From Geodermatophilus tzadiensis (lineage in GTDB: Bacteria; Actinomycetota; Actinomycetes; Mycobacteriales; Geodermatophilaceae): a stretch of DNA of 64,000 bases. The translations under genes and the position numbers were made by a program. The DNA lies in NCBI RefSeq assembly GCF_003002915.1, contig NZ_PVTG01000012.1, forward strand, positions 62,001 to 126,000. Reading direction: 5' to 3'. Shown piece after piece: positions 1-64,000 of the stretch; position 1 is the first letter of the stretch, and each line of letters begins with the position of its first letter. Under the pieces are notes generated by a model. That model worked only from the letters and a program-made list of their open reading frames with translations, had not been told where the DNA came from and searched no databases.

Positions 1-1285
1 CGGCGCCGCGCGCCTGGCGCTGCTGGCCGAGGTCAGCGCGCTCATGTCGACCGCCCTCGGCTCGGCCGTCGCCGAGGAGCGGGCCCTGCAGCGGGTCGCC
101 GCGGCGGTGGTCCCGGTGCTCGGCGACTGGGTGGTCCTCACCCTCGCCGACGCCGGCGGCGGCCGGATGCGCGACGTCGCCTCCTGGCACCGGGACCCGG
201 CGCTGCGGGGGGCCACCGCCACCTATGCCGGCCTGCGGCTGGCCTCGATCGCTCCCGACGCGCCGGTGCTGGAGGCCCTGGGGTCCGGCCGGCTGCTCAC
301 CGTGCCCGACGTGCAGGCGGTCATCCGCCCGACGCTGCCCGAGGGCGAGGTGCGCGAGGTCTTCGACGTGCTGGCGCCCCGCTCGGCCGTGACGCTGCCG
401 CTGCTGGCCCGCGGGCGGACGCTGGGCGCGCTGAGCCTCTACCGCGGCCCGGACCGCCCGGCCGCCGGCGCCGAGGACGTCCGCGCCGCCCGCGAGGTCG
501 CCGACCGCGTCGCGCTCGCGCTGGACAACGCGCGGCTGTTCGACCAGCAGCGCCGGCTGGCCGAGGCGCTGCAGCGCAGCATGCTCACCGCGCCGCCGCA
601 GCCCGACCATGCCGAGATCGTCGTCCGCTACCAGCCGGCCGTGCAGGCGGCCCAGGTCGGCGGTGACTGGTACGACGCGTTCCTCCAGCCCGACGGCGCG
701 ACCGTGCTGGTGATCGGCGACGTCGTCGGCCACGACACCGAGGCCGCCGCCACGATGGGCCAGCTGCGCGGGATGCTGCGCGGGATCGCCCACCGCGGCG
801 ACCACCCGCCCGACGCGGTGCTCTGTGAGCTCGACGCCGCCGTCGAGGGGCTCGGCCTGCACACGATGGCCACCGCGGTGGTCGCCCGGGTGGAGCAGAC
901 GCCGGAGCAGCGCGCCGCCGGCCGCACCACGCTGCGCTGGTCGAACGCCGGCCACCCGCCGCCGCTGCTGCTCACGCCGTCGGGGGAGGTGCGGACGCTG
1001 GGCACCGAGCGCGGGGAGCTGATGCTCGGCGTCGACCCGGGGGCACGGCGGTCGTCCTCGGCGGTGGAGGTCTCCCGCGGCTCCACGCTGCTGCTCTACA
1101 CCGACGGGCTGGTCGAGGGCCGCGACCTGCTGCTCGACGACGGCATCGAGCTGCTGCGGACGGCGCTGGTCCAGCTCGCCGACCTGCCGCTGGAGCGGCT
1201 GTGCGACGCGCTGGTCACCCGGCTGCGCCCCGAGGGCCTCCAGGACGACGTCGCGCTGGTCGCCATCCGCCTGCACCCCCAGTAG
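1..1285 (+). CDS. PP2C-type (SpoIIE/RsbU) serine phosphatase with GAF domain, 5' end outside window
   Basis: The reading frame is open from base 2 without a convincing start: the residues before the first ATG at 44 look like the usual linker before a GAF domain, so the gene begins upstream of the window. A GAF domain covers roughly the first 180 visible residues. A PP2C phosphatase domain follows, with the metal-binding motif GGDWYDAF near visible residue 219 and the C-terminal motif LQDDVALVAI. Such phosphatases dephosphorylate STAS anti-anti-sigma factors in partner-switching stress pathways. The gene converges on an RsbW-like kinase gene, the natural opposing activity. The family call is secure; the substrate is inferred. 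Confidence 0.93.
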   Translation, partial: GAARLALLAEVSALMSTALGSAVAEERALQRVAAAVVPVLGDWVVLTLADAGGGRMRDVASWHRDPALRGATATYAGLRLASIAPDAPVLEALGSGRLLTVPDVQAVIRPTLPEGEVREVFDVLAPRSAVTLPLLARGRTLGALSLYRGPDRPAAGAEDVRAAREVADRVALALDNARLFDQQRRLAEALQRSMLTAPPQPDHAEIVVRYQPAVQAAQVGGDWYDAFLQPDGATVLVIGDVVGHDTEAAATMGQLRGMLRGIAHRGDHPPDAVLCELDAAVEGLGLHTMATAVVARVEQTPEQRAAGRTTLRWSNAGHPPPLLLTPSGEVRTLGTERGELMLGVDPGARRSSSAVEVSRGSTLLLYTDGLVEGRDLLLDDGIELLRTALVQLADLPLERLCDALVTRLRPEGLQDDVALVAIRLHPQ

Positions 1286-1290
1286 GAGGA

Positions 1291-1350
1291 GGACCTCCCT
1301 CCTCCCCACGCCTCGCTCCGCTCGGCGCGGGCCCCTGAGGGAGGCCGTCC
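1291..1350. terminator. Hairpin between convergent genes
   Basis: An inverted repeat (CCTCCCT at 1294-1300 with AGGGAGG at 1338-1344) encloses a GC-rich loop. It lies between the convergent phosphatase and RsbW-like genes, so it could end transcription from both sides. It resembles the hairpin at 27111-27165 in sequence and layout. Confidence 0.5.
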
Positions 1351-1357
1351 CGGCACC

Positions 1358-1783
1358 TCACGTGCGGGGGAGGACCGCCCAGACGGTCTTGGCGTCGCCC
1401 TCGACGTACCAGCCGTGCGCGGTCGACAGCTCGGCGATCAGGTGCAGGCCCAGGCCGCCCTCGCTGGGGTCGCGATCGACGGCGGGCGTCGGCGGGGTGC
1501 GGGCGTCGCCGTCGGAGACCGCGACGAGGAACGCGTTCCCGGTGCGGCGGACGGAGGCCTCCACGCGGCCGCCGCCGTGGCGCAGGGCGTTGGAGGCCAT
1601 CTCGTCGAGGACCAGCAGCAGCCGGTCGCGCAGGTCGGCCGGCTCCTGGGCGTCGATGCGCCGCCGCAGCTCCTCGCGCACCAGGGGGAGCTCGGCGACG
1701 TCGGACAGCCGCCACTGCAGCCCGTCGCACGCCGGTGGAGGGGACGCCGCCGGCCAGCCGGCGCCGGCCGATCCGCGTCCCAC
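1358..1783 (-). CDS. RsbW-like ATP-binding protein (anti-sigma factor kinase family)
   Basis: This 141-residue protein carries a GHKL ATPase fold. The N-box reads LDEMASNALRHGG and the G-box reads GGLGLHLIAEL. Proteins of this size are serine kinases that bind sigma factors and phosphorylate STAS antagonists. The GTG at 1783 is chosen because GAGGAG sits 8 bases upstream; a TTG at 1864 would add 27 arginine-rich residues with no family similarity. It faces the PP2C phosphatase gene, so the two may form opposing arms of one switch. No sigma factor or separate STAS gene is adjacent, so the partners are unknown. Confidence 0.85.
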   Translation of the reverse strand: MGRGSAGAGWPAASPPPACDGLQWRLSDVAELPLVREELRRRIDAQEPADLRDRLLLVLDEMASNALRHGGGRVEASVRRTGNAFLVAVSDGDARTPPTPAVDRDPSEGGLGLHLIAELSTAHGWYVEGDAKTVWAVLPRT

Positions 1784-1957
1784 CCGGTGTCTCCTCGCGC
1801 GTCGAGCCCCCGTCCCGGGCTGGATGTCGAACACCTGCGTATGGCTCAGCGGGACCCGCCTCAAACCCGGATGGGACCGGTGTCACAGGTGCGGGAGCCG
1901 CGGGACGGGGCGCGACGACGTCGTCACCGCGCCGACACGGCCCCGGGAACACCGGGC

Positions 1958-2040
1958 GCGCTGTTCGACTCCGGCATCGTGGTGGCGGCCGTCGTCGCGG
2001 TGGTGTTCGACCTGGTGCTCCCCGGGCGGCCGAGGGCGCG

Positions 2041-2068
<28 letters not shown>
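1958..2068 (+). pseudogene. Possible C-terminal remnant of an NCS2 (xanthine/uracil) permease
   Basis: The 176-base gap upstream of the RsbW-like gene holds a plus-strand stretch coding ALFDSGIVVAAVVAVVFDLV followed by LPGRPR. It looks like the last transmembrane helix and tail of an NCS2 nucleobase permease, where SGI...AVVAVVLNL is typical. There is no start codon, no other permease sequence upstream, and the end overlaps the thiE-like gene. I read it as a fossil left by deletion. Chance similarity to a hydrophobic helix cannot be excluded. Confidence 0.3.
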
Positions 2069-4746
<2,678 letters not shown>

Positions 4747-4750
<4 letters not shown>

Positions 4751-6060
4751 CGCCGACGGCCCCGCAGCACGACCGGCAGGGTGAGCGCGACCGCGACGCC
4801 GAGCCCGACGAGCGAGGCCGACCAGCCGTTGGCCGGGTCGATGCCGAGGTCGGCCTGCCGCGCCGTCCACCACGCCGTCCAGCCGGCGCCCGGGCCGGGG
4901 AACAACGTGGGCAGGGTCAGCTGGTAGGCGACGAACCCGGCGGCCCACGGCAGGAGCAGCAGCGGGCGGGCCGGGGCGGTGCCGGAGGTGTCCCAGCGTC
5001 CGCGCGGGCTGGTCCAGTAGGCCGCGATCAGCACGCCGGCCAGCGGCACGAACACCGCGCCGATGAGGAAGAGGAACGGCTCGTAGGCGGCGACGTCGAC
5101 GCTCAGCGCCAGCAGCGTGGCCACCGCGCCGACCCCGAGCACGAGCACCCGCCGGTCGAGCCGGGCGACGACGTTCTGCGCCGACACCGCCGTGGAGTAG
5201 AGGTTGGCGAAGGCCTCGTCGAGTTCCACCGTCACCAGCACGAGCACCGCGACCGCGCCCAGCGGGACGGCCAGCAGCGCGTCGATGACGTCGAACCCGG
5301 CGCTGCCGTAGGCGGCCAGCGCCAGCACGCCGAGCACGAACATCCCCACGGTGGCCAGGCCGTAGCCGACCGCCGAGCCGACGCCGGCGGCCCGCGCGCT
5401 GCGCGCGTGGCGGGTGTAGTCGGCGGCCAGCGGCAGCCAGGACACCGGCAGCGCGATGACGATGTCGGCCGCGGTCCAGAACGACGTCGCCCCGCCGCCC
5501 TGGATCGGTGGCAGCGGCTCGCGCAGCACCCCGACGAACAGGTAGACGACGGCGGCCAGTGCCGCCCACACCGCGTACCGGGCCAGCACCCGGACGACGC
5601 CGAGGGGCCGCAGCGCCATCGCCGTCGCCAGCACCCCGGCGGCGACGACGAACGGCCAGCGCGGCGCGTCGAGCACCCGGGAGGCGGCCTCGGCGATGAC
5701 CACGATCTCGAAGGTCGCCCAGCCGACGCACTGCACGAGGTTGAACGCCGTCGGCAGCCACGAGGTGCGCCGGCCGAGCAGCCCCCGCAGCAGCACCATC
5801 CCGGGGACGCCCTCCCGCGCGCCCGCCGCGGCGACCAGGCCGAGCAGCGTCGCGCCGACCACCGCGCCGACGACGATCGCCGCGACCGTGACGGCGAGGG
5901 GACGGCCGGGCAGCACGACGAAGACGGCGGCCACCGGCAGCAGCACGCTGACGCCGAGGTTGGCCCAGAGGCCCAGGTTGGCGCCGAGGCCGAGGGTGCG
6001 CGGCGGCGCCTGGTCGAGGGTGAGCGGCGCGTCGGAGGTGCGCTGGACGTCGGTGCTCAT
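4747..6060 (-). CDS. cytX: Hydroxymethylpyrimidine/thiamine-precursor transporter CytX
   Basis: This is a 437-residue NCS1-family permease with about twelve hydrophobic helices. It starts with the NCS1-like segment PPRTLGLGANLGLWANLGVS. Position directly behind a TPP riboswitch and ahead of thiOSG matches CytX, the presumed importer of the pyrimidine precursor of thiamine. It ends in a long hydrophobic helix and an arginine-rich cytoplasmic tail (VLRGRRR). Substrate is inferred from family and context. First gene of the minus-strand thiamine operon. Confidence 0.92.
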
Positions 6061-6064
6061 GGCT

Positions 6065-6147
6065 GCTCCCTACGCCGGCATTACCCGGTCAGGTTCCAGC
6101 GGTCGGCGGCGCCTGCAGCCGCCCTCTCAGCCCGGTCGCCCCGAGCT
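6065..6147 (-). promoter_or_regulatory. TPP riboswitch (Thi-box) upstream of cytX
   Basis: Read on the minus strand, the leader holds the conserved Thi-box elements in order: CGGGGCGACCGGGCTGAGAG, then GAACCTGACCGGGTAATGCC, then GGCGTAGGGAGC. The 3' end of the aptamer lies only a few bases from the cytX ATG, and its GGGAGC is the likely ribosome-binding site. Control is therefore probably at translation initiation, by hiding that site when TPP is bound. Confidence 0.95.
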
Positions 6148-6166
6148 CCCGCACATGGCGCAGGCC

Positions 6167-6187
6167 ACCATACGCACGCCGTAGGGT
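6167..6187. promoter_or_regulatory. Back-to-back -10 boxes for cytX (minus) and tenA-like gene (plus)
   Basis: On the minus strand TATGGT occupies 6167-6172, placing transcription start shortly before the riboswitch. On the plus strand TAGGGT occupies 6182-6187, eight bases before the GTG start of the tenA-like gene, which would give a leaderless mRNA. The two promoters overlap in opposite directions. No clear -35 was seen for either. Confidence 0.5.
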
Positions 6188-6195
6188 GCTCCGCC

Positions 6196-6780
6196 GTGCC
6201 GGTCGCCGAGCTGCTCTCCCGCCACCCCGACGCGTGGCGGCGGGCCACCCGTGCCCCCTTCCTCGAGGCCGTCCGCGACGGCACCCTGCCCGCCGGGGCC
6301 TTCGACACCTGGCTGGTGCAGGACGCGCACTTCCTCGCCGACCTGCTGCGCTTCCAGGCCCGCCTGCTGGCCCGGGCGCCGCGGCCGGCGCAGGCCGTGC
6401 TGGCCGGGGGGTGCGTCGCGCTGGTGGCGGAGCTGGACTGGTTCGGCCGGGTCGCCGAGGGACGCGGCCTGGACCTCGCGGCGCCGCGGCTGCCGGCCAC
6501 CATCGCCTACGGCGACCTGCTGTACCGGCTCGACGCGGCCGACGTCGCGACCGCGCTGACCGCGCTGTGGGCGGTCGAGCGGGCCTACCTCGACGCCTGG
6601 TCGGGGGCACTGCCGGGTGCGCCGGAGTACCGGGAGTTCGTCGAGCACTGGACGGTGCCCGGGTTCGCGTCCTACGTGGCCGGGCTGGCGGCGGCGGCCG
6701 ACGACGCCGGCCCGCCCGACGAGGCGGTGTTCCTGGAGGTGGCCGCCGCGGAGGCGGAGTTCTGGAGGATGGCGCGGTGA
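6196..6780 (+). CDS. TenA-family protein lacking the catalytic cysteine (TenA_E-like)
   Basis: This 194-residue all-helical TenA-family protein has LVQDAHFLADLLRFQARLLA near its N-terminus and EAEFWRMAR at the end. The region that holds the active-site cysteine in TenA_C enzymes reads ALWAVERAYLDAW here, so the cysteine is missing and a glutamate lies at the next position. TenA_E-type proteins use glutamates and salvage degraded thiamine pyrimidines. The GTG at 6196 follows a -10 box by eight bases, suggesting a leaderless transcript. The stop overlaps the second tenA gene as GTGA. Substrate is inferred. Confidence 0.8.
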   Translation: MPVAELLSRHPDAWRRATRAPFLEAVRDGTLPAGAFDTWLVQDAHFLADLLRFQARLLARAPRPAQAVLAGGCVALVAELDWFGRVAEGRGLDLAAPRLPATIAYGDLLYRLDAADVATALTALWAVERAYLDAWSGALPGAPEYREFVEHWTVPGFASYVAGLAAAADDAGPPDEAVFLEVAAAEAEFWRMAR

Positions 6781-7412
6781 GCCTGTCCGCGGAGCTCTGG
6801 GCGGACAGCGCCGACCTGGCCGCCGCCGCGCTGGCGCACCCGTTCGTCACCGGGATCGCCGACGGCACGCTGCCGCGGGAGCGGTTCGCCGGGTACGTCG
6901 CCCAGGACGCGTTCTTCCTCGAGGCCTTCGCCCGCGCGTACGCGCTCGGGGTCGCGCACAGCCGCGACCGGGCCACGCTGGAGATCTTCGCCGACCTGCT
7001 GGCCGGCGTCCGCGAGGAGCTGCGGCTGCACGACGGCTACGCCGCGCGCTGGGGCATCGACCTGGCCGGTGTCGCGCCCGTGCCCGCGACGTCCGCGTAC
7101 ACCGAGTTCCTGCTGGCCACCGCGGCGCTGGGTGACGTCGGCGAGACGTGCGCGGCGATGACTCCGTGCATGCGGCTCTACGCCCACCTCGGCCAGGCCC
7201 TCGTCCCGCGTGCGACCGGGCCCTACCGCGAGTGGGTGGACACCTACGCCGACCCGGCCTTCGAGGAGCTGGCCGCCACGCTGGAGGCGCTGCTCGACCG
7301 GCTGGCCGCCGGCACCCCCGCCGTCCGCCGGGCCCACCGGCGGGCGATGGAGCTCGAGCTGGGCTTCTTCGACGCGGCCTGGCGCGGCGGGGGTAGCGTC
7401 GGCGGGCAGTGA
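6777..7412 (+). CDS. tenA: Thiaminase II / aminopyrimidine aminohydrolase TenA
   Basis: TenA hydrolyses aminopyrimidines from degraded thiamine to hydroxymethylpyrimidine for re-use. The 211-residue protein has Asp44 in VAQDAFF, the catalytic Cys131 in TPCMRLY, and the C-terminal glutamate region MELELGFFDAAW, which together define the classical TenA_C class. The GTG start overlaps the upstream paralogue's stop. Its own stop is immediately followed by the second TPP riboswitch, so tenA may read through into thiM but is not itself under either riboswitch. Confidence 0.92.
   Translation: MSLSAELWADSADLAAAALAHPFVTGIADGTLPRERFAGYVAQDAFFLEAFARAYALGVAHSRDRATLEIFADLLAGVREELRLHDGYAARWGIDLAGVAPVPATSAYTEFLLATAALGDVGETCAAMTPCMRLYAHLGQALVPRATGPYREWVDTYADPAFEELAATLEALLDRLAAGTPAVRRAHRRAMELELGFFDAAWRGGGSVGGQ
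7394..7399 (+). promoter_or_regulatory. Internal -10 box TAGCGT for the thiM operon
   Basis: TAGCGT lies in the last codons of tenA, placing a transcription start at about 7407, just before the riboswitch. This would give thiMED its own promoter independent of tenA. No strong -35 is visible. Confidence 0.4.
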
Positions 7413-7488
7413 CTCGGGGTGTCCGCCGTCCGGCGGGCTGAGAACACACCCGCCGAACCTGTCCAGGTCATGCTGGCGAAGGGATGTC
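7413..7488 (+). promoter_or_regulatory. TPP riboswitch (Thi-box) upstream of thiM
   Basis: The plus strand shows the Thi-box elements in order: CTCGGGGTGTCC, GGGCTGAGAACACACCCGCC, GAACCTGTCCAGGTCATGCT and GGCGAAGGGATGTC. The terminal GAAGGGA doubles as the likely Shine-Dalgarno site, about ten bases before the thiM ATG at 7495, so translational control is likely. The aptamer begins right after the tenA stop codon. Confidence 0.95.
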
Positions 7489-7494
7489 ACGGCG

Positions 7495-8280
7495 ATGGAC
7501 GCCGCTGCGTTGACCGGTGCCCGATCCGCGCTCACGAGGAGCGCGCCGCTCGTGCACTGCCTGACCAACACCGTCGTGCAGACGCTCACCGCCAACGCGC
7601 TGCTCGCCGTCGGCGCGGCGCCGGCGATGGTCGACGAGCCGGCCGAGGCCGAGGGTTTCGCCGCCGTGGCCTCCGCGGTGCTGGTCAACGTCGGCACGGT
7701 CAGCCGGCGCACGGCCGAGGCGATGCGGCTGGCCGCCCGGTCGGCCGCGGCGGCGGGGACGCCGTGGGTGCTCGACCCGGTCGCCGTCGGCGGGCTGGCC
7801 TTCCGCACGGAGCTGGCCGGCGAGCTGCTCGGGTCGCGGCCCGCGGTGGTGCGCGGCAACGCGAGCGAGGTGATGGCGCTGGCCGGCGCCGGCGCCGGCG
7901 GGCGCGGGGTGGACTCGACCGCGGCCGCCGACGACGCCCGGGAGGCCGCGGTCGCGCTGGCCGGGCGGACCGGGGGCGTGGTGGCCGTCAGCGGCGCGGT
8001 CGACGTCGTGACCGACGGGACCCGCACCGTCCGCGTGGGCGGCGGCTCGCCGCTGCTCACCCGCACCACCGGTGCCGGCTGCGCGCTCGGCGCGCTGGTC
8101 GCCGCCTACGTCGCCGCCACCGGCGACCCGCTCACCGGCGCGGTCGCCGCCCACGCGCACGTGGCGCTGGCCGCCGAGGCCGCGGCCGCCGTCGCCGCCG
8201 GGCCGGGCACCTTCGCCCCGCTCTGGCTCGACGCGCTCGACGCGGTGACCGACCTCTCCGCCGCGCGGGTGACCGCGTGA
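7495..8280 (+). CDS. thiM: Hydroxyethylthiazole kinase ThiM
   Basis: ThiM phosphorylates the thiazole alcohol salvaged from thiamine. The 261-residue protein has the N-terminal substrate segment [20 protein letters not shown], the metal/ribokinase-fold segment [14 protein letters not shown] and the anion-hole motif [10 protein letters not shown]. The ATG at 7495 follows the riboswitch-embedded ribosome-binding site. First gene of thiM-thiE-thiD, each joined by GTGA overlaps. Confidence 0.96.
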
Positions 8281-8918
8281 GGCCGCCGTTCGACCCGACG
8301 CTCTACCTGGTCACCGACACCGCGCTGGCCGGCCCGCGCGGCGTGCCCGACGTCGTCCGCGCCGCGGTGGCCGGCGGGGTCACGGCGGTGCAGGTGCGCG
8401 ACAAGGACGCGTCGTGCCGGCAGCTGTACGCGCTGACGCTCTCGGTGAAGGAGGTGCTGGCCGGCACGGGCGTGGCGCTGTTCGTCAACGACGACGTCGA
8501 GGTCGCGCTGATGGCCGGCGCCGACGGCGTGCACGTGGGCCAGGACGACCTGCCCGCGGCCGAGGTCCGGGAGCGGATCGGTCCCGACCGGCTGCTCGGG
8601 CTGTCCACCGGGTCCGACGACGAGCTCGACGTCGCGCTGGCGCTCCCCTCCGGCACGGTCGACGTCGTCGGCATCGGGCCGGTGTGGACCACGCCGACGA
8701 AGCCCGACGCCGGTGCCGGGCTCGGCCCGGAGGGCGTCGCCGCGCTGGCCGCGCGGGCGGCGGCCGGCGGGCTGCGGTCGGTGGCGATCGGCGGGATCTC
8801 TCCCGAGCGGGCGGCGCTGGTCACCGGCGTGGACGGCATCTGCGTGGTGTCGGCGATCTGCGCGGCCGACGACCCCGCCGCCGCGGCCCGGGCGCTGCGG
8901 GAGGTGACGACCCGGTGA
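8277..8918 (+). CDS. thiE: Thiamine phosphate synthase ThiE
   Basis: ThiE couples the pyrimidine pyrophosphate and thiazole phosphate to give thiamine phosphate. The 213-residue protein keeps the canonical motifs [47 protein letters not shown] and VAIGGI. This separates it from the divergent homologue at 2041-2622. The GTG start overlaps the thiM stop. It is translated as part of the second TPP-riboswitch operon. Confidence 0.96.
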
Positions 8919-9745
8919 CCGGGCGGGCGGGGGTGCCGGTCGCGCTCACCGTCGCCGGGAGCGACCCCAGCGGCGGGGCGGGCGTCCAGGCCGACCTCAA
9001 GACCTTCAGCGCGCTCGGCGTCTACGGCACCGCCGTGCTCACCGCGCTGACCGCGCAGAACACCCGCGGCGTGACCGGCGTGCACCCGGTGCCGGCGGCG
9101 TTCGTGGGCGAGCAGGTGGCCACGCTGCTCGCCGACGTCACGGTGCACGCCACCAAGACCGGGATGCTCGGCACCGCCGACGTCGTCCGGGAGGTCGCCG
9201 CCGTGCTGGCCGACCGGGTCGCCGGGCCGGTGGTGTGCGACCCGGTCATGGTGGCCACCAGCGGCGACCGGCTGGTCGACGACGACGCGATCGCCGCCGT
9301 CCGGTCCGAGCTGCTGCCGGTGGTGGAGCTGGTGACGCCGAACGTGCCCGAGGCGGCCGCGCTGCTCGGGGTGCCGGCCGCGACCACGGTCGACGAGCTG
9401 CCCGCGCAGGCCGAGGCGCTGCTGGAGCTCGGGCCCGGGGCGGTGCTGCTCAAGGGCGGTCACCTGGGCGGGGCCGAGAGCGTCGACGTGCTGGCCACCG
9501 CCGACGGCGTCGTCGTCACCCGGCGTCCGCGGGTGGACACCACCGCGACGCACGGCACCGGCTGCACGCTGTCCTCGGCCATCGCCGCGCTGACCGCCCG
9601 CGGCGTCGGCGGGCCGGGCCGGTGGGAGCCGGTGGTCGAGCAGGCCCGCGACTACCTGCACCGGGCCCTGCAGGCCGGGGAGTCGCTGGGCATCGGCTCG
9701 GGCCACGGGCCGGTGCACCACTTCGCCGGCGTCTGGCCCGCCTGA
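8915..9745 (+). CDS. thiD: Hydroxymethylpyrimidine/phosphomethylpyrimidine kinase ThiD
   Basis: ThiD phosphorylates hydroxymethylpyrimidine twice to give the substrate for ThiE. The 276-residue protein starts with [20 protein letters not shown], has [14 protein letters not shown] and [13 protein letters not shown] in the middle, and ends with the anion-hole motif [15 protein letters not shown]. The GTG overlaps the thiE stop. With ThiM it gives the operon both salvage arms feeding ThiE. No ThiC or ThiL is present in the window. Confidence 0.96.
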
Positions 9746-9766
9746 CCCTCGTCGTCCGGCGGCCCG

Positions 9767-10165
9767 TCAGACCCTGAGGACGCGGAGCGGGGAGTGCGCG
9801 GCCGCGATCCGGTCGAAGTGCCCGTCCTGCGTCACGACCGGCAGCCCGTGCACGACCGCGGTGGCCGCTATCAGTGCATCGGTGAGCTTGACCGTGCGGT
9901 GCACGCCTGCCCGCCGGCAGTCGGCGACCAGCCGCGCCCATCCGCTCATCACGGCCTCGCTCACAGGGACCGGATCGGCCTCGCGCGCCAGCGCGAGCGT
10001 GTCGCCCCTGCGGGCCCGGGCCGTCTCGTCGGCGGCAGCGAGGACACCCAGCTCCAGCTCGCCGATCGTCACGACGGACACCGCCACCCGCTCGGGCAGG
10101 CGCCCCAGCGGCCGCGCCGTCTCCCGGGCGATGAACACCGAGGTGTCGAGGAGTCCCGACGTCAC
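9767..10165 (-). CDS. PIN-domain ribonuclease toxin (VapC family)
   Basis: This 132-residue PIN-domain protein has the four acidic landmarks of VapC ribonucleases: Asp in LLDTSVF, Glu in IGELELGV, Asp in KLTDALIAATA and Asp in VVTQDGHFDRI. VapC toxins cut tRNA or rRNA until bound by their antitoxin. The GTG start overlaps the antitoxin stop as GTGA, the standard antitoxin-first arrangement. Target RNA is unknown. Confidence 0.9.
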   Translation of the reverse strand: MTSGLLDTSVFIARETARPLGRLPERVAVSVVTIGELELGVLAAADETARARRGDTLALAREADPVPVSEAVMSGWARLVADCRRAGVHRTVKLTDALIAATAVVHGLPVVTQDGHFDRIAAAHSPLRVLRV

Positions 10166-10404
10166 AGGTCGGCCAGGGTCTGGCCGGCGAGCTCGTCGAG
10201 GTCGTCGCGCAGCGTGGGGTCGGCCGAGCGGTGCTCGAGCTGTTCCTGCAGGGCCGCCCCGGACAGCCACCGGGTGCGTGCCCCGTGGGGGACGATGTCC
10301 GCGATCGGCTCCCCCCGCACGGTCAGGGTGACGCGTTCCCCGGCTCGCACGGCATCGATGATGCGTGCGGTGTGGTTGCGGAGGTCGCGGACCCCGACGT
10401 CCAT
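10162..10404 (-). CDS. Phd/YefM-family antitoxin
   Basis: This 80-residue protein starts with MDVGVRDLRNHTARIIDAVR and continues GERVTLTVRGEPIADIVPHG, the typical prevent-host-death fold that binds DNA at its own promoter. The acidic C-terminal part would wrap the partner PIN toxin. The ATG at 10404 is chosen because it begins the conserved domain; an earlier in-frame start would add 26 unconserved residues. It is likely autoregulated from the 76-base divergent interval before the methyltransferase gene. Confidence 0.88.
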   Translation of the reverse strand: MDVGVRDLRNHTARIIDAVRAGERVTLTVRGEPIADIVPHGARTRWLSGAALQEQLEHRSADPTLRDDLDELAGQTLADL

Positions 10405-10480
10405 GTGCGACAGCGCAGCACCGGAGGTCGTCGTCACCCGCCTCCTTGACGCCACCGCCGCGGCACCGCGACCGTGCCGC

Positions 10481-11110
10481 ATGGCGACCTCCCGCCCGGT
10501 GTTCAGCCGCGTCTACGAGCGGGTGAGCAGGCGCCTCGAGGACGCCGGGATGGCGGAGCTGCGCCGCGAGCTCGTCGACGGGGCGGCCGGCGTGGTGGTC
10601 GAGGTCGGCTGCGGCAACGGGCTGACCTTCGCCCACTACCCGGACACGGTCAGCCGCGTGGTGGCGGTCGAGCCCGAGCCGCGGTTGCGCGCCGCGGCGC
10701 AGCGGGCCGCGCGGGCGGCCGGCGTCGACGTCGAGGTGGTGGCGGGTGTCGCCGAGGAGCTGCCGCTGCCGGACGCGTCGGCCGACGTCGCCGTCCTCTG
10801 CCTGGTGCTGTGCAGCATCCCGGACCAGCCGGCGGCGCTGGCCGAGCTGCGGCGGGTGCTGCGTCCCGGCGGTGAGCTGCGCTTCCTCGAGCACACCGTG
10901 GCCGAGGACCGGCGGCTGCGACGGGTGCAGCACCTCGTGGACGCCACCGTCTGGCCGCTGCTGGCGGGCGGCTGCCACACCGCCACCGACCAGGTCGGCG
11001 CCATCGAGGCCGCGGGCTTCACCGTGCGGCGGGTCCGGCGCTTCGACTTCCAGCCGGCGCGCGTCCGCGTGCCGGCCAGCCCGCACGTGCTCGGCGTCGC
11101 GGCGACCTGA
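10481..11110 (+). CDS. Class I SAM-dependent methyltransferase
   Basis: This is a 209-residue methyltransferase with the SAM-binding motif VVEVGCGNGLTF, an acidic loop VVAVEPEPRLR, motif LPLPDASADVAVLCLVLCSI and RVLRPGGELRFLEHT. The layout resembles the METTL7/UbiE-like group of small-molecule methyltransferases. The substrate cannot be told from sequence. It is divergent from the antitoxin gene and converges on the tetR gene. Confidence 0.88.
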   Translation: MATSRPVFSRVYERVSRRLEDAGMAELRRELVDGAAGVVVEVGCGNGLTFAHYPDTVSRVVAVEPEPRLRAAAQRAARAAGVDVEVVAGVAEELPLPDASADVAVLCLVLCSIPDQPAALAELRRVLRPGGELRFLEHTVAEDRRLRRVQHLVDATVWPLLAGGCHTATDQVGAIEAAGFTVRRVRRFDFQPARVRVPASPHVLGVAAT

Positions 11111-11164
11111 CCCGGCCCGGCGAGGGTGTGCGCCGGTGCACGACCAGGCGGCCGCGTGGGGACG

Positions 11165-11773
11165 TCAGCCGGCTGCCGGGCGGAAGAGCCGGTCGAGCCG
11201 GTAGCGGACGACGGCCTGGGCGTCGTCGACGGTGCGCTGCTGCCCCAGCACGCTGCTCACCAGACCGTTCGTGAGCGCGAGCAGGCTGACCACCTCGATC
11301 CGCGGGTCCGCGTCGGCGACCACCCGTCCCTCCTCGACGGCGCGGGCGACGACCCCGGTCAGCCACCGCTCCAGCGCGTCGGGGGCGTACCGGCCGTCGA
11401 CGGCGTCCGCGGGGGTGGTCAGTCCGGCGGCGTAGTACGCCGTCCAGGCGAGCTGGTCGGCGCGGCTGTCGTCGTCCGTGGGCAGGATCGCGCCGAGGAC
11501 CACCTCGAGGACCGCCCGCGGCTCGAGCTCCGTCCCGAGGGCCGCGGCGCGCTCCCGCACCCGCCGGTCGAGGCGCCCGGCCAGCTCGGCGATCCCCGAG
11601 GCCATGAGCGTGCGCTTGTCGGTGAAGTAGTACTGCACCACCCGCAGCGACACCCCGGCCTCCGCGGCCACCTCGCGCATGGACACCGCCTGCAGCCCGC
11701 GGGTGCTCGCGATGCGCAGCAGGGCGGCGGTCAGCTCCCGCCGCCGCTCGTCGTGGTCGACCCGCCGGGGCAC
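11165..11773 (-). CDS. TetR-family transcriptional regulator
   Basis: This 202-residue repressor has an N-terminal helix-turn-helix (MREVAAEAGVSLRVVQYYFT) and a variable ligand-binding domain. The GTG at 11773 is preferred because AGGAGG lies just upstream; a start at 11794 would fall inside the presumed operator. The gene is divergent from an alpha/beta hydrolase gene across a 75-base interval that contains a 15-bp inverted repeat. It probably represses itself and the hydrolase. Ligand unknown. Confidence 0.9.
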   Translation of the reverse strand: MPRRVDHDERRRELTAALLRIASTRGLQAVSMREVAAEAGVSLRVVQYYFTDKRTLMASGIAELAGRLDRRVRERAAALGTELEPRAVLEVVLGAILPTDDDSRADQLAWTAYYAAGLTTPADAVDGRYAPDALERWLTGVVARAVEEGRVVADADPRIEVVSLLALTNGLVSSVLGQQRTVDDAQAVVRYRLDRLFRPAAG

Positions 11774-11786
11774 CGCTCCTCCTCGG

Positions 11787-11825
11787 GGATACACCTGTAC
11801 CCGATCCTGTGGTACGACTGTATCC
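11787..11825. promoter_or_regulatory. Probable TetR operator between tetR and hydrolase genes
   Basis: Half-site GGATACACCTGTACC (11787-11801) and half-site GGTACGACTGTATCC (11811-11825) are inverted copies matching at 12 of 15 positions, separated by nine bases. The right half overlaps a plausible -10 box (TATCCT, 11821-11826) for the hydrolase. Position and symmetry fit a TetR-family operator. Confidence 0.65.
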
Positions 11826-11848
11826 TAACGTCGACCGAGGAGGCAGCC

Positions 11849-12757
11849 GTGGCCGTCCTGACCGCCCGTTCCGGAGACCTGGAGATCGCCTACGAGGTGC
11901 TCGGGGAGCCCGATGGCGAGCCGCTGCTGCTCGTCATGGGCCTGGGTGCGCAGATGGTCGGCTGGCCCGACGGCTTCTGTGCCGAGCTGGTCGCCCGCGG
12001 CTTCCGGGTGGTCCGGTTCGACAACCGCGACGTCGGCCTGTCCACCCACCTCGACGGCCCGGTGCCGGCGCGGGCGTGGTCGCGGGTGCCGGTCGCCTAC
12101 ACGCTGTCGGACATGGCCGCCGACGCCGTCGCCGTGCTGGACGCCGTCGGCTGGCCGTCCGCGCACGTCGTCGGCGCCTCGCTGGGCGGGATGATCGCCC
12201 AGCTGCTCGCCGTCGAGCACCCGGGCCGGGTGCGGTCGCTGACCTCGATCATGTCGAGGCCCGCGCCGCGGATCGGACGGATGCGGGCCCGGACGACGCT
12301 GGCGCTGGTCCGCAGGGCGCGGCGACTCGCGAAGGAGCGGGGCCGGCCGACGACGCCCGAGGCGATGGCCGACTTCCTGCTGGCCATGCAGGAGGTCACC
12401 GGCTCTCCCGGTCACCCCGCCTCCCGCGAGGACCACCTCGAGGTGCTGCGGGTGGCCATGGCCCGCGACGACCAGGGACTGAGCGGGCCGGGGGCCAAGC
12501 GGCAGCAGGCGGCGGAGCGGGTCGCCCGCGACCTGCGCGCCGAGCTGGCCGCCGTCCGGGTGCCGACCCTGGTGGTCCACGGAGACGGTGACGTGGTGAT
12601 CCGGCCGGAGGGCGGCGAGGCCACGGCGGCCGCGGTGCCCGGCGCGCGGCTCGTCGTCCACCCGGGCATGGGCCACGAGCTGCCCCGCGCGCTGTGGCCG
12701 GTGATCGCCGACGACGTCCGCGCCACCGCCGACCTCGCCGCCGCCCGTCGCGCCTGA
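11849..12757 (+). CDS. Alpha/beta-fold hydrolase
   Basis: This 302-residue hydrolase has the nucleophile elbow GASLGG, an acid in VHGDGDVVI and the catalytic histidine in GMGHELP. The oxyanion-side segment LLLVMGLGAQMVGWP and RFDNRDVGLS resemble TAP-like and aclacinomycin-methylesterase-like hydrolases. The GTG at 11849 follows GAGGAGG at 11836-11842. The gene is divergent from tetR and shares its palindrome, so it is probably induced by a compound sensed by TetR and acts on that compound or a relative. Confidence 0.88.
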   Translation: MAVLTARSGDLEIAYEVLGEPDGEPLLLVMGLGAQMVGWPDGFCAELVARGFRVVRFDNRDVGLSTHLDGPVPARAWSRVPVAYTLSDMAADAVAVLDAVGWPSAHVVGASLGGMIAQLLAVEHPGRVRSLTSIMSRPAPRIGRMRARTTLALVRRARRLAKERGRPTTPEAMADFLLAMQEVTGSPGHPASREDHLEVLRVAMARDDQGLSGPGAKRQQAAERVARDLRAELAAVRVPTLVVHGDGDVVIRPEGGEATAAAVPGARLVVHPGMGHELPRALWPVIADDVRATADLAAARRA

Positions 12758-12782
12758 CGGGACGCGCTGGTTGACTCGGCGG

Positions 12783-12953
12783 ATGGTCTCGCCGATCCCG
12801 GAGCCGGAACCCGTCATCGACCCGACCGAGCCGGTGCCCGACGACCCGGGCGAGCTGCTGCCGGACGCCCCGGAGCCCCTGCCGCCCCCGCCGATCGAGC
12901 CGACGCCCGACGACCCCGGCGGGGACCCGGGCGGCGTCCCGGAACCCGCCTGA
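12783..12953 (+). CDS. Small proline- and acid-rich hypothetical protein
   Basis: This would be a 56-residue peptide made almost entirely of Pro, Glu, Asp, Gly and Val, with repeats such as PEPEPV, PDDPG and PPPPIEP. It has no signal peptide or known fold and should be disordered. It follows the hydrolase gene by 25 bases and precedes a large hairpin. Coding is suggested only by the consistent composition; a non-coding origin is possible. Confidence 0.4.
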   Translation: MVSPIPEPEPVIDPTEPVPDDPGELLPDAPEPLPPPPIEPTPDDPGGDPGGVPEPA

Positions 12954-12969
12954 CGGCGGCTCGACGGGG

Positions 12970-13028
12970 GACGGTGTGCGCGGACGTGCAGGTCTTGCCG
13001 CCAGGACTGCACACCGGCGCACACCGTC
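12970..13028. terminator. Large hairpin between convergent transcription units
   Basis: GACGGTGTGCGC (12970-12981) pairs perfectly with GCGCACACCGTC (13017-13028). Inside it, GTGCAGGTC and GACTGCAC form a second near-perfect stem. It sits between the plus-strand hydrolase unit and the end of mntH, so a bidirectional terminator is likely, although there is no U-tract. Confidence 0.6.
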
Positions 13029-13043
13029 GGGCGGGCGCGGCCC

Positions 13044-14336
13044 TCAGAGCACGAAGCCGAGCAGCAGGTGGGCGTTCAGGCCGATGATCAGCGCGGCCAC
13101 CACCGCGCCGACCAGCGTGGTCACCCGCCGGTTGACCCATCCGCCCATCAGGTCGCGGCGGCTGGTCAGCCACAGCAGCGGCACCAGCGCGAACGGGATG
13201 CCGAAGCTGAGCACCACCTGCGACCACACCAGCGCGGTGGTCGGGTCGCCGCCGAGGACCAGCACCGCCAGCGCCGGGGCGAGGGTGATCAGCCGCCGGG
13301 TGAGCACCGGGATGTGCCGCTTGAGGAACCCGGCCATCACCACCTGGCCGGCGTGCGTGCCCACCGACGACGAGGCGAACCCGGAGGCCAGCAGCGCGAC
13401 GGCGAAGGCCAGCGCGGCACCGGTGCCCAGCTGCTGGCCGAGGCCCGCGTGCACGCCCTCCAGCGAGGTCACCTCCTCGGCGCTGCCGGTGAACAGCTGC
13501 GCGGCGATGACCAGCATCGCGGCGTTGACCAGCCCGGCCACGCCCATCGCCAGCAGCACGTCGAGGCGCTGGGCCCGCAGCAGCCGGCGCCGTCCGGCGT
13601 GCGTGCGGCCGGCGGTGACGACGTCGCCGTAGCGGCCCGGGGTGAGCGCGGAGTGCACGTAGATGACGTGCGGCATGACCGTGGCGCCGAGGATGCCGGT
13701 GGCCAGCACCAGGCTCTCCGGGCCCTCAAAGGAGGGCACCATGCCGCCGGCCAGCCCGCCGACGTCGACCCCGGCGCCGAGCAGCGTGTAGGCGAACCCG
13801 GCGCCGATGACCAGCAGCAGCCCGGTGATGACCCGCTCGAAGGGCCGGTGCCCGCGCGACTGCGCCCCCAGCAGCACGAACGCGACGACGGCGGTGATCA
13901 GCCCGCCGATCGGCAGCGGCACCCCGAACAGCAGGTGGAGCGCCACCGCGCCGCCGACGATCTCGGCGAGGTCGGTGGCGATGGCGACCGCCTCGGCCTG
14001 CACCCACAGGCCCCACGTCACCGGGCGGGGCAGCTTCTCGCGGCACAGCGTGGCCAGGTCGCGGCCGGTGGCCAGGCCGAGCTTGGCGGTCAGGCTCTGG
14101 ATGAGCATCGCCATGAGGTTGGCCGCGACGATCACCCACAGCAGCGTGTAGCCGAAGGAGGCGCCGCCGGAGAAGTTGGTGGCGAAGTTGCCGGGGTCGA
14201 CGTAGGCGACCGCGGCGACGAACGCCGGGCCCAGCAGCGGCCAGATCCGCCGCCGTCCGGTCGGGGCGGGCGACGGGCGGGGGGTGCCGACGAGCGTCGT
14301 CGGCAGGACGGCGGCCTCGGTCTTCGACAGGTACAC
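13044..14336 (-). CDS. mntH: NRAMP-family divalent metal transporter MntH
   Basis: This is a proton-coupled Mn2+/Fe2+ importer of 430 residues with about eleven helices. The metal-site motif DPGN is at residues 47-50, and MPHVIYVHS (Met221-His223) supplies the second metal-binding segment. Start is GTG with a weak ribosome-binding site. It lies directly downstream of the sodA gene on the same strand but behind a strong hairpin, and it shares a 48-base upstream sequence with sodA. This suggests coordinated manganese supply and superoxide defence. Confidence 0.95.
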   Translation of the reverse strand: MYLSKTEAAVLPTTLVGTPRPSPAPTGRRRIWPLLGPAFVAAVAYVDPGNFATNFSGGASFGYTLLWVIVAANLMAMLIQSLTAKLGLATGRDLATLCREKLPRPVTWGLWVQAEAVAIATDLAEIVGGAVALHLLFGVPLPIGGLITAVVAFVLLGAQSRGHRPFERVITGLLLVIGAGFAYTLLGAGVDVGGLAGGMVPSFEGPESLVLATGILGATVMPHVIYVHSALTPGRYGDVVTAGRTHAGRRRLLRAQRLDVLLAMGVAGLVNAAMLVIAAQLFTGSAEEVTSLEGVHAGLGQQLGTGAALAFAVALLASGFASSSVGTHAGQVVMAGFLKRHIPVLTRRLITLAPALAVLVLGGDPTTALVWSQVVLSFGIPFALVPLLWLTSRRDLMGGWVNRRVTTLVGAVVAALIIGLNAHLLLGFVL

Positions 14337-14390
14337 GGGGGCCTCACAGGGCGACGCGGCGGGGGACGGGGGAGGGGTTCCGCTCCTGGT

Positions 14391-14438
14391 CTGCCCGCCG
14401 GGGGTGTCACGGTCGGGCCAGGCCGTGGCCCGCGCGGG
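14391..14438 (-). repeat. Shared 48-base upstream element, mntH copy
   Basis: This stretch, 55-102 bases upstream of the mntH start, matches 15168-15215 upstream of sodA at 38 of 48 positions without gaps and in the same orientation. Conserved cores include CTGCCCGCC, GGGGTG and GTGGCCC on the plus strand. It may be a common promoter or regulator site. Confidence 0.55.
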
Positions 14439-14440
14439 CC

Positions 14441-14457
14441 GAGGTGAGCCTGGCCTC
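14441..14457. promoter_or_regulatory. Candidate DtxR/IdeR/MntR-type box upstream of mntH
   Basis: GAGGTGAGCCTGGCCTC matches the AGGTWAGSCTWACCT core of DtxR-family boxes at about 12 of 15 positions and is imperfectly palindromic. It lies about 105 bases upstream of mntH, next to the shared element. A metal-dependent repressor would make sense here, but the match is partial and the DNA is GC-rich. Confidence 0.3.
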
Positions 14458-14500
14458 AGCGGGCCCGGGGCCGCGCACGCCGGCGGCCCCGGGACCCGCT
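14458..14500 (-). terminator. Intrinsic-terminator-like hairpin after sodA
   Basis: AGCGGGCCCGGGGCCGC pairs with GGCGGCCCCGGGACCCGCT across a seven-base loop, forming a very stable stem right at the sodA stop codon. It should separate sodA from mntH transcription. Confidence 0.65.
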
Positions 14501-15129
14501 CAGGCCGCCGGGACGATCAGCCCGGCCGTGGCCGTGCGCGCCGTCGTGAAGCGGGTGGTGACGTCGGCCCAGTTGACGACGTTCCACCACGCGGCGATGT
14601 AGTCGTTCTTCACGTTGCGGTACTGCAGGTAGAACGCGTGCTTCCACATGTCGAGCACCAGCAGCGGCACCAGGCCGACGGCGAGGTTGCCCTGGTGGTC
14701 GTAGAGCTGGCAGATGAGCAGCTTCTGGCCCACCGAGTCCCAGGCCAGGATCGACCAGCCCGAGCCCTGCACGCCGCCGGCGACGGCGGTGAAGTGGGCC
14801 TGGAAGGCCTCGAAGGAGCCGAACTGGTCGTCGATGGCCGCGGCCAGCTCGCCGTCGGGGCGCTCGCCGCCGTCGGGGCTCGTGTTCGGCCAGAACACCG
14901 AGTGGTTGACGTGCCCGCCCAGGTTGAACGCCAGGTTCTTCTCGTGCAGGTTCGCCGTGCCCAGCGCGTCGTTCTCCCGCGCCTCCGCGAGCTTCTCCAG
15001 CGCGGTGTTCGCCCCGGTGACGTAGGTCTGGTGGTGCTTGTCGTGGTGCAGCTGCATGATCTCGCCGGAGATGTGCGGCTCCAGGGCCCCGTAGTCGCAG
15101 GGCAGGTCGGGGAGCACGTACTCGGGCAC
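14500..15129 (-). CDS. sodA: Superoxide dismutase (Mn/Fe family)
   Basis: This 209-residue Fe/Mn superoxide dismutase has the four metal ligands in standard context: His28 in QLHHDKHH, His76 in [10 protein letters not shown], Asp160 and His164 in [11 protein letters not shown]. The GGVQGSGW segment follows the family pattern. It has no signal peptide, so it is cytoplasmic. It is followed by mntH and both genes share an upstream 48-base element, which favours manganese as the metal, though iron cannot be excluded. Confidence 0.96.
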
Positions 15130-15167
15130 GGGGTTCCCTCCGTCGGGCCGGCTGGACGCCCGTCGTC

Positions 15168-15215
15168 CTGCCCGCCCGGGGTGACACGGCGGGGCCGACC
15201 GGTGGCCCCCGTGGG
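15168..15215 (-). repeat. Shared 48-base upstream element, sodA copy
   Basis: This stretch, 39-86 bases upstream of the sodA start, is the partner of 14391-14438 (38 of 48 identical, same orientation relative to the gene). The core on the plus strand is CTGCCCGCCCGGGGTGACAC. It occupies the only interval between sodA and the preceding gene, so it should contain the sodA promoter. Confidence 0.55.
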
Positions 15216-15223
15216 CCAGCCCG

Positions 15224-15970
15224 TCAGCCGCCGGGAAGGGCGCGCGCCCGGTCGACCAGGGCGTCGATGCGGCGGGCGTGCGCGCCGCGCCAGTAGACCC
15301 GCCCGCAGTCCGCGCAGCGGGAGAAGTCCGTCGCGGTGCGCCGGGTGCCCGGCTCGAGGGCGGCCTCGACCGCGGCCCGGTCGACAGCGGCCAGCAGCCC
15401 GTTGCACGTGGAACAGCGGGTGAGCGGCGCCAGGGGCGGGCGGAAGCGGTCGAGGACGTCGGCGAGCTGCTCGTCCGGCGTCGCGCCGCGCACCCACGCC
15501 CCGGCCGGCAGCGCGCGGCGCATCAGCAGCCCGCGGTCCTGGGTGAGCAGCACCCGGTCCCCGGCGACGGCGGCCGCGACCAGCTCGGCGTCGTCGGCGT
15601 CCGGGGCGCGGGCCTCCGGCGACCAGGCGGTGTCCAGGCCGAGCAGCCGCATCCGCCGGGCCAGCGCACCGAGCCCGACGTCGAGCAGGAAGCCGCCGGG
15701 TGGCACCGGCTGCGGCCGGGGGACGGGACGGACGGCGACCGTCGCGCCGGCCGGCGGCCGCGCGTCCCGGGGGACGGGGACGCCGTCGACGAGCAGCGCG
15801 CCCACCTCGGTGAGCGGCACCCCAGCGGCCTGCACGAGGTGGCCGACGGTCGCGTCGGGATCGGCCGCGAGCAGCCGCCGGCCGGCCGCGCGGTCGCGGG
15901 CGGGCAGCAGCGGCCGCAGCGCGTCGTCGACCGCGACCGTGACGGCGGCGGCGCCGGGTGTGCGGGCCAC
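15224..15970 (-). CDS. Mut7-C RNase-domain protein with ubiquitin-like N-terminus
   Basis: This 248-residue protein has an N-terminal beta-grasp (Mut7-C ubiquitin) region of about 90 residues and a C-terminal Mut7-C (DUF82, PIN-like) domain. The latter shows [20 protein letters not shown], acidic residues in [11 protein letters not shown] and LLTQDRGL, and a zinc-binding pattern CSTCN...CADCGRVYW. Such domains are predicted RNases; a role in RNA turnover is inferred from the family. The start is GTG. It faces away from the SDR gene. Confidence 0.85.
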
Positions 15971-16063
15971 GGCCGACCCCTACCCGGACGCGGATGGGTC
16001 GGACCCCGCCGCAGCGGGCATGGGTCGGGGACCGGACCGCACCCGCGACCCCAGGGAGTCCCC

Positions 16064-16867
16064 GTGACCCTGCCCACCGACCGCCCCCTCGCCCTCGTCA
16101 CCGGCGCCTCCAGCGGCATCGGCCTGGAGCTGGCCAAGCAGTTCGCCGAGCACGGCTTCGACCTCGTCGTCGCCGCCGAGGACGACGAGCTCGACGCCGC
16201 CGCCGAGACGCTGCGCGCGATGGGCGCGCACGTCTCCCCGGTGCGCGGCGACCTCACCCGCTACGAGGACCGGGAGCTGCTGGTGACCGCCGTCCGCGGG
16301 TCGGGCCGCCCGCTGGCCGCCGCGGCGATCAACGCCGGCGTGGGCGTGGGCGGGGCCTTCGTCGACACCGACCTCGACGCCGAGCTGGGCATCGTGGCGC
16401 TCAACTGCGGGTCGACCGTGCACGTCGCCAAGCGGGTGGCCCAGGACATGGCCGCCCGGGGCGAGGGCCGGATCCTGTTCACCTCGTCGGTGGCCTCGCA
16501 GGCGCCGCAGCCGTTCCAGGCCGTCTACGGCGCGAGCAAGGCGTTCGTGCAGCACCTGGCACTGGCGCTGCGCGAGGAGCTCTCCGACACGGGAGTCAGC
16601 GTCACCGCGCTGCTGCCGGGGCCCACCGACACCGAGTTCTTCGACCGCGGCGACCTCACCGACACCCGGATGGGGGCGACCGACGCCAAGGACGACCCGG
16701 CGCAGGTCGCGCGCCAGGGCTACGAGGGCCTGATGAAGGGCGAGGCGTCGGTGTTCGCCGGGTCGCTGGCCAGCAAGGCGATGGGCCGGCTGTCGGCGGT
16801 GACCCCGGGCAACGTGGCCGCCAAGCTCAACCGGGTGATGACCGAGCCGGGCTCCGCGGACGGCTGA
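16064..16867 (+). CDS. Short-chain dehydrogenase/reductase
   Basis: This 267-residue SDR has the NAD(P)-binding motif LVTGASSGIGLELA, the INAGVGVGG segment (usually NNAG), the catalytic Ser in FTSSVA and the YGASK motif with catalytic Tyr and Lys. The PGPTDTEFF segment after strand six is standard. The GTG at 16064 follows GGGAG. The substrate is unknown. No partner gene is obvious. Confidence 0.9.
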   Translation: MTLPTDRPLALVTGASSGIGLELAKQFAEHGFDLVVAAEDDELDAAAETLRAMGAHVSPVRGDLTRYEDRELLVTAVRGSGRPLAAAAINAGVGVGGAFVDTDLDAELGIVALNCGSTVHVAKRVAQDMAARGEGRILFTSSVASQAPQPFQAVYGASKAFVQHLALALREELSDTGVSVTALLPGPTDTEFFDRGDLTDTRMGATDAKDDPAQVARQGYEGLMKGEASVFAGSLASKAMGRLSAVTPGNVAAKLNRVMTEPGSADG

Positions 16868-16892
16868 GGCGCGGTCGCGGGGACGGCCGCGG

Positions 16893-17177
16893 TCACCGGC
16901 GGGCCGGGGGAGAGGGATCGGCCAGCACCCGGCCGCCCGCGCGCAGCCCGGCGCCGATCAGCCGGCGCAGTGCGACGACGGCGGCCGCGGTGGCGATCGA
17001 GGTCCAGGTCGGCTCGGTGGCCAGGCGCAGCAGCCCGGCGGCCAGGAGCAGGTCGAGCAGCACGCCCAGCGCCAGGGCCGGCCGCCGGGTGGCCACCAGG
17101 GCCAGGGCGCCGGCCACCAGTGCCAGGCCGCTCACGCCGAGGGCGAGGACGCCGGGCAGCGCGCCCAGGCCGGTCAC
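16893..17177 (-). CDS. Small membrane protein following DUF1622 gene
   Basis: This 94-residue protein has three hydrophobic segments (about residues 5-29, 33-52 and 59-78) and a basic C-terminal tail. Its GTG overlaps the DUF1622 gene stop as GTGA, so the two are co-translated. No family was recognised. It is probably an accessory membrane protein of the neighbour. Confidence 0.6.
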   Translation of the reverse strand: MTGLGALPGVLALGVSGLALVAGALALVATRRPALALGVLLDLLLAAGLLRLATEPTWTSIATAAAVVALRRLIGAGLRAGGRVLADPSPPARR

Positions 17178-17572
17178 ACGGTCCGTCCGGGGGACTCCGG
17201 CGCGGCGGGGTCGGGGGTCGCCTCCCGGGCCTCCTCGGCCACCTGCCGCCGCTCCTCGGCGATCTCCTTGGACAGGAAGTAGTTCAGCGCCGTCCGGATC
17301 GCCGCCACCGCGGCCAGCTGGCCGAGCTCGCGGAAGCTGGGCGCCACCGCCGTCCGGAGCACGTCGCCGGCCAGCTGGAACTCCAGGCCGAGCGCGAGGA
17401 ACCGGCCGAGGGTCAGCCGCACCGGGACGAACGCCCGCGACCCGTGGCCGCGCACGCCGACCCAGACGAAGCGGGCGAACGCCCACACCGCCCCGACCAG
17501 GATGACGACGGCCCCGCAGGCCTCGACGACGGTGACCAGGACGCCGACGACCTCGGCGAGCAGCTCCTCCAC
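17174..17572 (-). CDS. DUF1622 family membrane protein
   Basis: This 132-residue protein has helices at about residues 8-35 and 85-105 and the family segment LGRFLALGLEFQLAGDVLRT followed by AIRTALNYFLSKEI. DUF1622 proteins are small inner-membrane proteins of unknown function. The C-terminal 30 residues are charged and rich in Glu and Pro. It is the first gene of a two-gene unit. Confidence 0.85.
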   Translation of the reverse strand: MEELLAEVVGVLVTVVEACGAVVILVGAVWAFARFVWVGVRGHGSRAFVPVRLTLGRFLALGLEFQLAGDVLRTAVAPSFRELGQLAAVAAIRTALNYFLSKEIAEERRQVAEEAREATPDPAAPESPGRTV

Positions 17573-17601
17573 ACCGCCCCCCTACCCGGGCCGGGGCGCG
17601 G

Positions 17602-18300
17602 TCACAGCGGGACGGCGAGGCCCTCCGGCGGCGGCGCGTCCAGGGCGGCCCGGACGTCGGGGCGCCCGGGTGCCAGCCCGGCCCCCGCGAGGACGACGTC
17701 GCGCACCAGCGCGTGCCACCGGCCGACCGCGCGCACCATCCCGTGCCCGCCGGGCAGGGTGAACCGGGCGACCCGCACCCCGGCCCGGTGCGCCCGGACG
17801 GCGAAGTCGGCCGACAGCCGGGCCGGCACCCACCGGTCGCCGCGGCCGTGGGCGAGCACGACGGTGCGCCCGCGCAGGTGGTCGACCGGCTCACCGGGGG
17901 GCGTCCACGGGGCCAGCCCGCACACCGCCGCGACCGAGGGGTCGTCGCCGGCGCGCAGCACCGCACGCCCGCCCATCGAGTGCCCGACCAGCACGACCGG
18001 GACGTCGCCGTGCCGCTCGCGGACCCGGTCGAGCGCCCAGCGGACGTCGGCGTGCGCGTCGGCGGCCGCGCCGTTCCAGCCCGCCACCCGGTAGCGCACC
18101 AGGTAGGTGTCCACCCCGCGCCCGGCCCCGGCCCGCGACACCGCCTCCTGGATGGCGCGCATCCGGATCAGCGACAGCGCCCGCTCCCGCGGCGGCTCCA
18201 CGCTGGCGACGGTGCCGCCGTGGGCGAAGACGGCCACCGCGCGGGTGGGGACGGTGGCCGCGGTGTGGTCGAGGGCCGGGACCCGGGCGGCGGTCGTCAA
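17602..18300 (-). CDS. Alpha/beta-fold hydrolase (dienelactone-hydrolase-like)
   Basis: This 232-residue hydrolase has the elbow LVGHSMGGRAVLRA, acid in LAHGRGDRWVP and histidine in LPGGHGMVRA. The start is a TTG overlapping the stop of the small upstream gene (TTGA), which fits translational coupling; no better in-frame start exists before the first strand. Substrate unknown. Confidence 0.82.
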   Translation of the reverse strand: MTTAARVPALDHTAATVPTRAVAVFAHGGTVASVEPPRERALSLIRMRAIQEAVSRAGAGRGVDTYLVRYRVAGWNGAAADAHADVRWALDRVRERHGDVPVVLVGHSMGGRAVLRAGDDPSVAAVCGLAPWTPPGEPVDHLRGRTVVLAHGRGDRWVPARLSADFAVRAHRAGVRVARFTLPGGHGMVRAVGRWHALVRDVVLAGAGLAPGRPDVRAALDAPPPEGLAVPL

Positions 18301-18491
18301 CGGCGGCCGCGCAGCCGGGCACGCGCCCGGTCGCCCAGGTCACCGGCCTGCAGCAGGGCCCGGCTCACCGGGTTCGGCCCGCGGCGCCGCTCCAGCGCCA
18401 GCCCGGCGCGGCGCAGCACCCCGGTGGCCAGCGGCACCAGCACGGTCACGATCAGCCAGACCCGCAGCCGGCGGGTGAGGAAGAGCCACAT
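18297..18491 (-). CDS. Small basic membrane protein
   Basis: This 64-residue protein has one N-terminal helix (WLIVTVLVPLATGVL) followed by an arginine-rich tail ending in RARLRGRR. It overlaps the next hydrolase gene by four bases. No family was recognised; many actinobacteria encode similar short proteins. Confidence 0.6.
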   Translation of the reverse strand: MWLFLTRRLRVWLIVTVLVPLATGVLRRAGLALERRRGPNPVSRALLQAGDLGDRARARLRGRR

Positions 18492-18534
18492 GGTCGGGGC
18501 GTGTGCCCGGGGCCGGGCCGGTGCAACCGCCGGG

Positions 18535-19557
18535 TCAGTCGGGGTCGGGCGCCAGCCGGACGACCATCTTCCCGGTGTTGGCCCCCTTCAGGAGGTCGAG
18601 GAAGGCGGGGACGGCGTTCTCCAGCCCCTCGTAGACGGTCTCCCGGACGACGAGCTCCCCGGACCGGACCCACCCCGACACCGCCTCGGTGAACTCCCCC
18701 TGCAGGTCGGTGTGGTCGCTGACGAGCAGCCCGGTGACGGCCAGCCGCTTCGCTATCAGCAGCGAGCTGAAGTTCCGCGGCCCGGGCACCGTCTCGGTCG
18801 CGTTGTAGGACGAGATGGCGCCGCAGATGGTCGTCCGGCCGTGCAGGTGCATCGCCCCGAGGGCGGCGTCGAGGTGCTCGCCGCCGACGTTGTCGAAGAA
18901 CACGTCGATGCCGTCGGGTGCGGCCTGCGCGAGCAGGTCGCGCACCGGCCCGTCGTGGTAGTCGAACGCCGCGGTGAAGCCGATGTCGCGCAGCCAGGCC
19001 ACCTTCTCCGGGGTGCCGGCACTGCCGATCACGGCGGAGGCGCCGCGCAGCTTCGCGAACTGGCCCACCGCGCTGCCCACCGCCCCGGCCGCTCCCGACA
19101 CGAAGACGGCGTCGCCCGCGCGGAAGGCGGCCACCCGGAACAGCCCGGCGTACGCGGTCAGGCCCGGCATGCCGAGGACGCCGAGGGAGTAGGTGAGCGG
19201 CAGGTCCTCGGTGGCCGGCAGCTGCCGGACGTGCCGGGCGTCGAGGACGGCGACGTCGCGCCAGGCGGCGTCGGTGAGCACCAGCGCGCCCTCGGGGACG
19301 TCGGGAGAGCGGGACTCGACCACCCGACCGACGGCACCGCCCTTCATCACCTCGCCGACCTCCCACGGCGCGGCGTAGGAGGGCCCGAGCCGCATCCGCC
19401 CGCGCATGTAGGGGTCCACCGACATGGCCACCATGCGCACCACCACCTGGCCCTCGGCCGGGTCGGGGTGCTCGACCTCGACCAGCGCGAAGTCGTCGGG
19501 GGTCGGCTCGCCGTGGGGCCGGGCGGCGAGGTGCCACTCGCGGGCGGGGATCGGCAC
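18535..19557 (-). CDS. NADP-dependent oxidoreductase, MDR family (prostaglandin/leukotriene reductase-like)
   Basis: This 340-residue zinc-independent medium-chain reductase has the cofactor-binding segment [19 protein letters not shown], the preceding [11 protein letters not shown], and [14 protein letters not shown]. These are characteristic of the YfmJ/CurA/PTGR group that reduces double bonds of alpha,beta-unsaturated carbonyls. Such enzymes often detoxify reactive aldehydes and ketones. It is divergent from msrA across a 100-base interval with a perfect palindrome. Confidence 0.92.
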
Positions 19558-19620
19558 GGGACGCCTCCTGGGGGCTCGGGTCGGGGTCCGCGGCCGATCC
19601 TGCCGCCGCCGGGTCGATCG

Positions 19621-19652
19621 CGCGCCACCGGGTGGCGCGGCCGTCCTACGCT
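19621..19652 (+). promoter_or_regulatory. Palindrome next to the msrA -10 box
   Basis: CGCGCCACC and GGTGGCGCG form a perfect 9-bp inverted repeat with a one-base centre at 19621-19639. TACGCT at 19647-19652 is a good -10 box six bases before the msrA ATG, implying a leaderless mRNA. The palindrome covers the -35 region, so a repressor or activator binding there could control msrA. Confidence 0.5.
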
Positions 19653-19658
19653 CGGATC

Positions 19659-20312
<654 letters not shown>

Positions 20313-20316
20313 GGAA

Positions 20317-20361
20317 GGACCACCCCTCCCCCTCGCGGGCACGGCGAGGGGGAGGGCGGTC
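20317..20361. terminator. Bidirectional hairpin terminator
   Basis: CCCTCCCCCTCGC and GCGAGGGGGAGGG form a long stem around a GGGCACG loop between the convergent msrA and GGDEF-EAL genes. Confidence 0.7.
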
Positions 20362-20363
20362 GC

Positions 20364-22982
20364 TCAGAGCGAGGCGGCCAGCAGCGTCCCGGTGAGGGCG
20401 GGGGACGGCGCCGGCGCGGCCGGCTGCGTGCTCTCGACCCCGGCGAGGATCGCGTGCACCACCTCGGCGGGCACCGGCCGGGCGAACAGGAAGCCCTGCG
20501 CCAGGTCGCAGCCCAGCGCGGTCACGAACTCGTACTGCCGGCCGGTCTCCACGCCCTCGGCGACGGTGAGCAGCCCCAGCGTGCCGGCGAGGTCGACGAT
20601 CGCCCGGGTGATCGCGTCGGCGTCGCCGTCCTCGCCGGCCCGGCTGACGAACTCGCGGGCCACCTTGAGCAGGTCCACGGGGAAGCGGCTGAGGTAGGCC
20701 AGCGACGAGTAGCCGGTGCCGAAGTCGTCGACGGCGATGCGCACGCCGAGGGACCGCAGCCGCCGCAGCGTGGCCGCGGCGGTCTCCTGGTCCTCCATGA
20801 GCGCGGTCTCGGTGACCTCGAGCACCAGGTGCCGGGCGGCCAGGCCGGTGTCGGCCAGCACGGCGGCGACGTCGTCGGTGAACCCCGGTGCGGACAGCTG
20901 CCGGGCGGACACGTTGACCGTCACCGTCAGGCCGGCCGCGTCGGGACGGGCCGCGGTCCAGCGGGCGGCCTGGCCGCAGGCCTCCCGCAGCACCAGCGCG
21001 CCGATCTCGACGACCAGGCCGGTCCGCTCGGCCAGCCCGATGAACCGGTCGGGCGTGCGCAGGCCGTCGACGGGGTGCTCCCAGCGGACCAGCGCCTCGG
21101 CGCCGGTGGGGCGGCCGGTGCGCAGGTCGACCAGCGGCTGGTAGACCACCCGCATCTCGCCGTCGCGGATCGCGCGGGCCAGCTCGGCGGTCGGGTCGGC
21201 CTCCGCGGGCACCGGCACGCGGGCCCCGCGGGGCTCCTGGCTGCGCTTGACCCGGTACATCGCGTCGTCGGCGGAGCGGACGAGGGCGTCGGCGTCCGCG
21301 GTCCCGCCGTCGCCGAGCGCCACGCCGACGCTGACGCCGATCGAGACCAGGCGGCCGTTCCCGAGGTCCACCGGCTCGCCCACGGCGGCCTCGATCCGGT
21401 CGACCACCTCGCGGAGGTAGTCCTCGGCGACGGGGCCCTCGACCAGGACGGCGAACTCGTCGCCGCCCAGGCGCGCGACGGTGTCGTCGGCCCGCAGGCA
21501 CCGGGTGAGCCGGGCGGCGACGATGCGCAGCAGCTGGTCGCCGGCCTCGTGCCCGTGGGTGTCGTTCACCGGCTTGAAGCCGTCGAGGTCGAGGTAGAGC
21601 ACCGCCGGCCAGGTGCCGGTGCGGGCGGCCACGGCCACCGCGTGCCGGGCCCGGTCGAGGAACAGCGTGCGGTTGGGCAGCCCGGTCAGGCCGTCGTGCA
21701 GCGCCTGCCGGCGCAGCCGCTCCTTGAGCTCGGTCACGTGGTGCAGGCTCTGCTCGAGGCGGCCGCGCTCCAGCGAGGTGGCCACGTGCCGGGCGAAGGT
21801 CTCCAGCACCGCGAGGTCCTGGCGGCCGAAGGTGCCGACGTCGCCGACGTGCTCGGCGACCAGCAGCAGCCCGTGCACCCGGTCCTCGGTGCGCAGCACC
21901 GAGACCATCGCCTCGCCGATGCCGCGGCCGCGGGCGTAGGCGTCCAGCGCCGTGCCGCCGGGCCGGCCGCCGCGGGCGGGGGTGACGCCGGAGGCCAGGC
22001 CGGCCGCCAGCAGCTCGCGCACCGGACCGACGTCCTCCAGCGGTGCCATGACCAGCGGGTCGGCGTCGTGCGCGGTGCGGGTGACGGTGACCTCGTCGTC
22101 CTCGCCGTGCCCGAGCAGCACCAGCTCGGCCGACCCGGCGCGGAAGGCGCCGCGGACGGAGTCGAGGAAGTCGGTCAGCGCGGAGTCGAGGTCGGAGCTC
22201 TGGTGCAGCAGCGAGGTGACCTCGTGCAGGAGGCGCAGCTGGTCCTGCTGCTGGCGGGCGCCGGTGTAGGCCCGGTAGGCGGCGAGGATCAGCACGGTGG
22301 GCAGGGCGAACAGGGCCAGGGACGCGGGGTCCTGGACCCCGGTGCGGGCGACGATCACCCCGAGCGCGGCCGACCCGACGGTGAAGGGCAGCGACAGGCC
22401 GAGCATGCCGAGCAGCGGGCGCGGGTCGACCCGGCCCTCGGACAGGCTGATCGCGGCGAAGATGGCCAGGTCGGCGTGCACCGTGGTGACCAGGACGGCG
22501 CCCAGCGCCGCCGCCCACGCCCACGGCCCGTTCGCCGGGCCGCCGAGCGCGGCGAACACCGCGGTGCCCAGGGCGCCGCCCAGGGCGTAGAGCGCGACGT
22601 TGAACGCCAGCTTCACGCCGCGCTGGCGCCGGTGCAGGACGAACGCGGCCGTCGCGCCGGCGAGCTGCGCCAGGACCAGGTCGCCCGGCGGGGCGAGGAA
22701 GAGACCGGCGGCCAGCACGAGGTCGCCCATCGAGAAGGTGTGCGCCTCGCGCTGCCACTTCACGTGCACCACGAGGGTCTCGGTCAGCGCGAAGGCCAGC
22801 GCCCACGCCACCCACGGCAGCGGCAGCGCCGCGGCGGGGGTGGGCAGCGAGCGGACGACGACGGCGAACAGCACCGTCGCGACCACGGTCAGCGCCGCCG
22901 TGAGCAGCAGGATCCGCTGGGCGGGACCCAGCCGGAGCCTGCGGCTGCCCGCGGCGGGAGCGCCGTTCGCCGTCGTCGTCAC
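20364..22982 (-). CDS. Membrane-bound GGDEF-EAL c-di-GMP enzyme with GAF domain
   Basis: This 872-residue protein has six to eight N-terminal helices (about residues 25-215), a GAF-like domain (about 245-405), a GGDEF domain and an EAL domain. GGDEF is intact near residue 505 and is preceded by an RADD inhibitory I-site five residues upstream. The EAL motif ([12 protein letters not shown]) and [10 protein letters not shown] are intact, so both cyclase and phosphodiesterase activities are possible. The GTG start lies four bases after the stop of the secreted subtilase gene, so the two form an operon. The signal sensed is unknown. Confidence 0.95.
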
Positions 22983-22986
22983 GGTG

Positions 22987-24804
22987 CTACCCGCCCCAGC
23001 CGGCGCCGGACCAGGACATGCCCGACCAGGACATCCCGGACCAGCTCATGCCGGACCAGCTCATCCCGGACCAGGACATCCCCGACCACGACATGCCCGA
23101 CCACGACATGCCGGACCACGACATGCCGGACCAGCTCATGCCGGACCACGACATGCCGGACCAGCTCATGCCCGACCAGGACATGCCGAGCGGCTGCCCG
23201 GCGGTTCCGCTGGGGTACCACTCGCGGCCGTTCCAGGCACCGCCGGTCCAGCCGGAGGCGGTCGCCGAGCCGCCGCTCCACGCGGTGCGCGACGCCGACG
23301 CCGCGGTCACCAGCGCGGGGTCCCAGGCCCGCCCGGTGACGTCGACCTCGCCCTCCAGGGTCCCCCCGTCGCGGACGAGGTTCACCGACCCGCGGGCCGC
23401 CTCGAGGCTGCCCCGGCCCGTGGACCGCGGCCAGGTCTGGGCCGCCGAGGACGCCGACGGGGTCGCCGCCGTCCAGGCCGTCTTCAGGTCCACCATCCCG
23501 CGGCCCTGCGCGACCGGGTCCGCGGCCGGGAGGGCCTTGGCCGTGCCGCGCAGCAGCGCCTTGAGCTGGTCGGGGGTGATGTCCGGCCGCTGCTGCACCA
23601 GCAGCGCCGCCGCCCCGGAGACCACCGCGGCGGCCTGCGAGGTGCCGCTGCCGCGGAAGAACCGCTCACCGGTGCGCGCCGTCGGGAACTGGGCGTCGAG
23701 GAAGGAGCCGGGCGCCCGCAGGCCGACCACCGACGCGCCGGGCGCGACGAGGTCGGGGTTGCGGGTGCCGTCCCCGGTGCTCGACCACGACGGGACGACG
23801 TCGTCCCCGGTGCCGTGGGTGCCCCGGCCGTCGACACCGCCGACGGCGATGACGAACGGGTCGTAGGCCGGGTCGTTGAGCTTCTCGCTGCCGTAGCCGC
23901 CGTTGCCGGCCGCGACGACGACCGCGATCCCGCTGTGCCAGGCCACCTCGGCGGCGTAGGCGAGCGGGTCGAGCCGGTAGTCCTGCACGCCGTCGGTCCC
24001 GAAGGACAGGTTCAGCACGCGGATGTTCAGCCCGTTGCGGTTCTTGTTCTGCACGACCCAGTCGATCGCCGCGATGACCTGCGAGACGTCCGTCGCGCCC
24101 CGGGAGTCGGCCACCTTGACGCTCACGATGCGGGCGTCGGGGGCGACCCCGGTGAAGGTCGAGTTCTCGGCGCCGGTCACCGGGCTGGGCGTGGCGGCGT
24201 CCCGGCCGGCGATGATGCCGGCCATGTGCGTGCCGTGCCCGTAGGTGTCCAGGTACCGCGCCGGGCTGGCGGAGCACCGGTTGCCCGAGCAGGACGAGGC
24301 CTCGAAGGAGAGGTCCGGTCCGTGCACGACCTTGCCCGGTGCCGACAGCCCGTCGACCGGCACGACGCCGGAGTCGATGACGGCGACGTCGACGCCCCGG
24401 CCGGTGAAGCCGCGGTCCCACATGCCGGCCGCACCGATGACGTCGCGGGTGATGACGTCCAGCGACCCCGGCAGCGCGTTGGCCGCCTCGACCTCGGTGC
24501 TGGTCAGGTGCACCGGCGCGTTCTCGGTGACCGAGTCGACGCCGGGCACGCCGCGCAGCGCGCCCAGCCGGTCGGCCGGGACGCGGGCGCTGAAGGCGTC
24601 GATGATGCCCAGCCCGCGCCCGACCGTGCCGCCGAAGGACTCGACGGCCCGTTCCGGACCGTCCCCGGTGCCCGGCAGCTCCCGGACGATGACGTCGACG
24701 GGCGCGGCGGAACCCGCCGTGGCCGCCGCCGCGGTGGCGGGGCCGGCCAGTCCGCCGCCCAGTGCGGCGACGACCGTGAGCGTCGCCCACCGGCGCGCGT
24801 TCAT
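22987..24804 (-). CDS. Secreted S8 (subtilisin-like) serine peptidase with C-terminal GMSWS repeats
   Basis: This 605-residue protein has a signal peptide (residues 1-28), an inhibitor-I9-like prodomain (about 37-105) and a subtilase domain with Asp144 (VAVIDSGV), His190 (YGHGTHMAG), Asn301 (AAGNGG) and Ser389 (GSGTSQAAA). A spacer with WSGG and WTGG motifs leads into twelve perfect Gly-Met-Ser-Trp-Ser repeats (residues 540-599) and the end GAGWGG. The ATG overlaps the stop of a 24-codon upstream ORF that has a strong ribosome-binding site. It is followed four bases later by the GGDEF-EAL gene. The repeats' role is unknown; surface attachment or self-assembly is possible. Confidence 0.95.
   Translation of the reverse strand: MNARRWATLTVVAALGGGLAGPATAAAATAGSAAPVDVIVRELPGTGDGPERAVESFGGTVGRGLGIIDAFSARVPADRLGALRGVPGVDSVTENAPVHLTSTEVEAANALPGSLDVITRDVIGAAGMWDRGFTGRGVDVAVIDSGVVPVDGLSAPGKVVHGPDLSFEASSCSGNRCSASPARYLDTYGHGTHMAGIIAGRDAATPSPVTGAENSTFTGVAPDARIVSVKVADSRGATDVSQVIAAIDWVVQNKNRNGLNIRVLNLSFGTDGVQDYRLDPLAYAAEVAWHSGIAVVVAAGNGGYGSEKLNDPAYDPFVIAVGGVDGRGTHGTGDDVVPSWSSTGDGTRNPDLVAPGASVVGLRAPGSFLDAQFPTARTGERFFRGSGTSQAAAVVSGAAALLVQQRPDITPDQLKALLRGTAKALPAADPVAQGRGMVDLKTAWTAATPSASSAAQTWPRSTGRGSLEAARGSVNLVRDGGTLEGEVDVTGRAWDPALVTAASASRTAWSGGSATASGWTGGAWNGREWYPSGTAGQPLGMSWSGMSWSGMSWSGMSWSGMSWSGMSWSGMSWSGMSWSGMSWSGMSWSGMSWSGMSWSGAGWGG
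23006..23185 (-). repeat. Twelve tandem 15-bp units encoding GMSWS
   Basis: Twelve uninterrupted 15-base units encode the pentapeptide Gly-Met-Ser-Trp-Ser. Units differ only at synonymous positions (TCC or AGC for the first serine, TCC or TCG for the second, several Gly codons), which points to selection on the peptide rather than recent slippage alone. Confidence 0.95.
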
Positions 24805-24875
24805 GCGGGATCACCCCACGACACGCCTCGTGCGGCCCGGACCCCGTCGGGCCGGACCCCTGCTCTCGTGCTCAC
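24801..24875 (-). CDS. 24-residue leader ORF translationally coupled to the subtilase gene
   Basis: A GTG at 24875 stands eight bases after a perfect AGGAGGT (24884-24890). The ORF runs 24 codons (start VSTRAGVRPDG, end GVSWGDPA) and its TGA overlaps the subtilase ATG as ATGA. The subtilase ATG itself has only a weak ribosome-binding site. The layout is that of a leader peptide whose translation delivers ribosomes to the main gene. It is too short for family comparison. Confidence 0.55.
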   Translation of the reverse strand: MSTRAGVRPDGVRAARGVSWGDPA

Positions 24876-24890
24876 TCCGCGATACCTCCT

Positions 24891-24942
24891 GGTGTCGGTG
24901 CACATCCCTGTGCCTGGTGGTGCACGGGATGTGATCGGCACC
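24891..24942 (-). promoter_or_regulatory. Stable hairpin directly before the leader ORF ribosome-binding site
   Basis: GGTGTCGGTGCACATCCC (24891-24908) and GGGATGTGATCGGCACC (24926-24942) can pair along about 16 bases with few mismatches. On the minus strand this stem ends right next to the AGGAGGT of the leader ORF. It could be a 5' UTR regulatory structure of the subtilase/c-di-GMP operon. It could also end transcription on the plus strand. Confidence 0.4.
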
Positions 24943-25016
24943 CGGGGGTCGGGGAGTACGGCGAGCGCGCCGGCCCTCATCCCTCCGGGGCAGACGCAGC
25001 CGCCGGGGACGCGGCA

Positions 25017-25068
25017 TAGGAAGCTCTACGCACGTCCGCGGGCCGCCGGACGTGGGGATCGCTTCCTA
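25017..25068 (+). promoter_or_regulatory. Nested hairpin in the haloalkane dehalogenase leader
   Basis: The outer arms TAGGAAGC (25017-25024) and GCTTCCTA (25061-25068) are perfect inverted copies. Inside them ACGTCCG (25032-25038) and CGGACGT (25047-25053) form a second perfect stem. The structure ends six bases before the GGGAGGG ribosome-binding site of the dehalogenase gene. The outer arms are AT-richer than the surroundings. It may be an operator pair or an RNA structure that controls translation. Confidence 0.45.
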
Positions 25069-25086
25069 AGCCTCGGGAGGGCCGGG

Positions 25087-26001
25087 ATGGACGTCGTCCG
25101 CACGCCGGAGGAGCGGTTCACCGCGCTGCCGGACTTCCCGTACCCGCCCACCTACGTCACCTTCGACGCCGGCGACGGCACACCGCTGCGCGTCGCGGTG
25201 GTCGACGTCGGCCCGGCCGGCGGCGAGGTCGTCGTCCTGCTGCACGGCGAGCCGTCCTGGTCCTTCCTCTGGCGCTCCGTGATCCCGGAGCTCACCGCCG
25301 CCGGGCTGCGCGTCGTCGCGCCCGACCTGGTCGGCTTCGGCCGCTCCGACAAGCCCACCGACCCCGCCGCCTACAGCTACGCCGCGCACGTGGAGTGGAT
25401 GCGCCAGACGCTGTTCGAGGGGCTGGCGCTGGTCGACGTCACGCTGGTCGGCCAGGACTGGGGCGGGCTGGTCGGCCTGCGCCTGGTGGCCGAGCACCCC
25501 GACCGGTTCGCGCGGGTCGTCGTCAGCAACACCGGGCTGCCCACCGGCGACACCCCGATGAGCGAGGCGTTCCTCGCCTGGCAGCGCTTCGCCACCACGG
25601 CCCGGCGGTTCGACGTCGGCCGGGTGGTGGCCAACGGCACGGTGACGCCGCTGCCGCCGGAGGTGGTCGCCGCCTACGACGCGCCCTTTCCCGACGAGGC
25701 GTCCAAGGCCGGCGCCCGCGTCTTCCCGGCGCTGGTCCCCACGGCGCCCGACGACCCGGCGTCGGCGGCCAACCGGGCGGCGTGGGAGGTGCTCACCCGC
25801 TGGGAGAAGCCGTTCCTCACCGCGTTCTCCGACGCCGACCCCATCACCGGCGGCGGCGACCGGGTCTTCCAGCGGTTGGTCCCCGGCGCTCGGGGCCTGC
25901 CGCACACGACGCTGCGCGGCGGCGGGCACTTCCTGCAGGAGGACGTCGGCGCCGAGCTCGGCCGGGTGGTCGCCGGGTTCGTCGCCGCGACGCCGCGGTG
26001 A
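25087..26001 (+). CDS. Haloalkane dehalogenase (HLD-I type)
   Basis: This 304-residue alpha/beta hydrolase has the aspartate nucleophile Asp124 in VGQDWGGLVG with halide-stabilising Trp125, the oxyanion motif HGEPSW (Glu55) typical of the DhlA-like HLD-I group, an acid at about Asp251 and catalytic His281 in GGGHFLQED. The family releases halide from haloalkanes to give alcohols. The ATG at 25087 follows GGGAGGG. The stop overlaps a methyltransferase gene as GTGA. The natural substrate is unknown, and such proteins may act on other compounds. Confidence 0.9.
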   Translation: MDVVRTPEERFTALPDFPYPPTYVTFDAGDGTPLRVAVVDVGPAGGEVVVLLHGEPSWSFLWRSVIPELTAAGLRVVAPDLVGFGRSDKPTDPAAYSYAAHVEWMRQTLFEGLALVDVTLVGQDWGGLVGLRLVAEHPDRFARVVVSNTGLPTGDTPMSEAFLAWQRFATTARRFDVGRVVANGTVTPLPPEVVAAYDAPFPDEASKAGARVFPALVPTAPDDPASAANRAAWEVLTRWEKPFLTAFSDADPITGGGDRVFQRLVPGARGLPHTTLRGGGHFLQEDVGAELGRVVAGFVAATPR

Positions 26002-27110
26002 CCCCCGCGGAGGTCCTCGACCGGCTGCGCCGCGAGCCCGACGTCGACGCGCCCGACCTGGTCGCCGTCGACGCCACCGACCGGCTGCTGCTCGACACCG
26101 TGCCGGACCTGGCCGGGCAGCGGGTGGTCGTCGTCGACGACGCCTACGGCGCGCTCACGCTCGGGGCGGTCGCGGCCGGCGCCACCGACGTCCGGGTGCA
26201 CCAGGACCTGCTGGTCGGCGAGCGGGCGCTGGCGCTCAACGCCGGGCGCACCGGCCTCGCCGGCAGCTACCGGCCAGGGGGCCTGGACGCCGGACTGCTC
26301 GACGGCGCCACGCTGGTGCTGGCCCGGGCGCCCAAGGGCCTCGACGCACTGCGCGAGCTCACCGAGCTCACCGCCGCGGCGGCCGGCCCGGACGTCGTCC
26401 TGCTCGTGGGCGGGCGGGTCAAGCACATGACGCTCGGCATGAACGACGTCCTGCGCGCCGGCTTCACCGAGGTGTCGGCGACGCTGGCCCGGCAGAAGTC
26501 GCGGGTGCTGGTCGCCCGCGGGCCGCGTCCGGGGGTGCGTTCGACCTTCCCCCGCTGCCGGCACGACGCCGCCCTGGACCTCGACGTCTGCGCGCACGGC
26601 GCCGCCTTCGCCGGCACGCGGGTCGACGAGGGCACCCGGCTGCTGCTGGCCGCCCTGCCCGGCGCGGCACCGGGCGCCCGGACGGCGCTGGACCTCGGCT
26701 GCGGCACCGGCGTGCTGGCCGCCGCCCTCGCCCGCGCGCGGTCGGACCTCGCCGTCACCGCCACCGACCAGTCCGCCGCCGCCGTCGCCTCCGCGCGGGC
26801 CACCCTCGCCCGCGCCGGGCTCGACCGGGTGGCGGTCCTCCGGGACGACGCCGCGGGGTCCCTCCCCGACGGCAGCGTGGACCTCGTCGTCTGCAACCCG
26901 CCCTTCCACGTCGGCGCGGCCCTGGTCACCGCCGCGGCCGACCGGCTCTTCGCCGCCGCCGCGCGGCTGCTGCGGCCCGGCGGCGAGCTGTGGGCGGTCT
27001 GGAACAACCGGCTGCCGCACCGGGCGGCGCTGCGCCGGCTGGTCGGGCCGACCCGGGCCGCAGCGCACGACCGGCGCTACACCGTCAGCGTCTCCACCCG
27101 GCGGTGGTGA
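25998..27110 (+). CDS. RsmC/RlmG-like methyltransferase
   Basis: This 370-residue protein has two Rossmann halves. The N-terminal half is degenerate, and the C-terminal half has the SAM motif ALDLGCGTGVLAAALA and the NPPFH motif of N6/N2 base methyltransferases. This double-domain layout matches the RsmC/RlmG 23S/16S rRNA guanine-N2 methyltransferases. The GTG start overlaps the dehalogenase stop. The rRNA target is inferred from the family. Confidence 0.88.
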   Translation: MTPAEVLDRLRREPDVDAPDLVAVDATDRLLLDTVPDLAGQRVVVVDDAYGALTLGAVAAGATDVRVHQDLLVGERALALNAGRTGLAGSYRPGGLDAGLLDGATLVLARAPKGLDALRELTELTAAAAGPDVVLLVGGRVKHMTLGMNDVLRAGFTEVSATLARQKSRVLVARGPRPGVRSTFPRCRHDAALDLDVCAHGAAFAGTRVDEGTRLLLAALPGAAPGARTALDLGCGTGVLAAALARARSDLAVTATDQSAAAVASARATLARAGLDRVAVLRDDAAGSLPDGSVDLVVCNPPFHVGAALVTAAADRLFAAAARLLRPGGELWAVWNNRLPHRAALRRLVGPTRAAAHDRRYTVSVSTRRW

Positions 27111-27165
27111 AGGACCCCCTGCCCCTCATCCCTCGCACGCTCGGGGCGGGTCCCTGCAGGGGCCA
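27111..27165 (+). terminator. Hairpin after the methyltransferase gene
   Basis: CCCCTGC (27116-27122) pairs with GCAGGGG (27156-27162) around a GC-rich loop containing CCTCGCACGCTCGGGGCG. Both the sequence and the order of its parts resemble the hairpin at 1291-1350. It lies in the interval between two plus-strand methyltransferase genes. Confidence 0.5.
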
Positions 27166-27223
27166 CGGGACGAGGACCGAGGTCCCTGGTCGTGCTCCGA
27201 GCGGGGGGCCACGGTCGGGGGGC

Positions 27224-28327
27224 ATGACGACGACGACCGAGACCCCGACCGAGACCCCGACCGCCGACGCCACCACCGCCCTGGCCGACCGCCTCCTCGA
27301 GGCCGTCACCGCCGGCCTCGAGCTGGCCGCCGTCCACCTCGGCAGCGAGCTCGGCTGGTACCGCGCGCTGGCCGACGCCCCGGCGACCGCCCCGGAGCTG
27401 GCCGCCCGCACCGGCACCGACGCCCGCTACGCCCGCGAGTGGCTCGAGCAGCAGGCGGTGACCGGGATCCTCACGGTCGACGACGTCGCCGCCGCGCCGG
27501 ACGAGCGGCGGTACGCGCTGCCCGAGGCGCACCGGCCCGTGCTCGTCGACCGCGACGACCTCGCCTACACACCGCCGTTCGTGCACGCCGCGCTGGTCTT
27601 CACCCGCCAGGTGCCCCGGCTGCTGGAGGTCTACCGCAGCGGCGGCGGGCTCTCCTGGGCCGAGATGGGCGACGCCCGCGACGCCCAGGCCGCCGCCAAC
27701 CGCGCCTACTTCCTCGGCCCGATGGCCGCGCAGGACCTCCCGGCCGTCCCGGGCGTGGACGAGGCGCTGCGGGCCGGCGGGCGGGTGGCCGACGTCGGCT
27801 GCGGCATGGGCTGGTCGGCCATCGGCATCGCCCGCGCGTACCCGGCGGCCCGGGTCGACGGGTTCGACGTCGACGAGCCCTCGGTGGAGCAGGCCCGGCG
27901 CAACGCCGAGGAGCACGGCGTCGCCGACCGGGTGCGGTTCACCACGGCGGACGCCGCGCAGGCCGGCGAGCCGGGCGGCTACGACCTGGTCACCGCCTTC
28001 GAGTGCGTGCACGACCTCGCCGACCCCGTCGCGGTGCTCGCCGCGATGCGCCGGATGGTGCGCCCGGACGGCACCGTGCTCGTCGTCGACGAGCCGGTGG
28101 CCGAGCGGTTCACCGCGCCCGGCGACGGCGTCGAGCGGCTGATGTACGGCTACAGCCTCACCTGCTGCCTGCCCGACGGGCTCTCCACCCGGCCGTCGGC
28201 CGGGACCGGGACGGTGATGCGGCCCGAGACGCTGGCCGGCTACGCCCGCGCCGCCGGGTTCACCGGCGTCGACGTGCTCTCCGTCGCGCACGACCTCTTC
28301 CGCTTCTACCGGCTGCGCACCGGCTGA
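27224..28327 (+). CDS. Class I SAM-dependent methyltransferase with winged-helix N-terminus
   Basis: This 367-residue protein has an N-terminal winged-helix-like segment ([20 protein letters not shown]) and a C-terminal methyltransferase core ([40 protein letters not shown]). The domain order is that of O-methyltransferase-like regulators and small-molecule methyltransferases common in actinobacteria. The N-terminus is Thr/Glu-rich. Substrate unknown. It is separate from the upstream gene by a hairpin. Confidence 0.88.
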
Positions 28328-28538
28328 GCCGGCCCACCGCATCGCGGGTGTTCCTGGCGCGGTGCCGGTCCTGCGGCGCCGGCACCGCACGGGGAACGCC
28401 CGCAGTGGCGCCCCCGCGCGTACCGGAACCGCGAAGGACCCCGGGTGTGCGCGATTCGGTTGGACTTCCCCGGGTCGCCGCCGATGGACAGGGCACCGGC
28501 GCACCGCTGCGCCGTCCACCGCGCTCCGGGAGAGCCCC

Positions 28539-30131
28539 ATGTCGCGCAACACCTGGTCCGACCGCCCGCTGGGCGTCAAGCTGTCCGCGCTGGTCGGTGC
28601 CGGGGCGCTCGCCCTCGGTGCCGTGACGCTCATCGCCGTGCAGGAGTTCGCCGGGGCGAGCGACCGCACCGCGGTCCTGCTCGACACCACCCGCGCCACC
28701 GCGGAGGGGCTCGAGGCGGACATGATGCACGACGCCATCCGCGCCGACGTGCTCCAGGCGCTGCAGGCCGCCCAGGCCGGCCGTGTCGAGGACCACCGGG
28801 CCGCGCAGGCCGACCTCGAGGAGCACTCGACCGCCCTGCGGGAGCACCTCGACGCGGTCGTCGCCGTGGGCGTGGGGGACGACGTCGACGCGGCCGTCGC
28901 CGCCGTGACACCGGCGGTGGACGGGTACCTCGCCGCGGCCGCCCAGGTCGTCACGACGGCGGCGCAGGACGTCCGGCTGGCGCAGAACGGCTACCCGCAG
29001 TTCCTCGCGGCCTTCACCCGGCTCGAGGAGGAGCTGCCCACGGTCGGCGACGCGGTCGGCCGGCAGGCCGAGGCGGCCGCGGAGGAGACCACCGGCCAGC
29101 TCGGCTCGGCGGGACCGCTGGTGCTCGCCGTCGCCGCGGCCGCCGTCCTCGTGCTCGGCCTGCTCGGCTGGGCCGTGACCCGCTCGGTCGTCGGCCCGCT
29201 GCGCCGGGTCGGGGCGGTCGTCGCCGCGATGGCCGAGGGCGACCTGCGCGGCTCCACCGGGATCGACAGCCGCGACGAGGTGGGCCGGATGGCCGTCGCG
29301 CTCGAGGCCTCGATGGGGACCATGCGGACCGTGCTGGCCACGATCGGCGACAGCTCCACCACGCTGGCCTCGGCCACCGAGGAGCTGTCGGCCTCGGCGC
29401 AGGACCTGGCCCGGCTGGCCGTGGAGTCCGCCGACCAGTCGGGCGTCGTCGCCGGCGCGGCCGAGCAGGTGTCGCAGAACGTGCAGACCGTGTCCGCCGG
29501 CTCGGAGGAGATGGGGGTCTCCATCCGCGAGATCGCCCAGAACGCCAGCGAGGTCGCCCGAGTCGCCTCGCACGCCGTCGCCGTCGCCGACTCGACCACC
29601 TCCACCGTCGCCAAGCTGGGCGAGTCGTCGCTGGAGATCGCCAGCGTCGTCAAGGTGATCACCAACATCGCCGAGCAGACGAACCTGCTCGCGCTCAACG
29701 CCACCATCGAGGCCGCCCGCGCCGGTGAGGCCGGCAAGGGCTTCGCCGTCGTCGCCAACGAGGTCAAGGAGCTGGCCCAGGAGACGGCCAAGGCCACCCA
29801 GGACATCACCGCCCGGGTGCAGGCCATCCAGGCCGACACCGAGGGCGCGGTCACCGCGATCGGCGAGATCTCCTCGATCATCGGCCTGATCAACGACTCC
29901 CAGGGCACCATCGCCGCGGCGGTGGAGGAGCAGACGGCCACGACGACGGAGATGAACCGCAACGTCGCCGAGGCCGCGCTCTCGGCCGGTCAGATCGCCG
30001 AGAACATCCAGGCGGTGGCGGGGGCGAGCACCTCGACCACGCGGGCCATGGAGGACGCCCGGGCGGCGATCGACGAGGTGGCCCGGCTGGCCTCCGGCCT
30101 GCAGTCCTCGGTGGCCCACTTCCGCTACTGA
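28539..30131 (+). CDS. Methyl-accepting chemotaxis protein
   Basis: This 530-residue transmembrane receptor has one helix near residues 17-37, a periplasmic helical-bundle sensor of about 150 residues, a second helix near 190-213, HAMP (about 213-265) and a cytoplasmic signalling domain. The hairpin tip reads [20 protein letters not shown] followed by [15 protein letters not shown], the diagnostic CheA/CheW-binding sequence. No CheR-tethering pentapeptide is present at the C-terminus. No che genes are near, so it is an orphan receptor. Ligand unknown. Confidence 0.95.
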
Positions 30132-30184
30132 GCGGGCGCCGGGAGGGCTGGCCCCGGAGTGCCCCGTGCGGGCACCCTGGGCCC

Positions 30185-30664
30185 GTGCCGACGACGTCCC
30201 GGACCCCGTCCCGCCTGCGCCGTGCCCGGCCGTGGATCGGCCTGGCGTTCGTGGTGCAGGGCGCCGTCGCCGTGGCGGGCCTGGTGTGGTCCCTGCTCGC
30301 GGACGAGGGGGACGACGGCAGCACCGTGGTCCGGCGGGTGCGGGTGATGGGCGGCGCCCAGCTGCGGCCGCGCAACCCGGCGCTCTCCCGGGTCGGGCTG
30401 GACGTGGTCATGGCCGGCGGCGACGTCGACCTGACCGGGCTGGCGCCGGTGCCCGGGGGCGTCGACGTCACCGTCCGCGCGGTGATGGGCGGCGCGGCGG
30501 TGCGGGTGCCGCCGGGGTGGCGGGTGTGGTCCGGGGCGCGCGCCCTCGCCGGCGGGGTCGGGCTCGTGCCGGGGGTGCAGCGCACCGACGACCCGCGCGG
30601 CGCCGACCTGCGGCTGCACGGGTGGGCCGTGATGGGCGGCATCGGGGTCGAGACCCCGCCCTGA
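30185..30664 (+). CDS. Membrane protein with LiaF/toastrack-like C-terminal domain
   Basis: This 159-residue protein has one helix near residues 19-38 and a C-terminal beta-rich part with three repeats of the pattern VMGGxxVRxP (VRVMGGAQLRP, AVMGGAAVRVP, AVMGGIGVETP), as in LiaF-type cell-envelope stress proteins and DUF1707-linked domains. The GTG start follows the chemoreceptor gene by 53 bases. Function in envelope sensing is inferred from the domain only. Confidence 0.75.
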   Translation: MPTTSRTPSRLRRARPWIGLAFVVQGAVAVAGLVWSLLADEGDDGSTVVRRVRVMGGAQLRPRNPALSRVGLDVVMAGGDVDLTGLAPVPGGVDVTVRAVMGGAAVRVPPGWRVWSGARALAGGVGLVPGVQRTDDPRGADLRLHGWAVMGGIGVETPP

Positions 30665-30676
30665 CCGCCGCCGTCC

Positions 30677-31582
30677 TCAGCAGAAGCCGGGGGTGCCCAG
30701 CCAGGCGACCTCGGCCGGCGGGACGTCGTCGCGCAGCACGGTCCCCTCGATGAGGCCGTAGGGCCGGTCGTCGGCGTGGTAGACGAGCACGTCGTCCTCG
30801 CCGGGGGTGTTGGACAGGCCGTACGCCGACAGGTCCTGCAGGAAGTGGTGCCGGTTGGGCATCGACATCCGCACCTCGGCGACCTCCGGCACCGCCTCGA
30901 GCACCGCCTCGCCCATCGCGTACAGCGTCTGCTGCAGCGCGAGGGAGTGGGTGGCGGCGAAGGTCTCGAGCAGCGTCGTCCGGACCGTGTGGAAGACGGG
31001 GTCCCAGTCCTGGTCCGCCGACGTGTAGCGCCAGCGGGCGGTGACCGCGGTGGCCAGGACGCGGTCCCGGGTCTCGGCCAGGGTGGTGTAGCGGTCGCGC
31101 GGGAAGCCCCAGAACTCCGAGCCGGTGGTCTTGAGGACGACGAGGTCGGCCAGGCCGGCCAGCACGTGCGCCTCGCCACCGTCCACGGTGACCACCGCGG
31201 TCCGCACCTCCCCGCCGGGCCGCCGGAAGGCGTGGTCGTGCGGCCGCCCGCCGACGGGGATCCGCTCCCAGCCGTAGGACTCCACCGCCACGCGGGCGCC
31301 GGTGATCCAGTCGTAGGAGCCGGCGAGGTGGCGGGCCAGCCGCAGGCCGAACGCCTCGGGGGAGCCGACGCCGTCGCGGGCGAAGGCGAAGACGGTGTTC
31401 TTCTGCGCGTCGGTGGTCAGCACGTGCGCGTTGTCGCCCCGGGTGTGCGCGGCCGCGAAGTCACCCCGCAGGCTGGTGCTCACGTCCAGGTCGACCAGCT
31501 CGTGGCGGGGGGAGCTGCGGTCGACCGCGACCACGCGGACCTCCGCCTTCCCGTACTGGTTGGGTCCGAGCACGATCGCCAT
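30677..31582 (-). CDS. Urate oxidase (uricase)
   Basis: Uricase oxidises uric acid to 5-hydroxyisourate. The 301-residue protein has the start region GPNQYGKAEVRVVAV, the catalytic segment LTTDAQKNTVFAFAR, KTTGSEFWGFPRDRYTTLAE and the C-terminal MPNRHHFLQDL. The ATG at 31582 is preferred; the frame is open further upstream but only from there does it match the family. It is the last gene of a minus-strand operon whose upstream members carry out the next two steps. Confidence 0.96.
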   Translation of the reverse strand: MAIVLGPNQYGKAEVRVVAVDRSSPRHELVDLDVSTSLRGDFAAAHTRGDNAHVLTTDAQKNTVFAFARDGVGSPEAFGLRLARHLAGSYDWITGARVAVESYGWERIPVGGRPHDHAFRRPGGEVRTAVVTVDGGEAHVLAGLADLVVLKTTGSEFWGFPRDRYTTLAETRDRVLATAVTARWRYTSADQDWDPVFHTVRTTLLETFAATHSLALQQTLYAMGEAVLEAVPEVAEVRMSMPNRHHFLQDLSAYGLSNTPGEDDVLVYHADDRPYGLIEGTVLRDDVPPAEVAWLGTPGFC

Positions 31583-31629
31583 GCCGCGCAGCCTGCCCGA
31601 CGCCGGTGTTGCACGTGGAACGCGCGCCG

Positions 31630-31947
31630 TCAGCTCCCGCGGTACGTCGAGTACGCGAACGGCGAGAGCAGCAGCGGCACGTGGTGGTGCTCGGCCGGCG
31701 CGGTGACGGTGAACGTCAGCGTCACCTCCGGCCAGAACGCGGCCACCCCGTGTCCGTCGAACCACGGCCCGGTGGCGAGGACCAGCCGGTGCGGGCCGGC
31801 GACGGTGGCCTCCTCGGTGAGCCGGCAGCGGCCGTCGGCGTCGGTCACCCCCTGGGCGAGCAGCTGCTCACCCGCGTACAGCCGGACGGCGATCCCCGTG
31901 GCCGGCCGCCCCGCGACCGCGTCGAGCACGTGCGTGGAGACGCTCAC
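31630..31947 (-). CDS. uraH: 5-Hydroxyisourate hydrolase (transthyretin-like)
   Basis: This 105-residue transthyretin-related enzyme hydrolyses 5-hydroxyisourate. It starts with VSVSTHVLDAVAGRPA, has the conserved His and Arg landmarks, and ends in YRGS, the family signature tetrapeptide. The GTG start overlaps the uraD stop as GTGA. It has no signal peptide, so it works in the cytoplasm with uricase. Confidence 0.95.
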   Translation of the reverse strand: MSVSTHVLDAVAGRPATGIAVRLYAGEQLLAQGVTDADGRCRLTEEATVAGPHRLVLATGPWFDGHGVAAFWPEVTLTFTVTAPAEHHHVPLLLSPFAYSTYRGS

Positions 31948-32441
31948 GAGACCAGCTCCCGCACCCGTGCCTCGGAGATTTGGGCCAGCTGCTCGACCAC
32001 CTCGGCCCGCTCGGCCTCGGCGTCGTTGTCCAGCCGGCGGCGCAGCTCGGCGAGCACCTCCTCGGGCGACCGGCCGGCCGCGCGGATCAGGTAGACGTGG
32101 CCGAAGCGCTCCTCGTAGGCCCGGTTGCCCTCGACCAGCGCGGCGCGGGTGTCGTCGTCGGCCCCGCCCATCGACGCCTGCTCGCGGCGGGAGGCCGCCG
32201 CCTCGGCCGAGCCGCCCTCGACCCGGTCGCCGATCCGCGGGTGCGTGGCCAGCGCGAGCTCCACCTCGTCCCACGGCAGCGCGCGGGCGACCTCGCCGGC
32301 GCGGCGGACGAGGGTGTCGACGTCGGGGAAGGGCCGGCCGGCGACCAGCCCGGCGGCGAACCGCGGCGCGGCGTTGCAGGCGCGCAGGGCCTCGACGGCG
32401 GCGTCGGCGGGCCGGCTGTTGAACTCGTCGAGGCGGGACAC
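31944..32441 (-). CDS. uraD: 2-Oxo-4-hydroxy-4-carboxy-5-ureidoimidazoline (OHCU) decarboxylase
   Basis: This 165-residue protein completes conversion of urate to S-allantoin. It has LDEFNSRP at the N-terminus, the active-site HPRIGDR and the C-terminal RFGHVYLIRAAGRSPEEVL segment that mark the OHCU decarboxylase family. GTG start at 32441. It leads the operon uraD-uraH-uricase and is divergent from a DUF6986 gene across 40 bases, where a shared promoter must lie. Confidence 0.95.
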   Translation of the reverse strand: MSRLDEFNSRPADAAVEALRACNAAPRFAAGLVAGRPFPDVDTLVRRAGEVARALPWDEVELALATHPRIGDRVEGGSAEAAASRREQASMGGADDDTRAALVEGNRAYEERFGHVYLIRAAGRSPEEVLAELRRRLDNDAEAERAEVVEQLAQISEARVRELVS

Positions 32442-32481
32442 GGTGACAGGATGGCAGCCCGGCCGGCCGAGGGAGGGTGCG

Positions 32482-33681
32482 TTGCTGGACGACGCCGTCT
32501 ACGCGGAGCTCGACCGTCGGCTGGCCCCGGTCGACGCCGCGCGCCGGGCCGCCTGGCCGGGGGAGCGGCCCCGCCGCCAGCCGGTGCACACCTGCTACGT
32601 GCCGGCCGACGCCGTCGTCCCCGGCGTGGCCGCCGCGTGGGGCGCCGCCGCCCTGGCCGCCCTCGACGAGCACGGCCTGCCCGACCTCGGCTACCCGGCC
32701 GCGCTGCTGGACGAGGTGCTGCCGCGGGTGCGGGCCAAGCTCGCCGCCGAGCCGGTCGAGGACCTCCGGGTCGACGCCGAGGACGGCTACCGCGGCCGGC
32801 CGGAGGACGAGGACGACGACGTGCGGCGCGCCGCGGCCGCCGTCGCCGCGGACCTCGCCGCCGGCACCGCGCCGCCGTCGGTGGGCATCCGCGCCAGGTC
32901 GCTGGAGGGCCCGACCCGCCGCCGCGGCGTCCGCTCCCTGGACCTGTTCCTCGCCGCCGCCGGCGCTCCGCGGCCGACCGTCACCCTGCCCAAGGTCACC
33001 GACGTCGAGCAGGTGCGCGCCTTCCTGCCGGTGCTCGACGCGCTGGAGGCCGCCCACGGCGTCGCGCTCGACCTGGAGCTGCAGGTGGAGACGCCGCAGG
33101 CGGTGCTCGGCGCCGACGGCGCGGTGACGCTGGCGCGGATGGTGCACGCCGCCGGCCCGCGGCTGACCGGCCTGCACTTCGGCACCTACGACTACAGCGC
33201 CTCCCTGGGCATCGCCGCGGCGCACCAGGCCTCCGACCACCCCGCCGCCGACCTGGCCAAGCAGCTGATGCAGGTCGCGGTGGCGGGCACCGGGGCGCAC
33301 GCCGTCGACGGGTCCACCAACGTGCTGCCCGTCGGGTCGCGGGAGCAGGTGCACGCCGGGTGGCGGGTGCACGCCGGCCTGGTCCGCCGGGCGCTGGAGC
33401 GCGGCCTCCACCAGGGCTGGGACCTGCACCCGGCGCAGCTGGTCACCCGGTACGTCGCCACCTACGCGTTCTTCCGCGGGGCGCTGCCGGCCGCGGCCGC
33501 CCGGCTGGCCGCCTACGTCGAGCGGGTCGACGGCGGCGTCCTCGACGAGCCGGCCACCGCCCGCGCCCTGGCCGGGGTGGTCCTGCGCGGCCTGGACTGC
33601 GGCGCGTTCGACGACGCCGAGGTGACGGCGGCCGGTGCACCCGGTCGGGCGACGCTGGAGTCGCTCGCCGGGCGGCGCTGA
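32482..33681 (+). CDS. DUF6986 protein (HpcH/HpaI aldolase-like)
   Basis: This 399-residue protein has a TIM-barrel layout of the citrate-lyase-beta/HpcH type: RVDAEDGYRGRPEDEDDDV and ALDLELQVETPQAVLG hold the acidic metal-binding residues, and GLHFGTYDYSASLGI follows. A TTG at 32482 with GAGGGAGG (32469-32476) upstream sets the frame; no ATG or GTG is available. It is divergent from the uric acid operon. An aldolase or lyase step beyond allantoin (glyoxylate or ureidoglycolate side) is plausible but not shown. Confidence 0.75.
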   Translation: MLDDAVYAELDRRLAPVDAARRAAWPGERPRRQPVHTCYVPADAVVPGVAAAWGAAALAALDEHGLPDLGYPAALLDEVLPRVRAKLAAEPVEDLRVDAEDGYRGRPEDEDDDVRRAAAAVAADLAAGTAPPSVGIRARSLEGPTRRRGVRSLDLFLAAAGAPRPTVTLPKVTDVEQVRAFLPVLDALEAAHGVALDLELQVETPQAVLGADGAVTLARMVHAAGPRLTGLHFGTYDYSASLGIAAAHQASDHPAADLAKQLMQVAVAGTGAHAVDGSTNVLPVGSREQVHAGWRVHAGLVRRALERGLHQGWDLHPAQLVTRYVATYAFFRGALPAAAARLAAYVERVDGGVLDEPATARALAGVVLRGLDCGAFDDAEVTAAGAPGRATLESLAGRR

Positions 33682-33714
33682 CGCCCGCCCCGGCGGGGGG
33701 CCGGGGGCAGCGCC

Positions 33715-33742
33715 TAGTCTGCTGGGCGTGGTGGCGCGGTGA
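33715..33742 (+). promoter_or_regulatory. -10 box and four-codon leaderless mini-ORF before the 1700-residue protein
   Basis: TAGTCT (33715-33720) is followed seven bases later by GTG GTG GCG CGG TGA (33728-33742), whose stop overlaps the GTG start of the large gene as GTGA. No Shine-Dalgarno precedes the large gene. A leaderless mini-ORF may therefore load ribosomes for it. Confidence 0.4.
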
Positions 33743-36700
33743 GTCAGGACGCGTCCGCCGCGCTGTTCGCCGACGGCGGCGAGGTGGGCCGGGAGATGGC
33801 CGCCCGCGACTGGGCCGCCACCCCGGTCGGCCCGCCCGGGCAGTGGCCCTCCGCGCTGCGCAACCTCGTGCGGATCGTTCTGACCTCGCGCTTCTCGATG
33901 TGGGCCGCGTGGGGTCCCGAGCTGTCGTTCTTCTACAACGACGCCTACCGGCACGACACGCTGCAGGGCAAGCACCCGTGGGCGCTGGGCCGTCCGGCCG
34001 CCGAGGTGTGGTCGGAGATCTGGGACGAGGTGGGCCCGCGCGTCGAGTCGGTCCTCGAGACCGGGATCGCCACCTGGGACGAGGACCTGCTGCTGTTCCT
34101 GCGGCGCAGCGGCTACCCGGAGGAGACCTACCACACCTTCTCCTACAGCCCGGTCCACGACGACGCGAGCCGCACCGCCGGGATGCTCTGCGTCGTCACG
34201 GAGAACACCGAGCGGGTCCTCTCCGAGCGCCGGATGGCCTGCCTGCGCGACCTGGCGACGGCGGTCGCCGCCACCCGGACCGAGGCCGACGTGCTGGCCG
34301 CCGTCAGCGCGCAGCTCGGCCGCAACGGCGCCGACCTGCCCTTCAGCGCCACCTACCTGCTCGACGACGACGGCACCGCCCGGCTGGGCGCCACGACCGG
34401 CCTCGCGCCTGGCTCGCCGGCCGCCCCGGAGCGCATCGCCGCCGGGAACGCCGACCCCGTCTGGCCGGTCGGGCGGCTGCGCGCCGGTGAGCAGGTCCTG
34501 GTCGAGGACGTCGGTCGCCGGCTCCCGGGCCTGCCCACCGGCGCCTGGCAGCGCCCGCCCGAGCAGGCCCTCGTGGTGCCGGTGGCCTCCTCCGCCCCGG
34601 GCACCGCCGCGGTGGCCGGCTTCCTCGTCGTCGGCCTGAACCCGCACCGGCGGCTCGACGACACCTACCGCGGCTTCCTCGAGCTGGTCGCCGGCCAGAT
34701 CGCCTCCGGGCTGCTCAACGCCGGGAGCCACGAGGCCGAGCGGCGCCGCGCGGAGGCGCTGGCCGAGCTCGACCGGGCCAAGACCGACTTCTTCAGCAAC
34801 GTCAGCCACGAGTTCCGCACCCCACTGACGCTGATCATGGGTCCGGTCGCCGAGCTGCGGTCCTCCCCGGTGGCCGCCGCCGACGCCCGGGTGGCCGAGG
34901 AGCTCGAGGTCGTCGAGCGCAACGCCCTGCGGCTGCAGAAGCTGGTCAACACCCTGCTCGACTTCTCCCGGCTGCAGGCCGGCCGGATCGAGGCGCGCTT
35001 CGAGCCGGTCGACCTCGCCGCGGTCACCGCCGAGCTGGCCAGCGTCTTCCGCTCGGCCTTCGACCGGGCCGGCCTCACCCTCACCGTCGACTGCCCGCCG
35101 CTGGCGCAGCCGGTGCACGTCGACCGGGACATGTGGGAGAAGGTCGTCCTCAACCTGCTCTCCAACGCGCTGAAGTACACCTTCACCGGCGGGGTCACCG
35201 TGCGGCTGCGGCAGGAGGGCGGGGACGACGCCGAGGACGGCGGCGCCGCCGTGCTCACCGTGGCCGACACCGGCACCGGCATCCCGGCCGCGGAGCTGCC
35301 CCGGCTGTTCGAGCGGTTCACCCGGGTGACCGGCGCCCGCGCGCGGTCGGGCGAGGGCAGCGGCATCGGCCTGGCGATGGTCCGCGAGCTGGTCGGCCTG
35401 CACGGCGGCACGATCGACGTCGACAGCACGCCCGACGTCGGCACCACCTTCACCGTCGCGCTGCCCACGGGCACCGGCCACCTGCCCGCCGAGCGGATCG
35501 CCCCGGCCGTCCCGGAGGTCCCGGCCGTCTCCGCGGCGGCCGGCTCCTACGTCACCGAGGCACTGCGCTGGCTGCCCGGCGGCGAGTCCGTCCGGGCGGG
35601 CGCGCCGGAGACCGTCCCGGCCCGCGCCGGCCGGGTGCTGGTGGCCGACGACAACGCCGACATGCGCGACTACGTCGTCCGGCTGCTGGCCCCCGTGCAC
35701 CGGGTGCAGGCCGTCGGCGACGGGCAGGCCGCCCTGGAGGCGGCGCAGGCCGACCCGCCGGACCTCGTCGTCAGCGACGTGATGATGCCGCGCCTGGACG
35801 GCGTCGCGCTGCTGGCCGCGCTGCGCGCCGACCCGCGCACCGCCCGCGTGCCCGTCCTCCTGCTGTCGGCCCGCGCCGGGCAGGAGGCGGCGGTCGAGGG
35901 CCTGGCCGCCGGCGCCGACGACTACCTGGTCAAGCCGTTCTCCGCGCAGGAGCTGCTGGCCCGCGTCGACGCCCACCTGCAGCTGGGCCGGGCGCGCCGC
36001 GCGGCCGAGGAGCGGTTCACCGCCATGGCCGACCTCGCGCCGGCGCTCATCTGGGTGGCCGACGGCGACGGCCGCCGGGTGTTCCTCAACGCGGGCTGGA
36101 GCGCCTACACCGGCCGTCCCGCCGAGGACGAGCTCGACGCGGGCTGGCGCGAGGGCCTGCACCCCCAGGACCGCGACCGCTACGCGCGGACGGTGGCCGC
36201 GGCGCTGGAGCGCGGCGAGGGCTGGGAGGTCGAGTTCCGGCTGCGCCGCGCCGACGGCGCCCACCACTGGCTGCTCGAGCGCGGCGTGCCGATCGGCGGG
36301 GACCCCCGGCAGGGTGCGGTGGGCAGCTGCACCGACATCAACGCCCGCTACCGGGAGACCGAGCGGCAGACGCTGCTCGCCGAGGTCGGCACCGCGCTCG
36401 ACCGGGAGACCGAGGTGGAGGGCCAGCTCGCCGGGCTCGCCCGGCTGGTGGTCGAGCGCCGGCTGGCCGACGTCTGCACCGTCCGCGTGGTGGGCGACGA
36501 CGGCCGGCTGCGCTACGTGGGCCGGGCCAGCGTCCACGACGACACCGCGGAGCTGCTGGCCGGCCTCGACCCGCACGCCGGGCTGGGCCGGACCGTCCTC
36601 GACACCGGCGAGTCGCAGCTGCGGCCGCGGCTGGCGGGGCCCGGCGACTCCGGCGTCCGGCTGGACCTCAGCTCGGCGCTGGTGGTGCCGCTGACGGTGC

Positions 36701-38841
36701 GCGGGGAGGTCCGCGCGGTGCTGGCGCTGGGCCGCCACGACGACGCCCCCGCCTTCCACGAGGACGACCGGGCGCTCGCCGAGGAGATCGCCGCCCGCGC
36801 CGCGCTCGCCCTGGACAACGCGCTGCTGCTCGCCGAGGAGCGGGCCGCCGCCCGCCGGCTGGGCCTGCTGCAGCGGGTCACCGCGGAGCTGTCGGCGGCC
36901 ACCGCGCCGGTCGACGTCGCCCGGGCCACGGTCGGCCAGGTGGGGACGCTGACCGGCCACGGCAGCCGGGTCGGCCTGTTCGAGCTCGACGACTCCGGCC
37001 GCGACCTGCGCCTCCTCGCACTGACCGGCTCGGCCCCCGAGGCCGAGCAGGAGTGGGCGCGCATCCCGCTGTCGGCGCCGCTGGCGGTCACCACCGCGGT
37101 CAGCGAGCGGCGGCCGGTGTGGATCGAGGACCCGGCGGACTGGCCCGGTGCCCGCGGCGGGCTCGCTGACGGGCAGGCGGCGGCGCTGGCCGCGTTCGGC
37201 CTGGCCTCGGTCGTCGCGCTGCCACTGGTGGTGGCCGGCCGGGCGGTCGGCGTGGTGGGCATCGGCTTCCCCGAGGTCCGCCGCCTCGCCGCGCCCGAGC
37301 GCGGCATGCTGCTGGCCGTCGCCGAGCAGTGCGCGCAGGCGCTCGACCGCGCCCGCCTCTACCGCGCCCAGCAGGACATCGCCTCCACGCTGCAGCGCGA
37401 CCTGCTCCCGCAGCAGCTGCCGCGGCTCGACCGCCTGGCCCTGGCCGCCGAGTACCTGCCCGGCGCCGCCGGCAGCTCCGCCGGCGGCGACTGGTACGAC
37501 GTCGTCGAGCTCGACCGCGGGCGGGTCGCCGTCGCCGTCGGCGACGTCGTCGGCCAGGGACCCGCGGCGGCCGCCGTCATGGGGCAGCTGCGCAGCGCGC
37601 TGTCCACGGCGCTGCTGCAGGGCACCCCGCCGGCCGCGGCGCTGGAGCTGCTCGACCGGTTCGCCGCGCGGCTGCCCGGCGCCCGGGCCTCCACGGCGGC
37701 CTGCCTCGTCCTCGACTGCGAGACCGGCGAGGTGCGGTGGGCCCGCGCCGGCCACCTGCCGCCGCTGCTGCTCGCCGGCGGGACGGCCACGCTGCTCGAG
37801 GACGGCGCGGGCGCGGTGCTCGGCGCCCCCGGGCGGCGGCCCTACACCGAGGGCAGCGCCACCGTCGCGCCCGGGGCGACGCTGCTGCTCTACACCGACG
37901 GTCTGGTCGAGCGGCGCGGCGAGTCCCTCGACGCCGGCCTGGAGCGGCTCACCACGACTGCGGCCGGACTGGCCGCCGCGGACCCGGCCCGGCTGACCCG
38001 CGCGCTGCTCGCCGAGGTGCTCGACGACTCCACCCCGCCCGACGACGTCGCCGTCATCGCCGCCCGGCTCACGCCCCCGCCGGTGCACGAGACGCTGCCG
38101 GCCGACCCCGCCCGGCTCAGCCGCGTCCGCCGCACGGTGACCTCCTGGGCGCTGGCCGCCGGGCTTCCCGAGGACAGCCTCGACGACCTGCAGCTGGCCC
38201 TGGGGGAGGCCCTGGCCAACGCCGTCGAGCACGCCTACGCCGCCACGGGCGGCGAGGGCCGGTGCGAGTACCGCCTGGAGCGGACCGCGGACGGCTGCGT
38301 CGACGTCTGCGTCCGCGACGAGGGGATCTGGCGGCCGGTGCCGGCCGACCCCGGCCACCGTGGCCGCGGGCTCGAGCTGATCTCCGCTCTCGCCCGCGAC
38401 GTCGAGGTGGCCCGCACGCCCGACGGCTCCGGCGCCGACGGCGCCGGGACGACGGTGCGGTTCCGGTTCGTCCCGGCCGGGCCGGGACCCGCCGACCCGC
38501 CGGTGCGCCGCGCCGTCGCGCCGTCGGCGGTCGAGCCGGCGCGGCTGTCGGTGCACCGGGACGGCGACGGGCTGCGCCTCGAGGTCACCGGCGAGGTCGA
38601 CCTCGCGGTGACCCCCGCGATGCGGGCGGAGGCGCTGCGGGCCCTCGGGGACCTGACGCCGGGCGCGCGGGCGGTGCTCGACCTGCGGCCGGTCACCTAC
38701 CTGGCCAGCGCCGGCGTGCACCTGGTCCTCGAGCTGCGCTCGGCGGCGGCCGCCCGGAGGGCCGTCCTGGACGTGCGGACCGAGCCGGGCTCGGCGGCCG
38801 AGCGGGTGCTGGTGCTCGGCGGGCAGCTGGGGCGCCGGTAG
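33739..38841 (+). CDS. Giant sensor: hybrid histidine kinase fused to PP2C phosphatase, RsbW-like kinase and STAS
   Basis: This protein is 1700 residues long. Domains in order are: PAS-like (1-165), GAF-like (170-340), HisKA with His357 in SHEFRTPLT, HATPase (to about 580), receiver with Asp near 680 in VVSDVMMPRLDG, PAS (about 757-870), two GAF (885-1205), PP2C phosphatase with GGDWYD near 1250 and PPDDVAV near 1433, RsbW-like ATPase with ALGEALANAVEHAYA near 1488, and STAS (about 1600-1700). All catalytic motifs look intact, except that the STAS site aligned to phosphorylated Ser58 of SpoIIAA is Ala (YLASAGV). It appears to put a phosphorelay and a whole partner-switching module in one chain. 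No membrane helix is seen. Confidence 0.95.
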   Translation: MSQDASAALFADGGEVGREMAARDWAATPVGPPGQWPSALRNLVRIVLTSRFSMWAAWGPELSFFYNDAYRHDTLQGKHPWALGRPAAEVWSEIWDEVGPRVESVLETGIATWDEDLLLFLRRSGYPEETYHTFSYSPVHDDASRTAGMLCVVTENTERVLSERRMACLRDLATAVAATRTEADVLAAVSAQLGRNGADLPFSATYLLDDDGTARLGATTGLAPGSPAAPERIAAGNADPVWPVGRLRAGEQVLVEDVGRRLPGLPTGAWQRPPEQALVVPVASSAPGTAAVAGFLVVGLNPHRRLDDTYRGFLELVAGQIASGLLNAGSHEAERRRAEALAELDRAKTDFFSNVSHEFRTPLTLIMGPVAELRSSPVAAADARVAEELEVVERNALRLQKLVNTLLDFSRLQAGRIEARFEPVDLAAVTAELASVFRSAFDRAGLTLTVDCPPLAQPVHVDRDMWEKVVLNLLSNALKYTFTGGVTVRLRQEGGDDAEDGGAAVLTVADTGTGIPAAELPRLFERFTRVTGARARSGEGSGIGLAMVRELVGLHGGTIDVDSTPDVGTTFTVALPTGTGHLPAERIAPAVPEVPAVSAAAGSYVTEALRWLPGGESVRAGAPETVPARAGRVLVADDNADMRDYVVRLLAPVHRVQAVGDGQAALEAAQADPPDLVVSDVMMPRLDGVALLAALRADPRTARVPVLLLSARAGQEAAVEGLAAGADDYLVKPFSAQELLARVDAHLQLGRARRAAEERFTAMADLAPALIWVADGDGRRVFLNAGWSAYTGRPAEDELDAGWREGLHPQDRDRYARTVAAALERGEGWEVEFRLRRADGAHHWLLERGVPIGGDPRQGAVGSCTDINARYRETERQTLLAEVGTALDRETEVEGQLAGLARLVVERRLADVCTVRVVGDDGRLRYVGRASVHDDTAELLAGLDPHAGLGRTVLDTGESQLRPRLAGPGDSGVRLDLSSALVVPLTVRGEVRAVLALGRHDDAPAFHEDDRALAEEIAARAALALDNALLLAEERAAARRLGLLQRVTAELSAATAPVDVARATVGQVGTLTGHGSRVGLFELDDSGRDLRLLALTGSAPEAEQEWARIPLSAPLAVTTAVSERRPVWIEDPADWPGARGGLADGQAAALAAFGLASVVALPLVVAGRAVGVVGIGFPEVRRLAAPERGMLLAVAEQCAQALDRARLYRAQQDIASTLQRDLLPQQLPRLDRLALAAEYLPGAAGSSAGGDWYDVVELDRGRVAVAVGDVVGQGPAAAAVMGQLRSALSTALLQGTPPAAALELLDRFAARLPGARASTAACLVLDCETGEVRWARAGHLPPLLLAGGTATLLEDGAGAVLGAPGRRPYTEGSATVAPGATLLLYTDGLVERRGESLDAGLERLTTTAAGLAAADPARLTRALLAEVLDDSTPPDDVAVIAARLTPPPVHETLPADPARLSRVRRTVTSWALAAGLPEDSLDDLQLALGEALANAVEHAYAATGGEGRCEYRLERTADGCVDVCVRDEGIWRPVPADPGHRGRGLELISALARDVEVARTPDGSGADGAGTTVRFRFVPAGPGPADPPVRRAVAPSAVEPARLSVHRDGDGLRLEVTGEVDLAVTPAMRAEALRALGDLTPGARAVLDLRPVTYLASAGVHLVLELRSAAAARRAVLDVRTEPGSAAERVLVLGGQLGRR

Positions 38842-38847
38842 CCCGGT

Positions 38848-38866
38848 GGGGTGCCGGTGGCACCCC
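38848..38866 (+). terminator. Short perfect hairpin after the giant sensor gene
   Basis: GGGGTGCC and GGCACCCC pair around a GGT loop, seven bases beyond the stop codon. There is no U-tract. Confidence 0.5.
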
Positions 38867-38946
38867 GACAGGAATCGTCCCCGCCGGTGTTCCACAATGG
38901 TGTGTGGACGGCTGGGACCCACCGGCCCGGAACGGTCGAGGGGCCA

Positions 38947-39960
38947 GTGGATCCACTCGCTGGGGGCTCCGCCACGCAGGCGGAGCCGGGACGTCCCGTG
39001 CGCGCGCACGCGTCCTTCTCGCACACCGCGGCGGCGGTCCACTCCCCCGACGAGCTGGTCGCGGTGGCCGCCGCCGCCGTCGAGGAGGGGTTGCGCCAGG
39101 GCGACCTGCCGGTCCTCGCCCTCCCCCCGGAGGTCGCCGAGGCGGTGCGCCGCACGATCGGCGCGCGCGCCGGGCAGGTGGCGGACGACGAGCGCATCTG
39201 CCTGCGGGGGGTCCGGGCACCCGACGCCCTGGTCGTCCTCCGGCGGCTGCTCGAGCGGGCCCGCACCAGCGGCTCGGGCCGGTTGCGCGTCGTCGCCGAG
39301 CCGCAGTGGGGGACCGACCCGCTGCGCTGGCGCGAGGTGCGGCGCTACGAGTCGGTGTCCAACGCGCTGATGGCCCGGGCGCCGGTGACGGCGCTGTGCC
39401 TCTACGACCGCGAGCGGTTGCCCGCCGCGGTCGTCACCGCGGCGCGGCACACCCACCCCGAGCTGCTCATGGGCGGCATCCGCGTCGCCAGCAGCGACTA
39501 CCACCGGCCCGAGCTCTACCTGCGCGAGCTCGCCCGGGTCCGGGAGCCGGTCGAGGAGGGCCGGCCGGTGTTCGCCGTCGACGGCGTGCCCACCCTGCCG
39601 GCCCTGCGCGGCGCCCTCCGGCGCGTCCTGGCCGAGCGGGTGCCCGACGAGGACCAGCGCGCCGACCTGCACCTGGCGGTGAGCGAGGTGGCGGCGAACG
39701 CCTTCCGGCACGGGCGGCGGCCGGTGTCGGCGCGGGTGTGGGCCGACGACACCCGGGTCGTGTGCACCGTCACCGACTCCGGCCGCTCCTTCGACGACCC
39801 GCTCGCGGGGTTCCTCCCCGCCCACGGCGACGACCTGGCCGCCGGCGGGATGGGCCTGTGGCTGGCCCGCAAGCTCTGGGACTCCGTCGACCTGGTGCCC
39901 GGCCCGGCCGGCCTGACGGTGCGGCTCGGCACCGCGCTGGTCCGGCCCGCGGCGGCTTGA
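38947..39960 (+). CDS. MEDS-domain/RsbA-like ATP-binding anti-sigma regulator
   Basis: This 337-residue protein has an N-terminal MEDS-like sensor domain (about residues 20-190; HASFSHTAAAVHSPDELVAV, ALCLYDRERL, HTHPELLMGG) and a C-terminal RsbW-type ATPase with N-box LHLAVSEVAANAFRHGRR and G-box GGMGLWLARKLWD. The same pair of domains occurs in RsbA-type regulators of SigB-like factors. The GTG at 38947 has GAGGGG just upstream; earlier starts are possible. It follows the giant sensor gene and may be part of the same stress circuit. Confidence 0.88.
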   Translation: MDPLAGGSATQAEPGRPVRAHASFSHTAAAVHSPDELVAVAAAAVEEGLRQGDLPVLALPPEVAEAVRRTIGARAGQVADDERICLRGVRAPDALVVLRRLLERARTSGSGRLRVVAEPQWGTDPLRWREVRRYESVSNALMARAPVTALCLYDRERLPAAVVTAARHTHPELLMGGIRVASSDYHRPELYLRELARVREPVEEGRPVFAVDGVPTLPALRGALRRVLAERVPDEDQRADLHLAVSEVAANAFRHGRRPVSARVWADDTRVVCTVTDSGRSFDDPLAGFLPAHGDDLAAGGMGLWLARKLWDSVDLVPGPAGLTVRLGTALVRPAAA

Positions 39961-39992
39961 CGCTGCCGATCGCTCACTGCTGAGGTATCCGG

Positions 39993-40496
39993 GTGGAGGA
40001 TGCCGTCGACCTCATCCTCGAGCAGTGGGCGCGGGAGCGTCCCGACCTGGACTGCTCCCCGATGGGGGTCATCGGCCGGATCACCCAGCTGCAGCGGGAG
40101 GTCCACCTCGCCCAGCGCGCGACCTTCGCCCGGCACGGCCTCGACGCCCCGGCCTTCGACGTGCTGGCCGCGCTGCGCCGGGCGGGCGCGCCCTACCAGC
40201 TGACCCCCACCGCGCTCATGCGCACGGCGCTGGTGACCTCCGGGGCGATCACCCAGCGGCTGGACCGGCTGGAGGACAAGGGGCTGATCACCCGCACGCG
40301 CAGCGAGGCCGACGGGCGGGCCGTCGTGGTCACGCTCACCGCGGCCGGCCGGGCCGCGCTCGACGCGGCGCTGCCCGACCACCTGGAGACCGAGCGCGGC
40401 CTGCTGGCCGGGCTCTCCCCGGCCGAGCTCGACCAGCTGGCCGGGCTGCTGCGCCGGTTCCTGGTGACCCTGGGACGGCTGCCCCAGCGTCCCTAG
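39993..40496 (+). CDS. MarR-family transcriptional regulator
   Basis: This 167-residue protein has the winged-helix core of MarR: PTALMRTALVTSGAITQRLD as recognition region and DRLEDKGLITRTRSEADGRA as wing. GTG start at 39993. Its TAG stop overlaps the TAG of the convergent DNA ligase gene. The target genes and ligand are unknown. Confidence 0.92.
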   Translation: MEDAVDLILEQWARERPDLDCSPMGVIGRITQLQREVHLAQRATFARHGLDAPAFDVLAALRRAGAPYQLTPTALMRTALVTSGAITQRLDRLEDKGLITRTRSEADGRAVVVTLTAAGRAALDAALPDHLETERGLLAGLSPAELDQLAGLLRRFLVTLGRLPQRP

Positions 40497-41506
40497 TCCG
40501 CGGGCGGCACGTCCTCGGGGCGCAGGTCCGGGCGCACGCGGACGAAGCGCAGGGGGTGGCGGAAGACGCCGGCCTGCAGCGCGGCGTCGGCGCTCACCTC
40601 GACGACGACGCCGGGCGCGACCCGGGTCAGCGGCACCGAGAGCCGCCCGCCGCCGAAGCGGCCGGTGCCGATCCGGTCGGGCCACGGGTGGTCCGGCCCG
40701 GCGGGGGCGAGGACGGCGGCCAGCTCGGCCGCGGCGGCGGGGGAGAGCGGGCTGGTGCGGCCCACGACCACCAGCTCGCCGTCCCGGTAGCGCCCGGCCA
40801 CCAGCTGGCCGGGCCGCTCGAGCGTGCCGATCACCCCGCCGGCGAGCACCTCCGTCGTCTCCCAGGACTTGACCTTGAGCCACTCCCGCCGCCCGCCGGC
40901 GTACCGGGTGGCCGCGCCCTTGGCGACCAGGCCCTCGACGCCGAGCGGGCGCAGGTCGGCGGCCCAGCCGCGGGCCTCCTCCGGGTCGGCGGTGACCGGC
41001 GAGAGCTGCAGCGGCGGCACCCAGCGGGAGGCCAGCTCCTCCAGCCGGGCCCGGCGGGTGCGCAGCGGCCGGGTGCGGGTGTCCTCCCCGCCGGCGGCCA
41101 GCAGGTCGAAGGCGACGTAGGAGGCGGGGTGCGCGGCGGCCTGGGCGGCCATGCGCGACACGGGGGTGACCATGCGGCGCTGCAGCAGGCCGAAGTCGAG
41201 GCGCTCGCCGTTCCAGACGACCACCTCGCCGTCGAGGACGGTGCCGGCCGGCAGCTGCGCGCGGGCGGCCGCGGCGACGTCGGGGAAGCGGTCGGTGAGG
41301 TCGCGGCCCTGCTTGGACCACAGCCGGGTGCCGCCGCCGTCGCGGACCACGACGAGGCGGTAGCCGTCCCACTTGGGCTCGTACCGGCAGCCGCCGGGGA
41401 GCGCGTCGGCCCGGGGCAGGTCCCGCACCGGCTTGGCCAGCTGCACCGCGACCGGCCCGGCGAGGTCCGGCGGCAGGCCCGGCAACCCGGGGACGGAGAG
41501 CGGCAC
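40493..41506 (-). CDS. ATP-dependent DNA ligase (LigC-like)
   Basis: This 337-residue ligase has the adenylation motif EPKWDGYR with Lys45 as the AMP-accepting residue, LDGEVVVW (motif III), VEGLVAKG (motif IV) and REWLKVKSW (motif V), then an OB-fold. It lacks the polymerase and nuclease domains of LigD, like the LigC-type repair ligases of actinobacteria. No ku gene is adjacent. GTG start. It probably seals nicks in a backup repair pathway. Confidence 0.92.
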   Translation of the reverse strand: MPLSVPGLPGLPPDLAGPVAVQLAKPVRDLPRADALPGGCRYEPKWDGYRLVVVRDGGGTRLWSKQGRDLTDRFPDVAAAARAQLPAGTVLDGEVVVWNGERLDFGLLQRRMVTPVSRMAAQAAAHPASYVAFDLLAAGGEDTRTRPLRTRRARLEELASRWVPPLQLSPVTADPEEARGWAADLRPLGVEGLVAKGAATRYAGGRREWLKVKSWETTEVLAGGVIGTLERPGQLVAGRYRDGELVVVGRTSPLSPAAAAELAAVLAPAGPDHPWPDRIGTGRFGGGRLSVPLTRVAPGVVVEVSADAALQAGVFRHPLRFVRVRPDLRPEDVPPAD

Positions 41507-41740
41507 CGGGACAGCCTCGGGGCTCCCCGGCGGCTGCGCAGGCCCCTGAGCTGCCGGATCACCCCTTCAGGGCACGTCGCCACCCAGCGCGACGGATCCG
41601 GCGGGCGGCGCGGCCGGGGTGCCGGTGTCCAGGCACGATCGGGTTCCGGGCTGCGGCCGACGTCACGCGGCGTGCGGGACGCACCGCGCCCCGTCGGCGG
41701 TTGGGGTCGACGAGTCGTCCCGCCGTCCCCGGAGGTCCCG

Positions 41741-42316
41741 GTGTCCCGTCCCGTCCTGCAGGTGGTCGCCGCCAGCACCCGCCCCGGCCGCCGTGGCCTC
41801 GCCGTCGCCGAGTGGGTGGCGCAGCTGGCCCGGGAGCACGGGGGGTTCGACGTCGAGCTGGTCGACCTCGCCGCCGTCGGGCTGCCGGTGTTCGACGAGC
41901 CCGACCACCCGCGGCTGCAGCGCTACACCCACCAGCACACGAGGGACTGGAGCGCGACGGTGTCCCGCGCCGACGCGTTCGTCTTCGTCACCCCCGAGTA
42001 CAACCACTCGTTCCCGGCCTCGCTGAAGAACGCCCTGGACTACCTGTCGGCCGAGTGGGCCGACAAGGCGGCCGGGCTGGTGACCTACGGCGGCGTCTCG
42101 GCGGGCCTGCGGGCGTCGTCGGCGCTCAAGCCGGTGCTCGGCGCGCTGCGCGTGCTGCCCGTGGTCGAGGCGGTGTCGGTGCCCTTCTTCACCCGGTTCA
42201 TCGGCGAGGACGACCGCTTCGTCCCGAACCCCGAGCTGGAGGCCGGCGGCAAGGCGATGCTCGACGAGCTGGCCCGGCTGACCCCGGCCCTGCGCGCCCT
42301 CCGCGCCGCTGCGTGA
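41741..42316 (+). CDS. NADPH-dependent FMN reductase family protein
   Basis: This 191-residue flavodoxin-like reductase has the FMN phosphate loop ASTRPGRRGLAVAEWV and the family motif FVFVTPEYNHSFPASLKNAL followed by YGGVSAGLRA. Proteins of this type reduce quinones, azo dyes or chromate. The GTG at 41741 follows GGAGGT at 41731-41736. The 234-base interval before it shows only promoter-like sequence with no further gene. Confidence 0.93.
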   Translation: MSRPVLQVVAASTRPGRRGLAVAEWVAQLAREHGGFDVELVDLAAVGLPVFDEPDHPRLQRYTHQHTRDWSATVSRADAFVFVTPEYNHSFPASLKNALDYLSAEWADKAAGLVTYGGVSAGLRASSALKPVLGALRVLPVVEAVSVPFFTRFIGEDDRFVPNPELEAGGKAMLDELARLTPALRALRAAA

Positions 42317-42332
42317 CCCGGCCCGGGGCTCG

Positions 42333-42860
42333 TCAGAGGCCGTGCAGGAGCAGGAGGGCGTAGGCGGCGAGTGACGGGCCGTCGGTGAACCGGCCGTCGC
42401 GGACCATCGCCCGCAGTTCCGCCTCGGGGACGAAGACCGCGACCATGTCGGCCTCGGTCACCTCGCGGGCGGTCGGGCCGGGCGTCAGGTCGGTGGCCAG
42501 CCAGACGTCGAACTCCTGCGTCGACAGCCCCGGCGCCAGGTCGAGGTGGCCCAGGTGCTCCAGCCGGCCGGCCCGCAGCCCGGTCTCCTCGGCGAGCTCG
42601 GCGCGGGCCAGCTCCTCCGGCGTCCCGCTGCTGCCCGCCGTCCAGGTGCCCTGCGGGAACTCGTGCGCCCGGCGGCCGACCGGGTGGCGGAACTGCTCGA
42701 CCAGCCAGAACCCGTCCCGCTCGGCGGCGACCACGAGGGCGAAGTCCGGCTTCTCCACGACCGAGTAGACGCCGGTGGAGCCGTCGGCCCGCTCGACGGT
42801 GTCCTCGCGCAACCGGATCCAGGGGTTGCGGTAGACCTCCCGGCTGCCCGTCGTCCGCAT
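42333..42860 (-). CDS. Nudix hydrolase with degenerate Nudix box
   Basis: This 175-residue protein begins VYRNPWIRLREDTVE after a short tail and contains FPQGTWTAGSSGTPEELARA followed by ELAEETGL. The EE pair that binds metal is kept, but the usual arginine of REUxEE is alanine and the first conserved glutamate appears to be glycine. A nucleoside diphosphate derivative such as ADP-ribose is the expected substrate class, but the altered box makes this uncertain. It is divergent from the DUF1992 gene. Confidence 0.85.
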   Translation of the reverse strand: MRTTGSREVYRNPWIRLREDTVERADGSTGVYSVVEKPDFALVVAAERDGFWLVEQFRHPVGRRAHEFPQGTWTAGSSGTPEELARAELAEETGLRAGRLEHLGHLDLAPGLSTQEFDVWLATDLTPGPTAREVTEADMVAVFVPEAELRAMVRDGRFTDGPSLAAYALLLLHGL

Positions 42861-42894
42861 GCACGTGAGCCTGGCAGAGGCGGAGCATGGGGGC

Positions 42895-43383
42895 GTGACC
42901 GACCGCAAGCCGCCCGGGGTGTCCTTCGAGACCTGGGTCGAGCGGCAGATCGGCCAGGCGCAGCAGCGCGGCGACTTCACCGGCCTGCGCGGTGCCGGCG
43001 AGCCGCTGCCGGCGTGGGACCCCGACGAGACCGTGTACGACTGGGCGATCGCCAAGGCCCGCCGCGAGGGCATCCGGCCCGCCGAGATGCTGCCGCCGGG
43101 CCTGCGGCTGCGCCGGGAGCGCGACGAGCTGCCCGAGCGGGTGGCCGGCCTGCCCTCGGAGGGCGCGGTCCGCGCCGTCGCCGAGGACTACAACGCCCGC
43201 GTCGAGGCGTTCTGGCGCCGCCCGCAGGAGAGCCGCTGGTCGCCGGTGCCCGGCCTGGCCGACGTCGAGGCGCTGGTCGAGGGCTGGCGCGCGGACCGGC
43301 CGCCCCCGCCGCCCGAGCCGCCGGCCGCCCGGGTGCCGGACGCGCCACCGCGCCGCCGCTGGTGGCAGCGGCGGCGCGGGTGA
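42895..43383 (+). CDS. DUF1992 (DnaJ-homologue subfamily C28-like) protein
   Basis: This 162-residue protein carries the DUF1992 domain: SFETWVERQIGQAQQRGDF followed by LRGAGEPLP, and REGIRPAEMLPPGLRLRRER. The family has no J-domain in bacteria and unknown function. The tail is rich in Pro and Arg. GTG at 42895 is chosen because the domain starts soon after; an earlier ATG at 42859 overlaps the divergent Nudix start. Confidence 0.88.
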   Translation: MTDRKPPGVSFETWVERQIGQAQQRGDFTGLRGAGEPLPAWDPDETVYDWAIAKARREGIRPAEMLPPGLRLRRERDELPERVAGLPSEGAVRAVAEDYNARVEAFWRRPQESRWSPVPGLADVEALVEGWRADRPPPPPEPPAARVPDAPPRRRWWQRRRG

Positions 43384-43400
43384 GGGCTTCCCTCCGGCGG

Positions 43401-43641
43401 TCACCCGGGCACGCGGTCGAGAAAGCCGAGCACGGTGCGGATGCGGCCGTCCCCGTCGGTGACGGCGACGTCGAAGCCGGTCACCGGGGGCTCGGCGCCC
43501 TCGGGGCCGAGGTGCCACGTGAAGCGCACCTGGTCGTGGTGGGCGTCCACCGGCCCGGCGGGCCGGTGGACGAACCCGGGGAACTGTTCCTGCAGTGAAC
43601 AGCTCGTCCACCAGTGCCCGGCGGGCGGCGGGGTCGGTCTC
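43401..43641 (-). pseudogene. Decayed SnoaL/NTF2-like gene with internal deletion
   Basis: One frame carries ETDPAARRALVDELF, the usual beginning of the domain. A different frame carries PGFVHRPAGPVDAHHDQVRF and then GFDVAVTDGDGRIRTVLGFL, the usual C-terminal half. The middle of the domain is missing, and the frame changes near 43590-43605. No start codon with a ribosome-binding site precedes it. I read this as a gene lost by deletion. Confidence 0.7.
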
Positions 43642-43698
43642 GGGACCCCGCTGCCCCCCACCGCTCGCGAGCTCGCGGCGGGCCCTGCAACGGGGCCG

Positions 43699-44097
43699 TC
43701 AGCGGGTGCGCAGGGCGGTGAGCTGCAGGGCGGCGAACCCCGCGACGACGGCGGCCTGGAGCAGGGCCCAGGCGGTGCCGACGGCGGTGAGGTCGAAGCG
43801 CCCGGTGAGGACGGCGGCGACGCTGGCCGCCGTCCACAGCAGGTTCGCGACGACGACGGCCTCGGTGGCGACCGCCGACACCGGGCGCCGGGCGGCGACC
43901 ACGGCGACCGCGGCGGCGAAGACGACGAGGAAGGCGCCGATCCCGCGCAGGGCGCCCGCGGGGACGCCGAGCGGGCCGGTCAGCAGCGGGGCGGCGGCGA
44001 GGTAGGCCAGGCCGTTGACGCCGGTGACGGCGGCGTCGAGCCGCAGCGCCAGGCGGAGGAGGTCGAGGGGCCGGGTGGGGGCGGTGGTGTGCGTCAT
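43699..44097 (-). CDS. Four-helix membrane protein divergent from XRE regulator
   Basis: This 132-residue protein has four hydrophobic segments (about residues 25-45, 50-67, 75-95 and 103-128) and a Thr-rich start. It resembles the SPW-repeat or DUF-type integral membrane proteins often controlled by a divergent MmyB-like XRE regulator. The 87-base gap to that regulator holds a perfect 6-bp palindrome. Function unknown. Confidence 0.8.
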   Translation of the reverse strand: MTHTTAPTRPLDLLRLALRLDAAVTGVNGLAYLAAAPLLTGPLGVPAGALRGIGAFLVVFAAAVAVVAARRPVSAVATEAVVVANLLWTAASVAAVLTGRFDLTAVGTAWALLQAAVVAGFAALQLTALRTR

Positions 44098-44133
44098 GCC
44101 GGGAACCGTGGCCCCGGCCGGGAAGGGCGTCGA

Positions 44134-44171
44134 CTACCTCGCAGGTAGGCGACGGCGGCTCTCGCCGTCGC
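44134..44171. promoter_or_regulatory. Palindromes in the XRE/membrane-protein interval
   Basis: CTACCT-CGC-AGGTAG (44134-44148) is a perfect inverted repeat and the likely operator. Right after it GCGACGGCG (44149-44157) and CGCCGTCGC (44163-44171) form a second perfect 9-bp repeat that runs up to the regulator's -10 box. Confidence 0.6.
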
Positions 44172-44177
44172 TAGCGT
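44172..44177 (+). promoter_or_regulatory. -10 box TAGCGT of the XRE regulator
   Basis: TAGCGT lies seven bases before the GTG start at 44185, so the mRNA should be leaderless. The palindromes cover the region just upstream. Confidence 0.5.
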
Positions 44178-44184
44178 CCGCCCG

Positions 44185-45021
44185 GTGACCACCACCCTGC
44201 GGCCGCCGGTGGGCGCGCTGCTGCGCGGCTGGCGGCAGCGCCGCCGGCTCTCCCAGCTCGACCTGGCCACCGACGCCGGGGTCTCCGCGCGGCACCTGAG
44301 CTTCCTGGAGACCGGCCGGGCCCGCCCGAGCCGGGAGATGGTGCTCCGCCTGGCCGAGCAGCTCGACGTCCCGCTGCGCGAGCGCAACGACCTGCTGCTG
44401 GCCGCCGGCTTCGCACCCGCCTACGGCCGCCGCGGCCTCGACGCGCCGGACATGGCCGCCGTCACCCGGGCGCTGCACCTGGTGCTCGCCGCGTACGAGC
44501 CGTTCCCGGCGCTGGTGGTCGACCGCTCCTGGGAGCTGGTGACGGCCAACGCCGGCCTGGCGCTGCTCACCGACGGCGTCGCGCCGCACCTGCTGGAGCC
44601 GCCGGCCAACGTGCTGCGGGTGAGCCTGCACCCCGAGGGCCTGGCGCCGCGGATCGCCAACCTGCCGCAGTGGCGGGCGCACGTGCTGCACCGCCTCGGC
44701 CGGGAGGCGCACCTCACCGGCGACCCGGGACTGGCCGCGCTGCACCGGGAGCTGACCGCGCTGCCCGGCGGCACAGACCGCTCCACGCCCGACGGCATCG
44801 CGGTGCCGCTGCGGGTGCGCACCGGCGCCGGGGTGCTGTCCTTCCTCAGCACGGTGACCACCTTCGGCACCGCCGTCGACCTCACCGCCGCGGAGCTGTC
44901 GGTGGAGGCGTTCCTCCCCGCCGACGCCGCCACCGCCGAGGCCGTCCGCCACGTCGCGGCCGGGGCCTCCGGCGAGCACAGTGGAAGCATGCGTCCCGTC
45001 GACGGAGGAGGACGGCCATGA
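44185..45021 (+). CDS. XRE-family regulator with MmyB-like ligand-binding domain
   Basis: This 278-residue protein has an N-terminal helix-turn-helix (QLDLATDAGVSARHLSFLET followed by GRARPSREMV) and a C-terminal PAS-like MmyB domain (PFPALVVDRSWELVTANAGL; FLSTVTTFGTAVDLT) that in relatives binds fatty acyl ligands. It probably controls the divergent membrane-protein gene and itself through the CTACCT palindrome. The stop overlaps the next small gene as ATGA. Confidence 0.93.
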   Translation: MTTTLRPPVGALLRGWRQRRRLSQLDLATDAGVSARHLSFLETGRARPSREMVLRLAEQLDVPLRERNDLLLAAGFAPAYGRRGLDAPDMAAVTRALHLVLAAYEPFPALVVDRSWELVTANAGLALLTDGVAPHLLEPPANVLRVSLHPEGLAPRIANLPQWRAHVLHRLGREAHLTGDPGLAALHRELTALPGGTDRSTPDGIAVPLRVRTGAGVLSFLSTVTTFGTAVDLTAAELSVEAFLPADAATAEAVRHVAAGASGEHSGSMRPVDGGGRP

Positions 45022-45185
45022 CCGAGAGCACCGGGCCCGGCGGGAGCGACGCCCAGGGCGTCCGGTCGACGCCGAGCGGCACCGCCGGCAGCGAGGGCGA
45101 GGACCTGCACGGCACCGCCCGCGAGGTCCACCGGGACAACGAGGAGGGCGGCGCCGAGGAGGCGGCCCGGACCCCCGGGGCCTGA
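45018..45185 (+). CDS. 55-residue hydrophilic disordered protein
   Basis: ATG at 45018 overlaps the XRE stop as ATGA and has GGAGGA seven bases upstream. The 55-residue product (start MTESTGPGGSDAQ) is rich in Gly, Glu, Ser and Thr, has no hydrophobic core and no cysteine, and should be disordered. Coupling to the regulator gene supports translation. No family was recognised; a hydration or stress role is only a guess from composition. Confidence 0.6.
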   Translation: MTESTGPGGSDAQGVRSTPSGTAGSEGEDLHGTAREVHRDNEEGGAEEAARTPGA

Positions 45186-45269
45186 GCGGCCCGCGGCCCG
45201 CCGTCAGCACAACCGGGTTGCGGCGGCGAGGTCGCCGGGTAGGCGTCCCCCGAGGCAGAGGAGGCCACC

Positions 45270-45437
45270 ATGACCGAGGTGCCGGGCACCGACCGCGAGC
45301 AGGCGGAGGAGAACGTGCTGGCGGAGACGCCGATCCGCCCGGAGGGCATCGAGGAGGACACCTCCACCAGCGGCGACGAGGGCCAGACCGGCGACTCGGC
45401 CAAGCCGGGCGCCGGGAGCACCGACCCCGTCACCTGA
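45270..45437 (+). CDS. Second 55-residue acidic disordered protein
   Basis: ATG at 45270 follows AGAGGAGG. The product starts MTEVPGTDREQAEENVLAET, is 55 residues long and strongly acidic, and ends DPVT. Length, start and composition resemble the preceding small protein, though the sequences do not align well. It ends convergently with the minus-strand membrane gene (8-base overlap). Function unknown. Confidence 0.6.
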   Translation: MTEVPGTDREQAEENVLAETPIRPEGIEEDTSTSGDEGQTGDSAKPGAGSTDPVT

Positions 45438-45822
45438 CCCGGCGACGCCCCCGCCCGCCCGCGAGGAGGGCGAGCAGCGCCGTCCCGGCCGCGCAGGCCA
45501 GCGGCACCCCGGCGACCAGCCACAGGTCGCCGGCGCCCGCGGGCCCGCCGGCCGCCACCAGCCCGGCGGCCAGGCCGCCCACGGCCGCCGCGGCGCTCGC
45601 CGTCAGCGAGGACCGGCGGGGGTCCGGGGCGTCCCGCCGGGTCAGCGCCCCGGCGACCAGGGCGAGGACGGCGACGCCGAGGAGCAGCCCCCCGGCGGTG
45701 CGCTCGTGCCCGTGGTCGGAGATCGCGAACAGCAGGTAGCCGAGCGCCCCCACCAGCCCCGCCGAGGCCAGCCAGGCCCAGGGGAGGGCGGCGAGGGGGC
45801 GGGGGGTCGTCGCGGTCGTCAC
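45430..45822 (-). CDS. Four-helix membrane protein of unknown function
   Basis: This 130-residue protein starts at GTG 45822 (VTTATTPRPLAALPW) and has about four hydrophobic segments separated by short loops, with an arginine-rich C-terminus. The frame is open much further upstream without membrane character, so the GTG just before the first helix is chosen. No family was recognised. The 223-base interval before the divergent kinase gene contains that gene's promoter (TAGTCT at 45973-45978). Confidence 0.65.
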   Translation of the reverse strand: MTTATTPRPLAALPWAWLASAGLVGALGYLLFAISDHGHERTAGGLLLGVAVLALVAGALTRRDAPDPRRSSLTASAAAAVGGLAAGLVAAGGPAGAGDLWLVAGVPLACAAGTALLALLAGGRGRRRVR

Positions 45823-46045
45823 GGGACCGTCCTTCCGTCGCGGGTGCCGGGTGCCGCCATGGTGGCGAGCCGCGGGCCGGCTGTCACCGGTCCCGCGGCC
45901 CGGTCCCGCCTCGTCCCCGGGGACGAGACCGCACCGGCCTGCGGGACGATCCGGCCGGGGCGGCGCGGTCACTAGTCTCCGCAGGGCCGGGCACCCACGG
46001 TCGCGGGCTCCTCCGCGGGGTGCGCCCGGGCGAGGAGCGATCGCG

Positions 46046-47221
46046 ATGGAGGGGTCCACGGGGGTCCGCGCACCGTCGGACCCGGTGTACGCGCTGATCG
46101 CCGTGGTGTCGACCGGCGCGGCCGCGCTCGAGGGGCCGCCCGTCCTGCCGGTGCTGGTCTGTCTCGTCCTCGCGCTGGTCCCCTGGCTGCTCGTGGCCGC
46201 TGGCGCCGACCTGCCGCTCGCCCTGTTCGCCGTCCTGGCCGTGGCCCCGGTCGTGCCCGTGGTGGCCTGGTCGGGGGTCGGCAGCGCGCTGTTCCTCACC
46301 GTCGCCGCCGCCGCGCGGGTGGCCACCCGCACCGACCGGCGCGGGCTGCTGGCGGCGACCACCGCCGCGGCCGTCGCGGTGCCGTTCACCCCGTTCGCCG
46401 GCCTGCTGCCGCCCGGGACGGGCGAGGCCGAGCGCGGCGCGGGGTCGCTGTACTTCGCGTTCGGCACCGTCCTGGGCGTGCTGGTCGGCGTGCTGCTGCA
46501 CCGCGCCGCCGTGCTCACCGACGACCTGCGGGTCGCCCAGGAGCGCCTGGCCGAGGCGGCCGCGCGGCAGGAGCGGCAGCGGATCGCCCGCGACGTGCAC
46601 GACCTCGTCGCGCACTCGCTGACCGTCGTCGTCCTGCACGTGGGCGGCGCGCGCCGGGTGCTGCGCCGCGACCCGGGGGCGGCGGAGGGGGCGCTGGAGG
46701 AGGCCGAGCGGGTGTGCCGGGAGAGCCTGGACGGCATCCGCGGCGTGGTGGGCCTGCTGCGGTCGGGGCAGGACGAGCGCCCGGTGGTATCCCTGGACCT
46801 CGCCGAGCTGGTGGACGGCTACCGGGCGGCCGGCCTGCCGGTCGGCCTGCACACCACCGGGTCGACGGAGGCGCTGCCGCTGGTGGTGCGGGTGACCCTG
46901 CACCGGGTGGTGCAGGAGGCGCTGGCCAACGCGGCGCGGCACGCGGACGGCGCCCCGGTGCAGGTCCGCGTCGCGGTCGACGACGGCGGGGTGGAGGCCC
47001 GGGTGCGCAACGACCTGCCCGACACGGACCCGCCCGGGACGGGCCCCGCCGGCGGCGGGCACGGCGGCTTCGGGCTGGTGGGGTTGCGCGAGCGGGTGGC
47101 CTCGCTGGGCGGCGAGCTGACCTGGGGCCCGGAGGACGGCGCCTGGGGGGTCCGGTGCGTCCTGCCGCGGCACGCCGGGGACCGGGCCGTGCCCGCCGCG
47201 GCGGCGGGAGGGCAGGCGTGA
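46046..47221 (+). CDS. NarL/DesK-type sensor histidine kinase
   Basis: This 391-residue kinase has four to five N-terminal helices (about residues 12-160), a HisKA_3 region with the phospho-accepting histidine in RIARDVHDLVAHSLTVVVLH, and an ATPase domain (VVQEALANAARHADG; GGFGLVGLRERVASLGG). Start ATG 46046 follows GAGGAGCG. It overlaps the response regulator gene by GTGA, forming a standard two-component pair. Stimulus unknown. Confidence 0.94.
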   Translation: MEGSTGVRAPSDPVYALIAVVSTGAAALEGPPVLPVLVCLVLALVPWLLVAAGADLPLALFAVLAVAPVVPVVAWSGVGSALFLTVAAAARVATRTDRRGLLAATTAAAVAVPFTPFAGLLPPGTGEAERGAGSLYFAFGTVLGVLVGVLLHRAAVLTDDLRVAQERLAEAAARQERQRIARDVHDLVAHSLTVVVLHVGGARRVLRRDPGAAEGALEEAERVCRESLDGIRGVVGLLRSGQDERPVVSLDLAELVDGYRAAGLPVGLHTTGSTEALPLVVRVTLHRVVQEALANAARHADGAPVQVRVAVDDGGVEARVRNDLPDTDPPGTGPAGGGHGGFGLVGLRERVASLGGELTWGPEDGAWGVRCVLPRHAGDRAVPAAAAGGQA

Positions 47222-47871
47222 GCGCCGCGGTCCGGATCGTGCTGGCCGACGACCAGGCGCTGGTCCGCGCCGGGCTGGCGATGGTGCTGGGCTCCGAGGA
47301 CGGCTTCACCGTGGTCGCGCAGTGCGAGGACGGCGCCGGGGTGCTGCCCGCCGTCCGGGCGCACCGGCCCGACCTGGTGCTGGTGGACGTGCGCATGCCC
47401 CGCGTGGACGGCCCCGAGGCCACCCGCCGGCTGCGGGCCGAGCCGGGCGCGCCCCCGGTCCTGACGCTGACGACGTTCGACGACGACGAGGTCCTCTGGG
47501 CCGCGCTCGACGCCGGGGCCGCGGGCTTCGTGCTCAAGGACAGCCCGGCCGAGGTGCTCGTCGAGGCCGTCCGCGCGGTCGCCGCCGGCGGCGCCTGGCT
47601 CGACCCGCGGGTGCTGCCCCGGGTGCTCGACCGGGCCCGCCGCCGCCCGGCACCGGGTGCGGGGACGGCGGTGCTCGACCGGCTCACGCCCCGCGAGGCC
47701 GACGTGCTGCGCCTGGTCTGCCGGGGGGCGAGCAACGCCGAGATCGCCGGCGCGCTGCGGATGGGGGAGCGGACGGTGAAGTCGCACGTCTCGGCGATCC
47801 TCGCCAAGCTCGGCGTCCGCGACCGCGCCGCGGCGATCGTGGCGGCCTACGACGCCGGGCTGGGCCGCTGA
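47218..47871 (+). CDS. NarL/LuxR-family response regulator
   Basis: This 217-residue regulator has a receiver domain (LADDQALVRAGLAMVL; phospho-Asp in LVLVDVRMPRVDGPEA; LTTFDDDE; VLKDSPAEVL) and a LuxR helix-turn-helix (LTPREADVLRLVCRGASNAE followed by IAGAL...VKSHVSAILAKL). The GTG start overlaps the kinase gene. Target genes are not evident. It converges with hyuB. Confidence 0.95.
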   Translation: MSAAVRIVLADDQALVRAGLAMVLGSEDGFTVVAQCEDGAGVLPAVRAHRPDLVLVDVRMPRVDGPEATRRLRAEPGAPPVLTLTTFDDDEVLWAALDAGAAGFVLKDSPAEVLVEAVRAVAAGGAWLDPRVLPRVLDRARRRPAPGAGTAVLDRLTPREADVLRLVCRGASNAEIAGALRMGERTVKSHVSAILAKLGVRDRAAAIVAAYDAGLGR

Positions 47872-47875
47872 GCGC

Positions 47876-49744
47876 TCAGAGGACGTCGAACTCGTTGCTG
47901 GTCGCGCCGCCGGAGAGCAGCGCGTACCCGGGGCCGCGGTCGAAGAACGGCTCGTCGCCGCTGCGGGCCGACCGCCGCTCCGCCCGCAGCGCGTCGGTGG
48001 CCGCCTCGTCGCACGTGCCGTCGCTGCGGAGCACCATGCCGTAGTCCTCGCGGGCGCCGGTCACGGAGACCTTGCGCCACGCGACGTCGCGCAGCACCTC
48101 CTCCACCGGGCGCTCGAGCGGGTCGCCCCACCCGCCGCCGCCCGTCGTCCGGATGCGGACGACGGTGCCGGCCGGCAGCGGCTCGGCGTCGGCGAGCGCG
48201 TCGACGTCGTGCTCGTCCGGGCCGCCGGGGTCGACGGTGACCTGGAACGGCCGTCCCGCCCGCCCGCCGTTGACGCCCCAGCAGGACAGGATCGAGCGGT
48301 CGGCGATCGACATGAAGTGCGCGTCGCGCAGCACCCGGACGTGCTTCTCGTAGCCGCAGCCGCCGCGGTAGCGGCCGGGGCCGCCGGAGTCCAGCGCCAG
48401 GCCGAGGCGCTCCACCCGCAGCGGGAACCGGCTCTCGGTGAACTCGGTGGGCAGGTTCCGCGAGTCGGGGACGACGTGGATGGTGTCCTCGCCGTCGGCG
48501 TACCAGCGCCCGCCCGAGCCGCCGCCGAGCACCTCGCGCATGAGGTAGGGGGTGCCGTCGGAGTCGGTTCCGTAGACGCCGGTGTAGCGGATCGTCTCCT
48601 GGTCGGCGGGCATGCGGCCGCCGGTGGCCTTGGCCAGCACGCCGGCCAGCACGCCGAGCAGCCGGAGGATGACGAAGGTGCGCGCGTTGGTGGGCGCCGG
48701 GAACACCGGTGTGAGCAGCGTGCCCTTCTCCGGGAAGCGCATCTCGATGAGCGGGACGACGCCCTCGTTGACGTCGAGCTCGGCCATCCGCTCCGGCGTC
48801 GCGGCGAGGTTGCGCAGGATCGGCGCCAGCCACTTCTTGAGGAAGTTGCCGTCGGCGTAGTCGCCGCAGTGGTTGATCGGCCCCTTGGCCTGCGGGCCGG
48901 TGCCGGTGAAGTCGATGACCAACGGGGTCTCGCGGCTGGAGTCCATGGTCAGCGTGATCCGCTGGCGGTGCAGCATCGGCGGGTCGACGCCGTCGTGCTC
49001 GGCGTAGTCCTCCCAGACGTAGGTGCCGTCGGGGATCTGCGACAGGATCTCCCGCCGGTAGACCTCGGTGGAGTTGGCCAGGACTGCGTCGAAGCAGGCC
49101 TCGACGGCGGCCACGCCGTAGCGGTCGAACAGCTCGCCCAGGCGGCGCGCGCCGGCCAGGCAGGCGGAGCACTCGGCGTCGAGGTCGGCGGCCAGCGAGT
49201 CGGGCATCCGCGAGTTGCGGGTCATGATCGCCAGCGCCGCCTCGTTGCGGACGCCGCGGTCCCACAGCTTGATCGGCGGGACCATCAGCCCCTCCTCGAA
49301 CACGCTGGTCGCCGCGCTCGGCATCGACCCGGGGACGGCCCCGCCGATGTCGTCGTGGTGGCCGAACGCCTGCACGAACGCGACCACGGTCGGCACGCCG
49401 TCGACGTCGGCGAAGACCGGCACGGTCACGCACAGGTCGGGCAGGTGCCCGATCCCGCCCTCGGAGAGGTAGACGTCGTTGTGGAAGAAGACGTCGCCGG
49501 GGTGCATGGTCGCCACCGGGTGGTCGCGGACCACGGGGTGCACCAGCGCGGAGTACGAGCGGCCGGTGAGCTTGCGCAGCTGCCGGTCGTGGATGCCGGC
49601 GCGGAAGTCGTGCGCGTCGCGGATCATCGGCGACCGCGACGTCCGCCCGATGGAGGTCTCGACCTCCTTCTCGATCGCGGCCAGCGTGCCGGCGACGATC
49701 TCCACGAGCACCGGGTCGGCGGGTGCCCCGTCGGTGAGGCTCAT
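47876..49744 (-). CDS. hyuB: Hydantoinase B/oxoprolinase family protein
   Basis: This 622-residue subunit starts with DPVLVEIVAGTLAAIEKEVE and contains family segments HPGDVFFHNDVYLSEGGIGH, GDYADGNFLKKW and TTGGGGWGDPLERP. The ATG overlaps the hyuA stop as ATGA, and both make an ATP-dependent hydantoinase or a related carboxylase-like complex. Length is a little above the usual 520-600. Substrate (hydantoin, oxoproline or a ketone) cannot be told. Confidence 0.93.
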   Translation of the reverse strand: MSLTDGAPADPVLVEIVAGTLAAIEKEVETSIGRTSRSPMIRDAHDFRAGIHDRQLRKLTGRSYSALVHPVVRDHPVATMHPGDVFFHNDVYLSEGGIGHLPDLCVTVPVFADVDGVPTVVAFVQAFGHHDDIGGAVPGSMPSAATSVFEEGLMVPPIKLWDRGVRNEAALAIMTRNSRMPDSLAADLDAECSACLAGARRLGELFDRYGVAAVEACFDAVLANSTEVYRREILSQIPDGTYVWEDYAEHDGVDPPMLHRQRITLTMDSSRETPLVIDFTGTGPQAKGPINHCGDYADGNFLKKWLAPILRNLAATPERMAELDVNEGVVPLIEMRFPEKGTLLTPVFPAPTNARTFVILRLLGVLAGVLAKATGGRMPADQETIRYTGVYGTDSDGTPYLMREVLGGGSGGRWYADGEDTIHVVPDSRNLPTEFTESRFPLRVERLGLALDSGGPGRYRGGCGYEKHVRVLRDAHFMSIADRSILSCWGVNGGRAGRPFQVTVDPGGPDEHDVDALADAEPLPAGTVVRIRTTGGGGWGDPLERPVEEVLRDVAWRKVSVTGAREDYGMVLRSDGTCDEAATDALRAERRSARSGDEPFFDRGPGYALLSGGATSNEFDVL

Positions 49745-51816
49745 CGGGCGGCCCTCTCGATCAGCAGGTTCCCGGACGCGTCCACGGTCGCGGCGAAGCC
49801 GGGGTGCAGCGGCACGGTCGAGCCGAACTCCTCCACGACCGCCGGGCCGCGGACGACGTCGCCGGGGGCCAGCAGCGTGCGGTCGTAGGTGGGTGTGGGC
49901 GCCCAGTCCTCGTCGAAGAGCACCGGCCGGGTGCCGGTGACGGCGCGCTCGGGTCCCCCGCTGCGGGCGGGCAGCGTCACGAGGTCGGGACGGCGGATCG
50001 GCCCGATCCCGGTGACCCGCAGGTTCACCCACTCCACGGCCTGCCGCGGGTCGTCGCGGAGGTCGTAGCCGTAGAGCTGCCGGTGCGCGGCGTGGAAGGC
50101 GGCGGCCACGTCGTCGGCGGCCGCGGCGTCGAGCTCGCCGTCGGCCACCGGCACCCGCACCTCGAAGGCCTGCCCCACGTAGCGCAGGTCCGCCGTCCGC
50201 TGCACCACCTGCACGTCGCGCGCGAAGCCCTCGCCGTCCAGCGAGGCCCGCGCGCGGTCCTCCAGGGCGGCGAACGCCGCGCGGACCCGGTCGAGGTCGA
50301 GGTCGGCGTGCCGGCTGATCGCCGTCTGCACGTGGTCGTTGCGGACGTCGACGGTCAGCAGCCCGAACGCGCTGAGGTTGCCCGGGTCGGGCGGCACGAG
50401 CGTGCGGGGCAGGCCCAGGACGTCCATCAGCCGGCAGGCCAGCAGCGAGCCGGACCCGCCGAAGGTGGTGAGCGTGAAGTCGCGGACGTCGAGGCCGCGG
50501 GCGACGGTCACCTGGCGCAGCGCGTTGGCCTGGTTCCACGCCGAGATCTCCAGGATGCCCAGCGCCGTGCGCTCCAGCGACAGCCCGAGCCGCTCGCCGA
50601 GCGAGGTCAGCCCGGCGCGGGCGGCGTCGGCCGACAGCGGGATCTCCCCGCCGAGCAGGTGCGGCGGGATCCGGCCGAGGACGACGTGCGCGTCGGTGAC
50701 CGTGGGCTCGGTGCCGCCCGACGCGTAGCACAGGGGCCCGGGGTCGGCGCCGGCCGAGCGCGGGCCGACCTTGAGCGTGCCCTCGGGCGAGAGCCAGGCG
50801 ATCGAGCCGCCCCCGGCGCCGACGGTGACGACGTCGACCATCGGGACCTTCGACGGATAGGCGCCCACCGAGCCCTCGGTGGTCAGCGCCGGCTCACCGT
50901 CGACGACCACCGTGACGTCGGTGGAGGTGCCGCCGCCGTCGCAGGTGAGCACCCGGTCGAAGCCGGCGTGGCCCGCGACCAGCGCCGCGCCCAGCGCCCC
51001 GGCGGCCGGGCCGGACAGCATCGTGGTGATCGGCTGGTGCACCACCTCCTCGGCCGAGAGCACCCCGCCGTTGCTCTTCATCACGTGGAACGGCACGCCG
51101 GGCGCCAGCGCGTCGAGCCGCTCGCGGATGCCGCGCACGTAGGCGGCCACCCGGGGCTTGACCGCGGCGTCGACCAGGGTGGTCACCGACCGCTCGTACT
51201 CGCGGTACTCGCGCAGCACCTGGCTGGAGATGCTGACGACGGCGTCGGGGTGTTCCCCGTGGAGCACGTCGAGCACGGCCCGCTCGTGGGCGTCGTCGGC
51301 GTAGGAGTGCAGCAGGCAGACGCCGATCGTGGTCACCCCGGCGTCCCGGAAGAACCGCGCCGCCGCGACGGCGTCCTCGCGGCGGAACGGGCGGACCTCG
51401 GCGCCCGTGGGGTCGAGCCGGCCCCCGACGGTGCGCACCAGGTCGGCGGGGACGATCCGCGGCGGCTTGACCCAGAAGTAGCTGTTGCCGTAGCCGTCGG
51501 GCACCGACTGGCGGGCGATCTCGAGCACCGACTCGTAGCCCTCGGTGGTGATGAACCCGATGCGGTCCAGCCTGCCCTCGAGCAGCTGGTTGGTGGCCAC
51601 CGTCGTCCCGTGGCTGACCGCGGTCACCGCGCCGCCGTCGAGGCCCATGAGGTCGAGCACCTTGCGCACGCCGGCGAGGAAGCCCTCGGCGGGGTCGGCC
51701 GGGGTGGAGGGCGTCTTGGTGGTGGTCGTCGCCCCGGTGTCCTCGTCGACGGCGACCACGTCGGTGAAGGTGCCGCCGGTGTCGATGCCGATCCGGACCC
51801 GGCGACCCCCTGCCAT
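49741..51816 (-). CDS. hyuA: Hydantoinase A/oxoprolinase family protein
   Basis: This 691-residue subunit has the ASKHA-fold ATP site IGIDTGGTFTDVVAVDEDTG, followed by SHGTTVATNQLLEGR, and the central CDGGGTSTDVTVVV and GAGGGSIAWL motifs. The C-terminal part matches hydantoinase A. It pairs with hyuB. TAAGGT at 51825-51830 (minus strand) lies eight bases before the ATG, so the mRNA should be leaderless. Confidence 0.94.
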   Translation of the reverse strand: MAGGRRVRIGIDTGGTFTDVVAVDEDTGATTTTKTPSTPADPAEGFLAGVRKVLDLMGLDGGAVTAVSHGTTVATNQLLEGRLDRIGFITTEGYESVLEIARQSVPDGYGNSYFWVKPPRIVPADLVRTVGGRLDPTGAEVRPFRREDAVAAARFFRDAGVTTIGVCLLHSYADDAHERAVLDVLHGEHPDAVVSISSQVLREYREYERSVTTLVDAAVKPRVAAYVRGIRERLDALAPGVPFHVMKSNGGVLSAEEVVHQPITTMLSGPAAGALGAALVAGHAGFDRVLTCDGGGTSTDVTVVVDGEPALTTEGSVGAYPSKVPMVDVVTVGAGGGSIAWLSPEGTLKVGPRSAGADPGPLCYASGGTEPTVTDAHVVLGRIPPHLLGGEIPLSADAARAGLTSLGERLGLSLERTALGILEISAWNQANALRQVTVARGLDVRDFTLTTFGGSGSLLACRLMDVLGLPRTLVPPDPGNLSAFGLLTVDVRNDHVQTAISRHADLDLDRVRAAFAALEDRARASLDGEGFARDVQVVQRTADLRYVGQAFEVRVPVADGELDAAAADDVAAAFHAAHRQLYGYDLRDDPRQAVEWVNLRVTGIGPIRRPDLVTLPARSGGPERAVTGTRPVLFDEDWAPTPTYDRTLLAPGDVVRGPAVVEEFGSTVPLHPGFAATVDASGNLLIERAAR

Positions 51817-51824
51817 GGCTGGTT

Positions 51825-51830
51825 ACCTTA
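51825..51830 (-). promoter_or_regulatory. -10 box TAAGGT of hyuAB
   Basis: On the minus strand TAAGGT ends eight bases before the hyuA ATG, giving a leaderless transcript. No -35 consensus was seen. Confidence 0.45.
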
Positions 51831-51864
51831 GGGCTGAGACACCTCGCCGGGGAAGCGCCGGACG

Positions 51865-52065
51865 TCAGCGCTCCGCGGGCGCGTCCTCCGGGGAGGCGGT
51901 CGAGCGGCCGGCGTCCTCGACCGCGCCCCCGGCCGGGTTCGGGCGCGCCGCGTCGTCCGCGCCGGGACGCCCGGCGCCGTCCGTGCCGGGGCCGAGGTCG
52001 GTGACCTCGTCGAAGTCGCGCAGCGCGTCGTCGGGCGCCAGGAAGGCGTCGTCGGGGCCGGTCAT
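51865..52065 (-). CDS. 66-residue acidic disordered protein
   Basis: ATG at 52065 follows GAGGGAGA. The product starts MTGPDDAFLAPDDALRDFDE, is rich in Asp, Ala, Gly and Pro, and has no hydrophobic core. It resembles the two small proteins at 45 kb in size and composition. Function unknown; a disordered stress or hydration role is only a possibility. Confidence 0.55.
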   Translation of the reverse strand: MTGPDDAFLAPDDALRDFDEVTDLGPGTDGAGRPGADDAARPNPAGGAVEDAGRSTASPEDAPAER

Positions 52066-52230
52066 GGTCTCTCCCTCGGTCGGGCGGGCGTCCCCGGTGC
52101 GTACCCCGCGGGCACGGCACACGCGCGTGACCTCACGACACGCACCCCGTGCGGGATCGACGGGGCGGGTCTCCCGTGGTGTCATGCCCAGCAGCGTGCC
52201 TCCCGGGGCGCGAGCTCGCGAGGAGGCGAC

Positions 52231-52305
52231 ATGGCGAACAGGTGCACGGCCGGCCGGGCGGCGCCCCGTCCCGCGGGGGGCGGCCACCCCGGCGCCCCGG
52301 GCTGA
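52231..52305 (+). CDS. 24-residue leader ORF directly before the PAS-GGDEF gene
   Basis: ATG at 52231 stands four bases after GAGGAGG. The 24-codon ORF (MANRCTAGRAAPRPAGG..., Arg- and Gly-rich) ends with TGA immediately followed by the GTG of the PAS-GGDEF gene. That GTG has no ribosome-binding site of its own. The arrangement points to translational coupling. It is the same length as the leader ORF at 24801-24875. Confidence 0.5.
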   Translation: MANRCTAGRAAPRPAGGGHPGAPG

Positions 52306-53166
52306 GTGGACGGCCGACTCGCCCGCGAGTTCGTCGAGGGCACCGACGCCCTCGTCTGCGTCGTCGACGCCGAGGGGCGGCTCCTGCTGGCCAACCCCGC
52401 GCTGCAGCGGTTCACGGGGCGGGCGCCCGCGGAGCTCCTCGGTCGGCTGTTCGTCGACGTCTTCGTCGTCCCCGAGCACCGCGAGCTGGCCCTCGACGCC
52501 GTGGAGCGCGCCATCCTCACCGGCCGCGCCTTTCCGCAGGAGGGCGACTGGCTGACCGCCGACGGCGGCCGGCGGCTGGTCTCCATGCAGAACAACGTCC
52601 TCGTCGACGACGCCGGCCGGCCCTACGCGGTGGCCTGCGTCGGCATCGACGTCACCGACCGGCAGCGCCGCGAGGAGCTGCTCAGCGAGCGCGCCCGCAC
52701 CGACCGGCTCACCGGCATCCCGAACCGCGGCACGTTCTTCGAGGAGCTCCAGCGCCACCTCGCACCCGACCGGCACGAGGTCTGCGGCGTGCTGTTCTGC
52801 GACCTCGACGGGTTCAAGAAGGTCAACGACGACCACGGTCACGCGGTGGGCGACGCCGTCCTGGTCGAGGTCGCGGCGCGGCTGCGCGGCCTGGGCGGGT
52901 CCGGGGACGTCGTCGCGCGGTTCGGCGGTGACGAGTTCGTGGTGCTCTGTCCCGGCTGCGAGGACGAGGAACTGGCCCGGATCGCCGAGCGCGTCGGGGC
53001 GCAGGCCGACGTCCCCCTGCCCACGGCCGCGGGCCCGCTGGTGGTCGGCATGAGCGTCGGCAGCGCCGTCGGACGTCCCGGGGAGACGCCCGACGAGGTC
53101 ATCGCCCGCGCGGACCGGTCGATGTACGGGGCCAAGACGCGGCAGCGCCGCCGGTCACGGCGCTGA
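52306..53166 (+). CDS. PAS-GGDEF diguanylate cyclase
   Basis: This 286-residue cytoplasmic protein has a PAS domain (about residues 6-120; NPALQRFTGRAPAELLGRLF) and a GGDEF domain (RTDRLTGIPNRGTFFEEL; intact GGDEF near residue 207). The inhibitory I-site is absent: the residues five before GGDEF are GSGD instead of RxxD, so feedback inhibition is not expected. Start GTG directly abuts a 24-codon leader ORF. It should make c-di-GMP in response to a PAS-bound signal. Confidence 0.95.
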   Translation: MDGRLAREFVEGTDALVCVVDAEGRLLLANPALQRFTGRAPAELLGRLFVDVFVVPEHRELALDAVERAILTGRAFPQEGDWLTADGGRRLVSMQNNVLVDDAGRPYAVACVGIDVTDRQRREELLSERARTDRLTGIPNRGTFFEELQRHLAPDRHEVCGVLFCDLDGFKKVNDDHGHAVGDAVLVEVAARLRGLGGSGDVVARFGGDEFVVLCPGCEDEELARIAERVGAQADVPLPTAAGPLVVGMSVGSAVGRPGETPDEVIARADRSMYGAKTRQRRRSRR

Positions 53167-53179
53167 TCTGCAGGGCCGG

Positions 53180-53626
53180 TCACGGCGCTGGGCGGCGGGG
53201 CCGGCCGATGCCGGTGGCGTAGAGGACGGCGAGGACCGCCCCGGAGGGCGCGAACCAGACGAACCACGGGTGGACGGCGCCGTCGGCGAGGAACGAGACG
53301 AGCGTCCAGGCCACCACGTTCACCGCGACGAGGCTGAGCCAGATCGTGCTGAGCACCCGCATGGCGGTGCCGCCGGCGGTGTCGGAGAACACCCGGTGCC
53401 GCGGGGCCGGCGGCGGCGGGGGCGGCGGCTCGGGCAGGTCCCGGGTGATGCGGTCGAGCTCGCCGCGGGTGCGGGCCGCCCAGACCGCGCGCGCCCGCTC
53501 GTCGAACTCGGCCAGGTCGAGCTGGCCGTGCCCCACCGCCCGGCGCAGCCGCTCCTGCACGGCGCTGCGCTCGACGTCGGAGACCCGCAGTTCCTCGGCA
53601 CGGACCGGTTCACCCATGCCCGGCAT
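53180..53626 (-). CDS. DUF1707 domain protein with 2TM region
   Basis: This 148-residue protein has an N-terminal DUF1707 domain (ELRVSDVERSAVQERLRRAV, GQLDLAEFDERARAVWAART), a proline run and two C-terminal helices (about residues 88-110 and 118-138). DUF1707 proteins are common in actinobacterial envelopes and have unknown function. Either of two ATGs three codons apart could start it. Confidence 0.88.
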   Translation of the reverse strand: MPGMGEPVRAEELRVSDVERSAVQERLRRAVGHGQLDLAEFDERARAVWAARTRGELDRITRDLPEPPPPPPPAPRHRVFSDTAGGTAMRVLSTIWLSLVAVNVVAWTLVSFLADGAVHPWFVWFAPSGAVLAVLYATGIGRPRRPAP

Positions 53627-53683
53627 CGTGGCACCGGCGGCCGCCTCCCGGGGTCCGTCGTCCGGTGGACGGCGGGGTAGCGG

Positions 53684-54772
53684 TCAGCTGAGCTCGACGG
53701 CCTTCAGCCGGGCGCCGCGGGCGGCGGCCAGCCGCTCGGCCTGCTCGCCGACCGCCGCCCGGAGCGCGGAGGACACCGGCACCCAGGGGTCGACGGCCAC
53801 GGTCAGCGACGCCCCGGACTTCCGCGGCCGCCACAGCCCGGCCAGCTCGCCGTCGTGCAGCACCGCGCCGGGCCGGCCGAGCGTGGGCCAGGTGGCCTTC
53901 CGCCGCGCGGGGTCGGCGACCAGCGTCTCGCGGTCGCGGGCCTGCAGGAGGAGGTCGAACGGGCCGAGCAGCCGGGTGACCGCCGGCGCGGGCGCGCCCG
54001 GCCGCTCGGCGTCCGCGGCGAGCAGCCAGCGCCGCTCGCCGTCCACGTCGACCTCGACGACGTCCTGGGGCCAGTGGGCCCGGACCTCGCTCACCGGCGC
54101 GTCGAGGTAGCCGGCCACGTGCTGCGGGGTGGCCGGGCCGAGCAGGTGCAGGTACGCGCGGACGACGTCGAGCCGCTCCGGCACGGTGTCCGCCGGTGCG
54201 AACCCCAGGATCGGCTGGAGCACCGGCGGCGAGGTGCCCGGCTGCAGCTCCAGCCCCGCGCGCAGCGCCGCCAGCCGGAACGGCTGCTCGTACAGGTGCA
54301 CCGCGTCACAGGGGCGGCAGTACCGGTTGTAGGGAGCCTCCATCGCGTCGGACAGCCGCCGCGACATCTCGCCCTTGACCGTCGGCGCGGTCACGATCTC
54401 CCGCATCTGCCCGGCGATCCGGTCCAGCGCGGTCAGCACCGGGATGCCCGCGGCCTTCAGCGGCCGGGCCGCGTCGAACACCCGCTTGGCCGCGTCGGCC
54501 TCGGAGAACGGCGCGGTCGCGGTGGCCACGGCGGGCAGGTCGGCGCGGCGGTACAGGTGCGGGGCGCCGCGCAGGGTCCAGACGGTCGCCAGCTCCCCGG
54601 GTCCCGGGACGGCGCCGCGGTTGGCCAACGCCCACAGCCCACCGTCGGGCCCGGTGTCCTGCACCCCGAGGTCGAGGACGGCGGTGTCGGCGACCGTGCC
54701 GGTGTCGCGGTCCAGCTGCTGCGTGGCGACGCGGAGGGCCAGCACGTCCCGGGCGGTCGCGGAGGAGGGCAC
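53684..54772 (-). CDS. Winged-helix DNA-binding domain protein (AlkZ/YcaQ-like)
   Basis: This 362-residue protein belongs to the HTH_42 winged-helix family that includes the AlkZ/YcaQ interstrand crosslink glycosylases: WALANRGAVPGPGELATVWT, LRGAPHLYRRADLPAV and LLGPFDLLLQARDRETLV. The family's QxQ/QxD catalytic motif is not obvious here, so repair activity is uncertain. GTG at 54772 begins the recognisable domain. Confidence 0.8.
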   Translation of the reverse strand: MPSSATARDVLALRVATQQLDRDTGTVADTAVLDLGVQDTGPDGGLWALANRGAVPGPGELATVWTLRGAPHLYRRADLPAVATATAPFSEADAAKRVFDAARPLKAAGIPVLTALDRIAGQMREIVTAPTVKGEMSRRLSDAMEAPYNRYCRPCDAVHLYEQPFRLAALRAGLELQPGTSPPVLQPILGFAPADTVPERLDVVRAYLHLLGPATPQHVAGYLDAPVSEVRAHWPQDVVEVDVDGERRWLLAADAERPGAPAPAVTRLLGPFDLLLQARDRETLVADPARRKATWPTLGRPGAVLHDGELAGLWRPRKSGASLTVAVDPWVPVSSALRAAVGEQAERLAAARGARLKAVELS

Positions 54773-54904
54773 GCGGGCACGGTAGGGGGAGCGGCCGACG
54801 AGTGTGCCCCTGCCGGGCCCTCGGGGACCGCGGTGGGCCCGGCAGGGGCACAGTCGCCCGGTTCCGGGTCGTGCAGGGGTGGGCCGTCCGGGGTCCGGGG
54901 CGCC

Positions 54905-54910
54905 TAGCCT
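54905..54910 (+). promoter_or_regulatory. -10 box TAGCCT of the GNAT gene
   Basis: TAGCCT lies six bases before the GTG at 54917, implying a leaderless mRNA. Confidence 0.45.
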
Positions 54911-54916
54911 GGCGCG

Positions 54917-55471
54917 GTGCTCGACGGGGCGGTGACCTTCCGACCGCTGACGCGCGCCGACCTCGGCCTGCTGGCGCGGTGGCTGGCGGAGCCGCTGGTC
55001 GCCCGCTGGTGGGCGCACCGGACGACGCCCGAGGCGGTCGAGGCCGACTTCGGCCCGTGCATCGACGGCACGGACCCGGCCGAGGTGCTGCTCGCGCTCG
55101 CCGGCGGCCGCCCGTTCGGGCTGGTGCAGCGCTACCGCATCGCCGACTTCCCGGAGTACGTCGCCGAGCTGTCGGCGGTGGTCGACGTGCCTCCGCGGGC
55201 GCTGTCGATCGACTACCTGATCGGCGAGCCCGACGTGCGCGGCGGGGGAGCGGGGACGGCGATGCTGCGGGCCCTCGTCGCCGACTGCTGGACGGCGTAC
55301 CCGGATGCCGACGCCGTCCTGGTGCCGGTGGCCGCGGGCAACGTCGCGTCGTGGAAGGCGCTGGAGAAGGCCGGCTTCACCCGGGTCGCGGAGGGACCGC
55401 TCACGCCGGACAACCCGGTCGACCCGCCCGACCACGTCGTCTCCCTGCTGCGCCGGCCGCCCGGCGCGTGA
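54917..55471 (+). CDS. GNAT acetyltransferase (AAC(6')-like)
   Basis: This 184-residue N-acetyltransferase has FRPLTRADLGLLARWLAEP and RWW at the N-terminus, IDYLIGEPDVRGGGAGTAML (the acetyl-CoA loop is RGGGAGT) and NVASWKALEKAGF. This pattern is shared by AAC(6')-type aminoglycoside acetyltransferases and IucB/RimJ-like siderophore acetyltransferases. The substrate cannot be settled by sequence. GTG start at 54917, leaderless. Confidence 0.9.
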   Translation: MLDGAVTFRPLTRADLGLLARWLAEPLVARWWAHRTTPEAVEADFGPCIDGTDPAEVLLALAGGRPFGLVQRYRIADFPEYVAELSAVVDVPPRALSIDYLIGEPDVRGGGAGTAMLRALVADCWTAYPDADAVLVPVAAGNVASWKALEKAGFTRVAEGPLTPDNPVDPPDHVVSLLRRPPGA

Positions 55472-55474
55472 GGG

Positions 55475-56680
55475 TCAGGCCGGCTGCTCCAGCCGGGGCC
55501 GCGGCAGCGCGGCGGGGACCAGCGCCTCCGGCGGGCCGGGACGGCCGAAGTACCAGCCCTGCCCCAGGTCGACGCCCAGCTCGTGCAGCGCAGCGGCCTC
55601 CTCGCCGGTCTCGATGCCCTCGGCGACCACGGTGACCCCGCAGCCGTGGCCGAAGGTGACCAGCGACTCGACCAGCTTGGCCAGTACCGGGTCGGTGTGC
55701 AGGCCGCTGACGATGCTGCGGTCCATCTTGATGACGTCGGGCGAGGTCACCACGATGTGCCGCAGGCTGGAGAAGCCGGCGCCGACGTCGTCGATGGCCA
55801 GCCGCATCCCGGCGGCGCGGAACGGGACCAGGGCGGTGGTGAGGGCGTCGTAGTCCTCGACGGGGTCGTGCTCGGAGAGCTCGAGGAGGATGCGGGGCAG
55901 CGGCAGGGTGTGCATCAGCGCGGAGAACTCCGGCGTGAGCAGTGTCTCCGGCGAGACGTTCATGGCCACGTAGCCGTCCACACGGGACAGGTGCTCGGCG
56001 GCCCGCCGCAGCGCGAGCAGCTCCACCTCGTGCCCGCGGCCGATGCTGTGCGCCTCCTCGAAGACGACGTCGGGGGCCTTGCCCCAGTCGGCGGGGAAGC
56101 GGCTGAGCGCCTCGGCGCCGACGCGGGCGCCGGTGTCCAGGGAGACGATCGGCTGCAGGACGACGCTCGGCCCGCCGGCGGCGACCAGGGGCCCGAGCCG
56201 GCCGTCGATGTCGTCGCGCCGCTGCTGCTCGCGCAGCTCCGGCTCGATGACCACCGCGGCGGCCGACGCGAGGACCTTCATCAGGGCCTCGTCGCGGGTG
56301 GTCAGCTCCTTGTCGGAGGTGAAGCCGAACGCGCAGAAGGTGCCGTAGAGGCTGCCGTCGGACAGCGTGACCGGCGTCGACACGTAGCTGCGGATGCGCG
56401 GGATGCGCGCCGAGGGCAGCGACATCGCCAGCGGGTACTTCTTCACGTCGTCGATGACCGGCGGCAGCCTGCCGTCGAGGATCGCCTGGCAGAACGACGT
56501 CTCCTGGACGACCTTCGCGCCCTCCTGGACCAGCACCGGCACCCGGGTGTCGACCACCTCGAGGTGCTGGGTGGTGCCGTCCATCCGGGTCAGGAACGCC
56601 ACCGGCATGTGCAGCGACTTCCTCGCCGTGTGCAGCAGCTCGGCCACCTGCTGCTCGGCGTCGGTGCGCGTCTTGCCCAT
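55475..56680 (-). CDS. GAF-EAL c-di-GMP phosphodiesterase
   Basis: This 401-residue protein has an N-terminal GAF domain (about residues 12-150; SYVSTPVTLSDGSLYGTFCA) and a C-terminal EAL domain with intact EAL (GAEALSRFP), AMNVSPETL, LAIDDVGAGFSSL and DVIKMDRSIV. It lacks GGDEF. It should degrade c-di-GMP in the cytoplasm under control of the GAF ligand. The ATG at 56680 follows GGGAGC. Confidence 0.94.
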   Translation of the reverse strand: MGKTRTDAEQQVAELLHTARKSLHMPVAFLTRMDGTTQHLEVVDTRVPVLVQEGAKVVQETSFCQAILDGRLPPVIDDVKKYPLAMSLPSARIPRIRSYVSTPVTLSDGSLYGTFCAFGFTSDKELTTRDEALMKVLASAAAVVIEPELREQQRRDDIDGRLGPLVAAGGPSVVLQPIVSLDTGARVGAEALSRFPADWGKAPDVVFEEAHSIGRGHEVELLALRRAAEHLSRVDGYVAMNVSPETLLTPEFSALMHTLPLPRILLELSEHDPVEDYDALTTALVPFRAAGMRLAIDDVGAGFSSLRHIVVTSPDVIKMDRSIVSGLHTDPVLAKLVESLVTFGHGCGVTVVAEGIETGEEAAALHELGVDLGQGWYFGRPGPPEALVPAALPRPRLEQPA

Positions 56681-56808
56681 GGTGTGCTCCCGTCCGGTGG
56701 CTGTCCCCCTCCCTTCGACACCGGCGGTGCGCCGCTGGACCGGCGCCCGCCGGGCCTCACCCCGAGGGGTGGGGACCCGGCGGGCGGGTGGTCCGGTACG
56801 CGTCGGGC

Positions 56809-57390
56809 TCAGTACCAGTTGTTGGCCTGGAAGTGGGCCCAGGCCGCACAGGCGCTGCCGTACCGGTTCTCGACGTAGATCAGCCCGGCGTCGATCTGCC
56901 GGTAGGGGTCCGACGTCTTCGCGATGCCGGTGCTCGCCCACGTCGAGTCGAGGAACTGCGCGATGCCGTACGCGGTGCTCGTCGGGTTCTGCGCGTTCGG
57001 GTTCCACCCGCTCTCGGCCTCCCAGAGCTGCTCGAGGCAGCCGAACTGGGTGGCGTCGCCGAGCTTGCCGGCCGCGTAGTCCTTGTAGGCCTGCTCGCCG
57101 GTGGCGGCCGGGGCGGGCGCCGGAGCCGGGGCGGGCGCCGGGGCCGGCGCGGGAGCGGGAGCCGGCGCGGGGGCCGGCGCTGCCTCGGGTGCGGCAGCGC
57201 CGTCGCGCCCGCCGCCGTCGCTCCACCCGCCGGACGGGCCGGAGCCGCCGCGGCCCCACTCGTCGGCCTGGGCGGTCGACTGCCCGGCGAAGGTGAGCGC
57301 CAGGGCCATGGCCCCGGTGGCGGTGAGCAGGTGCAGGGCCCGGCGGCGCGGGCGGGTGTGGGCGTGCTGGATCGCGGTGCGTGCGTGCAT
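56809..57390 (-). CDS. Secreted lytic transglycosylase (SLT domain) with Ala-Pro linker
   Basis: This 193-residue protein has a signal peptide (residues 18-42, ending AQA), a Gly/Ser-rich spacer, a run of about a dozen Ala-Pro pairs, and a C-terminal SLT/Rpf-like domain with the catalytic glutamate in LWEAESGWNP and STAYGIAQFLDSTWAS. It should cut peptidoglycan outside the membrane, as in spore germination or growth resumption. ATG at 57390 follows AGGAGG by eight bases. A c-di-AMP riboswitch lies about 240 bases upstream, as for many actinobacterial wall hydrolases. Confidence 0.93.
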   Translation of the reverse strand: MHARTAIQHAHTRPRRRALHLLTATGAMALALTFAGQSTAQADEWGRGGSGPSGGWSDGGGRDGAAAPEAAPAPAPAPAPAPAPAPAPAPAPAPAATGEQAYKDYAAGKLGDATQFGCLEQLWEAESGWNPNAQNPTSTAYGIAQFLDSTWASTGIAKTSDPYRQIDAGLIYVENRYGSACAAWAHFQANNWY

Positions 57391-57489
57391 GGAGTCGTCC
57401 TCCTGGAGGCGCGGACGTGCGGCACCGTCGTCGGACGGCGCTGCAGCGGTCGGGCGGGGCAGGGGTCGTCAGCCGGGCGTGCGGCACCG

Positions 57490-57509
57490 GCCGGACACGG
57501 GGGTCCGGC
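57490..57509 (-). terminator. Hairpin between riboswitch and transglycosylase gene
   Basis: GCCGGAC and GTCCGGC pair around a G/C loop, about 100 bases before the start codon. It is a candidate for the expression platform of the upstream riboswitch. Confidence 0.35.
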
Positions 57510-57627
57510 TGAGGGCGCCGTGCGACGGCTGTGCGTGCTGGGTGGACAGGCGGGAGCGCGACGGTCCCAGGCCTGCGGGCGCGGGGGCGGGAGGCCCCGG
57601 GCGCGGTTGTTCTCCGTTTCTCCCCTG

Positions 57628-57760
57628 GCCGCCTACCGGGTGAGCTGACGGGTTCGGGCTGGGAGTGCCCTACCCGCTGCCGGGATCGCCGACAGCGGGA
57701 CTCACCCCGGTGGTGCTGGTGGGTCCCCGGCTCGCACTCGGGGGAGCGCGACTCGGCGGC
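57628..57760 (-). promoter_or_regulatory. c-di-AMP (ydaO/yuaA) riboswitch
   Basis: On the minus strand the leader shows the actinobacterial ydaO pattern in order: CGCTCCCCCGAG, GAGCCGGGGACCC, CCGGGGTGAGTCCCGCTG, GGGTAGGGCACTCCCAG, then CCCGAACCCGTCAGCTCACC and TAGGCGGCC. GCCGCC at the 5' end can pair with GGCGGC at the 3' end to close the P1 stem. It precedes a wall hydrolase gene, the usual target of this riboswitch. Confidence 0.85.
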
Positions 57761-57811
57761 ATCCGGTGCGGGGCCCCCGGGAGGGAGCGAGACGTCCGAC
57801 CGGACGCCGAA

Positions 57812-57840
57812 ACGCTAGGGACGGGACCGGTCCGTGACAA
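57812..57840 (-). promoter_or_regulatory. Housekeeping-type promoter for the riboswitch-transglycosylase transcript
   Basis: On the minus strand TTGTCA (57835-57840) and TAGCGT (57812-57817) are separated by exactly 17 bases. Transcription would start near 57805, about 45 bases before the riboswitch, giving a 5' UTR of about 415 bases. It is the clearest -35/-10 pair seen in the window. Confidence 0.75.
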
Positions 57841-57939
57841 TCCCGTGACCTGAACCGGCGGCCGAGGCACGCGACAGGCCGACGTCGCCAACCGGACCGC
57901 GCTGGACCGGTCACCCCCCGCGACGGTGAGGGCCGGACG

Positions 57940-57983
57940 CGACGCGGCCGCCGGGTCCCCGTGGGGTCCCGGCGGCCGCGTCG
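57940..57983 (-). terminator. Perfect 16-bp hairpin ending the polyketide operon
   Basis: CGACGCGGCCGCCGGG (57940-57955) and CCCGGCGGCCGCGTCG (57968-57983) are exact inverted copies. The loop TCCCCGTGGGGT can itself pair, so almost the whole 44 bases fold. It lies 29 bases past the VOC gene stop. It also separates that operon from the riboswitch promoter. Confidence 0.85.
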
Positions 57984-58011
57984 GAGGGCGCCCGGTGTCC
58001 GGCGCCCGGTG

Positions 58012-58443
58012 TCAGCTGGGCCGCTGCCCGCCGCCCGGGCGGAAGTCGGCCGCCGGGTGGTTGTCGGAGATGAGGCCGACGACGTTGCCGAACGGGTCGA
58101 GGACGGCGACGCTGACCACCGGCCCGTGCGGCGTGAGCGGGATCCACTCCTTGGCACCCATCGACGTCATCCGCTCGAGCACGGCGTCGAGGTCATCGAC
58201 CCGCCAGGCCCCGACCGCCCCGCCGGGCTCCAGTGCCGCCCCGGCGGGAGCGGTGGTGCGGCCGGCGATCGCCAGCCGGGTCGACTCGCCGACGGCGAAC
58301 GCGGCATAGCCCAGCTGCCCGCCGGGGCCGGGCCGGGTGAAGACGGGGCCCGACCCCAGGAGCTCCGTGTACCAGGCCGCGGCCGCGGCCACGTCGTCGG
58401 CCCAGTAGGTGAGCGATGCGATCCCGCGCAGGGTCACGTCCAT
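58012..58443 (-). CDS. VOC-family (glyoxalase-like) protein
   Basis: This 143-residue protein has two beta-alpha-beta-beta-beta modules: SLTYWADDVAAAAAWYTELL and then WRVDDLDAVLERMTSMGAKE and VLDPFGNVVGLI. VOC proteins bind metal and act as dioxygenases, epimerases or resistance proteins. ATG 58443 overlaps the previous gene by ten bases, so it is the last gene of the polyketide operon. A tailoring or self-protection role is inferred. Confidence 0.88.
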   Translation of the reverse strand: MDVTLRGIASLTYWADDVAAAAAWYTELLGSGPVFTRPGPGGQLGYAAFAVGESTRLAIAGRTTAPAGAALEPGGAVGAWRVDDLDAVLERMTSMGAKEWIPLTPHGPVVSVAVLDPFGNVVGLISDNHPAADFRPGGGQRPS

Positions 58444-59321
58444 GACGAGGGGGCCTCCTCCTCCGCCAGCACCGGCTCGGGGTCCCCGGGCTGCCAGTCC
58501 GGCGCCGTCCAGCGGTGGAACACCCGGGCCACCGAGTCGCGCGGGCTCTGCCACGTCTCCGGGTTGTACGGGCTCACGTACGGGGCGAGGTCCGCCATGA
58601 CCTTGGCGAAGGCCGGCCGCATGGACTCGTGGTTCTCCCGCACGGCCGCGGCCTTGACCCGGTCCTGCTCGAGGATGTGCACGAAGACGTCCTCCATCGA
58701 GTACAGCCAGCGGCCGGTCACGCCGGTCTCCGTCGGCAGCCCCCCGGCGTCGGACTCGGCGAACACGCGGGCGATGTCCTCCTCGCTGCCCGGGACCATC
58801 CGCTGGACGATCACGGTCATCTCCCGGTCCGGGGACACCGGGCCCTCGGGCACCCAGGAGTAGAAGTGCTTCGCCACGGAGTGCGACGGGTTCTGCCAGT
58901 AGCTCGCGTACGGGGTGACGTACGGGGCGATCACCTCGGAGATGATCTGGAACGCCGGCAGGCCGCGGCGCTGACCGGAGATCTCCGGGTCCTGCTTGCG
59001 CTCGATGACGTGCAGGTACAGGCCCTCGTAGGAGAGCAGGATCCGGCCGACGACGCCGAGGTCCTGCGGCCGGGTGGTCCGGTCGTAGTACGCGAACACC
59101 GGCCCGACCTTGTCCTCGCTGCCGGGGACCATCCGGCAGACGATGACGTTGCGGAAGGGGCGCCAGTCGCTGGAGTACCAGCTCGCCGGTGCCGAGGCGG
59201 TGTTCGCGAACTCGACGGTGTCGTTCGCCCACGGCTGCTCGGTCGGGGTGGTCGAGGCGTCGGCCGCGGGGTCGGCGGATCGTGGGGTCGGGGGCGTCGT
59301 CTGGGACTCGGTCTGGGTCAC
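58434..59321 (-). CDS. Tandem SchA/CurD-domain protein (WhiE ORF I-like)
   Basis: This 295-residue protein has a Thr/Ser/Pro-rich N-terminus and two copies of the SchA/CurD domain (about residues 48-150 and 165-270). Both copies share the pattern MVPGSEDxV/IxxVFxxxD and PYxxPYxxxxWQxPxxSVAxxF. Such domains accompany aromatic spore-pigment clusters such as whiE, sch and cur, where their role is unclear. GTG start overlaps the P450 stop as GTGA. Confidence 0.85.
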   Translation of the reverse strand: MTQTESQTTPPTPRSADPAADASTTPTEQPWANDTVEFANTASAPASWYSSDWRPFRNVIVCRMVPGSEDKVGPVFAYYDRTTRPQDLGVVGRILLSYEGLYLHVIERKQDPEISGQRRGLPAFQIISEVIAPYVTPYASYWQNPSHSVAKHFYSWVPEGPVSPDREMTVIVQRMVPGSEEDIARVFAESDAGGLPTETGVTGRWLYSMEDVFVHILEQDRVKAAAVRENHESMRPAFAKVMADLAPYVSPYNPETWQSPRDSVARVFHRWTAPDWQPGDPEPVLAEEEAPSSWT

Positions 59322-60601
59322 GGGGTTCCTCCGGGGACAGGGGTGGGGGTGAAACGGAGGGGTAGGGCGAGCAGACCGCGGAAGGCCGAGGCGGCGGGCA
59401 GCCACTGCAGCTCCTCCACGGGGACGTCGAGGCGCAGGTCGGGCAACCGCAGCAGCACCTGCCGCAGCGCCGTCGTCGCCTCCAGCCGGGCCAGTGCGGT
59501 GCCCAGGCAGTAGTGGACGCCGTGCCCGAAGGCGAGGTGCTGCGTCGGACCGCGGTCGAGGTCCAGCCGGTCGGGCTCGGCGGTGAGCTCGGGGTCGTGG
59601 TCGGCCGCGCTGAGCACGACGGTGACGATCGACCCCGCCGGGATGGCCACGCCGCCGATCTCGAGGTCCTCGGTGGCGAACCGGAAGCTCGACACCGGCA
59701 CCGACCCGTCGAAGCGCAGCAGCTCCTCGACGGCCTCGGGCACCCGGTCGAGGTCGGCGAGGAGGTGGGCCATCTCCTCGGGGTGGGTCAGCAGCGCGAC
59801 GACGGCGTTGCCGAGGAAGTCCGACGTCGTCTGGTAGCCGGCGAACAGCAGCAGGAAGCAGGTGGAGACCAGCTCGGCCTCCGACAGCCGGCCGTCGCCG
59901 TCGCGGGCGGTGATCAGCGCGCTGACCAGGTCCTCGCCGGGGTGGGCGCGCTTGGCCGCGACCAGGCCGGTGAAGTAGGCGTGCAGCCGCTCCTGGGCCT
60001 GCCCGATGGCCGCCCGGTCCTCCTGGGGACTGCGCCCGCCGGTGCCCACGGTCCGGATCACCTGGGTGCCGGCGAGGATCTCCTCGTGGTCGGCCTCCGG
60101 GATGCCGAGCAGGTCGCCGATCACCGCGAGCGGCAGCCGCAGCGCGAAGTCGTCGACGAACTCGCATCCCCCGCGCGGCGCCATCCGGTCGAGCAGGCCG
60201 GCGACGATCTCCTCCACCCGGGGGCGCATCGCCTCGATCCGCTTGGGGGTGAACGCCTGCGTCACCAGCCGGCGCAGCCGGGTGTGCTCCGGCGGGTCGG
60301 AGTTGAGCATGTTGGTGTTGATCTGCCGGGCCTTCTCGCCGAAGACCGCGAGGTAGGTGTCGCCGGCCCGGTACAGGTCCTTGGACAGCCGCGGGTCCGA
60401 CAGCGCCTGGCGGGCGTCGGCGTAGCGGGTGACCAGGAAGGAGTCGAAGCGCGGCGTGCGCACCTTGACCACCGGGCGCTCGGCGCGCAGCCGGGCGTAG
60501 ACGGGATAGGGGTCGGCGCGGAACTCCGGCGTGTAGATCTCCTGGCCGGGGACGACGTCGTCCGGGGGCGCCGCGGGGGTCGCTGGGGCGGTCTGGGTCA
60601 T
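59318..60601 (-). CDS. Cytochrome P450
   Basis: This 427-residue P450 has the heme-binding FGHGVHYCLGTALARLE with Cys near 365, the EELLRF (ExxR) helix, the I-helix AGYQTTSDFL and SDPPEHTRLRRLV. It resembles bacterial class I enzymes that hydroxylate or couple polyketide products and needs separate ferredoxin partners, not seen here. It is followed by the SchA/CurD gene and preceded by the ABM-monooxygenase fusion gene, so it is a tailoring enzyme of this cluster. Confidence 0.94.
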   Translation of the reverse strand: MTQTAPATPAAPPDDVVPGQEIYTPEFRADPYPVYARLRAERPVVKVRTPRFDSFLVTRYADARQALSDPRLSKDLYRAGDTYLAVFGEKARQINTNMLNSDPPEHTRLRRLVTQAFTPKRIEAMRPRVEEIVAGLLDRMAPRGGCEFVDDFALRLPLAVIGDLLGIPEADHEEILAGTQVIRTVGTGGRSPQEDRAAIGQAQERLHAYFTGLVAAKRAHPGEDLVSALITARDGDGRLSEAELVSTCFLLLFAGYQTTSDFLGNAVVALLTHPEEMAHLLADLDRVPEAVEELLRFDGSVPVSSFRFATEDLEIGGVAIPAGSIVTVVLSAADHDPELTAEPDRLDLDRGPTQHLAFGHGVHYCLGTALARLEATTALRQVLLRLPDLRLDVPVEELQWLPAASAFRGLLALPLRFTPTPVPGGTP

Positions 60602-60624
60602 GTCGGCTCCTGAGGGGGTGGGGG

Positions 60625-63459
60625 TCAGGGGGCGAAGACGCCGGCGAGGTGGTCGAGCAGGGCGTCCTCGTCCAGCGGGCGGCTGCGGAAGCCGACGTGG
60701 CCGTCGGGCCGGACCAGGTGGGCCGCCGTCCCCGCGCCCGCGGTGCCGTAGGCGGCCGCGAAGGTCCCCTCGGCGTCGCGGACGACGGGCAGGTCGACGA
60801 GGAACGGCACCCGGGCGTCGGGGGCGGCGACCAGGTAGGCCGCCACCTCGCCGCGGGTCTGCTGCCGTACCGCGACGGCCAGCTTCTCCAGGCCCGACAC
60901 CTGCTCCTCCGACGCGCCGGCGTCGGCCGACAGCAGCAGCGTGGAGCGGGTGCCGCGGGTGAGGTCGAACAGCCGCAGCGGGTGCGCGACGCCGAAGCGC
61001 CGCAGCCCGTGCACGTCCGGCGCGCGGTGCCCGGGCTCGGGCCCGGCGGGGAAGCCGTCGGGGGCCGCCTCGCCGACCAGCGGGCTGCCGGCGTAGTTCA
61101 TGGTCATCTGCATCTCGAGCAGGAACTGCGCCTTCTCGTCCTCCATGTCCATCTCGTCGGTGAACGCGATGGCCACGGCCCGGTCGACGATCATCTTCCC
61201 GGCGGGACGGCGCTCGGCCTCGTAGCTGTCGAGCAGCCCGGGGGCGGCCAGCCCGCGGACGGCGAGGGCGAGCTTCCAGCCGAGGTTCCAGGCGTCCTGG
61301 ATGCCGGTGTTCATGCCCTGCCCGCCGGCCGGCGGGTGCAGGTGCGCGGCGTCGCCGGCGACGAAGACCCGCCCCTCGCGGTAGCGGTCGACGATGCCGT
61401 GCTTGATCCGGAAGATCGACGACCAGCGCAGGTTGCTCGCCGTCGTCCCGGGCGGGCCCAGGTCGTCGATGGCGGCCTGCATGTCGGCCAGCGTCGGCGG
61501 CTCGTACTCCTGCCAGAACCCGGGCGGGACGACGCCGGAGCCGACCGCGTCCTGCCACCGCTGCGGGGCCAGGGTGGCGATCCGGTAGCGGTTGCGGCCC
61601 TTGAGCGGGACGCAGACGAGCATGCCGGTGAAGTCGTCCTCGTTCTCGATGCGGACGAAGCGCACCAGGTGCCCGGCGGGCAGGTCCCAGTCGACGTCGA
61701 CGTCCCCGAGCATGAACAGCTGCGGGAACATCGACAGCCCGCCCTCGAAGCGGAGCCCCAGCCCGGAGCGGACGGCGCTGTGCGCCCCGTCGCAGCCGAC
61801 CAGGTACTGCGCCCGGGCGGTCTCCACCTCGCCGGAGGCGTGCCGCAGCTGCGCGGTGACGCCCTCGTCGTCCTGGGTGAAGCCGGCCAGCTCGACGCCG
61901 CGCTCGACGACCACCCCGAGGGAGGTCAGCCGGGCGCCGAGCAGGCGCTCGGTCTCGTACTGCGGCAGGCCGAGGTGGGCGTAGGGCAGCTCGTCGAGGC
62001 CGGACCAGTCGACCTGGTGGGTCTGCTCGCCGTTGACGAACACCGTCTGGCCGTGCAGCCAGATCCCGGCGTCCATCGCCTCGGTGACGATGCCCTGGTC
62101 CTCCCAGATCTCCATCGTCCGGCAGTGGATGCCGATGGCCTTGTCGGCCTGGGTGGAGGCCTCGGGGCGCTTGTCCACGACGCGGACGGCGACGCCGCGG
62201 CGGGCCAGCTCGATGGCGTGGGTCAGGCCGGCCGGGCCGGCGCCGACGACCAGCACCTCGACCGCGCGTCCGGTGGTGCGGGAGGTGCCCTCGAGGCCGG
62301 CCGGGACGGGCAGCGCCGCCGCGGCGGCCGCGTGCTCGTCGTCGGGCTTCTCCACGAACTCCTGCACGCTGGCGCTGGGCACCGTGCTGACCGGCGTCCC
62401 GGCGACCACCTCCAGGTCCGGCTCCGGGGTCACCGGCACCGCGGCGGGGACGGTCTCGGGGACAGCGGTGGCCGAGGGCGGCTCGGGGCGGACCCGCAGC
62501 GCGAACACCCGGCGGTCCTCGCCGCGGGCCAGCCAGCGGCCCAGCGGCCCGGCGGTCCAGTTGGCCGGCTCGGCCGTCCAGTCGGTGAAGTGCTGCTCGG
62601 ACTCCCACTCCGCGACGACGTGGTAGCGCCCGCCGTCGGTCTCGCGCAGCAGCTCCTCGCGGGCGTGGCCCGGGGCGCTGCGCGCGAGCTGCGCGGCGGC
62701 GAGGTAGGCCAGCTCGAAGGCCTCCTGCTCCCAGGGCTCGACGGCGACGGCGGAGTCGACGCGCACCCGCGCCACCTCGACGTCCCCGCCGGGCGGGAGC
62801 AGCGGCGGGAAGTCCGCGTCCGCGTCGGGCCGCTGCCGGATCTCGAGCACCTCGCGCCGGAACTCCACCGAGTGCCAGCGGGCCAGCGGGGCGCCGGCCG
62901 CCATGTGCGAGGGGTCCTCGACCCAGTCCACGAAGTCCTGCTCGGACCGCCACTCGGCGAAGATGTGGTACCGCAGGCCGCTCGCGTCGCGCAGCAGCTC
63001 CTCCCGCACGTAGCCGCGGGAGTCGCCGATCCGCTGGGTGACCGTGGTGTACGCGCGCTCGAAGGCCACCCGCTCGCCGGGCGCGACGCTGGTGGAGAAG
63101 TCGATGCGCACCGGCCGCCGCGGCTCGGCCTCCCGCGTGGCCAGCACGGTGAACGTCTCGCGGGCGGTGTCCTCGCGCAGGTCGCGCAGCGCCGCGGTGA
63201 GCCGCTCGCCCGCGGCGCTGCGCCCGAAGGCGTCCACCGCCGCCCGGTCGGTCCAGTCGCTGACGAAGCCGAACCAGCGCGGGTCGTCGGCGTCGCGCAC
63301 CAGCTCCTGGCGCAGGTTGCCCGGCACCCGGGCGACCTCCGCGGCGGCCTGCTGCCAGGCCGCCGCGAACGCGTCCTCGCAGCCCTCCCGCGCGCGCACC
63401 CGCAGCACCGTCCGCACCCCGGCGGCGGCGGCGTCCCTCCCGGTGCCCGGTGCCGTCAT
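60625..63459 (-). CDS. Triple ABM domain - FAD-dependent aromatic monooxygenase fusion
   Basis: This 944-residue protein has three ABM (antibiotic biosynthesis monooxygenase) domains in the first 325 residues, a Pro/Val-rich linker (about 325-390), then a PheA/TetX-type flavin monooxygenase with VLVVGAGPAGLTHAIELARR, the GDAAHLHPPAGGQGMNTGIQ motif and a thioredoxin-like C-terminus. The first ABM copy is about 78 percent identical to the separate ABM protein encoded next to it. Whereas ABM, quinone-forming oxygenase and FAD hydroxylase are usually separate proteins in aromatic polyketide clusters, here they are one chain. The ATG overlaps the upstream stop as ATGA. Confidence 0.92.
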   Translation of the reverse strand: MTAPGTGRDAAAAGVRTVLRVRAREGCEDAFAAAWQQAAAEVARVPGNLRQELVRDADDPRWFGFVSDWTDRAAVDAFGRSAAGERLTAALRDLREDTARETFTVLATREAEPRRPVRIDFSTSVAPGERVAFERAYTTVTQRIGDSRGYVREELLRDASGLRYHIFAEWRSEQDFVDWVEDPSHMAAGAPLARWHSVEFRREVLEIRQRPDADADFPPLLPPGGDVEVARVRVDSAVAVEPWEQEAFELAYLAAAQLARSAPGHAREELLRETDGGRYHVVAEWESEQHFTDWTAEPANWTAGPLGRWLARGEDRRVFALRVRPEPPSATAVPETVPAAVPVTPEPDLEVVAGTPVSTVPSASVQEFVEKPDDEHAAAAAALPVPAGLEGTSRTTGRAVEVLVVGAGPAGLTHAIELARRGVAVRVVDKRPEASTQADKAIGIHCRTMEIWEDQGIVTEAMDAGIWLHGQTVFVNGEQTHQVDWSGLDELPYAHLGLPQYETERLLGARLTSLGVVVERGVELAGFTQDDEGVTAQLRHASGEVETARAQYLVGCDGAHSAVRSGLGLRFEGGLSMFPQLFMLGDVDVDWDLPAGHLVRFVRIENEDDFTGMLVCVPLKGRNRYRIATLAPQRWQDAVGSGVVPPGFWQEYEPPTLADMQAAIDDLGPPGTTASNLRWSSIFRIKHGIVDRYREGRVFVAGDAAHLHPPAGGQGMNTGIQDAWNLGWKLALAVRGLAAPGLLDSYEAERRPAGKMIVDRAVAIAFTDEMDMEDEKAQFLLEMQMTMNYAGSPLVGEAAPDGFPAGPEPGHRAPDVHGLRRFGVAHPLRLFDLTRGTRSTLLLSADAGASEEQVSGLEKLAVAVRQQTRGEVAAYLVAAPDARVPFLVDLPVVRDAEGTFAAAYGTAGAGTAAHLVRPDGHVGFRSRPLDEDALLDHLAGVFAP

Positions 63460-63803
63460 GCCGGGGTCTCCACCGGCCGCCCCGCGCCGGGGACGACGGC
63501 CAGCACCTCGTAGGTGTTGCGGGCGGCGTCCTCGCGCAGGTCGCGCAGCGCCTCGGTGAGCGTCTCCCGGGCGGCGCTGCGGCCGAACGCGTCGACGGCG
63601 GCGCGGTCGGTCCAGTCGCTGGTGATGACGAACGTGCGCGGGTCGTCGGCGTCGCGCACCAGCTCCTGGCGGAGGTTGCCCGGCACCCGGGCGATCTCGG
63701 CCGCGGCCCGGTGCCAGGCCGCCTCGAAGGCGGCCTCGCACCCCTCCCGCGTCCGCATCCGGAGCATCGTCCGGATCGCGGCCCGCTCCTCCGGCGCGCT
63801 CAC
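63456..63803 (-). CDS. ABM-family monooxygenase
   Basis: This 115-residue ferredoxin-like protein has the ABM pattern: MLRMRTREGCEAAFEAAWHR, VPGNLRQELVRDADDPR and SDWTDRAAVDAFGRSAARE. Such cofactor-free oxygenases turn aromatic polyketides into quinones. It overlaps the chain-length factor stop (GTGA) and the fusion gene start (ATGA). It is clearly a recent duplicate of the fusion protein's first domain. Confidence 0.9.
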   Translation of the reverse strand: MSAPEERAAIRTMLRMRTREGCEAAFEAAWHRAAAEIARVPGNLRQELVRDADDPRTFVITSDWTDRAAVDAFGRSAARETLTEALRDLREDAARNTYEVLAVVPGAGRPVETPA

Positions 63804-64000
63804 GCCGCCGCCCCGACCGGGTCGCGGCGCAGCACCAGGCTGCTGTTGAACCCGCCGGCGCCCCGGGCCAGGACGACGACGGTCCGCAGCTCCTGCACGC
63901 GGGTGGCCTGCACGAGGTCGACGCCGGGTGCCTCGACCGGCTGCTGCAGGTGGGCGGTGCCGGGCACGATGCCGTCGCGCATCGCCAGCAGCGCGGTGGC
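63800..64000 (-). CDS. Chain-length factor (KS-beta) of type II polyketide synthase, C-terminal end only
   Basis: The visible 66 residues hold TALLAMRDGIVPGTAHL and end with VVVLARGAGGFNSSLVLRRD, the typical C-terminus of a ketosynthase-fold chain-length factor. The gene is cut by the window edge and continues upstream on the minus strand. KS-alpha normally precedes it and would lie beyond the window. It determines the carbon chain length of the aromatic product. Confidence 0.85.
   Translation of the reverse strand, partial: ATALLAMRDGIVPGTAHLQQPVEAPGVDLVQATRVQELRTVVVLARGAGGFNSSLVLRRDPVGAAA

Follow-up and report, generated by a model that had tools for sequence, protein, structure and literature searches.

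A 1700-residue protein of Geodermatophilus tzadiensis joins a hybrid histidine kinase to a PP2C-RsbW-STAS partner-switching set

The stretch of DNA analysed here (the window, 64 kb) contains a giant gene on the forward strand that starts with GTG and encodes 1700 residues. Its domains run in the order PAS-GAF-HisKA-HATPase-REC-PAS-GAF-GAF-PP2C(SpoIIE)-RsbW-STAS. An RsbA-family gene begins 9 nt after it. The features are listed below, with residues numbered along the giant protein.

33739..38841, + strand: hybrid histidine kinase / PP2C / RsbW / STAS protein, 1700 aa (ORF, Pfam and alignment)
33796..34218, + strand: N-terminal PAS-like domain, residues about 20-160 (structure model, not Pfam)
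34231..34728, + strand: GAF domain 1, residues about 165-330 (Pfam GAF_2 in three stretches, structure model)
34777..34983, + strand: HisKA, residues 347-415, phospho-acceptor His357 (Pfam, residue check)
35122..35469, + strand: HATPase_c of the histidine kinase, residues 462-577 (Pfam, residue check)
35635..35967, + strand: receiver (Response_reg), residues 633-743, Asp680 (Pfam, residue check)
36034..36354, + strand: PAS domain 2, residues 766-872 (Pfam)
36427..36819, + strand: GAF domain 2, residues 897-1027 (Pfam)
36913..37347, + strand: GAF domain 3, residues 1059-1203 (Pfam)
37321..37410, + strand: linker from GAF3 to PP2C, residues 1195-1224 (alignment, structure model)
37516..38070, + strand: PP2C/SpoIIE phosphatase domain, residues 1260-1444 (Pfam, residues, fold)
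38095..38466, + strand: RsbW-like kinase domain (HATPase_c_2), residues 1453-1576 (Pfam, residues, fold)
38578..38793, + strand: STAS domain (STAS_2), residues 1614-1685, predicted phosphoserine Ser1657 at 38707-38709
38851..39960, + strand: RsbA-family predicted anti-sigma factor, 369 aa (profile over cut-off)
39022..39459, + strand: MEDS of the RsbA-family gene (Pfam, 85.6 bits)
39595..39927, + strand: RsbW-like ATPase (HATPase_c_2) of the RsbA-family gene (Pfam, 79.5 bits)

The first-pass annotation described a complete hybrid kinase and a complete partner-switching set in one chain, which is confirmed by Pfam matches above the curated cut-offs, by homologues and by a residue check. Its remark that the visible catalytic motifs are intact also holds for every residue checked. 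The histidine kinase has H357, N476, D510 and G540/G542 and the receiver D637/D638/D680/S710/K732, so that the HisKA histidine, the HATPase N and G boxes and the receiver phospho-aspartate of a hybrid histidine kinase lie in one chain. PP2C (D1251/D1269/D1387/D1435/D1436), RsbW (E1490/N1494/D1527/G1529/G1542/G1544) and STAS (acceptor S1657) follow in the order of Rv1364c-type proteins, with catalytic residues and acceptor serine present. Domains, catalytic residues, conservation and gene adjacency can all be read directly from the sequences. In NCBIfam, the first 25 of 158 matches of the giant protein were all under cut-off.

The GC content of the window is 77%, and an ORF of 2731 aa passes through the giant gene on the opposite strand. 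Open frames are therefore weak proof at this locus, and the evidence comes from homology rather than ORF length. Such high GC yields spurious ORFs, and the STAS_2 score is marginal when taken alone (29.8 bits vs a cut-off of 29.2); both would fit a decayed fusion or an assembly artefact. We regard this explanation as practically negligible and rejected it, since independent genomes carry the fusion and the catalytic residues are conserved. A search of the genus with the last 496 residues as query, in which frame length was recorded as well, matched the C-terminal set in 26/26 genomes, and 24 of these matches span nearly the whole query in frames of at least 1690 aa. The STAS_2 profile was matched by 25 of the 27 members of an alignment that holds 25 fused forms (alignment A1; best 3.4e-13).

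At the N-terminus, Pfam reported no PAS domain at residues 20-160, and its listed matches do not include CHASE3, a feature of RsbK-type kinases. For residues 1-340, AlphaFold models a PAS-like and a GAF-like domain (mean pLDDT 95.8). The top Foldseek matches of this model are phytochrome PAS-GAF structures, with a query TM of 0.34-0.39 and an rmsd of 14-22. These low TM and high rmsd values limit the likeness to the general order of PAS and GAF, and a phytochrome-like light sensor is unsupported.

A contig scan matched 592 stretches, 590 of which encode a relative. Our survey used the best 80 of these 590 plus loci from the own genome, giving 90 ORFs (89 loci picked by similarity and the window's own gene). 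Among these, HK, REC, PP2C and RsbW occurred in one chain in 66 ORFs from seven actinobacterial families, although a survey drawn by similarity to the 1700-aa protein is biased towards its architecture. The other 24 lack at least one of the four domains, and include nine own-genome loci and some contig-truncated ones. STAS is also fused in 26 of the 66 four-domain chains and absent in the other 40. Such recurrence speaks against a chance combination. A protein unique to one genome is rejected, as relatives were found across the genus and beyond. Geodermatophilus dictyosporus has a full-length copy that is 93% identical (among the matches listed), and the order from kinase to STAS is kept in full-length relatives from Blastococcus, Actinomycetospora and Pseudonocardia, the last with an extra GAF match. 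Overall dN/dS was 0.35 and 0.39. Searches on a wider scale gave matches in at least 7 of 296 genomes across the phylum (E<=1e-70; five candidates per genome scored) and in at least 8 of 121 across the order (E<=1e-100; 12 candidates scored). With these 12 candidates scored, the order-wide search left 11 of the listed genomes from the same family unmatched, and the frames of four of its matches (948-1053 aa) are shorter than the 1700-aa architecture requires.

The unfused HK-REC-PP2C-RsbW proteins (from Actinoplanes, Mycobacterium, Planobispora, Streptomyces and others) share the HK-REC and PP2C-RsbW modules with the giant protein. However, in 38 of the 40 unfused forms among the best 80 of 590 and own-genome loci the middle part is unmatched by the PAS2, GAF2 and GAF3 profiles of the giant protein, and other PAS and GAF matches were found there in the forms scanned. 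The PP2C-RsbW part forms a separate clade in 38/40 of the same sample. Kutzneria (L030) has the same long domain order as the giant protein, with STAS as a separate gene.

The first-pass annotation had also presented PP2C, RsbW and STAS in one chain as unusual. The single chain is real here, but its rarity was overstated. Rv1364c of M. tuberculosis (PAS-PP2C-RsbW-STAS) carries the same trio in the same order behind a sensor, and is reported to phosphorylate and dephosphorylate Ser600 of its own STAS (PMC9138534, PMC10950880). The structure of its PP2C-RsbW part (PDB 3KE6) is the best solved match of our C-terminal part; the two PP2C-RsbW parts share 301 bits in sequence and a fold Z of 30.0 over 338 residues (rmsd 7.3). 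In contrast to the giant protein, Rv1364c (653 aa) has a PAS sensor only, with neither histidine kinase nor receiver. The G. tzadiensis genome itself encodes two further trios of 618 and 647 aa, also without a histidine kinase. In the tree both fall outside the fused group, one of them beside the unfused clade (98/82), on long branches that were flagged as unsafe and make this placement unsure.

The upstream half has its own precedents. RsbK-RsbY of Bacillus cereus and RsfS-RsfR of M. smegmatis are described as histidine kinase to receiver-PP2C pathways, with receiver control of a PP2C that acts on a STAS protein reported for RsbY and RsfR (PMC10950880, PMC4574943, PMC7522486). The giant protein has the domains of such modules, and its receiver would likewise be coupled to a PP2C that acts on an RsbV-type STAS; in these known systems, however, the kinase, the receiver-phosphatase, RsbW and STAS each form a protein of their own. 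SipA of Actinoplanes missouriensis unites a STAS and an RsbW-like domain, and these are reported to interact (PMC10733313), yet it has 243 aa, the reverse order STAS-RsbW, and neither PP2C nor histidine kinase. In S. coelicolor, OsaC is reported to modulate SigB, and the locus numbers of the hybrid kinase SCO7327 (called OsaD) and of SCO7325, an antagonist of SigB, are close together (PMC8346170, PMC9739823, PMC9739842, PMC10117811). By this description they are a lead as possible counterparts of the giant protein. The title of de Been et al. 2011 (Microbiology 157:3-12) places hybrid kinases in the control of sigma-B in Gram-positives, and a review table cites the paper for actinobacteria. 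HK-REC and PP2C-RsbW-STAS together in one chain were not found in the open papers searched. Taken together, the giant protein represents a conserved union of two module types already known, not a new kind of system.

The relatives also indicate what the STAS domain belongs to. In 36 of the 40 unfused forms (best 80 of 590 and own genome) the next gene downstream, in the same orientation, encodes a separate STAS protein, with its STAS domain beginning 27-161 nt past the end of the kinase gene; as starts were taken from the longest frame, gene overlaps were judged by domain position. This adjacency makes STAS the likely cognate partner, and with 11 STAS_2 matches over cut-off in the 4.87-Mb G. 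tzadiensis genome, fused ones included, it is not due to chance. Because relatives carry STAS as a separate adjoining gene, an intramolecular switch in the 1700-aa chain appears plausible. Alternatively, phosphatase and kinase might have free STAS proteins as their main substrates, in trans, with the cis STAS only docking or damping the enzyme. Some of the 11 STAS_2 matches do lie in short frames of their own, and the split relatives presumably act on a separate STAS protein. The fused STAS is also less constrained: against G. amargosae it shows the weakest constraint of all annotated domains (53% identity, dN/dS 0.76), and against G. dictyosporus (dN/dS 0.48) only one of them is less constrained. 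An Asp precedes the phosphoserine in none of the 26 fused STAS domains but in 35 of 36 free ones in the survey, where the free-STAS pattern admitted only D or G before Ser and D was confirmed by eye. Against trans action, Ser1657 is invariant in all 26 fused forms, and none of them has a free STAS gene directly downstream (best 80 of 590 and own genome). We consider it unlikely that the protein acts mainly in trans.

The downstream gene had been proposed as a partner, and it makes a good candidate. It scores 230.1 bits against the RsbA family (NF041045; curated cut-off 210), and an RsbA gene adjoins the fused form in 16/16 Geodermatophilaceae loci of the best 80 of 590 and own genome. In the same sample, RsbA is downstream of none of the ten fused forms from Actinomycetospora and Pseudonocardia (upstream in two) and of none of the 40 unfused forms (one, L063, has it on the other strand), so that RsbA is not a universal partner. 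These exceptions would suit a different arrangement, in which the giant protein's own RsbW domain serves as the anti-sigma factor, binding a SigB/F-type sigma directly and being blocked by the dephosphorylated cis STAS, with RsbA parallel or unrelated. The RsbW residues are intact, Rv1364c is reported to interact with SigF (PMC10950880), the kinase domain of OsaC to bind SigB (PMC10117811), and the interaction within SipA points the same way. Yet this arrangement leaves the RsbA adjacency in all 16 Geodermatophilaceae loci without a role, and no SigB/F/G-type match was found in the window; we rate it as rather improbable. The locus is not a sigB/sigF operon-type cluster, as no cognate SigB/F/G sigma gene stands beside the regulators. 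The TIGR02980 sigma profile had no match on contig C12 and exceeded its cut-off in the own genome only at C5. Other RsbA genes of G. tzadiensis adjoin a sigma-like match (79 bits, below cut-off) and a MEDS-STAS gene on C7.

We see about an even chance that the giant protein is a cytoplasmic multi-input stress sensor that unites phosphorelay and partner switch in one chain and whose own STAS titrates an anti-sigma factor. Stress signals would in this way probably set the sigma-factor switch directly through a single sensor protein. The N-terminal PAS-GAF would sense a signal and drive autophosphorylation of His357, from which the phosphoryl group would pass to Asp680 of the internal receiver. 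The receiver state and the ligand state of PAS2-GAF2-GAF3 would then act through the helical linker on the PP2C dimer and set phosphatase activity. In the linker, 16 of 30 positions are fully or almost invariant across 27 aligned sequences, and the structure model shows a helix at its end; coiled-coil linkers are reported to control such PP2C dimers (PMC12143880). Ser1657 would be phosphorylated by the RsbW domain and dephosphorylated by PP2C. Unphosphorylated STAS would bind an anti-sigma factor, for which the downstream-encoded RsbA is the most likely candidate, and free a SigB/F-type sigma encoded elsewhere, with candidates on C5 and C7. We infer these five steps, their sign and their target from relatives, and likewise the activity and ligand of the protein.

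The hybrid kinase half might instead send its signal out of the chain, via an Hpt protein to separate response regulators, with the C-terminal set as an independent passenger. With three Hpt matches in the genome, the phosphoryl group could leave for another protein, and the HK-REC half occurs with other outputs as well, such as a second HK-REC in several loci from other phyla. In S. coelicolor, according to a review, it is unclear which cascades three such hybrid kinases, including SCO7327, belong to, and Hpt proteins are in principle absent (PMC9739842). The strongly conserved linker into PP2C argues against a passenger, as does the recurrence of the four domains in 66 similarity-drawn ORFs from seven families, and we find outward signalling very unlikely. 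Possibly, though we hold this to be somewhat doubtful, the pathway from signal to sigma switch is complete in one polypeptide: an internal His-Asp relay would set the Ser phosphatase/kinase balance on the protein's own STAS without a separate response regulator or Hpt, and the neighbouring MEDS-RsbA would read the result as part of a hard-wired two-gene stress switch.

If phosphorelay does control the PP2C/RsbW balance in cis, this would account for the ability of some actinobacterial hybrid kinases to signal in the absence of a cognate response regulator. The naturally split and fused versions of one switch lend themselves to tests of the effect of fusion on partner switching. Geodermatophilus is noted for its tolerance of desiccation and radiation. 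Given this tolerance and the presence of the C-terminal set in all 26 genomes of the genus, the giant protein is a candidate for the general stress response of Geodermatophilus.

The open reading frame at 33739-38841 (+) encodes 1700 residues, for which the first-pass annotation had claimed a hybrid histidine kinase together with a PP2C/RsbW-like/STAS set in one chain. The Pfam domains agree, and occur in the order HisKA, HATPase_c, receiver, PAS, GAF, GAF, SpoIIE/PP2C, HATPase_c_2 (RsbW-like) and STAS_2. All are above their cut-offs, STAS_2 barely so (29.8 versus 29.2 bits), and GAF_2 stretches number three in total. Pfam coverage of residues 1-340 is sparse, but their predicted structure (67 sequences, mean pLDDT 95.8, pTM 0.89) suggests a PAS-like and a GAF-like domain. 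The predicted structure of the C-terminal 496 residues, which hold the PP2C-RsbW-STAS trio, has a pTM of 0.84, and confidence is low between RsbW and STAS, where the linker has a pLDDT below 50. An antisense open frame of 2731 aa (31630-39825, - strand) spans the entire gene; we read it as a by-product of the 77% GC. Upstream, at 30677-32441 (- strand), lie putative uricase and OHCU decarboxylase genes, recognized by eye, i.e., purine breakdown.

Our survey comprised 90 ORFs: the best 80 of 590 loci from a contig scan, nine other loci of the same genome, and the window. HK, REC, PP2C and RsbW share one chain in 66 of these. STAS is in the chain as well in 26 of the 66, namely 16 Geodermatophilaceae (window included), five Actinomycetospora and five Pseudonocardia. 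In 36 of the 40 unfused forms, the next gene downstream, in the same orientation, encodes a separate STAS, whose domain begins 27-161 nt past the end of the kinase gene. The STAS gene is directly upstream in L034 and L083, and upstream on the opposite strand in L063; no adjoining STAS gene was found in L046. Because the split relatives adjoin separate STAS genes, gene order argues for STAS as the cognate partner. The HK-REC half is also joined to other output: at several loci from other phyla, a second HK-REC takes the place of this one.

Within Geodermatophilus, the host genus going by its named relatives, the trio query matched in all 26 genomes. In 24 of them the match covers nearly the full query and lies in a frame no shorter than 1690 aa; of the other two, one has its match in a frame of 1176 aa and the other is matched just over PP2C. 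In G. telluris (L016, 7959-8939) and G. chilensis (L028, 7971-8966) the N-terminal PAS-GAF region is divergent, at 43% and 47% identity to the window, while the rest of the chain is like that of other relatives (whole-length identity 82% and 64%), a pattern resembling a sensor swap.

In the PP2C-RsbW tree, 25 of the 26 fused forms group together, with weak support (82/77). The 26th, L078 of P. bannensis, groups with the unfused L030 (Kutzneria) and L034 (P. thermophila) on long branches at the unresolved base of the tree. The remaining 38 unfused forms make up a single supported clade (100/98), and the tree requires two changes between fused and unfused.

The visible catalytic motifs had been described as intact, and comparison of sequences bears this out: the checked enzyme and receiver residues are conserved across the 66 ORFs apart from two departures: His357 falls in a gap once, and the RsbW Glu is once replaced by Ala. 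Both departures should belong to the contig-truncated L037, because an alignment of 27 sequences that includes all 25 remaining fused forms is invariant at the two sites, and none occurs among the 40 unfused forms. Overall dN/dS of the gene was 0.35 against G. dictyosporus and 0.39 against G. amargosae. The lowest domain values were those of HK (0.18, G. dictyosporus) and REC (0.15, G. amargosae), and STAS was among the highest (0.48 and 0.76, respectively). In the RsbW-STAS linker (24 codons; 3.05 and 0.72) constraint is not evident.

The predicted phosphoserine position is Ser in all 26 fused STAS domains and presumably aligns with the phosphoserines of SpoIIAA and RsbV, STAS chains of both of which were matched in a PDB profile search. 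The preceding residue (window 38704-38709) is A, P or S in every fused form, and S in both compact trios of the same genome. Of 36 free STAS partners encoded downstream, by contrast, 35 have D at this position and one has G. Perhaps this Asp is dispensable in cis.

The next gene and related loci elsewhere in the genome are:

38851-39960: next gene after the giant gene, predicted anti-sigma factor of the RsbA family (MEDS + RsbW-like ATPase)
C7:105661-109656 (L106), - strand: sigma-like match, RsbA, MEDS-STAS protein and second RsbA, in one direction
L105:3472-7171 (contig C5): genes for a SigB/F/G-type sigma and an RsbW-like protein; divergently oriented relative to both, the gene of a 618-aa PP2C-RsbW-STAS protein
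L107:3799-6558 (contig C23), - strand: 919-aa paralogue, PAS-GAF-HK-REC followed immediately by an RsbW-like ATPase, with no PP2C or STAS match found

The downstream MEDS-ATPase gene had been suggested as a partner, and its RsbA family and position make it a good candidate. RsbA directly follows the giant gene in all 16 Geodermatophilaceae with the fused form, but is downstream in none of the 10 other fused forms (two have it upstream) and none of the 40 unfused forms. As the 16 form one clade, this counts as one evolutionary association, not 16. Judging by the C7 and C5 clusters, sigma factors and STAS domains are plausible partners of RsbA-type proteins in this genome, but no SigB/F/G-type match adjoins the giant gene. 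The C7 sigma-like match is below cut-off (79 bits), and the C5 sigma is the sole SigB/F/G-type sigma over it. We give STAS acting on RsbA about an even chance of being the output. Direct action of RsbW on a sigma factor is rather unlikely, and a free STAS as the output is improbable. MEDS at C7 occurs on both an anti-sigma and an antagonist-like protein. A free STAS gene lies near the C5 cluster (L105, 8304-8702), and the left edge of the window (1-1702) holds a further GAF-PP2C phosphatase gene and an RsbW-like match on the opposite strand.

Judging from the anatomy of the protein, the signal would most likely pass from the sensor via His357, Asp680 and the linker to PP2C, then via Ser1657 to the anti-sigma factor. 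There is precedent for every coupling. The phosphorylated receiver lowers PP2C activity on RsfB in RsfR (PMC10950880) and raises PP2C activity in RsbY (PMC7522486); because these effects are opposite, the precedents set no sign for the receiver here. Sensor state is passed to such phosphatase dimers via coiled-coil linkers (PMC12143880), Rv1364c both phosphorylates and dephosphorylates Ser600 of its own STAS domain (PMC9138534), and the fused STAS of SipA interacts with the RsbW-like domain of the same chain (PMC10733313).

In its presumed mode of action, the giant protein resembles Rv1364c and RsbK-RsbY united, having both a hybrid histidine kinase and an Rv1364c-type trio. Its locus does not belong to the sigB-operon type of cluster. 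Complex hybrid kinases of sigma-B modules were reportedly the subject of de Been et al. in 2011. Judged by locus numbers alone, the S. coelicolor pair SCO7327/OsaD and SCO7325 is a candidate for the split form. The full combination of HK-REC and PP2C-RsbW-STAS was not found in the open-access literature searched. The parts of the giant protein are ordinary and of already known kinds; their full combination is a variant.
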